NCBI RefSeq assembly: GCF_001578805.1
Contig: NZ_KQ969161.1
Coordinates: 139,122-185,803, forward strand
Reading direction: 5' to 3'
DNA: 46,682 bases
DNA from: Streptococcus sp. DD10
Lineage (GTDB): Bacteria; Bacillota; Bacilli; Lactobacillales; Streptococcaceae
Part shown: positions 1 through 46,682 of the stretch, piece by piece
How positions within the stretch are numbered: the first letter of the stretch is position 1
Layout: each line of letters starts with the position of its first letter
Program-made: the position numbers and the translations under genes
The notes under the pieces: generated by a model
What the model saw: only the letters and a program-made list of their open reading frames with translations
The model's database searches: none
What the model was told of the DNA's origin: nothing

Positions 1-121
1 TCATACCAGCATTTAGGGGCTCTTTGATTTCGAAAAACTGTCAAAGATGGGATTATAGCAAACAAGTTAAATAAAGTCAACACATTTGAGGTTTTTTCTA
101 ACATTTTCCGACATAATAAAA

Positions 122-161
122 CACCCCAATAGTTAGATTTTCATGTCTAACTATTGAGGTG
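122..161 (-). terminator. Terminator downstream of treC
   Basis: A 16-bp near-perfect inverted repeat (arms 122-137 and 146-161, one mismatch) with an 8-nt loop lies 33 bases past the treC stop. On the minus strand it is followed by TTTTA, as expected for an intrinsic terminator ending the tre operon. I see no gene in bases 1-121. Confidence 0.8.
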
Positions 162-193
162 CGGTTCAAAAATGATCCTTCCTTTTTATTTTC

Positions 194-1819
194 TTATTTT
201 ACTAAGATCGCAAGGGTTTGATAAGGCTTAAGACTTACCTTTTCAGCAAGCTCTACATCCTCATAGTTTGACAAAAGGACGCGCCCTGACTGGTATTCTG
301 CTGGAATCGCTACTTCAGCTTCACTTCCATAGAAATTGTTGAGTACCAAGAGTTTTTGACCGTCTAAATGACGCTCAAAGGCGTAGACTTCTTGACTATC
401 TTCCAGTGCTGGCAGGTAGCTGCCTTCTGAAATAATCGGCATTTCTTTACGCAAGCGAATCAACTTCTTATAGAATGTAAAGATTGGTCCGTCGATTTCA
501 TTTTCAACGTTGATGTCTTTGTAAGATTGACCGGCTTTCAACCATGGAGTGCCTGTTGAAAAACCTGCATTTAGAGAAGCATCCCATTGCATGGGCGTAC
601 GAGAATTATCTCGCGACTTCTCTTGGATAATCTTGAAGGCTTGCTCAGGAGACTTGCCTTGGTCCAAGAGCATTTGGTAAGCATTGATGGACTCCACATC
701 CACATAATCTGCCATCGAATCATAGTCTGGATCAATCATGCCAATCTCTTCGCCCATGTAGATATACGGAGTTCCACGTGACAAGTGAATGCTAGCTGCG
801 AGCATGGTCGCTCCTTCATTGCGGAAGTTCTTGATATCTACAAAGCGATTCAAAGCACGAGGTTGGTCATGGTTATTCCAGAAAAGGGCACTCCAACCAC
901 CACGTTCACTCATTTCCTTGCCCCAAGTATGATAGAGACGTTTGAGCTCTTCAAAATCAAAGGGAGTAATAGTCCATTTTTGACCCTCTTCATAGTCGAC
1001 TTTAAGATGATGGAAGTTAAAGGCCATAGACAACTCGTGACGCTCCGGTGCTGAATACAAAACACAGTTGTCAATGGTTGTTGAGGACATCTCTCCAACT
1101 GTCATAAAGCTATCATCAGAACCAAAGGTCGCTTCATTCATCATACGAAGATAGTCATGGACAATTGGTTTATCCGTATAAGCTGGTTTCCCTTCATTTT
1201 CAGGGCAATCTACCAAGACCTCATCTTTCCCAATCAAATTGATTACATCGAAACGGAAACCTTTGACGCCCTTGTCACGCCAGAAGTTGACCACCTTGAA
1301 CAACTCCTTGCGGACATTGGGATTGCGCCAATTGAGGTCCGCCTGTGTCACGTCAAAGAGGTGAAGGTAGTATTTCCCTGTATCTCCAAAAGGAGCCCAG
1401 GCAGAACCACCAAATTTAGACAACCAATCAGTTGGCTGGTCCTGAATGAAGAAGAAATCTTGGTAATACTTATCCCCAGCCAATGCTTTTTGGAACCACT
1501 CATGCTCTGTTGAACAATGATTGAGCACCATGTCTAGCATGAAGTCAATATTATGCTCTTTCCCGACACGGACCATTTCTTCAAAATCAGCCATGTCTCC
1601 AAAGACAGGGTTGACGGCGGTGTAGTTTGAAATATCGTAACCATTGTCACGTTGTGGGCTTGGATAGAAAGGATTGAGCCAAACCATATCCACACCCAAC
1701 TCTGCTAGATACGGAATTTTTTCAATGATCCCTCTGAAGTCACCGATTCCATTTCCTGTCGTGTCCTTATATGATTTTGGATAAATTTGGTATACAACCT
1801 TTGTTTTATCTAATGCCAT
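194..1819 (-). CDS. treC: Trehalose-6-phosphate hydrolase (GH13)
   Basis: This cytoplasmic enzyme splits trehalose 6-phosphate, delivered by the PTS, into glucose and glucose 6-phosphate. The protein is 541 aa, full length for the family. The N-terminal GH13 barrel signature (VVYQIYPKSYKD, GIGDFRGI) is present, as are the catalytic residues: nucleophile D191 in GFRFD, acid/base E243 in VGEM, and D318 in NNHDQPR. It lies 63 nt downstream of treP on the same strand, and the gap contains a small hairpin (GGTGGA 1853-1858, TCCACC 1870-1875). The related oligo-1,6-glucosidase or dextran glucosidase (DexB type) looks similar in sequence. The treP and treR neighbours decide for trehalose 6-phosphate. 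Control is probably by TreR and CcpA. Confidence 0.93.
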   Translation of the reverse strand: MALDKTKVVYQIYPKSYKDTTGNGIGDFRGIIEKIPYLAELGVDMVWLNPFYPSPQRDNGYDISNYTAVNPVFGDMADFEEMVRVGKEHNIDFMLDMVLNHCSTEHEWFQKALAGDKYYQDFFFIQDQPTDWLSKFGGSAWAPFGDTGKYYLHLFDVTQADLNWRNPNVRKELFKVVNFWRDKGVKGFRFDVINLIGKDEVLVDCPENEGKPAYTDKPIVHDYLRMMNEATFGSDDSFMTVGEMSSTTIDNCVLYSAPERHELSMAFNFHHLKVDYEEGQKWTITPFDFEELKRLYHTWGKEMSERGGWSALFWNNHDQPRALNRFVDIKNFRNEGATMLAASIHLSRGTPYIYMGEEIGMIDPDYDSMADYVDVESINAYQMLLDQGKSPEQAFKIIQEKSRDNSRTPMQWDASLNAGFSTGTPWLKAGQSYKDINVENEIDGPIFTFYKKLIRLRKEMPIISEGSYLPALEDSQEVYAFERHLDGQKLLVLNNFYGSEAEVAIPAEYQSGRVLLSNYEDVELAEKVSLKPYQTLAILVK

Positions 1820-1882
1820 GTGATTTTTCCTCTTTTGTTCTTTATAGGAAGAGGTGGAAGCGTAACGTCTCCACCCCTTAGC

Positions 1883-3862
1883 TTATTTTGTTCGATGGGC
1901 AATCATGAGAACATCGCCACGTTTGATATCCCGTGGAAGAGCCCCTTCCACATCTGCTTGGAAATCATCTTGATTGGTCACGATGACAGGTGTTTCTGTC
2001 ACTAGACCAGCTCCTTTAATAGCATCCATATCAAATGTAATCAGTTTTTGACCGGCTTTTACTTTATCCCCTTGGACAACATGAGCTTCAAAACCTTGCC
2101 CATCAAGGCTAACCGTATCCATACCAATGTGCATTAGCATTTCAACCCCTTCTTCAGAAACGATACCGACTGCGTGCTTAGTTGGGAAGAGGACTGTCAC
2201 TGTACCATTCACTGGTGAAACCAATTCGCCTTGACTTGGTTCGATGACGACACCTTGTCCCATTACACCTGATGAAAAGACTGGGTCTGTGGCTTGGCTA
2301 AGTGGTTTAACTTGGCCAGCAAGTGGACTAACAACCTCTGCTAATTCAGCAAGAACAGTTGAAGTAGCAGTATGTGATACAAATTCAGCTTCTTCTTGAG
2401 CTGCGAATTCTTCCTTAAGTTCTGTATCATCTTCTGTCTTAGTAAAGAGACCCGCTTTGCGGAAGAAGAAAGTTAGGACCATCGGTACAATAATAGCAAC
2501 AAGCATAATTCCTGCAAATGGAATCATATACTTAGGTTGAATTGATAGAATACCAGGCAATCCACCAATACCAATAGAGGCTGCTGTAACATTAAAGGTT
2601 ACTGAAAGAAGACCTGCAATAGATGAACCAATCATACCCGTAACAAATGGGTAGATATACTTAACGTTAACCCCGAAGAGGGCTGGCTCTGTAACTCCCA
2701 GATAAGCTGAAATAGTAGCTGGAAGTGAAATTTGAGCCTCACGTTCATCATGACGGTGCATAATATAGTAAGCAAAGACTGCTGAACCTTGAGCAATATT
2801 TGATAGAGCAATCATAGGCCAGAGACCTGTGCCACCTGCGTCCGCAATCAATTGGGTATCGATGGCATTGGTCATGTGGTGAAGACCAGTGATAACGAAC
2901 GGCGCATAAAGGGCACCAAAAACAGCACCGAAAAGCCATTTTACAGGACCTGTCAAACCAGCAAGTACGACTGCAGAAAGACCTTGACCGATAGTCCAAC
3001 CAATAGGACCTAAAACAGTATGAGCCAAAATAAGGGCTGGAATCAATGACAAGAAGGGTACAAAAATCATTGATACTACTTCTGGTACATGTTTACGCCA
3101 GAAAATTTCAAGATAAGACAGTGACAAACCAGCAAGAAGGGCAGGAATGACCTGAGCTTGGTAACCGATCCGATTCACCGTGAAGAATCCAAAGTCCCAC
3201 ACCCAGTTGGTTGCAATTTCTGCAGCAGGTGTTGAAGCAACGGAATAGGCATTTAACAATTGTGGAGAAACCAGACAGATACCCAAAACAATTCCAAGGA
3301 TTTGGCTAGTCCCCATCTTACGAGAAACAGACCAAGTAATCCCTACAGGCAAGAATTGGAAAATAGCTTCACCAGGTAACCACAAGAAGTGATTCACTCC
3401 TGACCAGAACTGAGAAACCTCGGTAATTGTATTACCGTCAAGCATCGACCAATGCACACCCTCAAGAACATTACGGAAACCAAGAATTAATCCCCCAACG
3501 ATCAAGGCTGGAATGATCGGTGTAAAGATTTCCGCTAAGGTTGTCATAACACGCTGAACTGGGTTTTGGTTGCTCTTAGCAGCTGATTTCGCAGCCTCTT
3601 TAGAAACACCTTCAATCCCTGATACAGCAGTGAAATCGTTATAAAAGATTGGCACATCATTACCAATGATAACTTGGAACTGACCTGCATTGGTGAAAGT
3701 TCCCTTAACAGCCGGAATGGCTTCGATTGTTTTCACATCTGCCTTCTTGTCATCACCAAGTACAAAACGCATCCGCGTCGCACAGTGAGTAACAGCAGTC
3801 ACATTTTCTTTACCACCGATTGCAGCAAGCAGATCTTTGGCTTCTTGTTCAAATTTACCCAT
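1883..3862 (-). CDS. treP: Trehalose-specific PTS EIIBCA component
   Basis: Membrane permease that imports and phosphorylates trehalose. The domain order is IIB (about 1-85, phospho-Cys C27 in VTHCATRMRF), a multi-pass IIC (about 110-450), and a C-terminal glucose-type IIA (about 505-640) with the phospho-His region MLMHIGMD. The protein is 659 aa. I start it at the ATG at 3862, not the upstream in-frame codon at 3940, because AAGGAG sits 7 bases ahead and MGKFEQEAKDLL is the usual IIB beginning. Having its own IIA domain makes it independent of a separate glucose IIA. Divergent from treR, with a cre site in the leader. Confidence 0.94.
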   Translation of the reverse strand: MGKFEQEAKDLLAAIGGKENVTAVTHCATRMRFVLGDDKKADVKTIEAIPAVKGTFTNAGQFQVIIGNDVPIFYNDFTAVSGIEGVSKEAAKSAAKSNQNPVQRVMTTLAEIFTPIIPALIVGGLILGFRNVLEGVHWSMLDGNTITEVSQFWSGVNHFLWLPGEAIFQFLPVGITWSVSRKMGTSQILGIVLGICLVSPQLLNAYSVASTPAAEIATNWVWDFGFFTVNRIGYQAQVIPALLAGLSLSYLEIFWRKHVPEVVSMIFVPFLSLIPALILAHTVLGPIGWTIGQGLSAVVLAGLTGPVKWLFGAVFGALYAPFVITGLHHMTNAIDTQLIADAGGTGLWPMIALSNIAQGSAVFAYYIMHRHDEREAQISLPATISAYLGVTEPALFGVNVKYIYPFVTGMIGSSIAGLLSVTFNVTAASIGIGGLPGILSIQPKYMIPFAGIMLVAIIVPMVLTFFFRKAGLFTKTEDDTELKEEFAAQEEAEFVSHTATSTVLAELAEVVSPLAGQVKPLSQATDPVFSSGVMGQGVVIEPSQGELVSPVNGTVTVLFPTKHAVGIVSEEGVEMLMHIGMDTVSLDGQGFEAHVVQGDKVKAGQKLITFDMDAIKGAGLVTETPVIVTNQDDFQADVEGALPRDIKRGDVLMIAHRTK

Positions 3863-3913
3863 TTGAATCTCCTTTTCTTTTTTGACAATATCTGATTGAC
3901 TTGATAAACTAAT

Positions 3914-3928
3914 TGTAAACGTTTCCTC
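3914..3928 (-). promoter_or_regulatory. cre site (CcpA) upstream of treP
   Basis: TTGTAAACGTTTCCT at 3914-3928 matches the consensus WTGNAANCGNWNNCW at every fixed position. It is about 52 bases upstream of the treP start, probably downstream of the transcription start, so binding would act as a roadblock. This predicts glucose repression of treP-treC. Confidence 0.8.
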
Positions 3929-3984
3929 TCTTGTAGGCAAGATGTCTGGTTATTTTTTTCCATAAAAATCCTAAAAACCTGTTA

Positions 3985-4008
3985 CTTGTCTGCTTTTTAC
4001 TATACAAG
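3985..4008. promoter_or_regulatory. Possible TreR operator in treP-treR intergenic region
   Basis: CTTGT at 3985-3989 is mirrored by ACAAG at 4004-4008. Its minus-strand reading contains TTGTATAGT, which resembles half of the B. subtilis TreR operator (TTGTATATACAA, from memory). TATAGT (3999-4004, minus) could also be the treP -10 box. This is only a candidate. Confidence 0.35.
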
Positions 4009-4066
4009 CATCCTATAAAATCCTTTCTTTTTTTAAATTCAAATGGATTTCTATGTAAAATTTTGA

Positions 4067-4072
4067 TATACT
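4067..4072 (+). promoter_or_regulatory. -10 box for treR
   Basis: TATACT at 4067-4072 puts transcription start near 4079. That lies downstream of the ATG at 4074 and supports the second ATG (4092), preceded by GAAAGGA, as the real treR start. No good -35 is visible. Confidence 0.5.
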
Positions 4073-4091
4073 AATGGGTGAAAGGATATAC

Positions 4092-4802
4092 ATGAAAAAG
4101 TACCAAGAATTAGCTAAAAAAATTGAAAAAGATCTTCAAAACGAAATCTATATCGTAGGAGAGTTTCTTCCTAGTGAGCATCAGTTGATGGAACAGTATC
4201 AACTCAGCCGCGATACTGTCCGAAAAGCCTTAGCTCAATTAGAGAAAGATGGTCTTATAAAAAAGTTCAGAGGCCAAGGATCCAAGGTAATTCGTGAAGA
4301 AAAAATTAATTTCCCCGTATCTGAATTAACCAGTTATCAAGAACTCGTTCACCGACTCGGTATCCATTCCAAAACCAATGTTGTCAGTCTAGAAACGATT
4401 CGTGTCGATTCAAAACTTTCCCAGCTAACAGGATTTCCAGAACATTGCTTAGTATGGAGAGTTACGAGACAGCGTATCGTAGAGGATATCACCTCAGTCC
4501 TTGATATCGACTACCTTAATAAAAGTATGATTCCCAAACTAACACGAGAAATTGCGGAGCAGTCCATCTATCACTATCTAGAAGACGAACTCGGTTTTGA
4601 TATAGCCTACGCTCAGAAGGAAATTACCATTAGTCAAGCAACTGACCGCGATCATATCCTTATGGATATTGGGAATAACCAGCATGTAGTTTCAGTCAAG
4701 TCCAAAGTGTATCTTCAAGATGGACGACAATTTCAATTTACAGAAAGTCGACACAAATTGGAAAAATTCCGTTTTATCGACTATGCAAGACGAAAAAAAT
4801 GA
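4092..4802 (+). CDS. treR: Trehalose operon regulator, GntR/HutC family
   Basis: Transcription factor sensing trehalose 6-phosphate. The N-terminal winged helix-turn-helix covers about residues 1-65, with the typical GntR stretch EHQLMEQYQLSRDTVRKAL. A C-terminal UTRA effector domain covers about 90-230. From ATG 4092 the protein is 236 aa, the usual size. The gene is divergent from treP-treC, the standard arrangement for a local repressor. It ends into a 14-bp bidirectional terminator shared with greA. Confidence 0.92.
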   Translation: MKKYQELAKKIEKDLQNEIYIVGEFLPSEHQLMEQYQLSRDTVRKALAQLEKDGLIKKFRGQGSKVIREEKINFPVSELTSYQELVHRLGIHSKTNVVSLETIRVDSKLSQLTGFPEHCLVWRVTRQRIVEDITSVLDIDYLNKSMIPKLTREIAEQSIYHYLEDELGFDIAYAQKEITISQATDRDHILMDIGNNQHVVSVKSKVYLQDGRQFQFTESRHKLEKFRFIDYARRKK

Positions 4803-4818
4803 CTCAATACCAATCAAA

Positions 4819-4862
4819 GAAAATAAAAAGACAAGGACATAAATCCCCGTCTTTTTATTTTC
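4819..4862. terminator. Bidirectional terminator between treR and greA
   Basis: Perfect 14-bp inverted repeat (4819-4832 and 4849-4862) whose AAAATAAAAA/TTTTTATTTT edges give a U-rich tail on both strands. It serves the convergent genes treR and greA. Confidence 0.85.
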
Positions 4863-4864
4863 TC

Positions 4865-5347
4865 TTAGACTGTTTTTTCAACTGCTAAGATTTTCACATC
4901 ATAACTACCAACTGGAGTTACAACCGTTGCAGTTTCTCCTGTTTTCTTGCCAATAAGGGCTTGTCCAATAGGACTTTCATTAGAAACTTTCCCTGCAAAT
5001 GCATCTGCTCCTGCAGCACCTACAATCATGTAAACTTCCTTATCCGTTTCACCGATTTCTTGGATTGTAACGGTTTTACCAATCGCTACTTCATCCTGTG
5101 CAACCGCATCACTATCTACGATTTCAGCATTGCGAATCTTATTTTCAAGACTAGAAATTTGTCCTTCAACAAATGCTTGTTCATCTTTTGCAGCTTCGTA
5201 TTCACTGTTTTCTGACAAATCCCCATAAGAACGCGCAATCTTAATTCGTTCCACTACTTCTGGACGACGAACCAAAATCAATTGCTCTAATTCAAGTTCA
5301 AGTGCTTGCTTTTCAGCAAGAGTCATCGGAAATGTTTTTTCTGCCAT
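4865..5347 (-). CDS. greA: Transcription elongation factor GreA
   Basis: Rescues backtracked RNA polymerase by stimulating cleavage of the 3' end of the transcript through the secondary channel. The 160-aa protein has the N-terminal coiled coil (about 1-75) with acidic tip residues in [20 protein letters not shown] (D and E here coordinate the catalytic metal). The C-terminal FKBP-like domain contains [14 protein letters not shown]. It lies downstream of mltG on the same strand with a hairpin in the gap, the order I recall from pneumococcus. Confidence 0.96.
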
Positions 5348-5390
5348 AATTTCTCTTTTCTTTTGTATTCATTTATTTTTAAAAATAGTG

Positions 5391-5420
5391 GTACTCAGTT
5401 TCCCTAAGAAAACTGAGTAC
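5391..5420 (-). terminator. Hairpin between mltG and greA
   Basis: Perfect 11-bp stem (5391-5401 and 5410-5420) around an 8-nt loop. On the minus strand it is followed by ACCACTATTTTT, so the U tract starts a few bases late. It could be a weak terminator after mltG or a partial stop that lowers greA read-through. Confidence 0.55.
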
Positions 5421-5437
5421 ACCTTTTATGCTTAGTC

Positions 5438-7149
5438 TTAATTACTTGCAGCAATCTGATTATTGACATAAGTAGTCACATTTTGCTCATGATCAGCATA
5501 GTTATTTGCAAAGTATACCTTACCTGTTTTAACATCTGCAACAAAGTATAGGTAATCCGTACTATTTGGGCTAATTACTGCACTAATAGCTGATAAACTT
5601 GGACTATCCACTGGACCAGGCATCAAGCCTGCATTTCGATAAATATTAAACGCCGAATCAATATTAGTATCAATTTGAGCATCTTCTTGAAGGGTTGTTG
5701 CTTCTCCTAGTTTCCCTTGAGCATAAAGGATAGCAATGTTACTTTGCAACGGCATTCCTTGCGCAATTCGGTTAAAGAAGACGCTAGCAATATTTTTACG
5801 ATCTTCATCTGTTGCCCCTTCTTTTTCAACCAATGAAGCAAGACTCAGTACTTCATTTACCGTGCGGTTTTGAGCATTTATTTGATCATAATAACCAACC
5901 AAGTTGGTATCCATTGCCCCTAACATCTCATCAATTAGAGTCTCTACAGTTGTTTCAGAAGTAATGTTATAGGTTGCAGGGAAGAGATAACCTTCTAGAC
6001 GATAGCGAACACCAGATTCTAATGTTGGAAGACTTGCAAGCAATTGAGGATATTTTGCAACCATTTGGTTAATAAAAGTTTCATCTTGAACCTTATTCAT
6101 AAAATCATCTGATGAAATCTTTTGAGCTAAATTTTTCGTTGCTTCTGCTGTCGTTGCTGCAATCTGCTCTAAAGTATATCCTTCTGGTATGGTTAACTTA
6201 GCCAAAACTGGAAGTTGTGGCGTTTCTGTTCCACCTTTTTGAAGAGCCTTAGCTAGTTCATCTACACTCATCGATTTTTGAAGATTATAATAACCCGACT
6301 GGAAACCTGAGTAATTTTTGACTTGAGTATAGAGATTAAAAACCGTAGCATTACGAATTAAACCTGCTTCTTCAAGAGCCGCTCCGATAGCCTTTGAACC
6401 AGAACCAGCAGGAATTTCAACCGTTACATACTCTGTTGATTTGGCATCAATTGGGCGAAGGGCTGAATTGATATAGTTATATCCAACAAATCCCGTAACC
6501 CCTAGAACCAGCAAAAAGAAGACCAAAACAAAGCCAACAATGCGTCCAGCAGTCCGATTTTGTCTTTTTTCTTTACTTGACGTGTTGAACGAACATAATC
6601 CGAATGCTTTTGATTTATTGCTTTTTGAGCTTTCTTTTTGGCAGCTTCTTCAAGAACTTCAGAGTGAGGTACTTTTACTGCTGGATTTTTAGAAACAGGC
6701 GATGCGACATAATCTTCTGAGGCACTCGCTTTTTGAGCATAATGAACAGAAATTGCAGCCTTAGTAGTTTCTGAGTCTATTTTATTTTCTTGATTTCCTT
6801 GTTCAGTAGATGCTGTTTTCGTATCAGTTGATTCACTAGCTTGATTCGAATCTTGTGGTTCATCCTCACCCTCTAATTCAGCCTGGACAGCATCTAATTG
6901 AGCTTGCAATGCTAGCATCTCTTCAATTGTAGGATAAACAACCGTTGGATTTTCAGGTTCTGAGTCATTAGATTCTAAAGCAGTTTCACTGGTTGTTAGG
7001 TCTGCCTCCCCTTTTGTTTGATGTCCAACTTTAGCCCCAAACAAATCATCAGTACTAGTCTCTTTGGGAACTTTTTTTATATTTTCTAAATCTCGCAGAA
7101 TCTGTTCCTTAAAACTAAGATCCTGTTTATTATCATTCTTATCAGTCAA
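5438..7149 (-). pseudogene. mltG: Endolytic murein transglycosylase MltG, frame-broken
   Basis: MltG cleaves nascent peptidoglycan and controls side-wall growth in streptococci. Two frames together make one protein. The N-terminal half (7149-6502) is a charged cytosolic region beginning SFKEQILRDLE. The C-terminal half (from about 6560 down to 5438) holds the membrane helix (IVGFVLVFFLLVLGVTGFVG), a LysM-like region and the YceG catalytic domain with ASLVEKEGATDEDR, where the first E of EKEG is the catalytic glutamate. The frames join near 6558-6570 (A4 and A6 tracts). One extra A, or a -1 shift, gives 570 aa. As read, the 0-frame product ends before the membrane helix. The start is TTG at 7149 behind GGAGG. 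The enzyme is essential in pneumococcus, so sequencing error is likely. Separate translation of the C half is possible but has no clear start. Confidence 0.85.
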
Positions 7150-7179
7150 GATATGACCTCCTTAGACATAATCCCTAAT

Positions 7180-7208
7180 ATTATATCCTACTTAGCCCAA
7201 TAAAGCAA
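7180..7208 (-). promoter_or_regulatory. Promoter of mltG-greA
   Basis: On the minus strand TTGCTT (7203-7208), a 17-base spacer and TATAAT (7180-7185) precede the TTG start of mltG and its GGAGG site. The rest of 7209-7377 holds only a weak TTGGAGT/ACTCCAA inverted repeat. Confidence 0.7.
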
Positions 7209-7377
7209 CTAGCATTGGTGGAACAAAGTAAAAAAATAAAGTTCAAAATGATGCCTCATCTCATCTTCAATCAGCAAAAAATTTTGGAGTCAGGAAAACC
7301 GTTCCCAAACTCCAATCCTCTATACACCATTTTTAATTTGAATCAGTTAATTTAATCACTAAAAAACATCACTCTTA

Positions 7378-7875
7378 TCATTTTAATTGAGGATTTTCCC
7401 AAACCATATCATACCAGGTTTCACCAGCATACGTTGATGCAGATAGTCCCTCATTGATAAACCCCTGTTTTTCATAATAGGCGATTAAATAGTCATGACA
7501 GGTTAAATTCAGTCCTTGTCGACTATCTTTGATAGCTAGATTTTTCATTGCTTGAAGAAGGAGGCTACCAAGTCCCTGACTTTGCGCCTTTTGCGCAATA
7601 GATAAAGAAGTGATAGAGATATACCCTCCTTTTTCATGTGAAAAATCTTGAACTTCAAAGAAGGAAGAATCTTTGAGATGTCGCCCTTTAACCACAGGCC
7701 CCTCTATATAACCTACTATTTCTCCTTCTTCTTCTGCTAGTAAAAAACTAGTTTTAATTGTTCTTATATGCTCAGCAAGAATATCTTTTGAGATGGCTTC
7801 CTCTACTGAAAAATTTGCGATTTCAATGGCATAAATCGCCTCTAAGTCAGCAATTTTTGCTTGTCTTATATTCAT
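7378..7875 (-). CDS. GNAT-family N-acetyltransferase (tandem copy 2)
   Basis: Predicted acetyl-CoA-dependent acetyltransferase of unknown substrate. The 165-aa protein is one GNAT domain. The acetyl-CoA binding motif A is visible as LSIAQKAQSQGLGSLLLQAM, and the C-terminal region NLTCHDYLIAYYEKQGF is typical. I chose ATG 7875 because AAGGAG lies 6 bases upstream, inside the last codons of the neighbouring gene. A longer in-frame start at 7905 would overlap that gene. It is a clear paralogue of the next gene upstream, sharing NLTCHD, the YYE..GF block and W.DMVWENP, so the pair arose by tandem duplication. Confidence 0.88.
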   Translation of the reverse strand: MNIRQAKIADLEAIYAIEIANFSVEEAISKDILAEHIRTIKTSFLLAEEEGEIVGYIEGPVVKGRHLKDSSFFEVQDFSHEKGGYISITSLSIAQKAQSQGLGSLLLQAMKNLAIKDSRQGLNLTCHDYLIAYYEKQGFINEGLSASTYAGETWYDMVWENPQLK

Positions 7876-7877
7876 TC

Positions 7878-8387
7878 TTACTCCTTGTAGTAGGGATTCT
7901 CCCAAACCATGTCAAACCAAGTCGTCCCGCCGTGAACAGAATCTGAAATCCCCTCATCCCTAAAACCGTTCATTTCATAATAAGAAAGCAGATTGTCATG
8001 GCAGGTCAAATTGATCCCCTGACGATTTTGCTCGCTGGCTCTTTCTTTGAGAGCAGCTAAAAGCAGGGTCCCCACTCCCTGCCCTTGAAAATCCGGACTG
8101 ACAGACAAACTCTGGATAGCGATAAAGCCACCTTCCTTTGGATTGACTGTAACTTTGGCAAACAAATCATCCGTCAGATGACGCGAGAAAATAGCTGGAC
8201 CTACGATATAACCTGCAATCTGACCATGAAAATCAGCCACCAAAAAGGTGTCGGCGATCCATTCAATCCGCTCTTTCAACGCCGCTGGGCTGGCTGCTTC
8301 TTCCTCAGAGAAATTGAGGTTTTCGAGGCGCACCAGTTCCTCCCAATCCGACAGCTGAACATTTCTGATTTTTATCGGACTTTCCAC
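7878..8387 (-). CDS. GNAT-family N-acetyltransferase (tandem copy 1)
   Basis: 169-aa single-domain GNAT enzyme. Motif A reads LSVSPDFQGQGVGTLLLAAL (acetyl-CoA pyrophosphate loop QGQGVG), and the C-terminal block NLTCHDNLLSYYEMNGF matches its downstream paralogue. It starts with GTG at 8387, eight bases after GGGAGA and just past the murC stop, so it is probably translated from the murC transcript. The end is two bases from the next start, indicating coupling. The substrate cannot be told from sequence. Confidence 0.88.
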   Translation of the reverse strand: MESPIKIRNVQLSDWEELVRLENLNFSEEEAASPAALKERIEWIADTFLVADFHGQIAGYIVGPAIFSRHLTDDLFAKVTVNPKEGGFIAIQSLSVSPDFQGQGVGTLLLAALKERASEQNRQGINLTCHDNLLSYYEMNGFRDEGISDSVHGGTTWFDMVWENPYYKE

Positions 8388-8396
8388 TGTTTCTCC

Positions 8397-9728
8397 CTAT
8401 TGTACATTATTGCTTAAACTAGCAATGAGTTGTTCAAAAGAGTATTCATAAGTTTGAATATCACCAGCTCCCATAAAGACATAAACGGCATTCTCATGGT
8501 CCAAAAGAGGTGAAACATTTTCTGCTGTAATCACTTGACTTTTTTTGCTAATCTTAGCTGCCAAATCTTCCACTTTAACCTCACCATGGTCCACCTCACG
8601 TGCAGAACCATAAATCTTAGCTAGATAGACAGCATCAGCCTGATTTAAAGCCGTTGCAAATTCATCTAAAAGAGCAATCGTTCGTGTAAAGGTATGTGGT
8701 TGAAAAACTGCTACGATTTCTTTACTTGGATATTTCTGACGAGCTGCATCTAAAGTTGCGATAATTTCAGTTGGATGATGGGCAAAGTCATCGATGATTG
8801 TAACATCATTCACAACTTTTTCAGTAAAGCGACGCTTCACTCCCGCAAAGGTCTTAAGATGTTCACGCATCAAATCCAAATCAACTCCAGCTGTATAAAG
8901 AAGCGCAATGACAGCCGTAGCATTCATGATATTGTGACGACCAAAGGCTGGGATAGAAAATTGTCCTAAGTTTTTTCCACGAAAATGAACCTTAAAACTT
9001 GAGCCCATTGTAGAACGTAAAAAGTCACTCGCTATAAAGTCATTATCCCCTGTCTCTCCGTAGTAGTAAATAGGTGCATTGGCTGTAATCTTACGAAGTT
9101 CTCTATCCTCGCCATAAACGAATAAACCAGTTTTCACTTGCTTAGCGTAGTCATTGAAAGCATCAAACACATCCTTTAAACTGGTAAAGTAATCTGGGTG
9201 ATCAAAATCAATATTCGTAATAATGCTATACTCTGGATGATAAGGCAGGAAGTGTCGTTCATACTCATCTGACTCAAAAACAAAATATTTAGCTGCTGCC
9301 GATCCTCTACCTGTTCCATCACCAATCAAAAAACTAGTATCCGTAATATGTGATAAAACATGTGAGAGCAAACCAGTTGTTGAGGTTTTCCCATGTGCTC
9401 CAGCTACTCCCATGCTTGTAAAATCTCGCATGAACTCTCCTAGAAACTCATGGTAACGTCGATAAACCAATCCTTCCTTGTCTGCAAAAGCAATCTCAAC
9501 ATTATTATCAGGACGAAAAGCGTTCCCAGCAATAATAATCAAATCAGAAGACAAATTTTTCTCATCAAAAGGAAGAATCTTAATCCCCGCTTGCTCCAGA
9601 CCACGCTGAGTAAAGTAGTATTTATCTACATCTGACCCTTGAACCTGATGGCCCATTTGATGAAGCATCAGAGCAAGGGCACTCATCCCTGATCCTTTAA
9701 TCCCGATAAAATGATATGTTTGTGACAT
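8397..9728 (-). CDS. murC: UDP-N-acetylmuramate--L-alanine ligase
   Basis: Cytoplasmic ligase that adds the first L-alanine to UDP-MurNAc in peptidoglycan synthesis. The 443-aa protein shows the N-terminal Rossmann start [12 protein letters not shown], the ATP-binding loop [11 protein letters not shown] (about 109-119), the Mur-ligase central domain ([10 protein letters not shown]) and the C-terminal domain with [10 protein letters not shown]. Length is normal. It lies 9 nt downstream of the charged hypothetical gene and is followed by two acetyltransferase genes, apparently in one operon. Confidence 0.97.
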
Positions 9729-9737
9729 GATGTCTCC

Positions 9738-10418
9738 TTATTTGCTTTCTAATCCCATAAGATTCAACTCTTGGGCTATCTTCCGTTCACGTGGACTACG
9801 GTCATCACGCTTGTTATATACCTGACTCTTTTTCAAAAAATCATAGGTGTTTTTCTTAGGTTTACGACTCTTATCTTCTCCGTTTTCCATCGGCTGATAG
9901 TTTGGTTTCAACTCTGCCAAAATATAGTCTGTTTGTCGTAAAGTAGCGGTAAATCGACTATACTCACCCGGATTTTCCTTTTGAAAAGGAGCCGTCGGAA
10001 CCTGTTGTTCTCTTTTAGAAGACGAAGAGGCTAGAAAATGTTTTTTAGTTGTAGCACTCTCTTTGACAAGATAAGAAGCGGATTTTTTCTTTTTCAAATC
10101 ACGTCGTGCTTCCTCACGTGCCCGCTCAGATTGATTAATTGCATCTTTTTTGACTGCTCCAATCGGTTCTTGCTTCAAACCATTTCTCACATGTCTAGGC
10201 GCCTGTTGAGAAAATACATCTTGGACCTTTTTGGTTTGGGCTTCAACCTCTCGAGAAGACAAAACATCTGAAATTGGAGACCATTCAAGAAAATTTTTAT
10301 CTTGATAATCCCCTAAAATATTACTAATAAAGTCACTTTCGTCATATAAATTCATCTGTGGCATCGCCGTTAACATTGGCTCATCATCTGCCACCACAGG
10401 AAACAATTTCTCTCTCAC
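9738..10418 (-). CDS. Conserved charged, disordered hypothetical protein
   Basis: I do not recognise a domain. The 226-aa product is rich in Lys, Arg, Glu, Gln and Ser with no membrane segment or signal peptide, and looks largely disordered. Basic stretches (RAREEARRDLKKKKS, SRKPKKNTYDFLKKSQ) alternate with short hydrophobic or acidic patches near the N terminus (NLYDESDFISNILGDYQ). I start at GTG 10418 because AGAGGA lies 9 bases upstream. The longer frame to 10475 begins before the likely transcription start region. It is directly upstream of murC, so a link to wall synthesis or division is possible but unproven. Confidence 0.75.
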   Translation of the reverse strand: MREKLFPVVADDEPMLTAMPQMNLYDESDFISNILGDYQDKNFLEWSPISDVLSSREVEAQTKKVQDVFSQQAPRHVRNGLKQEPIGAVKKDAINQSERAREEARRDLKKKKSASYLVKESATTKKHFLASSSSKREQQVPTAPFQKENPGEYSRFTATLRQTDYILAELKPNYQPMENGEDKSRKPKKNTYDFLKKSQVYNKRDDRSPRERKIAQELNLMGLESK

Positions 10419-10503
10419 GCTATTTCCTCTTACTTTCGAATAATGAAATCTATTAATCAGCAGGATATCATACAAGTCCCTCTTCCACCAATTAACACCA
10501 ACT

Positions 10504-10512
10504 AGTATACCA
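10504..10512 (-). promoter_or_regulatory. Extended -10 promoter of the murC operon
   Basis: TGGTATACT on the minus strand is an extended -10, about 85 bases ahead of the GTG start at 10418. A TTGACG further upstream is too distant for a normal spacer. The remainder of the 376-base gap (10419-10794) holds the SNF2 terminator and nothing else I can identify. Confidence 0.55.
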
Positions 10513-10712
10513 TACTTTCAAACTTTTTAAAACCGTCAAGAAAAGAAGTTTCCGTTCTCTATCTAGTAAAATCCGAAACATCCTATATCCTGACATCAAC
10601 TAAACCTTATCTCACTCTAACTTCTATGTGATTTGGGTAAAACATAAAATTTCTACATTCCTTTACTTGTAGAAGGTTGTATATAGAGAAAATAAAGTTT
10701 TCAACAAAAAAT

Positions 10713-10766
10713 CATTAGTAAAAAAGTGAGGTTAACTTTAAAAGCCAACCTCACTTTTTACTAATG
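10713..10766. terminator. Terminator after the SNF2 helicase gene
   Basis: About 20-bp inverted repeat (10713-10733 and 10747-10766, one bulged A) around a 13-nt loop, with A/T runs within both arms. It sits 29 bases past the helicase stop on the minus strand. Confidence 0.8.
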
Positions 10767-10794
10767 AGAATCATACCGTAACGATTAATTCCTA

Positions 10795-13700
10795 CTAAGA
10801 AAGCCCCAATATCTCACGAATATCATTCACGCTGAGACTCCCTCGAGATTCTGTTCCATCAAGGACCGTAGAGATTAAATTTTTCTTGCTTTCTTGTAAT
10901 TCTTGAATTTTTTCTTCAATGGTTCCACGTGTAATCAAGCGATACACTTCAACATTTTGTTCTTGCCCCATACGATGAGCTCTCCCGATAGCCTGAGCTT
11001 CTACAGCAGGATTCCACCATAAATCTACTAGAATCACTGTATCTGCTCCTGTCAGGTTTAGCCCGACACCACCCGCTTTAAGGGAAATCAAAAAGGCGTC
11101 TCCTTCCCCTTCATTAAAAGCAGTTGTCATGTCTTGACGTTCTTTGGCTGGCGTAGAACCTGTTATCTTAAAGGAAGTCATTTCTAATTTTTCTAGTTCT
11201 TTTTCAATAATATCTAACATCCCACGAAATTGAGAAAAAATGAGAACGCGATGACTACCGGCATGAATCTGCTCTAACAAAGATCGTAAACTTTCTAGCT
11301 TACCAGATTCTCCATCATAATCTTCCATAAATAAATATGGGGTATCACATATTTGTCGTAAACGCATTAATCCAGACAAAATCTCCATCTTATTGCGATT
11401 CAACTCCTCATCAGAAGCTGTTCTAACACGCTCTTGCATTTGTTTCAACTGGGCCAAATAAATCGTTTTCTGACTGTCTGCTAGCTCATTTCGCTGAACA
11501 ACTTCAATCAAATCTGGTAATTCTGTTAAAACATCTTCTTTCTTACGTCTTAATACAAAAGGTTTGATATAGCGTGAGACTCGATCAGCAGGTATTTTGA
11601 TAAATTGATTTTTTGCTGGCAGAAGTCCAGGTAACACAATTTCAAAGATAGACCAAATTTCAGACAAATTATTTTCAATCGGCGTTCCTGATAATGCATA
11701 CGTTTCCTTAACCTTGAAAGAACGCAAATATCGAGCAATTTTAGTCTGTGCATTTTTCATGACTTGAGCCTCATCAAGGATTAAAAAATCAAACTGAAAG
11801 CGTTCATATTCAGCTATATCTTGACGGAAAGAAGCGTAACTAGTGATCACCACTTGATGATCCTCAGCAATTAATTCATCCCTCGTTGGTTTCAAGCCAT
11901 AGCTAACAACTGTATCGAGTTGAGGAGCAAATTTTGCAAATTCATCAGACCAATTATAAATGAGACTAGACGGTGCTATAATTAGTGCACGCTTTCCATT
12001 TTCAAGTTTATTGGACAAAAAAGAAATCGTTTGAAGAGTTTTACCCAACCCCATATCATCTGCTAAAATCCCACCAAATCCATAATGAGAAAGCATAGAA
12101 AACCACTTTACACCAATTTCTTGATAATCACGTAGTTCTGCTTTAACTTCTGGTTTTACGATAGCAAAATCTTCTGGGTGCGTCAAATCATAGGCAAGAT
12201 GACGAAATTCTTCTGAAAAGGTAACATTCTCTTGATTTTTAAACAGTTCTGATAATTGAAATGCGGCTATCCGATTTGTTTCAACAATCCCATCCTTAGT
12301 CTTTTTCGCACGCAGTTCCTGTAAAGTTTGACTGATTTTCTTACTTTCCTCATCAAAAATAATGACCTTGCCAGCCTTGCTAACATAAAAATCCTCATCT
12401 TGAAAAAGAGCTTCAAGAGCATCATCAATTTCTGTCTGATCAATACCAGAGAATTCAAAGCCAATGGATAAAAGCCCTCCCTCTGTCTTCACTTTCACAT
12501 TAGGACGCTCAAGATGGTATAGTTCCATAAGCTGTTCAGAAATATTGGTAACCCCCATTCTCTCCAAACTTGGTATCGTATTATGAAAGAAAGAGTAGAT
12601 TTCCTTAGGGCTAACTGGAGGACGATAGGCTGAAAATTCTCCAATAAAGCTATGTTGACGTAAGTTATCAAAAACCTGTTGCTCATGCTGAAAATTACTT
12701 GCGAAAGGCAAGGAAGCCAACTCTTCTCGATTTTTTACACGAAATTTTTCATAAACAAAAGTCGTTTCAATTTCAACCAAGCCATCCCTAGCCAAATCCA
12801 GATTAAATTCTACTGTAAAATCATGGATTTTCAAACTCTCTGGTGCCGTCACTTGACCAACCTTCTGAAGTTGAAGAATCGCAACTGCCAACTTGTTTTG
12901 TTCTGTGAGAGCAAACTGAATCCTCTTCTTACCATCACTCTCAAGATCTAGTTTACGAATGACCTTTAAAAGCTGAATTTGTTCTTGAGTTAATTGGAAG
13001 AACTGATTTTGATAGCTGATAAACTCCCCATCGTAAAGCCAGTCATATTCTTTCTCTTCAATCTCAAGTTCAAAAAAAGTTGGATGTTCTAACACAGTAA
13101 CTTCAAGCAAAGCAGCCGTCTCACCAAAATCATGAAAATGAAGTTGCTCGTAGTTAGAATAACCTTTTCTATACTCAAATTCTACTAAATTCTGTAAACG
13201 ATTGATACCATCTTCAAAGATACTAGCTGGAAAAAAAAGATGACGATTCTGATTCTGCAAAATAAATTCTGTGGACTCTGCTGTTAAGCCCCATAGGTAG
13301 GTAATCAAGTCTTGAGACGCTATATCAAATTCTCTAAAATAAAGCGGCTCATAATATCCTCTACCAATTGAATAATGATTCCCTTTTTTCACAGTATTTA
13401 AAAATGCTTTAATATCTCTGACTATATAGGACTTTTCATCTGGTAGACGCCTTAAACGCAGTGTCCAAAAAATCTTACCTGCTAATGCGTCTTCTTCCCC
13501 AGATACGTATAACTGAAATCTGATTTCTGTAGACTCCGAACGCAATATCTTACTTAGAAAACGGCTACCAAAAGTAACTCTTGCTTGTGTCATTTGATTA
13601 TCGTTTTCCGATTTCTCCATTTTCTCTAGTAAACTCTTACCAGATACATCTGTTTTTAAAAAATGCTCTACTGCTGCTAAGTGCGCACAATATTGTTTAC

Positions 13701-13875
13701 TTTTGAAAAAAGAACAGCTACAAAAAATAACCTCATCATCTAGACTATAGCGCAGCTCCTCATCTGCCACAAGCGTATAAAGTAAACAATCCTTAACTTC
13801 CTTTACCTTCACCTTTCCAGCATCATATAACGCAATTCCATCATTGCGAATTCGCCCTGGCATTAATTTTGCCAT
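10795..13875 (-). CDS. SNF2-family DEAD/DEAH-box helicase with SWIM zinc finger
   Basis: Predicted ATP-dependent double-stranded DNA translocase of unknown target. The 1026-aa protein begins with a SWIM-type zinc finger (C52, C54, C63, H65 in the CxC...CxH pattern) and a bacterial SNF2-associated region. The Swi2/Snf2 motor follows: motif I ADDMGLGKTLQ, motif II DEAQ, motif III SGTPIENN, motif VI QAIGRAHRMGQ. All ATPase motifs look intact. It is a single-gene unit with its own promoter and terminator. Homologues are common in streptococci next to murC, with no established role that I know of. Confidence 0.93.
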   Translation of the reverse strand: MAKLMPGRIRNDGIALYDAGKVKVKEVKDCLLYTLVADEELRYSLDDEVIFCSCSFFKSKQYCAHLAAVEHFLKTDVSGKSLLEKMEKSENDNQMTQARVTFGSRFLSKILRSESTEIRFQLYVSGEEDALAGKIFWTLRLRRLPDEKSYIVRDIKAFLNTVKKGNHYSIGRGYYEPLYFREFDIASQDLITYLWGLTAESTEFILQNQNRHLFFPASIFEDGINRLQNLVEFEYRKGYSNYEQLHFHDFGETAALLEVTVLEHPTFFELEIEEKEYDWLYDGEFISYQNQFFQLTQEQIQLLKVIRKLDLESDGKKRIQFALTEQNKLAVAILQLQKVGQVTAPESLKIHDFTVEFNLDLARDGLVEIETTFVYEKFRVKNREELASLPFASNFQHEQQVFDNLRQHSFIGEFSAYRPPVSPKEIYSFFHNTIPSLERMGVTNISEQLMELYHLERPNVKVKTEGGLLSIGFEFSGIDQTEIDDALEALFQDEDFYVSKAGKVIIFDEESKKISQTLQELRAKKTKDGIVETNRIAAFQLSELFKNQENVTFSEEFRHLAYDLTHPEDFAIVKPEVKAELRDYQEIGVKWFSMLSHYGFGGILADDMGLGKTLQTISFLSNKLENGKRALIIAPSSLIYNWSDEFAKFAPQLDTVVSYGLKPTRDELIAEDHQVVITSYASFRQDIAEYERFQFDFLILDEAQVMKNAQTKIARYLRSFKVKETYALSGTPIENNLSEIWSIFEIVLPGLLPAKNQFIKIPADRVSRYIKPFVLRRKKEDVLTELPDLIEVVQRNELADSQKTIYLAQLKQMQERVRTASDEELNRNKMEILSGLMRLRQICDTPYLFMEDYDGESGKLESLRSLLEQIHAGSHRVLIFSQFRGMLDIIEKELEKLEMTSFKITGSTPAKERQDMTTAFNEGEGDAFLISLKAGGVGLNLTGADTVILVDLWWNPAVEAQAIGRAHRMGQEQNVEVYRLITRGTIEEKIQELQESKKNLISTVLDGTESRGSLSVNDIREILGLS

Positions 13876-13930
13876 AATCTCTCCTCTAATTTCTTGTCAT
13901 CGTAAAGCAAAAAAATAAATATATCTTAAA

Positions 13931-13939
13931 ATTATACCA
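13931..13939 (-). promoter_or_regulatory. Extended -10 promoter of the SNF2 gene
   Basis: TGGTATAAT on the minus strand, about 55 bases before the ATG at 13875 with its AGAGGAGAG ribosome site. No consensus -35 is apparent. Confidence 0.55.
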
Positions 13940-14010
13940 TATTTCCACAAAAAAATGTAAAGAAATCCAAATAAACTCTCTTTTTTCTTTTTATTTACGA
14001 ACTTTCCGAA

Positions 14011-14969
14011 AATTCTAAAATGAAGTTAGCCACTTGAGCGTATAGAAAAACACCTCTGCGAGATATAATGTAATCACCACAAACACATTAGAAAGACTCA
14101 CAGAGATGCAAAACCAGTATACCACAAAAGGACACCATTTAACACTAAAAGAGCGCCAACTCATCGAAAAATGGAAAAATGAGGTCTTCAGTAACCGTAA
14201 AATCGCAGGTTTGTTAGGCAAAGCTCCTCAGACCATTCACAACGAAATCAAGCGTGGTCTAGTTACACAACAGGTACGCAAGGGCAAATTTGAAGAGGTT
14301 TACAAAGCTGACTATGCCCAAATCCAGTATCTTAAAAATCGTGAACGATGTGTTAAGGATATTTCGCTGGATAAGGAGACCTACCAAGCTATCTGCCATT
14401 ACGCCAGACAGAAGTACTCACCTGACAAGAAGACTGCGAATCGTAAGCGAGCCTCCCTAAACAGCCCGGCGTTTGGTAAGTCAATTGAGGAGCGTCCGTT
14501 TGAAATCGACCAGCGCACACGGTTTGGAGATTTCGAGATTGATACAGTGCTGGAACAGCGTGAGAAAGCGCCTTGTCTCCTGACTTTGACAGACAGGAAA
14601 ACGCGATATGAAATCATTCGTCTGCTTCCTTCTAAGACCGCTCAGGCTGTCAATGAAGCGCTTTTGGAGATTCAAAAAGACTACTCTATTTTGTCTATCA
14701 CAGCCGATAACGGCAGGGAATTTGCACGATTACATGAGGTATTTGACCGCGAACACATTTACTATGCCCATCCCTATGCTTCGTGGGAACGCGGTTCAAA
14801 TGAAAATCATAATCGGCTCATTCGTCGATGGTTTCCCAAAGGTACTCGAAATATCACCCACCAAGATGTCCGATTTATTGAAAATTGGATAAACCACTAC
14901 CCTCGAAAAATGTTTGATTACAGCTCGCCAGCGGATTTACTCATAAATGGCTAACTTGGACTTGAAATT
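14011..14969 (+). mobile_element. IS30-family insertion sequence
   Basis: A transposase gene flanked by imperfect terminal inverted repeats: left 14011-14032 and right 14948-14969, matching at 16 of 22 positions with an exact AAGTTAGCCA core. The outer limits may extend a few bases further, and I cannot fix a target duplication. It sits between two well-transcribed units (SNF2 helicase and trkA) and seems to interrupt no gene. The short length (about 0.96 kb) comes from an internal deletion in the transposase. Confidence 0.75.
14106..14954 (+). CDS. IS30-family transposase, internally shortened
   Basis: DDE transposase. The N-terminal helix-turn-helix (about 13-55, LTLKERQLIEKW...QTIHNEIKRG) and integrase core are present. 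All three acidic residues can be seen: D in FEIDTV, D in TADNGREF, and E in NENHNR. The 282 aa are shorter than the roughly 320 aa I expect. The segment after ARQKYSP jumps to a lysine-rich linker and GKSIEERP, missing the STIYYWIH-type stretch found in relatives, so about 35-45 residues are lost in frame. The catalytic triad is kept, but the lost linker helix makes activity doubtful. The ribosome site is weak, as is usual for IS genes. Confidence 0.85.
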   Translation: MQNQYTTKGHHLTLKERQLIEKWKNEVFSNRKIAGLLGKAPQTIHNEIKRGLVTQQVRKGKFEEVYKADYAQIQYLKNRERCVKDISLDKETYQAICHYARQKYSPDKKTANRKRASLNSPAFGKSIEERPFEIDQRTRFGDFEIDTVLEQREKAPCLLTLTDRKTRYEIIRLLPSKTAQAVNEALLEIQKDYSILSITADNGREFARLHEVFDREHIYYAHPYASWERGSNENHNRLIRRWFPKGTRNITHQDVRFIENWINHYPRKMFDYSSPADLLING

Positions 14970-15076
14970 TGCCAAAATTTTCAATAATATAGTAAAAAAT
15001 AAGGCAAAAAGATGAAATTTCTCTTAAAAAGGAGTATGATAGTTCTATTATTAGTCGCTGTTATGAGGAGTCTATC

Positions 15077-16425
15077 ATGAAAATAATTGTCGTTGGAGGA
15101 GGCAAGGTTGGAACTGCCCTCTGTCGATCCCTTGTAGATGAAAATCACGATGTCGTGTTAATTGAACAAAACGAAGAGGTTTTAAAAAAGAATACCAAGC
15201 GTTTTGATATCATAGGAATCAAAGGTAATGGAGCTAATTTCAAAATTCTGGAACAAGCAGATGTAGAACATTGTGATATTTTTATTGCTCTAACCGAATA
15301 CGATGAAGTAAACATGGTTTCAGCAGTCTTAGCAAAAAAAATGGGAGCAAAAGAAACAATTGTTCGAGTTCGTAATCCCGAATATTCCAACGCTTACTTT
15401 AAAGAAAAAATATCCTTGGATTTTCAATGGTCGTCAATCCAGAATCACTAACAGCTCGCTATATAGCTAACAATATTGACTTTCCAAGCGCTAATTCTGT
15501 TGAATATTTCGCTAATGGTCGAGTAATTTTGATGGAATTCTTAGTCAAAAAGGAGAGTCCCCTTGCCAACATGACTCTTAGTCATTTCCGAAGGAAATTT
15601 AGCAACATCTTGGTTTGTGCTATCGAAAGGGAGGAAAATATTTTCATCCCAAATGGAGACGTTGTCATTGAAGAAAATGATACTTTATATATCACTGGTA
15701 ACCGCATCGAAATGGTTCTCTTTCATAGTTTTCTCAGACCACGTGCTGTCAGAAATTTACTTCTCATTGGGGCTGGAAAAATTGCTTACTACCTCCTTAA
15801 CATTCTAAAAGACACCAAAGTCAAAGTGAAGGTCATCGAATCCTCTCGCGAGCGAGCTCAATGGTTCAGCCAAGAATTTCCTCAAGTCCATGTTGTTTTA
15901 GGAGACGGTACTGCAAAGGAAATTTTACTCGAAGAAAGTGCTCTCAACTTCGATGCTGTTGCTACTCTGACAGGAGTAGATGAGGAAAATATTATCACCT
16001 CCATGTTCTTAGATAACATCGGAATTTCAAAAATTATCACCAAAGTAAATCGCACTAGTCTATTAGAGATTTTAGATGAAAAAGATTTTTCTAGTATCGT
16101 TACTCCGAAACTTATCGCAACAGACACCATCATGCACTTTATTAGAGGACGGGTCAATGCACAACATTCTAACCTTGAAGCTTTGCACCACGTAGCAAAT
16201 GGACAAATTGAAACCCTTCAATTTTTCATCACAGAAAGCTGTAAAATTACAGGGAAAACACTTGCCGCACTAAAACTGAAAAAAGGTGTCTTGATTGCTG
16301 CTATCATCCGTAATGGACGTACCATCTTCCCAGATGGAAACGATAGTATCCAGATTGGTGATAAAATTATCGTGATTACCCTCATCCAAAATGTGAATCA
16401 GGTCACAGACCTGCTTGCGAGGTAA
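15077..16425 (+). pseudogene. trkA: Trk potassium uptake regulator TrkA, frame-broken
   Basis: Peripheral NAD-binding subunit that gates the Trk/Ktr potassium channel. Two Rossmann RCK domains are present: the first begins IIVVGGGKVGTAL (15077 frame), the second NLLLIGAGKIAYYLL. TrkA-C domains follow each. The frame breaks at the T4 run 15421-15424. The first frame ends at 15451 and the rest reads on from about 15427 as MVVNPESLTARYIA. One extra T (GAT TTT TCA ATG) or a -1 shift restores a 449-aa protein, the standard length. As read, the first product is a lone half RCK. The gene is 3 bases upstream of trkH. Homopolymer sequencing error is likely. Confidence 0.88.
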
Positions 16426-16428
16426 GCC

Positions 16429-17868
16429 ATGAACCGAAATATGATTCGCTTGTTGCTGTCCAAACTACTCTTGATTGAGGCAGTTATCCTAGTTATTCCT
16501 CTGCTGGTGTCTCTGTTTTACCAAGAAAGTATCCGAGACATTCTCGCCTATCTTTACACTATTGCTATCCTTTTAGTTGTAGGTGGTGCTGGCTTGTTTT
16601 TCAAACCCTTACACCACCGTATTTATGCCAAGGAAGGCGTTATTATCGTAGCTATGTGTTGGATTTTGTGGTCCTTCTTTGGTTCCTTGCCCTTCGTTTT
16701 TTCAGGACGAATTCCTAGTCTCATCGATGCTTTCTTTGAGGTTAGCTCAGGATTTACCACGACAGGGGCGACCATCATCCCAGACCTAGCTATCCTCAAC
16801 CATTCCTTTATCTTTTGGCGGAGTTGTACTCACTTGATTGGAGGGATGGGGGTGCTGGTCTTTGCACTTGCCATCATGGACAATAAGAAAAACAGTAATC
16901 TCGAAGTCATGCAGGCAGAGGTTCCTGGACCAGTCTTTGGCAAGGTCGTATCCAAGCTCCGCGATACAGCGCAAATTCTCTATATCATTTACTTATTTAT
17001 GTTTGTGGTGTTTGCGATTATCCTTTTTGTGGCTGGCATGCCTATCTTTGATAGCATTGTAATCGCTATGGGGACGGCAGGTACAGGAGGGTTCACGGTC
17101 TATAACGATGGGATTGCCCATTATAACAGCCAACTCATCACTTATCTAGTCAGTATTGGAGTGACTGTGTTTGGGATTAACTTCAACCTCTACTACTTCC
17201 TCCTCCTGCGTAAACTCAAAGCCTTCTTTGGCGATGAGGAGTTGCGGACTTATTTAGGTATCATCGCTGTAGCGACCATTCTCATCACCATCAATGTTTT
17301 CCACATTTACCATAGCTGGGAGATGAGTTTCCGCATGGCTTTCTTTCAGGTGACCAATATCATCACAACAACCGGTTTTGGCTATGGAGATGTCAGCCAC
17401 TGGCCCCTCTTTTCAGAGTATATCCTGCTCCTACTCATGGCAATCGGTGGTTCTGCTGGTTCAACTGCGGGAGGACTCAAGGTTATCCGTGGGCTCATCC
17501 TCTATCGGATTAGTAAAAATCAAATCCTCTCTAACCTCTACCCTAACCGTGTGCTGAGCCTGCATGTCAATGGTAGCTTGGTCGATACCGAAACGCAAAA
17601 TAAAGTCCTCAAATACTTGACGATTTATGTAGCCATCATCATGGGGCTGATTTTCATCATTAGCCTCAATACTGAAAACCTACTAACTGCCTTCAGTGCG
17701 GTCTTCAGTTGTTTCAACAATATCGGACCTATGCTAGGGACAACAGATACCTTTGCGATTTTCAGCCCTGGCTCCAAACTGCTCCTTTCTCTCGCTATGA
17801 TTGCAGGAAGGTTAGAAATCTATCCTATGCTTTTGATTTTTTTACCAAGAACATGGTCTAAAAGATAA
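16429..17868 (+). CDS. trkH: Trk/Ktr-type potassium transporter, membrane subunit
   Basis: Integral membrane K+ channel subunit, 479 aa with about ten hydrophobic helices in four M1-P-M2 repeats. Filter-like glycine loops can be seen in each: SSGFTTTGAT, GTAGTGGFTVY, TTTGFGYGD and SCFNNIGPM. It starts 3 bases after trkA, so the two are co-transcribed and the products partner. It could equally be named trkG or ktrB, and the symbol is a family-level choice. A terminator follows directly. Confidence 0.9.
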   Translation: MNRNMIRLLLSKLLLIEAVILVIPLLVSLFYQESIRDILAYLYTIAILLVVGGAGLFFKPLHHRIYAKEGVIIVAMCWILWSFFGSLPFVFSGRIPSLIDAFFEVSSGFTTTGATIIPDLAILNHSFIFWRSCTHLIGGMGVLVFALAIMDNKKNSNLEVMQAEVPGPVFGKVVSKLRDTAQILYIIYLFMFVVFAIILFVAGMPIFDSIVIAMGTAGTGGFTVYNDGIAHYNSQLITYLVSIGVTVFGINFNLYYFLLLRKLKAFFGDEELRTYLGIIAVATILITINVFHIYHSWEMSFRMAFFQVTNIITTTGFGYGDVSHWPLFSEYILLLLMAIGGSAGSTAGGLKVIRGLILYRISKNQILSNLYPNRVLSLHVNGSLVDTETQNKVLKYLTIYVAIIMGLIFIISLNTENLLTAFSAVFSCFNNIGPMLGTTDTFAIFSPGSKLLLSLAMIAGRLEIYPMLLIFLPRTWSKR

Positions 17869-17871
17869 CAT

Positions 17872-17906
17872 AATCCCCTAAGGCATTGTCCGAAGGGGAT
17901 TTTTTT
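17872..17906 (+). terminator. Terminator after trkH
   Basis: AATCCCCT (17872-17879) pairs with AGGGGATT (17894-17901), followed by a run of seven Ts. Strong intrinsic terminator four bases after the stop codon. Confidence 0.88.
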
Positions 17907-18143
17907 CGTACTGCTAACTTGTTACAAAAATATTCGGTAAATCAGGACAAAATTCTTAATCCATCCTATACTAAATATACAAAATGTGTTAAAATGATAA
18001 TATATTGTTTTTAAGTGTAGATGTTATTTCTATTTTTCTAAAGAATCGCACCGACTATCCTCACTTAAAGGGTTAATAATCTTTCATTTAAAACAGATTA
18101 TTCCTGACACATTATATTAAATCAATAAAGGAGAATGATAACA

Positions 18144-18536
18144 ATGGACATTTGTATTTTAGAGAACAGCAGTTTTCATTCTAATTGTTTAGAAGTCAGT
18201 CTTAAAAAGATCATAGATAAGCATCAACTAAACAACATTCAAATTCAAAAATATACTAATTCCAAAGAAATCCTAATGAATATCGAACACCATAAGTACC
18301 ATCACATTTATTTTTTAGATATTGAAATGAATGCTACAGATGCAAATCTTATCGAACTGAATCATTTTATTCGAAAAAGTGTACCACTTGCGGTTATTGT
18401 CATTATAAGCCACCATACTGACTACATGCCTTTATTTTTCGAACATCTTCTAGCAAGTAATCATTACATAGAAAAAGACTGTGACCAGTCTCAGTTTGAT
18501 AGAAGAATTGAAAAAATTCTACTAAATTGCCTATAA
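18144..18536 (+). CDS. Orphan response-regulator receiver domain, no output domain
   Basis: The 130-aa product matches the receiver half of ComE/BlpR/AgrA-type regulators. The phospho-acceptor is D59 in YFLDIEM, the switch Ser is S89 and the conserved Lys is K111 in YIEKD. The acidic pair near the N terminus is E7-N8 (ILEN), not ED or DD, so metal binding may be weakened. The frame stops at RRIEKILLNCL, where ComE or BlpR would continue into a LytTR DNA-binding domain. I find no such domain in the next 345 bases. I chose ATG 18144, 10 bases from GGAG, as ATG 18135 is only one base from it. It may be a truncated remnant or a stand-alone modulator. No kinase gene is nearby. Confidence 0.7.
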   Translation: MDICILENSSFHSNCLEVSLKKIIDKHQLNNIQIQKYTNSKEILMNIEHHKYHHIYFLDIEMNATDANLIELNHFIRKSVPLAVIVIISHHTDYMPLFFEHLLASNHYIEKDCDQSQFDRRIEKILLNCL

Positions 18537-18881
18537 GAAAGGCAAAATTTATTTCACAAAGGTGAAGCTTCTAATATTCATTCTCAACCCCCATTCTTCA
18601 TCAACCCATCATAATTAAAAAGAACAAAAAAGCTGGACAAAATATCCAACCTTTGATAAATAATGACAACCACTGCAAAAAAACAGCATTTCTAACTCAA
18701 AACACTGCTTTAAGATGAAGATAACTTGACAAGGCAACTTTCTTCTGTTTTTCTTCAGCTGTTTCCGAGACAATGACAATGTCCCAAACTACTTTGAATT
18801 TCTGAACTAAGGAAAGATTGAAAAAACTTTTCAATCTTTTTATAGACCACTTCAAATTTCGTTCCCTTATTACTCCTGCTC
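18537..18881. other. AT-rich intergenic stretch between orphan receiver gene and der
   Basis: 345 bases without a convincing gene. It contains a small TGGA/TCCA hairpin near 18633-18650 and a strong hairpin at 18813-18839. I could not find LytTR-like residues in any plus-strand frame. Confidence 0.5.
18813..18839. terminator. Hairpin terminator between orphan receiver gene and der
   Basis: AAAGATTGAAAA (18813-18824) pairs perfectly with TTTTCAATCTTT (18828-18839) around a 3-nt loop. A T-rich tail follows on the plus strand, and a shorter one on the minus strand after der. Confidence 0.7.
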
Positions 18882-20192
18882 TTATTTTCGTTTGCGAGCA
18901 ATCAAGTGAATCGGAGTTCCCTCAAAAACAAAGGCCTTCCGGATTTGATTCTCCAAGAAACGCAGATAAGAAAAATGCATGAGTTCTTCTTCATTGACAA
19001 AGACTACAAACGTTGGTGGTTTAGTTGCCACTTGAGTCGCATAAAAAATCTTGAGTCGTTTGCCTTTATCCGTTGGGGTTGGGTTGATCGCTATCGCATC
19101 CATAATTACATCATTCAAGACTGCTGATGGAATACGAGTATTTTGACTTTCACTGATTTGCTTAATCATATCTGGTAACTTATGCAAACGTTGTTTGGTC
19201 AAAGCAGAGACAAAGATAATCGGCGCATAAGAAAGGTATTGGAACTGATCGCGAATGTCATCTTCCCACTGCTTCATGGTATGGTTATCTTTTTCAATGG
19301 TATCCCATTTATTGACCACAATAATCATCCCTTTACCAGCTTCATGGGCAAATCCAGCAATCCGCTTATCATACTCTCGAATGCCTTCTTCAGCATTAAT
19401 CACCATCAGAACGACATCTGAACGATCTATGGCACGCATAGCACGCATGACAGAGTATTTCTCTGTATTTTCATATACTTTACCAGACTTGCGCATACCA
19501 GCAGTATCAATCATGGTAAACTCTTGCCCTTCTGCATCGGTAAAATGCGTATCGATGGCATCACGTGTTGTCCCAGCTACAGGACTAGCAATCACACGCT
19601 CTTCACCTAAAACCGCATTGATCAGGCTAGATTTTCCAACATTAGGACGACCAATCAAGCTAAATTTGATGATATTCGGATTTTCTTCTTCTATTTCATT
19701 CGGAAGATTTTCGATAATAGCATCCAAAACATCTCCTGTTCCAATCCCATGAACAGAAGAAACTGGTAAAGGTTCACCTAAACCAAGTGCGTAAAAATCA
19801 TAAATTTCATTACGCATTTCAGGATTATCTACCTTATTAACAGCTAAAATGACTGGCTTATGGGTCTTGTAAAGGATTCGTGCCACATACTCATCTGCAT
19901 CTGTTACCCCTTCTCTTCCAGATACGACAAAGACGATTACATCTGCTTCATCCATCGCAATCTCAGCTTGATGCTTAATTTGTTCCATGAAAGGGGCATC
20001 TACATCATCAATTCCACCGGTATCAATAATACTAAATTTACGGTTTAGCCACTCTGCCGTTGCATAAATTCGATCACGAGTGACGCCTTCGACATCCTCA
20101 ACTATGGAAATCCGTTCTCCCGCAATACGATTAAAGAAGGTTGATTTTCCAACATTTGGACGACCTACGATGGCAATAGTTGGTAAGGCCAT
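18882..20192 (-). CDS. der: Ribosome-assembly GTPase Der (EngA)
   Basis: Essential GTPase with two tandem G domains, acting in 50S subunit maturation. The 436-aa protein shows P-loop 1 GRPNVGKST near residue 9 and P-loop 2 GRPNVGKSS near residue 182. Each is followed by a DTAG/DTGG G3 motif and NKVD/NKWD G4, and the protein ends with a KH-like domain. Length and order are normal. It is the last gene of the nrdR-dnaB-dnaI-nitroreductase-der run, separated from the nitroreductase by 13 bases. Confidence 0.97.
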
Positions 20193-20205
20193 GTTTTCTC
20201 ACTTT

Positions 20206-20919
20206 CTACAATAACTTTTTCTGTTCTAAATTTCTTCTTGTTGAACTAGGTTCATCTTGACCAAACTGCTCTGCTAAACGCTGACTCCATGTCGTTGTTG
20301 CACGCACTCCAGCGTATTTGGTCTGTACTTGATCATAGGCTTCGATTATCCCAACCAGCTGTTCTTGGTATTCCTCCTCAAAAATAACCTGCTCAAAAGG
20401 TAATCTTGGCTTCACATCAGGTTGTTGTTCAGGGACACCCAATGCAATCCCAAAGACTGGATAGGTATAGTCAGGAAGGTTAAACAAGTCTGCTACTTCT
20501 TCCGACTTATATCGTACCAGACCGATAATAACCCCACCATATCCTAGACTTTCTGCTGCAAGTAAAGTGTTTTGCCCAGCAAGTGCTGCGTCTACTGAAG
20601 TGATAAGAAGACCCTCTACTCCTTGAGGTTGAAAAATTTCCGTGTGTAAATGAACCCCTTTTTCTGCACGATTAAGATCTCCAACAAAGAGGAGAAAGAC
20701 AGCTGATTGGCGGATAGCTTCTTGGGGCACCAAATTAAAGAGAGCAGCTTTCTTTTGCTCACTTCGAACGACAATCACAGAGTAAGATTGAAAGTTTTTC
20801 CAAGAAGAAGCCATCTGAGCAGCCGTCAAAATCTCATTTAAGTCTGCTTGTGGAATTTCTTGCTCTTTAAATCTACGCACCGAAGTGTGTTTCTTCATCA
20901 ATTGAATGGTTTCACTCAT
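20206..20919 (-). CDS. NADPH-dependent nitro/flavin reductase (NfsA type)
   Basis: FMN-binding oxidoreductase of the nitroreductase superfamily, 237 aa. The N-terminal HTSVRRFKEQEIP (FMN phosphate contact) and AAQMASSWKNFQSYSVIVV match the family. GYGGVIIGLVR and FGIALGVP mark the C-terminal half. Its ATG overlaps the dnaI stop (ATGA), so it is translationally coupled to the primosome genes though metabolically unrelated. The physiological substrate is not evident. Confidence 0.88.
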   Translation of the reverse strand: MSETIQLMKKHTSVRRFKEQEIPQADLNEILTAAQMASSWKNFQSYSVIVVRSEQKKAALFNLVPQEAIRQSAVFLLFVGDLNRAEKGVHLHTEIFQPQGVEGLLITSVDAALAGQNTLLAAESLGYGGVIIGLVRYKSEEVADLFNLPDYTYPVFGIALGVPEQQPDVKPRLPFEQVIFEEEYQEQLVGIIEAYDQVQTKYAGVRATTTWSQRLAEQFGQDEPSSTRRNLEQKKLL

Positions 20920-21812
20920 CTGCGATTTTCTCCTTCCAAGCGTATTTCCTCAGCTAAATAACGGATTCGTTCCATAAGCCGTCTTGCTTCCCAGGTTTCA
21001 TCTGCGCCATTTCTTCCTTTTGAAAAATGAAGCTCCAAATCTGAAAAACTAAAATTCGAAGTAAAAAAGGTCGGGAGATTTTCTTGCATGCGGTGCTGAA
21101 GGATAACCTGCAGGACTTCATCGCGCACCCATGGAGTAGACTGTTCTGCTCCAATATCATCCAAAATCAAGATTTGAGATAATTTGATTTCATCGATCAA
21201 ATCCTTGACCAAACCATTTCCGATCGCATTCTTTACGTCCACTACAAAACTAGGATAGTGAATCAGCGTCGTTGAAGCACTTCGTTTTTCCGACAATTCA
21301 TGGGCCAGTGCAGCCATCATAAAACTCTTTCCAACACCAAAATCCCCGTAAAGGTAAAGCCCTCTCTTCGCATTAGGATAAGTCTCTGAAAACTCTATCA
21401 AACGTTCAAAAACAGGAAATCGTCTCGCATCATCAGGATTGAAATCAGAAAAACTAACAGTCTTGAGACTAGCTGGTAGATTCATCAGTTTCATACGATT
21501 TTTGATAGCTGCTTCTTTCTGGGCAGCTAGTAACTCTGGCGTTTCTTCATAAGATACATCCGCATATCCTTGATTCATGATGAGAATAGGTCTGTAACCA
21601 CGCGCAATATAATCCGCATCCCCACGAAGAAACTTATTGCGTTCTGTAATATACTGATTAAACTTAGAAATACTCCGATTTAACTCTTCTTGATTGAGAG
21701 ACTTTTCTTGGATGAAAGCCGCAACATCCGGATCTTTCATGATTTGTGCTACCAACTCTTGATAGGGAAAACGACTGGTTTGACGTTTCATCACATCACC
21801 TACACTTTCCAT
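20916..21812 (-). CDS. dnaI: Primosomal protein / helicase loader DnaI
   Basis: AAA+ ATPase that loads the replicative helicase DnaC onto DNA in Firmicutes. The 298-aa protein has an N-terminal helicase-binding domain (about 1-115), Walker A GDFGVGKS (156-163), Walker B ILILDDI (214-220) and the C-terminal arginine-finger region. It starts at ATG 21812 directly after the dnaB stop, with GGAGG 9 bases upstream. The pair with dnaB fits the joint role in primosome assembly. Confidence 0.95.
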   Translation of the reverse strand: MESVGDVMKRQTSRFPYQELVAQIMKDPDVAAFIQEKSLNQEELNRSISKFNQYITERNKFLRGDADYIARGYRPILIMNQGYADVSYEETPELLAAQKEAAIKNRMKLMNLPASLKTVSFSDFNPDDARRFPVFERLIEFSETYPNAKRGLYLYGDFGVGKSFMMAALAHELSEKRSASTTLIHYPSFVVDVKNAIGNGLVKDLIDEIKLSQILILDDIGAEQSTPWVRDEVLQVILQHRMQENLPTFFTSNFSFSDLELHFSKGRNGADETWEARRLMERIRYLAEEIRLEGENRR

Positions 21813-22979
21813 CTAGTCTCCTCCTTTTTCTAAGCGCGCTAATAACTCTTGTTTCTTGCGTTCTAATTCCAGACGCGTCTGCTCATTGGTTTCATTTTTA
21901 TAGTCAGGTTGACTCCATTTTGGAATATTATTCTTTGAAATTGTTCCAGAATTTTGCTTTTGTTGCTTTTGACGTTCCTGACTCCGCTCTCGAATACGTA
22001 GGACAGCTTGTTCAGCAGTCAAAATTCCTTGATAAGAGAAATCATTTGCTACCTTAAGGGCATACTTTTCATTCAAATTAGCAGAATTAATTTTATTAAA
22101 AGTAAACAGTACAATCACATTAATGACTTCATCTAATAATCCTAGCTCAGCCATCTTTTGAATGACCATTCGTTCAGATTGGGTAATAGAGGCTTTTTTT
22201 GTCTGTTTAATTTCTGCTAAAAAAACTAGAGAAGGTTTTGCTTGCGCTTCTGAAATAATCGTTTCTTCCTGATGAGAAAAACCATTTGTCTTTGGCTTGT
22301 TTTTTGAACGTAATTTTTCTCTCATTCGTTTGGTTGAAATAGTGAATGCAACTGCCGTTTCTTTAGCAAGGATATAGGTTTCATACCAAGTCCATCTTTG
22401 AGACTCTGCTATTTGGAAAAGTTCTAGTAGTTCCCCTTTCTCATTCTCAAAGCGCAAGCCGTCTCTAGCCATCAGTTGTTTAAAACTAGTTAAATCAAAA
22501 TCAGTCTGACGCTTGTTTTGAGGACGTCCACTTTGATTGAGTTGTTCTTCAATTACTTTTAAAAAACTCGTTTCTCGTTTTTCCCCAACTAACTCTACCG
22601 GCAACAGTTTCTCAACAGATGTTTCACCAATCTTTTGTTCCAACAAGTTGCGATAAACATGATTCTCAAAAAAATCCTGTGCTGTCAAGTTAGGATAAAC
22701 AAACAGCTGATAAGTTTCTTCGGACTGATAGAGTTCTAAAAGCCTTAGGGCAATCAACTGATCTAATGCCTTTTCAAAAACATTCCATCCCATATCCAAA
22801 TGATTAAGAATTTCTGAAAAAGCATGAGAAGTTCGCCCATCATCCCAAAAAGCTAGAAGATACTGGTAAATAACCAATGCTTCCTTTCCTATGATTGGGA
22901 GATATAGCCGTATCAAATTGAGGGAATCAATAGAAAGTTGGTTATTTTTAACATAGAAAAAGCGATCATTTGGTCTCAT
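21813..22979 (-). CDS. dnaB: Replication initiation and membrane attachment protein DnaB
   Basis: Firmicute DnaB (not the E. coli helicase) acts with DnaD and DnaI in loading the helicase at the origin and restart sites. The 388-aa protein has the N-terminal winged-helix DnaD-like region ([17 protein letters not shown]) and a C-terminal DnaB/DnaD homology region ([20 protein letters not shown]). A basic, glutamine-rich tail follows. It overlaps the end of nrdR by 14 bases and abuts dnaI. Confidence 0.93.
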
Positions 22980-23448
22980 GAGTCTCCTTTTTCTTAGTTG
23001 TTTTTGTAATTTGTTTTAAAAGAGTCTCTAATTCGCCCACATCCTTGAAACTCCGATAAACACTGGCAAACCGAACATACGTAATTTCATCGAGTTCTGC
23101 CAATTCATCCATTACCAGCTCACCAATCAACTCACTGTGAATCTCATTATCTTGATTTGAACGAACCTTCTGTTCAATCCGATTGACAATTCCTTCAATC
23201 TCATTACTGGCTACTGGACGTTTCTGAGCTGAACGAATAATCCCGTTAAAAATCTTATCACGAGAGAACTGCTCTCTAGTTCCATCCTTTTTTACGACAA
23301 CGAGGGTTCGCTCTTCAACTCGCTCATAGGTTGTGAAACGATAGTGACACTCTTCACACTCACGACGGCGACGAATCGTTTGGCCGTCCTCAGCCTGTCT
23401 ACTGTCGATAACGCTGGATTTACTACCACTACATTTTGGACAACGCAT
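22966..23448 (-). CDS. nrdR: Ribonucleotide reductase repressor NrdR
   Basis: Zinc-ribbon/ATP-cone repressor that senses dATP/ATP and binds NrdR boxes at nrd promoters. The 160-aa protein has the four zinc cysteines C3, C6, C31 and C34, followed by an ATP-cone domain ([17 protein letters not shown]). It is the first gene of the nrdR-dnaB-dnaI operon, tying dNTP supply to replication genes. No NrdR boxes or nrd genes occur in this window. Confidence 0.96.
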
Positions 23449-24021
23449 GGGCCACCTCCTTGTTTCTTAATACTTTATTTTATCATAATTTTGATTTTAA
23501 AGAAAGGAAAGAAAATCTATTACATAGCATATATATAACTACAAGTTGTACCCAAACTACTTCTACATAATGACACATTAAAATTTCTTACTTCTTTTTC
23601 CACTTATCGACTACACCAGTTACTACAGGCAAAAAATACAACAGTCTATTGTTAAAATTACAAACCTCATTCACCCCACTTGGGTAACCAAAAAACAAGA
23701 ATAAACCGAAATGACATTCTCGTACAAATACTGAACACCTTTCGCATAAAAACAAATTTAGCTTTAATTTCATACTAACTCACTACAAATTTGTTTTAGT
23801 CAGCTTTTTATAGGCAAAATAATAGAATAAAAATTAATTTATCCTATTCCCTTCCTTATTCTCTACAAATTAGAAGTTGAATGGATAATAGCCTAGTAGC
23901 AGTTTGAATTGTATAAGTTTCCAGAAAAAATGACTTTCAAGAATAAATACTTCATCCATTCAACTTTCGCATAGGTAGTAGAAAAGCTATATTCACAAAG
24001 TAGTAAATGTTAAATAAAAAA
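23449..24021. other. Long AT-rich intergenic region between nrdR and tRNA-Leu
   Basis: About 570 bases with no convincing gene. The only clear structure is a 13-bp perfect inverted repeat (23874-23886 and 23954-23966) spaced by 67 bases. A 61-codon frame on the minus strand (23588-23773) has no ribosome site and no recognisable motif. Confidence 0.55.
23874..23966. repeat. 93-base inverted-repeat element
   Basis: AAGTTGAATGGAT at 23874-23886 is repeated in inverted form at 23954-23966. The ends could pair into a long-loop hairpin. It might be a small MITE-like unit, a degraded repeat or an RNA structure. Confidence 0.45.
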
Positions 24022-24038
24022 AGAGCTCTAAGAGCTCT
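24022..24038 (-). terminator. Terminator after tRNA-Leu
   Basis: AGAGCTCT at 24022-24029 and 24031-24038 form a hairpin that on the minus strand is followed by TTTTTTTATTT, five bases beyond the tRNA 3' end. Confidence 0.75.
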
Positions 24039-24042
24039 ACTA

Positions 24043-24128
24043 TGCGGGAAGGGGGACTTGAACCCCCACGACCTAAAGCGGTCACAGGATCCTTAGTCCT
24101 GCGCGTCTGCCAATTCCGCCATTCCCGC
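24043..24128 (-). tRNA. tRNA-Leu (anticodon AAG)
   Basis: 86-base class II tRNA. The acceptor arms GCGGGAA (24128-24122) and TTCCCGC (24050-24044) pair, with discriminator A at 24043. The anticodon stem CAGGA/TCCTG encloses the loop CTAAGGA, giving anticodon AAG (24092-24094), which reads CUU. The long variable arm and GGTTCAAGTCC T-loop (as GGGGGTTCAAGTCCCCC) fit Leu. The 3' CCA is not encoded. Confidence 0.95.
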
Positions 24129-24335
24129 GTGATTACTTTAATAGTATATCATGACTCACATTACTTGTCAATATCTTTTTTGAAATTTTTTTCAATACTA
24201 GAAAATAGTCATTTCAGATTTAATTGGTAATTGCCTTTCATCTTCTCATATCATCATCTAAAGCACGATAATGATGATTTAAAATGATAAAAAATGACTT
24301 AGCTTCTGGTTAAAAACTAAGTCATTCTCAAATTT

Positions 24336-25955
<1,620 letters not shown>

Positions 25956-26110
25956 CTAAGATTTGAAATGTTAGCCCAAATGTGGGGAAGGATATTGAAC
26001 TGATTTTCTAAAACGAAGCAAATCTGGGAACTTCTAAACCCAGACTTGCTCATCACTCATGCATTTCCCTTCTAGGTTAGACCGATAAGCCCAGGAAAAG
26101 CAGCAAAAAC

Positions 26111-26160
26111 AAAAATAGCTCCCTATAACTAGGGAGCTCCGACCTCTAAAAGAGGTGCCC
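26111..26160 (-). promoter_or_regulatory. pyrG CTP-responsive leader and attenuator
   Basis: The predicted transcript starts GGGC (26160-26157), continues ACCTCTTTTAGAGGT (a small hairpin) and reaches a terminator, stem AGCTCCCT/AGGGAGCT (26138-26131 and 26124-26117), followed by ATTTTTG. In B. subtilis pyrG, low CTP causes repeated G addition at such a GGG start. The poly-G end then pairs with the pyrimidine-rich 5' arm of the terminator and prevents termination. The layout here has the same parts. Confidence 0.85.
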
Positions 26161-26167
26161 AAACAAT

Positions 26168-26196
26168 ATTGTACCGCAAAGTAAAAAAAATGTCAA
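26168..26196 (-). promoter_or_regulatory. pyrG promoter
   Basis: Minus strand TTGACA (26191-26196), a 17-base spacer and TACAAT (26168-26173), with seven bases to the GGGC start at 26160. A near-consensus promoter in the gap after the B3/4 gene. Confidence 0.88.
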
Positions 26197-26229
26197 ATAG
26201 TTGCAGTGGTTTGTTTTCATTGATTTAAT

Positions 26230-26901
26230 CTAAGAGATAACCGCTGTCTCAAATTCCAAATTTGGCATACATTCTGACAAATCATGATGGATTCGCTCTA
26301 GTGCCTCTAAGTGCATTGCCACCGAAGTATGGGCATTTCCCTGAATGATGAAAATGGCATTCTTGGTCTCCTCATCAAACTTATAATACTCGCTGTCTCG
26401 AACATCCAGCCAAGCTAAAATCCCTTTCTCATCACGGTAGACATAGTCCGTCTTGGCCACGTGCTTCTCCTTGGAAAGAATCGGCAGAAAGACATCTTCT
26501 CTCTGGCTCATGGTAAACTCTATCTGCTCCCCAATCTTGTCAAAATCATGGCCCCCAATGGCCAGCAGAGAATGCAGAGCTTCGACATTATAAATATCGA
26601 TGATGCTATTGATCTGAGGAAGCGAACCGCGGTGTTGGATATTGCGGATCAGAGCCGGCACGGTCGGAGGATTTTTCTTAACACTGCGGCCCACGCGCTG
26701 CAATAAATCTGTATAACCTTGAATAACCGGAGACTGGAAAACCTCGTCCAAATCACAATGCAAGGCCCAAGCTTCCCTCTCTTTTTTCTTTTTCAAAAAT
26801 GAATCCGATAAAGCTGCATTCGGGTCGACATTTTTAGCAATTCCAAACACAACGCTTGTAATCCCAAGCTCTTCGATACTTTTATCCATCACAAACTTCA
26901 T
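26230..26901 (-). CDS. B3/B4 tRNA-binding domain protein
   Basis: 223-aa soluble protein made almost wholly of the B3/4 domain found in phenylalanyl-tRNA synthetase beta subunits (COG3382-like). Recognisable stretches include NIQHRGSLPQINSIIDIYNVEALHS and VAMHLEALERIHHDL. In PheRS this domain edits mischarged Tyr-tRNA. A trans-editing or tRNA-related role is inferred only from the fold. It lies between rpoE and pyrG on the same strand, where pneumococcus (from memory) has the two adjacent. Start ATG 26901 follows an AGGTT-type weak site, so the start is less sure. Confidence 0.85.
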   Translation of the reverse strand: MKFVMDKSIEELGITSVVFGIAKNVDPNAALSDSFLKKKKEREAWALHCDLDEVFQSPVIQGYTDLLQRVGRSVKKNPPTVPALIRNIQHRGSLPQINSIIDIYNVEALHSLLAIGGHDFDKIGEQIEFTMSQREDVFLPILSKEKHVAKTDYVYRDEKGILAWLDVRDSEYYKFDEETKNAIFIIQGNAHTSVAMHLEALERIHHDLSECMPNLEFETAVIS

Positions 26902-27006
26902 TGCAAGAACCTCCGTGATTCCTATCCCTGACTTAGTTATAGGATTTTGATGGTTTCGGATTAACTTTTATGGAAGATGTAAAAAAGAAGCGAGAAATCC
27001 AATTTT

Positions 27007-27591
27007 TTATTCTTCGCTATCCACCTCTTCATCCGAAAACTCATCATCTTCTTCGTTGATTTCCACATCCTCACCTAAATCATCTGGTGCAATTTCATTA
27101 ATTTCAGCATCGTATGCTTCAACTTCGCTCTTTTCATCATCTGGATTCTCTTCATCATAGCTAAGAGCTGGATCTGCTTCATATCCATCTTCATCCTCTG
27201 GATCATCAGCATTATAGTCAATTGCATCGCTATCGCCATCCATAAAGGCGTTTACACGTTGTTTTTTACGAGCTTTAGGAGTATCTTCCTCTTCAGTTTC
27301 TTCAAGAGCAATGATTTCTTCATCTACTTCATCCACTGCATACCATGAACGCAACCCCCACTTGTTATCACCAAGGGAGATAAAACTTCCATCAAAATTA
27401 AGCTCTGTATAAAACAAAGGTAGAGCTGATCGGATTTCGCTATTTGATTTTTCTAAATAATTTTGAATTTCATTGACAAGTTCACTAAAATGCATCTCAT
27501 GATCGCGGCCTCTCAACTCAAGAATAGCACGCGCCACTTCAATCATTGAAAGTTCACTTTTCTCTTGTCCTGCAAATACTTCTAATTCCAA
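27007..27591 (-). CDS. rpoE: RNA polymerase delta subunit
   Basis: Firmicute-specific RNA polymerase subunit that increases recycling and promoter selectivity. The 194-aa protein has an N-terminal HARE-HTH fold (about 1-90, [27 protein letters not shown]). The C-terminal tail is extremely acidic (DEEVDSEE and earlier Asp/Glu runs), a hallmark of delta. It lies downstream of tig on the same strand but after a terminator, so probably has its own promoter. Confidence 0.96.
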
Positions 27592-27713
27592 AGTTTGTCT
27601 CCTTGTTTATGCCAAGCTTAGAGTAAACCTACTCTAACCAAATTTTATCATACTCTTTATTTTACGATATTTTTGCTATTTCGTCAAAGGTTAAAAGAAA
27701 TAAAACGAAAAGA

Positions 27714-27731
27714 AAAACCCTATTGGGTTTT
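27714..27731 (-). terminator. Terminator after tig
   Basis: AAAACCC (27714-27720) and GGGTTTT (27725-27731) with a TATT loop. On the minus strand the stem is followed by TTCTTTTCGTTTTA, separating tig from rpoE. Confidence 0.65.
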
Positions 27732-27848
27732 CTTTCATAACGGTTTCCAAGTCTGATACAACCTTCGCTTGACTAGATGCCTTATTCCCCAGAGGTATCG
27801 ATTTCTGTCAAACAAACATAGATGTTTCAGACTTTAGATTCCAGTAAC

Positions 27849-29132
27849 TTATTTCACCTTAGCTGTACTTGTAATCAACTCAACTGCTTTTTTCACTGTG
27901 ATGTCGTGTTTCAACATGTCAGGTGAAAGAAGATTACGAACTTGAGACACTTCCATATTGTAATCAGTAGCTAATTGTTCAATTTCTTTACTGATTTCCT
28001 CTTCAGTAGCATCAAATCCTTCTGCTTTAGCAACTGCTTCAATTACAAGATTAGTTTTTGTACGACTTTCCGCCTCAGCCTCATATTGAGCATGAAGATC
28101 CTCTTCAGTAGTACCTGTAATTTGGTAGTACATTTCAGGAGCAATTCCTTGACGTTGTAGATTTCCTAAAAATTCATTAATTGAACGATGAACTTCTTCA
28201 TGTACCATTTCGCTCGGAAGGTCAACAATTTCAGCATTTTCAACTGCAAGATCTAAAGCAGCAGCTTCTACTGCATCAGTATAAGCAACTTCTTTCGCTT
28301 CTGTCAACTCTTTACGATACTTTGCTTTTAACTCATCTAAAGTTTCAACTTCATCATCGATATCTTTTGCAAGTTCATCATCAAGTGCAGGAACTTCTTT
28401 TTCCTTAACTTCATGAATTGTCGTCACAAACTTAGCTTCTTTTCCTGCAAGATCGGTTGCTTGATAGTCTTCTGGGAAAGTAACAACAACGTCAACAGTC
28501 TCACCTGCTGAATGACCAACTAATTGTTCCTCAAAACCTGGGATAAATTGTCCTGATCCGAGTGAAAGCGAGAAGTTGTCTCCTTTTCCACCATCAAACT
28601 CAACACCATCTACTGAGCCAACGAAGTCAATAACAACAGTATCACCTTCAGCTGCTGCACCATCTTTAAGAGCAAGCTCAGCCAAATTGTTACGTTCACG
28701 TTCGATACGCTCGTCTACATCAGCATCAGTCACTTCTTTTGTAACTTCAACTGATACTTCAAGATCTTTATAAGCACCTAATTTAACTTCAGGTTTTGTA
28801 ACAACAGTAGCAGAAATTGTCCAATCTTGACCTTTTTCCATAGATACTACATCAAAAGTTGGTTGTGCTACTACTTCGATTCCAGCTTCAGCTACTGCAG
28901 CTTCATAAGCAGTTGGAAGAAGGGCATTCAAAGCATCTTGGTAAAGAGATTCTTCTCCGAATTTTTGATTAAAAACAGGACGTGGAAGGTGACCTTTACG
29001 GAAGCCTGGAATATTTAAACTTTTTTTAACTGAGTTAAATACACGGTCCAATTCTGGTTTGATTTGTTCTTGACCAATAGTAAAAGTTAAAACACCACGA
29101 TTGGTTTCTTTATTTTCAAATGATACAGACAT
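27849..29132 (-). CDS. tig: Trigger factor (ribosome-associated chaperone, PPIase)
   Basis: Binds L23 at the ribosomal exit tunnel and folds nascent chains. The 427-aa protein has the N-terminal ribosome-docking signature [10 protein letters not shown] (about 43-52). A central FKBP-type prolyl isomerase domain covers about 150-240 ([21 protein letters not shown]). The C-terminal helical substrate-binding domain follows. Normal length. It has its own sigma-A promoter. Confidence 0.97.
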
Positions 29133-29169
29133 TCTGTCATTTCTCCTTAAAATTTATTGAATACGCTCT

Positions 29170-29198
29170 ATTATAACACGTTACAGACATTTTCTCAA
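29170..29198 (-). promoter_or_regulatory. Promoter of tig
   Basis: Minus strand TTGAGA (29193-29198), a 17-base spacer and TATAAT (29170-29175), about 37 bases before the ATG at 29132. The rest of the tig-trmB gap (29199-29417) shows no feature I can name. Confidence 0.8.
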
Positions 29199-29417
29199 GA
29201 GCTAAGTCAGATGTTTTTCTCCCTCCTGTTCTTCAAGTTAAATGGCACATATTTCAGGAAAACTCACGAAAGGTCTAAAAAGAAAAACTTCCATGAAATA
29301 TAATAAAAAAGGGGAGAGAAAAAGCAGGACCCCCGAAACCATTCTCTACACCTTATCAAGTTAAAAAGATTTTATACTACACTTTAGTTGAAAATGACAT
29401 TCTAACAATTGTTGATA

Positions 29418-30053
29418 TTAAAACTGTGCCTCTACACGATAGATAACTTGCCCTTTTTGAGAAAATTTCTGCTCATACTCTGTCAATACATTTCCTTCAT
29501 AATCACTAGCGTGTAAATCCAACCAAACACCATTTAATTGCATACCATAACGAGAAAAACTTACTAAACTATATTCAAAAAGACCTCTATTGTCTGTTTT
29601 AAAGTGTACTTCCCCATGTTTAGGTAAAATTTGTTTAAATGTATCTAAGAAGTTTTTATGAGTCAATCGACGTTTTTCATGACGTTTTTTAGGCCAAGGA
29701 TCTGAAAAATTAAGATAGAGGCGGTCAATTTCTCCATCTTCAAAATAATTTGTCAAACTATCACCATCAACCCACAGCAATTTAATATTTGGAACATTTG
29801 CCACTAACACTTTATCCAAAGCATAGCTAAGGACAGATTTTTGAATATCAATCCCTATATAGTTAATTTTTGGGTTTTGTTTTGCCATCCCTGTGATAAA
29901 AGCACCTTTTCCGCTCCCAACTTCTATATGGATAGGATAGTCATTCCCAAAAATTTGATGCCATTTGCCTTTGGCATCTTCAGGATTCAAAACGACATAC
30001 TGAGGATTAGCCTCTAATAATTCCGTTGCTCCTTTTCGATTTCTTACTCTCAT
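29418..30053 (-). CDS. trmB: tRNA (guanine-N7-)-methyltransferase
   Basis: Methylates G46 of tRNA using S-adenosylmethionine. The 211-aa protein has the SAM loop [11 protein letters not shown], the acidic ribose-binding IGIDIQ and the family signature [16 protein letters not shown]. It overlaps the ccrZ stop by 4 bases (ATGA), so is coupled to it, the arrangement I know from pneumococcus and B. subtilis (ytmP-ytmQ). Confidence 0.96.
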
Positions 30054-30844
30054 GATTTCCTTTCAAAACGCTCACGAAAACTGCGTAAGGCATAGATTTC
30101 TCGATTGACATTCTCTAAATCATCATTTTCATAGTATTTACTAATCAAACACAAAAATGTAAATTGACTATACCAGTACAGCTTCTTCAGTACCTGTTCA
30201 TTATATTTGTAACCATAGTAAACAAGCCATTCTTGCCAACGAGACTCTGGAATATAATGACTGAGAATATGGGCAACATCAAACATACGATCAGTCAGAC
30301 GGACTGAATCCCAATCTACAAGGTAAATCATTCCACTTTCTGTTGCAACCCAATTACTATGTCGAACATCACCATGAACTATCGTTGCATAATCTTCACG
30401 AAAAGCTGGTAATTGAGAACGTAAATCCTTTAAAACAGACTGTAAAAAAAGATTTTGCCTAATAGCACCTGGGGCTCTTTCAGCCCAATTATTTAGTAAA
30501 TCAACAGGCGTTTCAAGGGGATTACCTAATTTACTCAATTGATTCATCAATGGACGTGAACGATGAAGTCGTGTCAAAATATTAATAATCTGTTTACTAC
30601 TCATCTCACTAGGCGTCAATATATGACCACTAAGCCATTCTTGACCACTCATTGTGTTGCCATCAGGCATTCGACGACTCCACAGCAGTTGCGGAGCTAT
30701 CTGTTCTTTTGCTAAACCTGCTAGGATAGGAGTTGTATTCATCTTGACGAACACGCGCTCCCCGTCTGGATAAACTCCCATATAAGCTTTCCCACTCTTT
30801 CCTGCAAGTGGTGTCAGGGTTAGCTCTTTGTCAAGCGATTCCAT
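30050..30844 (-). CDS. ccrZ: Choline-kinase-like cell cycle regulator CcrZ
   Basis: APH/choline-kinase fold protein, 264 aa. The catalytic loop HGDVRHSNW and metal-binding LVDWDSV are intact. In S. pneumoniae the homologue upstream of trmB (CcrZ) connects division with replication initiation through FtsZ and DnaA. I assign the symbol from fold, length and this synteny. It starts 47 bases after ecsB on the same strand and overlaps trmB, giving an ecsA-ecsB-ccrZ-trmB operon. Confidence 0.85.
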
Positions 30845-30891
30845 AATTTCCCTCCGAGTAAAGTTTCACTTTCATTTTACTAGTTTTCTCC

Positions 30892-31941
30892 TTATTCGTC
30901 AACCTGTCTTTTTAGTTTATAGGGAGTATAAAGGAAGATAAAACAAAGTGTCATCCCTATCAATAACAAAATGTAAATCTTCTCTCTCAAAAAAAACACG
31001 GTAAATATACTTTGGATTAGAAGGACGCTTCCAGCAATGGCTTGTATCACTTCTTGAACTCCTTTTTGTTTTAACTCTTTTTTTAGTGGAAAAAGTATAG
31101 TTAAATATTGGTAATCATAGGCTTGATATAACGCCATTAGTTGAAAAATCAAAAGATAATTTAACAAAACAGCTAATAAAATAGCTAATAAACTATTTCT
31201 CACAACTATGATAAAAAAGATAGAAAGAAGCAGCAAACGAATCACCAAACCAAAAAATTCACCATTACGTAAAAAAGAACGTAAAAACAAATTCGTCCAA
31301 GTTTTTCTGCTAGTCTTCTGCAAAAAATTCAAAATAAAATCAAGATATTTTCTTCGTTTTACACTATTTGAAATTCCCTTGACAGTTGTAAAAAGTGAGA
31401 AAAATCGTAAAATGGATTGTTTTCGTCTGCTCTCTGTTTGAATAACCTGTTCCCATTTTAGGCTCTTTTGATTTAACAATTTTTTTGCCTGAAACTGAAA
31501 ATAAGAATATTTCAAAATAGCTAATAAAACCAGGTAACAAATAAAACCAAAAATTGATATCCCTAATTTTGCAAACACAGGATATAAAAGACTAAGCAAC
31601 ACTGTCTGCAGACTGACCCACAAAAAATAAGATTTTAAAGTCGATCGTTTTATCCAAGAATGAAGTTCACTTTCTTTTACTAACAAAAAATGCTTATCAG
31701 GTGTTTCTACATAAGTTGCGATTCCCCCAAATGGTAGCAGGAAAAGAGAAATGAAAACTAGGACAAGCTGAACTGGGAAATGATTCGTAGGAAAATCTTG
31801 CAAAAATTGGCTATATTGCATCGCCAGAAAAACGAAGAACATGAGCAAAAATAAAACGAAATGGTCATTAAAAACATATCGTGCGTATTTTAAACATTGA
31901 CTTATAAAAAGATTGCGTCTTTTGGTAAATAAGTTTTTCAT
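30892..31941 (-). CDS. ecsB: ABC transporter permease EcsB
   Basis: 349-aa polytopic membrane protein with about eight hydrophobic segments. Examples are VLFLLMFFVFLAMQY, LVLVFISLFLLPFGG and the C-terminal IYILLLIGMTLCFIFLY. It pairs with the upstream ATPase, sharing an ATGA overlap (start 31941, ATPase stop 31938-31940), which indicates translational coupling. The gene order hit/ecsA/ecsB matches B. subtilis, where Ecs affects intramembrane proteolysis, secretion and competence. The transported substrate is unknown. Confidence 0.87.
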   Translation of the reverse strand: MKNLFTKRRNLFISQCLKYARYVFNDHFVLFLLMFFVFLAMQYSQFLQDFPTNHFPVQLVLVFISLFLLPFGGIATYVETPDKHFLLVKESELHSWIKRSTLKSYFLWVSLQTVLLSLLYPVFAKLGISIFGFICYLVLLAILKYSYFQFQAKKLLNQKSLKWEQVIQTESRRKQSILRFFSLFTTVKGISNSVKRRKYLDFILNFLQKTSRKTWTNLFLRSFLRNGEFFGLVIRLLLLSIFFIIVVRNSLLAILLAVLLNYLLIFQLMALYQAYDYQYLTILFPLKKELKQKGVQEVIQAIAGSVLLIQSIFTVFFLREKIYILLLIGMTLCFIFLYTPYKLKRQVDE

Positions 31942-32668
31942 TTTACCTCCTCTTGAGTTAAGAGAAGATAAATATCATTGAGCGAGGCCTCTGGCATAGT
32001 AAACTTCTCTTGTAACTCTTGTAATGTCCCTTGAGCTCGAACACACCCTTTATGTAAGATAACAAAGCGATCACACATTTTTTCTGCTGAATCAAGAACA
32101 TGGGTACTCATCAAAATTGACTTTCCTTTTTCTTTTTCTTTTTTAAAAGGTTTGTTAAATCAGCAATCGCCAGTGGGTCCAAGCCCAAAAAAGGCTCGTC
32201 AATGATAAAAAGACTAGGTTCAACAATAAACGCACAGATAATCATAACCTTTTGCTTCATTCCTTTTGAGAAATTTATTGGAAACCAGTCCAACTTATCC
32301 GTTAATCGAAAGAGTTCTAAAAGTGGCTGTGCACGCTCCAATCCTTCTTCAACCGAAAAATCATAGGCCATCGAGACAATCTCTATATGTTCTCGTAATG
32401 TCAATTCTTCATACAAAGAAGGGGTTTCAGGGATAAAACCGATTTTTTTCCGATAGTCTTCCGGGGCACTAAGCAAAGAAATTCCATCAATTTCAATAGT
32501 TCCCTCATATGGAGTCAAAAGACCAATGATTTCATTAATCGTGGTTGATTTCCCAGCCCCATTAAGTCCAATCAATCCTACCAGTTCGCCATTTCGAACA
32601 CTAAAGGAGATATTCTTTAGTACTGGAAGCTGAACATAGCCACCTGTTAATTGTTTTATTTCTAACAT
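31938..32668 (-). pseudogene. ecsA: ABC transporter ATPase EcsA, frame-broken at A_AAA_AAG
   Basis: ATP-binding subunit of the Ecs transporter. The first frame (32668 to 32111) has Walker A GLNGAGKST, signature-like NFSKGMKQKV and Walker B LFIIDEPFLGLDP. It then ends in KKKKKKESQF. The -1 frame continues to 31938 with the switch region SILMSTHVLDSAEKMCDRFVIL and a normal C terminus ending EEVK, overlapping ecsB by ATGA. One extra A in the run at 32139-32144, or a -1 ribosomal shift on the heptamer A_AAA_AAG (32144-32138, in zero-frame phase TTA AAA AAG), restores 243 aa. I take ATG 32668, with CGGAG upstream, over GTG 32674. A truncated product would lack the switch histidine. Confidence 0.88.
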
Positions 32669-32679
32669 ATTCACTCCGA

Positions 32680-32711
32680 TTTTGGTATAATATAGCTATA
32701 TTATACCAAAA
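32680..32711. promoter_or_regulatory. Perfect 32-bp palindrome holding divergent hit/ecsA promoters
   Basis: TTTTGGTATAATATAG (32680-32695) is followed by its exact complement in reverse. It encodes TGGTATAAT extended -10 boxes on both strands: plus TATAAT at 32686-32691 for hit, minus TATAAT at 32700-32705 for ecsA. Predicted start sites are near 32698 (plus) and 32693 (minus), so the two initiation regions overlap almost completely. -35 matches are weak on both sides. Confidence 0.85.
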
Positions 32712-32731
32712 AAGTTAGAAAGAGGTAACTT

Positions 32732-33142
32732 ATGACTGACTGTGTTTTCTGTAAAATCATTGCTGGAGAAATCCCTTCTTGCAAGGTCTACGAGGATGAG
32801 CAAGCAATTGCTATCCTGGACATTACCCAAGTAACTCCTGGGCATACACTTTTAATCCCTAAAAGACATTATCGAAATCTTCTTGAGATGGATGCTGCTT
32901 CAACAGCAGAGCTTTTCTCACTTACTCCATCTCTTGCGACGAAAATCTTATCCGCTACTGGTGCTTCCGGTCTTAATATTGTCAATAATAACGAAGAACC
33001 TGCGGGACAAACTGTTTTTCATACCCACATTCACTTCCTTCCTCGCTATCAGGAAGGAGATGATTTTGATATAACTTTTACTGCTCATGAACCCGATTTT
33101 GAAAAAATGGCTTCACTAGCTGAAAAAATCGCAAAGAGTTAA
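32732..33142 (+). CDS. hit: HIT-family nucleotide hydrolase/transferase
   Basis: 136-aa histidine-triad protein, probably a hydrolase of nucleoside phosphoramidates or dinucleoside polyphosphates (Hint-like). The N-terminal CVFCKIIAGEIPS and the triad HTHIHF (H-phi-H-phi-H) are complete. The ribosome site AGAAAGAGG precedes ATG 32732. Divergent from ecsA through a shared palindromic promoter and followed by a small membrane-anchored gene. Confidence 0.94.
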   Translation: MTDCVFCKIIAGEIPSCKVYEDEQAIAILDITQVTPGHTLLIPKRHYRNLLEMDAASTAELFSLTPSLATKILSATGASGLNIVNNNEEPAGQTVFHTHIHFLPRYQEGDDFDITFTAHEPDFEKMASLAEKIAKS

Positions 33143-33152
33143 GGAGAGAATT

Positions 33153-33431
33153 ATGAAATTACATCACAGTCTTCTCTTTATAGGAGCAGCTGGTCTTAGT
33201 TACCAGCTATTTAAAAATCGAAAAAACATCTCTCTTTCTGCCAAGGAAACTGGACAAAGCATTTTTAAAATCAAAGAAAATTCACAGAATATTTCACATA
33301 ATCTCACCACCATCCAAGAACAGCTTAATCTGATACAGGATTTGGGACAAGATATCCGTTATAAAGTTCAAATCCTAGAAAAGGAAGCCCAAGCTCGACT
33401 TCATACGATTCAAGATATTTGGTCAGATTAG
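33153..33431 (+). CDS. Small membrane-anchored coiled-coil protein
   Basis: I do not recognise a family. The 92-aa product has a short N-terminal hydrophobic helix (LLFIGAAGLSYQLF). A largely helical, Gln/Glu/Lys-rich region follows (SQNISHNLTTIQEQLNLIQDLGQD), probably a coiled coil facing the cytoplasm. It follows hit by 10 bases with AAGGAGAG upstream, so it is co-transcribed with hit. Confidence 0.8.
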   Translation: MKLHHSLLFIGAAGLSYQLFKNRKNISLSAKETGQSIFKIKENSQNISHNLTTIQEQLNLIQDLGQDIRYKVQILEKEAQARLHTIQDIWSD

Positions 33432-33450
33432 GAAATAGCCTGTAAATTTA

Positions 33451-33493
33451 AAAGAACCAGCACGAAACCTAGAAGGTTTCGTGCTGGTTCTTT
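33451..33493. terminator. Strong bidirectional terminator
   Basis: Perfect 19-bp stem (33451-33469 and 33475-33493) with a 5-nt loop and AAAG/CTTT edges. It lies between the convergent hit unit and the LCP gene. Confidence 0.9.
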
Positions 33494-33531
33494 CATAAAA
33501 CCCTTCCTAAACGAGAGAATGGAACATCAGC

Positions 33532-34695
33532 TTATTGACTATAACTTACACTATAGTCTGGTATCACTGTTTGGTTTGTGGTATAAGGAGTATCAGCCGT
33601 TTCATAACTCCCAACCTGACTCCCTCCTGAAGTTTGAGTGGCCCCATTATCATAAATGCTAGTTGTTGAAGCATCAAAATAATTCACCGCAGGACTAGCT
33701 GCCATTCCATAGAGGTTCTCATATAAAACTGCATTCGTCTTAAGACTTGTCAAAGTATCTAATCCCAATGACTCTCTTAGGACATTTTGCATTTCTAATA
33801 AATGATCTGATGTAACAACTTGATAGGAGCCGCCGTCAGCAAGAGTTGCATCCTCTCCTCTTAATTGTTGGCTTTCAATATTTTTCAAAGCATCTTGATA
33901 TCCTAATAACTGAGGAATTGTGTTGTTAGAAATTTCTATATTGGTTTGCATATTATCGCTAACAGCCTGAAGAATTTCCTGATAATTACTAATACTATTG
34001 AGACTGAGTACTTTTGCAATCACTTTTTGAATGACTTCTCTTTGTCTTTTTTGACGACCATAATCTCCTTCAGGATCTTGGTAACGCATTCGTGCATAAA
34101 CCAAAGCCTGATCCCCATTTAGTTTTTGCTTTCCTGGATCAATCGTAGACGTATATTCTGGTTCTTGCTCTTCAATTGAGATGGTAAAGCCCAGGGTGTT
34201 ATTCACTTCAACACCTCCTACTGCATTGACCAATTGAACTAGTCCCTCCATATTAATCATCACATATCGGTCTATCGTAATATTCATTAGATCCTGAATA
34301 GTAGAAATGGCTAGTTTTGCACCACCAGTCGCATAAGCAGCATTCAACTTAGCCTGCATCGTCTCACCATCTTCTCCGATTTCTGTCAAAATATCCCGCT
34401 CCAAACTCATCATGGTTGTTTTTTTAGTGAGAGGATTGACTGTTACCAAAAGCATCGTATCACTGTTTCCCTCCCATTTATCTGAGCGCGAACCTGTCCC
34501 TGTATCTACACCAAGAAAAAGAATGGTCATTGGCTTAGTAGCTGAAATAACATCCGTTTCATTACCAAACCCTTTATAGGTTTTGGACGACAAGAGTCCA
34601 ATTGATTGAAAATAAATAGTTGCACCGTATGTTCCTACACCAATGGCTGTAACTACAAGCAGTGCTAAAAACATGCCAATAATTTTTTTTATCAT
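33532..34695 (-). CDS. LytR-CpsA-Psr (LCP) family protein
   Basis: Membrane-anchored extracellular phosphotransferase that attaches teichoic acids or capsule to peptidoglycan. The 387-aa protein has one N-terminal transmembrane helix (IIGMFLALLVVTAIGVG). The LCP domain shows the pyrophosphate-binding Asp/Arg motifs (DTGTGSRSDKWEGNSDTMLL) and YARMRYQDPEGDYGRQKRQREV. A Ser/Thr-rich tail follows. I use ATG 34695. A TTG at 34707 would overlap the upstream acetyltransferase gene. Paralogues exist in streptococci (cpsA/wzg, psr), so I give no symbol. Confidence 0.9.
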   Translation of the reverse strand: MIKKIIGMFLALLVVTAIGVGTYGATIYFQSIGLLSSKTYKGFGNETDVISATKPMTILFLGVDTGTGSRSDKWEGNSDTMLLVTVNPLTKKTTMMSLERDILTEIGEDGETMQAKLNAAYATGGAKLAISTIQDLMNITIDRYVMINMEGLVQLVNAVGGVEVNNTLGFTISIEEQEPEYTSTIDPGKQKLNGDQALVYARMRYQDPEGDYGRQKRQREVIQKVIAKVLSLNSISNYQEILQAVSDNMQTNIEISNNTIPQLLGYQDALKNIESQQLRGEDATLADGGSYQVVTSDHLLEMQNVLRESLGLDTLTSLKTNAVLYENLYGMAASPAVNYFDASTTSIYDNGATQTSGGSQVGSYETADTPYTTNQTVIPDYSVSYSQ

Positions 34696-34699
34696 ATAC

Positions 34700-35221
34700 T
34701 TACCCAATTAATTTTCCCATGAAATACACATCGACAAATTTGTCCTCAATATATGCACCTCTTTCTTGGACACCTTCCAAAACAAACCCCATTTCTAAAT
34801 AGAGATGAAGTGCAGCTTGGTTCCGTTTCTGCACTGTTAACTGAAGCCTTCTAATGGTTTGAGATGTTTCCGCCCATTCGATTCCTTCTTCTAACAAAAC
34901 ACCCCCTAGACCTTGATTGTGGTATGCTTTTTTTATCACAATAAAAAGTTCCCCAATATGCCTAACTCTACGATGCTGATCTGCTGTAATAGATAGAACT
35001 CCAGCCAGTTCATCGTCTAAAAGGGCCAACAAATATAATTGATTATCTGATAGCGCCTGTCGATGTATAAAGTACTCCATTTCAGATACCGACAGAGTAA
35101 TCCCTTCTTCATCTAGGGTCATAAAATCCGTTTCTGTTCCCACTTGATTTAAAAACTCAATTAAACGGACTGCATCTTCTGGCTCTGCTTCACGAATCAG
35201 CAACTCTTGCTCTATTACCAC
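34700..35221 (-). CDS. GNAT-family N-acetyltransferase next to tsaE
   Basis: 173-aa GNAT enzyme with acetyl-CoA motif VIKKAYHNQGLGGVLLEEG and the C-terminal LQLTVQKRNQAALHLYLEMGF typical of the RimI-like group. It overlaps tsaE by 7 bases and is followed by the LCP gene 4 bases on, an order I recall from pneumococcus. The neighbour tsaE might hint at RimI-type activity on a ribosomal protein, but sequence alone does not show this. Confidence 0.86.
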   Translation of the reverse strand: MVIEQELLIREAEPEDAVRLIEFLNQVGTETDFMTLDEEGITLSVSEMEYFIHRQALSDNQLYLLALLDDELAGVLSITADQHRRVRHIGELFIVIKKAYHNQGLGGVLLEEGIEWAETSQTIRRLQLTVQKRNQAALHLYLEMGFVLEGVQERGAYIEDKFVDVYFMGKLIG

Positions 35222-35670
35222 TTATTTTCTACCTTATCTATTAATCTCGAAAATAACACTTGACTTCGATTCCCTGTAGGAGTAAAGATGATCTCCCTAC
35301 CGTCGTCCCTCTTCAAAATTTCTACCTGTAGATAATCTTTTGGAAGATTTTCTTTTAACAACTCACCCCATTCGATAACAGTAACCCCCTCACCGAAAAG
35401 AAAGTCATCTAAATCAATTGAATCAGGATCATTTTCTATGCGATAAACATCTAAATGATACAAAGGCAATCGTCCATCATATTCGCGCACAATGGTATAA
35501 GTAGGACTTTTTATCATCTGTTCAATTCCTAACCCCAGGGCAATCCCTTTCGTTATGGTCGTTTTCCCAGCACCTAAGTCTCCAGATAAAACCAAGACAT
35601 CATGAGCCTCTAATAGTTGTCCGAGTACTTGTCCAATTTTAATCAGCTCGTTTTCATTATGACTAAACAT
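35215..35670 (-). CDS. tsaE: tRNA threonylcarbamoyl-adenosine synthesis ATPase TsaE
   Basis: ATPase of the TsaBDE complex making the universal t6A37 modification of ANN-decoding tRNAs. The 151-aa protein has Walker A GDLGAGKTT (30-38) and the family motifs SPTYTIVREY, YHLDVYRI and VIEWGELL. Length is normal. It is the first gene of a tsaE-acetyltransferase-LCP operon. Confidence 0.95.
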   Translation of the reverse strand: MFSHNENELIKIGQVLGQLLEAHDVLVLSGDLGAGKTTITKGIALGLGIEQMIKSPTYTIVREYDGRLPLYHLDVYRIENDPDSIDLDDFLFGEGVTVIEWGELLKENLPKDYLQVEILKRDDGREIIFTPTGNRSQVLFSRLIDKVENKW

Positions 35671-35814
35671 ACTTCCTATTATACCAAAAAAATTTTATTC
35701 ATGTTGGAAAACACAAAAAAGCTTTCAAAAAAAGGAGTAGAAAACCTCCTCCACTAGATAAAAGAGTTTATTTTCCCACTCCCGCACTACTCAAAACAAT
35801 GCGAAATACAATAA

Positions 35815-37278
35815 TTATAAAAATGCCAGAATAACAAAATTAAGGATAAAAAGTCCAGTTGCTACCCAGAGAATCGGGTGAATTTCTTTTATTTTCCCAG
35901 TTGCAATTTTCACAAGACAATAGAAGATAAATGCTGCTGCAATTCCGTAAGAAATCGAGTAACATAAAGCCATGAAGAAGGCTGCAAAAAAGGCTGGAAG
36001 AGCATCGTTAAAGTTACTCCAGTCTACATCAAGGAAGGATGAAACCATCATCACTCCAACGATAATCAAAGCTGGCGCTGTCGCAGCTGCAGGAACGATG
36101 CCAACTACTGGTAACAATAACACTGATAAAAGGAAAGCAACTGCTGTTGAAACAGCTGTTAAACCTGTTCGTCCACCTTCAGCAATACCTGCTGCAGATT
36201 CTACATAAGTTGTAGTGTTTGAAGTTCCAAATAGTGAACCAATAAAGGTACCAATTGCATCCGCAAACAAGGCTCTATCCATTTTAGATGAAAAACCAGA
36301 TGAATTTTCAAGAGCTGCTTCATCCTCGGCTGAAAAAATACCTGTTCGACGCCCTGTTCCGATAAAGGTACCAATAGTATCAAATGTGTCTGAAAGGCTG
36401 AAAGCAAAAATTGTCATTAAGACAAGGGGCAGACGGCTTACATCTGAAAATAGTGAACTCATCCCACCAAATGCTGCAAGAAAAGTGGTGCCAAGCTCGC
36501 CAAAAGCTGAACCGACATGGTTATTCGCAAAGTTTATAGACGACAAATCTACTACTCCCGTTGGAATCCCGATAAGAGTCGTAGCGATAATCCCAATCAA
36601 GATTGCCCCACGAACATTTTTTATCACTAATATCGCTGTAATCAGTAAACCAATAATTGCAAGAATAACACTAGGGTCGGTAAAAGTTGAAATAGCAGGT
36701 ACAACACTACCATTCCCAACAACAGAGGTCACACCGTTTGCAAATGTTTCAGCAGTTGCTTCTGAAGGAGCGACACCATTTACGGTCATGATATTGCTTG
36801 CCGAAGTAGAAAATGTAATGATATTGGCATTTTTGAAACCTAGATAAGCAACAAAAACACCAATCCCCCCACCAATAGCATGTTGTAGGGTAACAGGAAT
36901 AGATTGAATAATGCTTTTACGAATTTTCGTCACTGTAATGAGAATATTGAAAATCCCACACAACATCACCATGGCAAGTGCTTCTTGCCAACTAAAACCA
37001 AGCCCAAAGACAACTGTATAGGTAAAGAAGGCGTTCAAGCCCATCCCTGGTGCCAAGGCATAAGGAACATTGGCAAATATCCCCATGACAAGGGTTGAAA
37101 CCGCTGCAGAAATAATGGTTGCCAAAAAGACTGCTTGTGTCGGCATACCAGCTGCACCTAAGATTGTCGGATTGACAAATAAGATGTAACTCATTGCAAA
37201 GAAGGTCGTTAGACCCGCGAAAATTTCTGTACGAACCGTCGTACCATTTTCTTTTAATTTAAAAAACTTCTCAAACAT
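35815..37278 (-). CDS. Purine (guanine/hypoxanthine) permease, AzgA-like NCS2 family
   Basis: 487-aa proton symporter with about 12 to 14 hydrophobic segments. The AzgA-type features are the start ENGTTVRTEIFAGLTTFFAMSYILFVNP, ALAPGMGLNAFFTYTVVFGLG and DTFDTIGTFIGTG. I begin at ATG 37278, 5 bases after GGAG. The frame to 37332 would begin upstream of the likely transcription start. Adenine or xanthine are possible alternative substrates. It has its own promoter. No purine riboswitch fold is visible in the short leader. Confidence 0.9.
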   Translation of the reverse strand: MFEKFFKLKENGTTVRTEIFAGLTTFFAMSYILFVNPTILGAAGMPTQAVFLATIISAAVSTLVMGIFANVPYALAPGMGLNAFFTYTVVFGLGFSWQEALAMVMLCGIFNILITVTKIRKSIIQSIPVTLQHAIGGGIGVFVAYLGFKNANIITFSTSASNIMTVNGVAPSEATAETFANGVTSVVGNGSVVPAISTFTDPSVILAIIGLLITAILVIKNVRGAILIGIIATTLIGIPTGVVDLSSINFANNHVGSAFGELGTTFLAAFGGMSSLFSDVSRLPLVLMTIFAFSLSDTFDTIGTFIGTGRRTGIFSAEDEAALENSSGFSSKMDRALFADAIGTFIGSLFGTSNTTTYVESAAGIAEGGRTGLTAVSTAVAFLLSVLLLPVVGIVPAAATAPALIIVGVMMVSSFLDVDWSNFNDALPAFFAAFFMALCYSISYGIAAAFIFYCLVKIATGKIKEIHPILWVATGLFILNFVILAFL

Positions 37279-37315
37279 CGAAAAGACTCCTTCTAATTTT
37301 ACGAACGATATTTCA

Positions 37316-37344
37316 ATTATATCAAATATCATTCTCTTTTACAA
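37316..37344 (-). promoter_or_regulatory. Promoter of the purine permease
   Basis: Minus strand TTGTAA (37339-37344), a 17-base spacer and TATAAT (37316-37321) with an extended TGA ahead of it. Transcription would start near 37309, about 31 bases from the ATG. Confidence 0.8.
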
Positions 37345-37360
37345 GAGTTTTTGCTCTTTT

Positions 37361-37954
37361 TTATTTTTTTGAAGAGTTTTCTAAAAAAAGAAGGCAAAGA
37401 ATCTGTAGCAAAGTAAATCCTAGGATAAATGGTAAACGTTGCCAGCTGATTGTATCAAGTAGAACACGGACAACAGCTAACGGGTAACGTACTAAATCCC
37501 AGGAATTAAAGCGTTCAAATCGTCCAATAGAAATAGCAAAAGAAGACACAAAAGCCAGCACTGGAACTATGGCATAAACATAGGGCCAAGACAGCCTGAA
37601 TCGCTGAACAATTAAGTGCCAACTTTCCACCCCACATAGGACTCCAAATAAGATACTCAAAATAAAGGGGATAAAACGAGTTACAATATCATTTGCTTGG
37701 TATCCTCCTTGGACAAACCCCATATGAAAAATATCCGTTAGCATATAAAATGTATTGGGAAAAAACGCTAGCCAGGCAAGGGTAGGAAACACAACTAACC
37801 ACTTACTTTTCGTGTAGACAGCCAGTAATGAAAACTCATAAGCTACTAGGGCTAAAAACATATTCCAAATTAAATCCGGACCCGTGATTCCTTTGTACCA
37901 AACCAAAAAACAAATCAGTATAAAAAATAAATGATTTACAATAGCTTTACGCAT
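37361..37954 (-). CDS. DUF1361 membrane protein
   Basis: 197-aa integral membrane protein with about six hydrophobic helices. The family hallmark WLAFFPNTFYMLTDIFH and a C-terminal ILGFTLLQILCLLFLE helix are visible. Function is unknown in the literature I know. It is upstream of the purine permease on the same strand. The permease promoter starts just beyond its stop, so they may also share read-through. Confidence 0.85.
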   Translation of the reverse strand: MRKAIVNHLFFILICFLVWYKGITGPDLIWNMFLALVAYEFSLLAVYTKSKWLVVFPTLAWLAFFPNTFYMLTDIFHMGFVQGGYQANDIVTRFIPFILSILFGVLCGVESWHLIVQRFRLSWPYVYAIVPVLAFVSSFAISIGRFERFNSWDLVRYPLAVVRVLLDTISWQRLPFILGFTLLQILCLLFLENSSKK

Positions 37955-38073
37955 AAAATGCTTCCTTTCATTTTGTTTCAGTATAACACAAAACTCTTTC
38001 AGAAGCCTTTTGAAAAATCACCTTTTCACTCTGAACACTCTACTTTTATTTGTTTTTTTATTCTTAATTCTGC

Positions 38074-38079
38074 TATAAT
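38074..38079 (+). promoter_or_regulatory. Extended -10 box for the HAD phosphatase gene
   Basis: TGCTATAAT (TGN extended -10; TATAAT 38074-38079), 29 bases before the ATG at 38109. No consensus -35. Confidence 0.65.
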
Positions 38080-38108
38080 GGGGATATTATGTTGAAAGCG
38101 GGTGACAC

Positions 38109-38921
38109 ATGTCAAAAAAAATCATTGCCCTCGACTTAGACGGTACATTACTTAATTCCGAAGGTAAAGTGAGTACCACTAGTAAAAACGTTCTGAAACA
38201 AGTGGAAAAACAGGGACATCTAATCGTTATCACAACAGGACGACCTTACCGCATGGCTGAGCCAATCTATCGTGATTTGGAATTATCAAGTCCTATGATT
38301 AATTTCAATGGTTCTTTAACCCATATCCCCTATAAAAAATGGGACAGAGAACTCTCTATGACCTTAGATAAAAAATATCTTTTGGACATGGTAAACAGAG
38401 AAGAAGAGATAGAAGCTGATTTCATCGCTGGTGAATATCGAAATAAGTTTTACATTACCCACACCAATCACCATAAGATCGACCCTAATTTATTTGGGGT
38501 CAATGAAATTGCATCACAAACAAAATTTATTGCAGAAAAAGTTACCGATAACCCAAATGCTATCCTTCTACAAACACGAGCTACAGATAAATATGCGCTA
38601 GCTGAAGAAATGACAAACTACTACAAAAAAGAATTAGAAATCAATGGTTGGGGTGGTCCCCTTAACATTTTAGAATGCGCTCCTAAAGGAGTTAATAAAG
38701 CATTTGCTCTCAATTATCTCTTAGAGGTAACTGGACTGAATTCTTCTGATTTACTTGCCTTTGGTGACGAGCAAAACGATACTGAAATGCTATCCTTTGC
38801 TGGTACCAGCTATGCCATGAAAAATGCAAATCCAATCCTCCTTCCTTATGCAGATCATCAGACTGATTATACAAACGATGAGGATGGGGTTGCAAAACAA
38901 CTAGAAAAATTATTTTTATAA
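38109..38921 (+). CDS. HAD-superfamily Cof-type sugar-phosphate phosphatase
   Basis: 270-aa haloacid dehalogenase hydrolase (class IIB cap). The nucleophile motif is DLDGTLLNS with D9 and D11, motif II is VITTGRP, and motif IV is LAFGDEQNDTEML. Likely a cytoplasmic phosphatase on small sugar phosphates or FMN; the exact substrate is unknown. Terminator directly after. The order permease / Cof / adh / man matches what I recall from pneumococcus. Confidence 0.92.
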   Translation: MSKKIIALDLDGTLLNSEGKVSTTSKNVLKQVEKQGHLIVITTGRPYRMAEPIYRDLELSSPMINFNGSLTHIPYKKWDRELSMTLDKKYLLDMVNREEEIEADFIAGEYRNKFYITHTNHHKIDPNLFGVNEIASQTKFIAEKVTDNPNAILLQTRATDKYALAEEMTNYYKKELEINGWGGPLNILECAPKGVNKAFALNYLLEVTGLNSSDLLAFGDEQNDTEMLSFAGTSYAMKNANPILLPYADHQTDYTNDEDGVAKQLEKLFL

Positions 38922-38957
38922 AAGTGAGGTCAGGACAGAATCCCGACCTCGCTTTTT
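38921..38957 (+). terminator. Terminator after the HAD gene
   Basis: 11-bp stem (38921-38931 and 38945-38955, one G-T pair) followed by TTTTTA. It begins on the last base of the stop codon. Confidence 0.85.
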
Positions 38958-39210
38958 ATTCCCTTCAGTCTTTGACTCACCTATAGTAAGAATTTTAGGT
39001 TCGACTATTAAACTTCACTACCGCTTTCCCGAAATCACCTTTTCTCCTTTTGCATGTTTCCCTCCCTTACTACCCTATTAGACTCACTTCATCTTGAATT
39101 AAACATAAAAAATGAAATAAAAACAATATTTCGGCTACAAATGTTAACCCAATATTTTTCTGATATTCAAAACTAGTTAAGTAACTTCTGCTTTATTTTT
39201 ATATCGTGAC

Positions 39211-39246
39211 TTGCTAGGTAGGAAAAATTTGTGATATAATTTACAT
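39211..39246 (+). promoter_or_regulatory. adhP promoter with Rex-like box
   Basis: TTGCTA (39211-39216), an 18-base spacer and extended TGATATAAT (TATAAT 39235-39240). The 18-mer TTGTGATATAATTTACAT (39229-39246) covers the -10 and matches 10 of 12 fixed positions of the Rex consensus TTGTGA-N6-TCACAA. Rex, an NADH sensor, is a plausible repressor. The rest of 38958-39210 shows nothing clear. Confidence 0.6.
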
Positions 39247-39280
39247 AGTTAAAAATGAAAAACATCAGGAGGAGAATCAT

Positions 39281-40303
39281 ATGAAAGCTGTTGTTGTAAA
39301 TTCTGAAGGAAATGGTGTTGAAATCGTTGCTAACAAGGAAATGCGTTCCCTTGAAACTGGCGAAGCACTCGTTGATATTGAGTACTGTGGTGTTTGCCAT
39401 ACAGACCTTCATGTCGCTCACGGTGATTTTGGTAAAGTTCCAGGTCGTATCCTTGGTCACGAAGGCATTGGTGTTGTAAAAGAACTGGCACCAGATGTAA
39501 AAAGCCTTAAAGTTGGCGATCGTGTCAGTGTGGCATGGTTCTTTGAAGGTTGTGGAACCTGTGAATACTGTACGACTGGTCGCGAAACGCTATGCCGCTC
39601 TGTAAAAAACGCTGGCTACTCAGTAGATGGGGGAATGGCTGAAAAATGTATCGTAACTGCTGATTATGCCGTAAAAGTCCCCGAAGGTCTAGATCCTGCA
39701 CAAGCTTCATCTATTACTTGTGCAGGAGTGACAACTTATAAGGCTATCAAAGAAGCTAAAGTAGAACCCGGTCAATGGGTAGTTATCTATGGTGCTGGGG
39801 GACTTGGAAACTTAGCTGTCCAATATGCTAAAAAAGTATTTAATGCTCATGTCATAGCTGTTGATATCAATCAAGACAAATTAGAACTTGCAAAAGAGGT
39901 TGGAGCTGATTTTACCATTAATGGAAAAGTAATTGAAGATGTCCCTGGCCTGATTAAAGAAAAAACAGACGGTGGAGCTCATTCTACCGTTGTGACAGCT
40001 GTTTCAAAAGTTGCCTTTAATCAGGCTGTTGACTCCGTTCGTGCGGGTGGTCGTGTCGTTGCTGTTGGTCTTCCATCAGAAATGATGGAATTAAGTATTG
40101 TAAAAACCGTTCTAGATGGTATCCAGGTAATCGGTTCTTTAGTGGGGACTCGTAAAGACTTAGAAGAAGCCTTCCAATTTGGGGCTGAAGGCCTCGTTGT
40201 ACCAGTAGTTCAAAAAAGACCTGTTGAAGAAGCTGTAGCTGTTTTTGACGAAATGGAGGCTGGCACTATCCAAGGTCGTATGGTTCTTGATTTTACAAAT
40301 TAG
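39281..40303 (+). CDS. adhP: Zinc-dependent alcohol dehydrogenase
   Basis: Medium-chain dehydrogenase interconverting ethanol and acetaldehyde with NAD(H). The 340-aa protein has catalytic zinc ligands C39 ([10 protein letters not shown]) and H60 with E61 (LGHEGIG). The structural zinc cysteines C91, C94, C97 and C105 are present, and the NAD loop is [17 protein letters not shown] precedes the ATG. It is a single-gene unit, probably part of fermentation redox balance and thus a sensible Rex target. Confidence 0.94.
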
Positions 40304-41045
40304 GAGGTGGTTCTAATCTAGGCAATGCACCGTGTACTTATAAAAACTAGATGCCTTAAAGTTCTATCAGAAAAATGGAAACATCAAATTAAAAGTTACA
40401 ACTCAGATTCAATAGCCTAATAGATAGGAGATTCTGCTTAACCAAAATCAATAAATTTTTCTCAATTCCTTGTAAAAAATTATCAGTGGCAACATACAGT
40501 TCTGAAACATAGTCCAGCCTAATATGCATTATCACAATAATACATATTACAGAGGTTAATTACTATCTTTGTTCGATGTTCTATTTTCAAACTTTAAAGT
40601 TGACCGAAACAGAAAAAACATATTTTTTCTTACCTGCAGCCTCATACAGTCTCCCATATTGTTTGAGCTCTTCAGGCGTGGGAGGGAGAACTCTATTTAA
40701 TTAAAATGAGTTCTCCCTCCCATGCCTTTTTAGTTCATCATCACAATCTATCTTTCAATTTTTTGTTTAAATTAGCTACTTATAGACAATACTAGAATAC
40801 GGTCAAACAGGTAACATATAAAAACTAACCTTATCCACACAGATTCTCTGCATATTTCTAATCATTCTAACAAAAGAACTATCCTTCATCAATTATTTTT
40901 TCAGAAACTTTCAAATTTCGTTGGTAAAACGGCTTGCAAACATATATATATTACCAATTTTAATATACAAATATAAACTTATGACATAATTTTCTAAAGT
41001 TTGTATCTTTTTAATTATTTTTGATAGATATTTTTATGAAAGGGC
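40304..41045. other. Gene-free stretch between adhP and manL promoter
   Basis: About 740 bases with no convincing reading frame. It contains a 12-bp near-perfect inverted repeat (40521-40532 and 40537-40548) and a strong terminator (40675-40730). AT-rich DNA with ATATATAT near 40944 lies ahead of the man promoter. It could be degraded sequence or house a small RNA ending at the terminator. Confidence 0.5.
40675..40730 (+). terminator. Strong orphan terminator
   Basis: 19-bp stem (40675-40693 and 40708-40726, one G-U pair) with a 14-nt loop and TTTTT tail on the plus strand. It is 370 bases past adhP with no gene directly before it. Confidence 0.85.
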
Positions 41046-41074
41046 TTGACATTTTTTTGAAAACGTTTTATAAT
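41046..41074 (+). promoter_or_regulatory. manLMN promoter with embedded cre site
   Basis: Consensus TTGACA (41046-41051), a 17-base spacer and TATAAT (41069-41074). The sequence TTGAAAACGTTTTAT (41057-41071), inside the spacer and running into the -10, matches the cre consensus except one position. CcpA bound here would block RNA polymerase. The leader to the ATG at 41134 is about 53 bases. Confidence 0.85.
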
Positions 41075-41133
41075 CAGAAAGTCTTAAAATATTCTTAATT
41101 TAAGCCAAACATTTTATAAGGAGGAAGTCAATA

Positions 41134-42123
41134 ATGAGTATTGGAATCATTATTGCGAGTCACGGTGAGTTTGCTTCTGGGATCCACCAGTCTGGTTCAA
41201 TGATTTTCGGTGAGCAAGAGAAAGTTCAAGTTGTAACTTTTATGCCAAACGAAGGTCCAGACGATTTATACACAAAGTTTAACGACGCTGTGGCTGCTTT
41301 TGACGCAGAGGATGAAGTCTTGGTTTTGGCCGATCTTTGGAGCGGCTCTCCATTTAACCAAGCTAGCCGTGTTATGGGTGAGAACCCTGAGCATAAGTTT
41401 GCAATCATCACTGGTCTCAACCTGCCAATGCTTATCCAAGCCTATACTGAGCGTCTAATGGATGCTACTGCTGGGGTTGATAAGGTTGCGGCAAACATCA
41501 TCAAGGAAGCCAAGGACGGTATTAAGGCTCTTCCTGAAGAACTAAACCCAGCTGAAGAGGTTGCTCCTACTACTAGCGCTCCTGTAGCTCAAGCTGCTAT
41601 CCCTGAAGGAACTGTCATTGGTGACGGTAAACTAAAAATTAACCTTGCTCGTCTGGATACTCGTCTTCTACACGGACAAGTTGCAACTGCTTGGACACCT
41701 GCATCAAAAGCGGATCGTATCATTGTTGCTTCAGATGCCGTTGCTCAAGATGAGTTGCGTAAAGGGTTGATTAAGCAAGCTGCTCCAGCAGGTGTTCATG
41801 CCAATGTTGTTCCTATCAACAAGTTGATTGACGTTTCAAAAGATCCTCGTTTTGGTGAAACACATGCTCTTATCTTGTTTGAAACTGTTCAAGATGCTCT
41901 TCGCGCCGTTGAAGGTGGCGTTGAAATCAAAGAACTCAATGTTGGTTCTATGGCTCACTCAACTGGTAAAACAATGGTCAACAACGTATTGTCTATGGAT
42001 AAAGAGGACGTTGCTGCCTTTGAAAAATTGCGTGAATTGGGCGTCGAATTTGACGTTCGTAAGGTTCCAAACGACACACGCAAAGATTTGTTTGACTTAA
42101 TTGAAAAAGCAAACGTTCAATAA
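41134..42123 (+). CDS. manL: Mannose/glucose PTS EIIAB component
   Basis: Cytoplasmic phosphocarrier of the main glucose/mannose PTS in streptococci. The 329-aa protein has a IIA domain (about 1-130, phospho-His H10 in IASHGEF) and an Ala/Pro-rich linker (about 140-160). The IIB domain has phospho-His H180 ([11 protein letters not shown]). GGAGG precedes the ATG. First gene of manLMN. Confidence 0.97.
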
Positions 42124-42162
42124 TTTATTACCATTTATTCAAAATAGAAAAGGAAGCAAACC

Positions 42163-42975
42163 ATGTCAGATATTTCAATTATTTCTGCTATCTTGGTTGT
42201 AGTTGTTGCCTTCTTAGCTGGTCTTGAAGGTATCCTCGACCAATTCCAATTCCACCAACCACTTGTTGCATGTACTCTTATTGGTCTTGTAACTGGTAAC
42301 CTCGAAGCAGGTGTGATGCTTGGTGGTTCCCTTCAAATGATTGCCCTTGCTTGGGCGAACATCGGGGCTGCCGTTGCACCTGATGCTGCCCTTGCCTCTG
42401 TTGCTGCTGCTATCATTTTGGTAAAAAGTGGTGACTTTACTCAACAAGGTATCGGGGTTGCGACTGCTACAGCTATCCCACTTGCCGTTGCTGGGCTCTT
42501 CTTGACCATGATTGTTCGTACTGTATCCGTTGGTCTTGTCCACACTGCTGACAACGCCGCAAAAGAAGGAAACATCGCTGGCGTTGAACGCGCTCACTTG
42601 TTTGCCCTTGTCCTTCAAGGTCTTCGTATCGCTGTTCCAGCAGCTCTCCTCCTTGCTATGCCTACTGAGGCTGTTCAAGGCGTACTAAACTTGATGCCAG
42701 AATGGCTCAAAGGCGGTATGGCTGTTGGTGGTGGTATGGTTGTTGCCGTTGGTTACGCTATGGTTATCAACATGATGGCAACTCGTGAAGTATGGCCATT
42801 CTTCGCACTTGGTTTTGCTTTTGCGGCCGTAACTGACTTCACCCTTATCGCTCTTGGTACTATCGGTGTTGCTATCGCCTTTATTTACCTCAACCTTTCA
42901 AAACAAGGTGGTAACGGTGGCGGAACTGCTTCAGGTTCTGGCGATCCTATCGGCGACATCCTTGAAGACTACTAG
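42163..42975 (+). CDS. manM: Mannose/glucose PTS EIIC component
   Basis: 270-aa membrane channel subunit of the mannose-type PTS. It has many hydrophobic helices starting with ISAILVVVVAFLAGLEGIL, and the family stretch VMLGGSLQMIALAWANIGAAVAPD. It works with ManN to move the sugar. In related systems the IIC/IID pair is also the receptor for class IIa bacteriocins. Ribosome site AAAGGAAG. Confidence 0.97.
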   Translation: MSDISIISAILVVVVAFLAGLEGILDQFQFHQPLVACTLIGLVTGNLEAGVMLGGSLQMIALAWANIGAAVAPDAALASVAAAIILVKSGDFTQQGIGVATATAIPLAVAGLFLTMIVRTVSVGLVHTADNAAKEGNIAGVERAHLFALVLQGLRIAVPAALLLAMPTEAVQGVLNLMPEWLKGGMAVGGGMVVAVGYAMVINMMATREVWPFFALGFAFAAVTDFTLIALGTIGVAIAFIYLNLSKQGGNGGGTASGSGDPIGDILEDY

Positions 42976-42989
42976 AAAGGGGAAGACTC

Positions 42990-43901
42990 ATGGCTGAAAA
43001 AATTCAATTATCAAAATCAGATCGCCAAAAAGTTTGGTGGCGTTCACAATTCTTGCAAGGTTCATGGAACTATGAGCGTATGCAAAACCTGGGTTGGGCT
43101 TATGCTTTGATCCCAGCTATCAAGAAACTATACTCTTCAAAAGAAGACCAAGCTGCTGCCCTTGAGCGTCACTTGGAGTTCTTCAACACACACCCATACG
43201 TTGCAGCTCCTATCATGGGAGTTACCCTTGCCCTTGAAGAAGAAAAGGCAAACGGTACTGAAATTGATGATGCAGCTATCCAAGGGGTGAAAATCGGTAT
43301 GATGGGACCTCTTGCTGGTATCGGTGACCCAGTCTTCTGGTTTACAGTTCGTCCTATCCTTGGTGCCCTTGGTGCCTCACTCGCTTCAGCTGGTAACATC
43401 ATGGGACCAATCATCTTCTTCCTTGGTTGGAACATCATCCGTATGGCCTTCCTATGGTACACTCAAGAATTTGGTTACCGTGCTGGTTCTGAAATTACTA
43501 AGGATATGTCTGGTGGTATCTTGAAAGACATCACTAAAGGTGCATCTATCCTTGGTATGTTCATCCTGGCCGTTTTGGTAGAACGTTGGGTATCGATCAA
43601 CTTCACTATCGACTTACCAGCTAAACAACTCTCAGAAGGTGCTTATGTCATCTTCCCAGAAGGACCTGTAACAGGTGCTGAGTTAAAAGGCATTATCGGT
43701 CAAGCGATGAGCGGTATGAGCTTGGATCAAGTTCAAGCACAATCTCTTCAAAACCAATTGAATTCATTGATTCCAGGTTTGATGGGACTACTCCTTACTT
43801 TCCTTTGCATGTGGTTGCTTAAGAAAAAAGTTTCTCCAATCACAATCATCATCGGATTGTTCATCGTAGGTATTGCGGCTCGTTTCTTTGGAATCATGTA
43901 A
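42990..43901 (+). CDS. manN: Mannose/glucose PTS EIID component
   Basis: 303-aa IID subunit. The N-terminal half is mostly cytosolic, with the family signature FNTHPYVAAPIMGVTLALEE and MGPLAGIGDPVFW. Hydrophobic helices near the C terminus include LMGLLLTFLCMWLL and ITIIIGLFIVGIAARF. It follows manM by 14 bases and ends the operon with a terminator. Confidence 0.97.
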   Translation: MAEKIQLSKSDRQKVWWRSQFLQGSWNYERMQNLGWAYALIPAIKKLYSSKEDQAAALERHLEFFNTHPYVAAPIMGVTLALEEEKANGTEIDDAAIQGVKIGMMGPLAGIGDPVFWFTVRPILGALGASLASAGNIMGPIIFFLGWNIIRMAFLWYTQEFGYRAGSEITKDMSGGILKDITKGASILGMFILAVLVERWVSINFTIDLPAKQLSEGAYVIFPEGPVTGAELKGIIGQAMSGMSLDQVQAQSLQNQLNSLIPGLMGLLLTFLCMWLLKKKVSPITIIIGLFIVGIAARFFGIM

Positions 43902-43907
43902 TCTACC

Positions 43908-43935
43908 AAAAGAGTTTCCTCTCGGAAACTCTTTT
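43908..43935 (+). terminator. Terminator after manLMN
   Basis: Perfect 12-bp stem AAAAGAGTTTCC/GGAAACTCTTTT (43908-43919 and 43924-43935) with a TCTC loop. A promoter begins immediately after it. Confidence 0.85.
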
Positions 43936-43936
43936 A

Positions 43937-43945
43937 TGGTATAAT
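43937..43945 (+). promoter_or_regulatory. Extended -10 promoter of manO
   Basis: TGGTATAAT directly after the man terminator. The weak -35 would fall within the terminator stem. Transcription would begin about 20 bases before the manO ATG. Confidence 0.6.
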
Positions 43946-43972
43946 AATTTAAAAAACAAAAAGTGAGAAATT

Positions 43973-44347
43973 ATGGCACAATCTTTAAATAAATCGGTGG
44001 AATTGCAAACAACTGGTGTATCCTACATGGCCATTGGAGGTAAGGTCGGAAAATTCCTAGTTGGTGAAACAGCTTTAGAATTTTACCCTGATGTCAATGT
44101 CGAACAGTTTATTCAAATTCCTTGGACAGCCATTAAACAAGTCGGAGCTAATGTTTCTGGTCGCAAGGTCAGTCGCCACTTTGAAATTTTTACTGACCAA
44201 GGCAAATTCCTCTTTGCATCAAAAGACTCCGGGAAAATCCTCAAAATTGCCCGTAGCTATATCGGTAACGATAATGTGATCAAACTACCAACTCTGGTTC
44301 AGATTCTTGGGAAAAAGATTAAAAATTTATTTTCTAGAAATAAATAG
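43973..44347 (+). CDS. manO: DUF956 protein ManO
   Basis: 124-aa soluble protein of the DUF956 family that regularly follows mannose PTS operons (ManO). Recognisable segments are GVSYMAIGGKVGKFLVGETALEFYPD and ISRSYIGNDN-like SYIGNDNVIKLP, and the C terminus is basic. A regulatory role toward the PTS has been proposed from context, not shown here. It has its own promoter and terminator. Confidence 0.9.
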   Translation: MAQSLNKSVELQTTGVSYMAIGGKVGKFLVGETALEFYPDVNVEQFIQIPWTAIKQVGANVSGRKVSRHFEIFTDQGKFLFASKDSGKILKIARSYIGNDNVIKLPTLVQILGKKIKNLFSRNK

Positions 44348-44371
44348 AAATAAGGGTGTCTACCCTTATTT
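44348..44371 (+). terminator. Terminator after manO
   Basis: AAATAAGGGT (44348-44357) pairs with ACCCTTATTT (44362-44371) around GTCT, immediately after the stop codon. The tail TGC is weakly U-rich. Confidence 0.7.
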
Positions 44372-44542
44372 TGCTATATCTCTATCACTCATAGCTCTAC
44401 CTCTTGGTCATGACTGGCAATAGTTGCCTTACACAGAGGATTTTGAATCGTTTACCTTACACAGTCAAGAAATTCTTGGGCTTACTAGTGATTATTGACT
44501 ACTCCTGGTGTCAGGCTTTCCTTCCAGGTTTTAGCTACATGA

Positions 44543-44770
44543 ACTGCATCAGAGGTCAAGGTAACAGACCTTACCAAACAATTAGATATCAACTCAGGTA
44601 CTTTTTACCTATACTTTTTAAATATCCCAAATGCTATTAAGGAGCTAGACAAGCGGCTGATTGCACCTATGATAGTTACCATTAAAAAGAGCCATCCTGC
44701 CAGCCTCATGGCTGAAGTCCCTTACCAAACCCGTCATCAATCTCCTTTTCAATTAGCAGGCATAGTTTAA
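44543..44770 (+). pseudogene. Decayed TetR-family regulator fragment
   Basis: A 75-codon open frame following a TGA and ending TAA reads SEVKVTDLTKQLDINSGTFYLYF, the typical TetR/AcrR helix-turn-helix (DLT..L.I..GTFY.YF). About 40 more residues follow with no start codon or ribosome site. The N-terminal helix is missing or lies out of frame upstream (a 78-codon frame 44404-44640 in another phase). The ligand domain is lost. It is best read as the remains of a regulator gene between manO and serS. Confidence 0.55.
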
Positions 44771-44798
44771 AGCTTTTATAAAAAAATGAAAATTTTAT

Positions 44799-44827
44799 TT
44801 GCAAAAAAAAACAAAATCTAGTATAAT
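44799..44827 (+). promoter_or_regulatory. serS promoter
   Basis: TTGCAA (44799-44804), a 17-base spacer and TATAAT (44822-44827), with start predicted near 44834, just ahead of the T-box leader. Confidence 0.75.
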
Positions 44828-44833
44828 CAGTAC

Positions 44834-45010
44834 AACGGATAAGTAGGTTATACCTTTCTTTCAGAAAGTCTGCGGTTGCTGTGAGCAGATAGAAGGGATA
44901 AGTGAAATTCTACCGTTAAAAACAATTACATACAGAATCAAGTGCACATCTGTGAAGTTGGATGGAACCGTGGCCCTGCCACTCCAACGCTTTGACAGGT
45001 GTGCTTTTTG
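44834..45010 (+). promoter_or_regulatory. T-box leader of serS (uncharged tRNA-Ser sensor)
   Basis: Long structured leader with the AGTA element of stem I (near 44841), a specifier candidate TCT followed by A (44909-44911, Ser codon) and the T-box core GATGGAACCGTGG (44961-44973). A terminator stem GCACATCTGT/ACAGGTGTGC (44943-44952 and 44995-45004) ends in TTTTT. Uncharged tRNA-Ser would pair with the specifier and the TGGA bulge and stabilise the antiterminator, raising serS expression on serine starvation. Confidence 0.9.
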
Positions 45011-45027
45011 TTATAAAGGAGAATTCA

Positions 45028-46305
45028 ATGTTAGATATCAAACGCATCCGGACAGACTTTGAGGCTGTCGCTGAAAAATTAGCCACTCGTGGTGTAGACC
45101 CAGCAATCTTAAACGAGATGAAAGAAATCGACGCCAAGCGTCGGGATATCTTGGTCAAGGTTGAAAACTTGAAAGCTGAACGCAATACTGTTTCAGCTGA
45201 AATTGCCCAAGCTAAACGTAACAAGGAAAACGCAGACGACAAAATCGCTGCTATGCAGGCTCTTTCTGCTGAGGTAAAAATTCTCGATGCTGAATTGGCG
45301 ACGATCGATGCTAAATTGACAGAATTTACCACAACCCTGCCAAACATCCCAGCTGATACCGTACCAATCGGTGCTGATGAAGACGATAATGTGGAGGTTC
45401 GCCGTTGGGGTACTCCTCGTGAATTTGATTTTGAAGCCAAAGCCCATTGGGACTTGGGAGAAGACTTGGATATCTTGGACTGGGAGCGTGGTGCCAAGGT
45501 TACAGGAGCTCGTTTCCTTTTCTACAAAGGCCTTGGTGCTCGCTTGGAACGGGCTATCTACAACTTTATGCTGGATGAGCATGGAAAAGAAGGCTACACA
45601 GAGGTCATCACGCCTTACCTGGTCAACCATGACTCTATGTTTGGTACAGGTCAATATCCAAAATTCAAAGAAGATACCTTTGAATTGACTGATACCAACT
45701 TCGTCCTTATTCCAACTGCGGAAGTTCCTTTGACCAACTACTATCGCGACGAAATTATTGACGGAAAAGATTTGCCTATCTACTTTACAGCCATGAGTCC
45801 ATCCTTCCGTTCTGAAGCTGGTTCTGCTGGTCGTGACACTCGTGGTCTTATTCGCCTTCACCAATTCCATAAGGTAGAAATGGTGAAATTTGCAAAACCA
45901 GAAGAGTCTTACGAGGAATTGGAAAAAATGACAGCCAACGCTGAAAACATCCTTCAAAAACTGAACTTGCCTTACCGAGTCGTTGCACTCTCAACTGGAG
46001 ACATGGGCTTCTCAGCTGCCAAAACCTATGACTTGGAAGTTTGGATCCCCGCACAGAACACCTATCGTGAAATTTCTAGCTGTTCCAATACGGAAGATTT
46101 CCAAGCACGTCGGGCTCAAATCCGTTATCGGGACGAAGCAGATGGCAAAGTCAAACTTCTTCACACCTTGAACGGTTCTGGGCTTGCCGTTGGTCGTACG
46201 GTTGCGGCTATCCTTGAAAACTACCAAAATGCAGATGGTTCTGTGACTATCCCTGAGGTTCTTCGTCCTTACATGGGTGGACTTGAAGTCATCAAACCTT
46301 CTTAA
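45028..46305 (+). CDS. serS: Seryl-tRNA synthetase
   Basis: Class II synthetase charging tRNA-Ser. The 425-aa protein has an N-terminal antiparallel coiled-coil arm (about 30-100) that binds the long variable arm of tRNA-Ser. Motif 2 is visible as [21 protein letters not shown] and motif 3 as [19 protein letters not shown] begin at ATG 45028 ([11 protein letters not shown]), behind AAAGGAG. The longer frame from 44962 runs through the T-box. A terminator follows. Confidence 0.98.
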
Positions 46306-46314
46306 TTCCTAATA

Positions 46315-46356
46315 AGTGAGTTTCCACTTTCCTTTCCGGTGGGAACCCACTTTTTT
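46315..46356 (+). terminator. Terminator after serS
   Basis: AGTGAGTTTCCAC (46315-46327) against GTGGGAACCCACT (46339-46351) with one mismatch and one G-U pair, followed by TTTTT. Confidence 0.75.
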
Positions 46357-46452
46357 GATTGTCAAAAATACTGCACCTTTCTCCAGAATATTTCTACTCC
46401 CTAAAATTCTGCAGCAAACTTGAAAATAAGGTGCGGACAGCCCAAAGCACCA

Positions 46453-46626
46453 TTATGAGATTACAGACAGGAATATTGTCAGTTTAAAGAGATTGTTGAA
46501 GGGGATAACCTCTAATACTCTTCGAAAATCACGCACATCTCGATTACGACGCCCCCTCCTGTCCATCTTGTAGCGGTTAAATGAGCAAGTACGACTTCCA
46601 GAAAGCCTCTCAATTCCCTGTATCAT
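46453..46626 (-). CDS. Short basic reading frame of uncertain status
   Basis: A 57-codon minus-strand frame from ATG 46626 is rich in Arg (SFNRYKMDRRGRRNRDVRDFRR) and ends with a hydrophobic stretch. The upstream GGTGA is a weak ribosome site. Its middle overlaps a BOX-A-like 16-mer, so it may be a chance frame inside repeated or remnant DNA. I do not recognise a family. Confidence 0.25.
   Translation of the reverse strand: MIQGIERLSGSRTCSFNRYKMDRRGRRNRDVRDFRRVLEVIPFNNLFKLTIFLSVIS
46515..46530 (+). repeat. BOX-A-like fragment
   Basis: ATACTCTTCGAAAATC (46515-46530) equals the first 16 bases of the pneumococcal BOX boxA module as I remember it. The following bases diverge, so only the edge of an element, or a degraded copy, is present. 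No other feature is clear in 46357-46682. Confidence 0.45.
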
Positions 46627-46682
46627 TCACCGGAAAATTACCCAAAAACTGATAGAGCAACACTCCATGACCGCCATTGCTG

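What the first reader, a model, noticed from the sequence alone, without database searches (positions are those of the whole stretch)
32138..32144. ecsA breaks exactly at an in-phase A_AAA_AAG slippery heptamer
The zero frame reads TTA AAA AAG and stops ten codons later. The -1 frame from the same point restores the EcsA C terminus (SILMSTHVLD...) and the ATGA overlap with ecsB. A_AAA_AAG is the strongest known bacterial -1 frameshift signal (dnaX). If real, two ATPase forms would be made, one lacking the switch histidine. A missing A from sequencing is the plainer alternative.
Basis: partly seen in the sequence, partly recalled or inferred. Interest (0 to 1): 0.6.

Follow-up and report, generated by a model that had tools for sequence, protein, structure and literature searches.

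The report
One-base gap breaks pheromone-exporter gene
A streptococcal transporter gene looks cut in two because it is one base short at a run of A's; other genes sampled from this draft genome show the same kind of one-base gap, so a sequencing error or a fresh mutation is far likelier than a built-in frameshift signal.

Summary
In detail: ecsA (minus strand, 32674 to 32111) leaves its frame at A_AAA_AAG (32138-32144), and the -1 frame gives the EcsA C terminus and the ATGA overlap with ecsB. In 138 of 138 other fetched ecsA loci (127 distinct) the gene is one frame with 15 bases between the LL and KG codons; here there are 14. So the break is a singleton. No SD-like element precedes the motif, and no stem-loop stands out downstream (z 0.17, 0.21). 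In a sample of this draft genome, 9 places among 341 matched proteins are each exactly one base short at an A or T run of 6-7; 3 of the 9 sit at an in-phase A_AAA_AAG. A probable tenth, mltG, lies in the same window at an out-of-phase A6 run. Best reading: homopolymer under-call, next a real recent indel; programmed frameshifting about 3%. No reads were available to separate error from mutation. The species does not group with Mitis by EcsA. EcsAB is the PptAB pheromone exporter, so a real indel would matter for quorum sensing.

The parts
32111..32674 (-). ecsA (pptA), zero frame: 187 codons from GTG 32674 (ATG at 32668) to TGA; holds the Walker A to D-loop part, no H-loop
   Evidence: Pfam ABC_tran PF00005 at 1.7e-30
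32138..32144 (-). AAAAAAG, in phase as A_AAA_AAG; the A6 run is 32139-32144; the place where the frames part
31938..32137 (-). C-terminal part of EcsA in the -1 frame, with the H-loop segment SILMSTHVLD
   Evidence: 100% frame agreement of this part with the N part in 138 other loci
30892..31941 (-). ecsB (pptB), intact 349-codon frame, start overlaps the -1 frame stop as ATGA
   Evidence: Pfam EcsB PF05975 at 1.3e-70
6565..6570 (-). A6 run at which mltG probably changes frame by -1; not an in-phase heptamer; same kind of lesion in the same window

Best explanation
The ecsA break is a one-base shortfall in an A-run that is special to this draft assembly, most likely an under-called homopolymer, and not a programmed frameshift. 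The organism's ecsA would then be one ordinary frame coding the EcsA/PptA ATPase, coupled to ecsB through ATGA. Shown: one base fewer than in 138 of 138 other loci; singleton; the same kind of shortfall at eight other places in the sampled genome, and probably in mltG. Inferred: that accurate reads would not show the shortfall.
For: Linker of 14 bases here against 15 in 138 of 138 other loci, 127 distinct. Both sides of the break keep family-like sequence with no other lesion. 9 one-base shortfalls among 341 matched G012 proteins, all 9 net -1 and none net +1, all at A or T runs of 6-7, among them CoaB, of which the genome has one copy, and PdhA. A probable tenth in mltG in the same window. 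Internal in-frame stops are no commoner here than in the comparison genome, 5 of 341 against 5 of 319, so general gene decay is not seen. A survey of 1106 complete genomes expects homology-validated singletons to be sequencing errors (PMC3711429, passages).
Against: No reads were available, and an error and a real indel give the same consensus. The A/T run-length spectrum is not truncated relative to G012: the 7-to-8 step is 0.138 in both, so under-calling, if present, is mild. The excess over G012 (9 of 341 against 3 of 319) is not significant, P 0.145. Four of the nine rest on matches of 44-60% identity. The sequencing method is unknown.
Confidence: 0.66

Rival explanations
1. A real, recent one-base deletion by strand slippage in the A-run, in the strain or a subculture. 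EcsA ends before its H-loop, ecsB loses its coupling, and PptAB-type pheromone export is lost or much reduced.
For: Singletons can be indels or errors (PMC3711429, passages). A6-A7 runs are natural indel sites. pptAB is of low essentiality in vitro in S. pyogenes (PMC11323703, passages), so loss could be borne in culture. The under-call is not visible in the run-length spectrum.
Against: The same lesion type is found in genes whose loss is less easily borne, such as single-copy CoaB, with no excess of in-frame stops. It would take many independent fresh deletions in one strain.
Confidence: 0.29
2. Programmed -1 ribosomal frameshifting at A_AAA_AAG makes full-length EcsA, and the zero frame makes a short form without the H-loop.
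For: The heptamer is in phase at the exact break. A_AAA_AAG is among the most efficient motifs in E. coli with stimulators, and over 0.10% without (PMC4066793, passages, section 20). A slip there would give the family's linker length of five residues (read).
Against: 0 of 138 other loci need a shift. In-phase A_AAA_AAG stands in this linker in 2 of 127 distinct relatives, both unbroken genes. Downstream folding z 0.17 over 81 bases and 0.21 over 200 (pseudoknots not modelled). No SD-like bases upstream (read). Without stimulators frameshift-prone heptamers in E. coli ran 2.1 to 10 times a no-motif level, which averaged about 0.055% (PMC4066793, passages). The short form lacks part of the ATPase core.
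Confidence: 0.03
3. Slippage of RNA polymerase on the A-rich tract, or phase variation by a changing tract length, switches EcsA on and off.
For: The tract is A6-G-A5-G-A5. Transcriptional realignment can use combinations of two shorter homopolymers (PMC3711429, passage).
Against: The longest run is 6; the same passage gives eight or more as the common case. The linker length is constant in 138 other loci.
Confidence: 0.02

Closest known systems
Singleton frameshifted genes of the GeneTack survey (PMC3711429)
   Same: One genome only, homologues in one frame, one-base change at a homopolymer; expected there to be errors or indels (passages)
   Different: That survey used complete genomes; this is a draft of 84 contigs
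E. coli dnaX programmed -1 frameshift (A_AAA_AAG)
   Same: Same heptamer in phase (dnaX motif in PMC3711429, passage)
   Different: Motif and split are not conserved here and no stimulators were found
PptAB/EcsAB pheromone exporter of streptococci (PMC5167397, abstract)
   Same: ATPase gene followed by an EcsB-family permease, ATGA coupling as in 81 of 128 distinct loci, own included
   Different: The ATPase frame is broken in this assembly

Membership tests
-1 programmed ribosomal frameshift, dnaX type | Slippery heptamer in phase at the frame change | tested here: met
   A_AAA_AAG, phase 2
-1 programmed ribosomal frameshift, dnaX type | Motif and need for a shift conserved in orthologues | tested here: not met
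   0 of 138 other loci split; in-phase motif in 2 of 127 distinct relatives, both unbroken
-1 programmed ribosomal frameshift, dnaX type | Downstream stem-loop stimulator | tested here: not met
   z 0.17 (81 bases) and 0.21 (200 bases); pseudoknots not modelled
-1 programmed ribosomal frameshift, dnaX type | Upstream SD-like element 6-17 bases before the motif | tested here: not met
   none on reading the bases printed
-1 programmed ribosomal frameshift, dnaX type | Measured shift in vivo | not testable with these tools
   needs a reporter or mass spectrometry
Programmed transcriptional realignment | Homopolymer of about eight or more, or a pair of shorter ones | tested here: inconclusive
   longest run is 6, but A6-G-A5-G-A5 is a chain of short runs (criterion from PMC3711429)
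Homopolymer indel or under-call | Exactly one base short of relatives at a homopolymer | tested here: met
   14 against 15 bases in 138 of 138 other loci
Homopolymer indel or under-call | Same lesion type elsewhere in the same assembly | tested here: met
   9 places among 341 matched proteins, ecsA included; mltG probable; excess over G012 not significant
Homopolymer indel or under-call | Reads that disagree with the consensus | not testable with these tools
   no reads held
EcsA/PptA ATPase | ABC ATPase next to an EcsB-family permease | tested here: met
   PF00005 and PF05975; orthologues in 58 of 58 other genomes searched
EcsA/PptA ATPase | Whole nucleotide-binding domain with H-loop in one frame | tested here: not met
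   H-loop segment lies in the -1 frame in the deposited sequence

The most novel reading that the evidence does not exclude
This streptococcus really carries one-base deletions at A-runs in a number of genes and bears them because ribosomes or RNA polymerase slip on A-rich tracts often enough to make some full-length protein, ecsA among them, so that pheromone export is set by slippage efficiency.
Probability: 0.03. Interest if true: 0.6.

Novelty: not a real feature. Interest (0 to 1): 0.07.

Why it matters
As a programmed signal it would be a new regulatory frameshift in a quorum-sensing peptide exporter; the evidence does not point there. If the indel is real, the strain should be impaired in SHP pheromone export, a testable loss. 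As it stands the case is a caution: in A-rich genomes a base lost from an A-run in lysine codons quite often leaves an in-phase A_AAA_AAG behind (45 of 244 A7 runs are so phased), so a motif at a broken frame is weak evidence for recoding unless it is conserved.

Tried and rejected
Programmed -1 frameshift: set aside for want of conservation and stimulators. Heptamer-specific tolerance across the genome: 3 of 9 breaks are at in-phase A_AAA_AAG, against 45 of 244 A7 runs so phased, P 0.22. Strand bias as a sign of biology: 8 of 9 breaks were counted as A-runs on the coding strand and 1 as a T-run, against 1003 and 431 such runs in ORFs, P 0.195; one of the 8 has both an A7 and a T6 at its junction. 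Gross homopolymer truncation of the assembly: not seen. A second intact ecsA: the next own hit listed is 38% identical. Naming the species: not possible; the nearest named EcsA N-terminal parts were S. orisasini (80.6%) and S. devriesei (79.4%).

Rows dropped before counts. One search gave 9 rows (8 query proteins) for the own genome; three rows with N at the junction and one with an over-extended query ORF were set aside, leaving 5. One search gave 14 own rows; 5 with net shifts other than one base were set aside (one of them with N), leaving 9. It gave 6 comparison rows; 3 were set aside likewise, leaving 3. The 341 and 319 are query proteins with a match of at least 40% identity, not counted once per gene. 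The scan did not flag mltG, which I found by eye, so 9 is a lower bound. A smaller first scan (50 proteins, 3 frame changes) was replaced.

Results that weaken the supporting cases. For CoaB, 11 of 12 same-genus genomes have a match and 2 of these list one stop inside the match. For mltG, the upstream piece found no match in 24 other genomes, none in the G012 sample and no NCBIfam family, so its membership rests on position, on frame length in relatives and on the basic stretch before the membrane segment; one of the 15 same-genus frames lists a stop. The EcsA tree puts the window's protein on a long branch of uncertain place, and no test of a single clade was run.

Papers. Searches were seen as listings. 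Six papers were opened: PMC4066793 (passages, and section 20), PMC3711429, PMC6520353, PMC11323703 and PMC7276704 (passages), PMC5167397 (abstract and outline).

Full report
What is there. The minus strand carries ecsA from GTG 32674 (ATG 32668). Its zero frame runs through TTA AAA AAG and ends at 32111. The -1 frame from the heptamer gives the H-loop segment and the C terminus and ends in an ATGA overlap with ecsB. The zero-frame protein matches Pfam ABC_tran and the next gene matches EcsB.

Comparison. Orthologues were sought in 58 other genomes, in 284 genomes of the genus search, own included, and in a named collection from which 80 loci were kept. Frame and linker were measured in the 140 loci fetched (L009-L148; 128 distinct sequences). 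The 138 loci from other genomes (127 distinct) are all in one frame with 15 bases between the LL and KG codons; the two fetched copies of the own locus have 14. I did not inspect the frame in genus genomes for which no locus was fetched; one search lists open frames of 240-286 codons for the best hit of each of the 58 other genomes. In-phase A_AAA_AAG occurs at this linker in 2 of 127 distinct relatives, both unbroken; 25 more have AAAAAAG out of phase. So neither the split nor the motif is a trait of the family.

Signals. The 81 and 200 bases downstream fold no better than shuffles (z 0.17 and 0.21; pseudoknots not modelled). No SD-like bases precede the motif (read). In E. coli, frameshift-prone heptamers without stimulators ran at 2.1 to 10 times the no-motif level, which averaged about 0.055% (PMC4066793, passages). 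The gene search in that paper asked for motif conservation and flanking stimulators among its criteria (section 20); ecsA shows neither.

Is the assembly prone to such breaks? Among 341 G012 proteins with a match, 9 places in this genome are exactly one base short, all at A or T runs of 6-7: ecsA, an RluA-family pseudouridine synthase, an ABC-F protein, CoaB, PdhA, and four that I would call Crp/Fnr-like, gamma-glutamyl-GABA-hydrolase-like, PlsY-like and CorA-like from the look of their G012 relatives (recalled, not searched). None was one base long (names of the first group). CoaB is present in one copy; PdhA is open in 12 of 12 same-genus genomes. The reverse scan, 319 own proteins with a match in G012, gave 3 one-base shortfalls in G012, at A6, A6 and T6 runs; the difference is not significant, P 0.145. 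Internal in-frame stops are level, 5 of 341 and 5 of 319, raw counts not curated.

A probable tenth case lies in the window itself. The piece 5438-6526 matches MltG. In 15 of 15 same-genus genomes its frame is 474-632 codons long, here 403. Just upstream, at the A6 run 6565-6570, the frame changes by -1 within the basic stretch before the membrane segment; four relatives read there show that stretch in one frame. The upstream piece itself has no detectable relative, so this case is less firm. The A6 run is not an in-phase heptamer.

Meaning of the heptamer. Of the nine breaks, three (ecsA, ABC-F, PdhA) sit at in-phase A_AAA_AAG. Of 244 A7 runs in the sampled ORFs, 45 are phased so that one base fewer reads as in-phase A_AAA_AAG; three of nine is unremarkable, P 0.22. 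AAAAAAG is no commoner in the genome than its reverse.

Against this reading. The run-length spectrum is not truncated, so any under-calling is mild; the excess of breaks over G012 is not significant; there are no reads, and an error and a real indel give the same consensus. I put error at 0.66, real indel at 0.29, programmed frameshift at 0.03 and transcriptional slippage or phase variation at 0.02.

Organism and function. By EcsA the window's species lies outside the clade (support 100/99) of Mitis, Sanguinis and Anginosus sequences, on a long branch whose exact place is unsure. The genes are also called pptAB (PMC11323703 and PMC7276704, passages), and PptAB exports SHP pheromones in S. pyogenes (PMC5167397, abstract). 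A full-text search for EcsA with frameshift and Streptococcus listed 5 papers; I opened one, which reports a missense burden in pneumococcal ecsA (PMC6520353, passages). I make no claim about what the other four say.

Noticed in passing
window 5438-7149 (-): mltG looks split by a -1 frame change at an A6 run (6565-6570), the same kind of lesion as in ecsA.
   Followed up: partly
L149-L188 (own genome stretches): Seven other sampled genes besides CoaB and ecsA are one base short at A or T runs of 6-7 (RluA-family, ABC-F, PdhA and four others).
   Followed up: partly
L209-L268 (G012 comparison stretches): The comparison genome also shows one-base shortfalls at A6, A6 and T6 runs in 3 of 319 matches, so it is not a clean control.
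   Followed up: no
window 7378-8387 (-): Two adjacent, similar-looking small acetyltransferase genes (weak RimI-like matches) overlap in tandem between murC and mltG; they look like a duplication and not a split gene.
   Followed up: no
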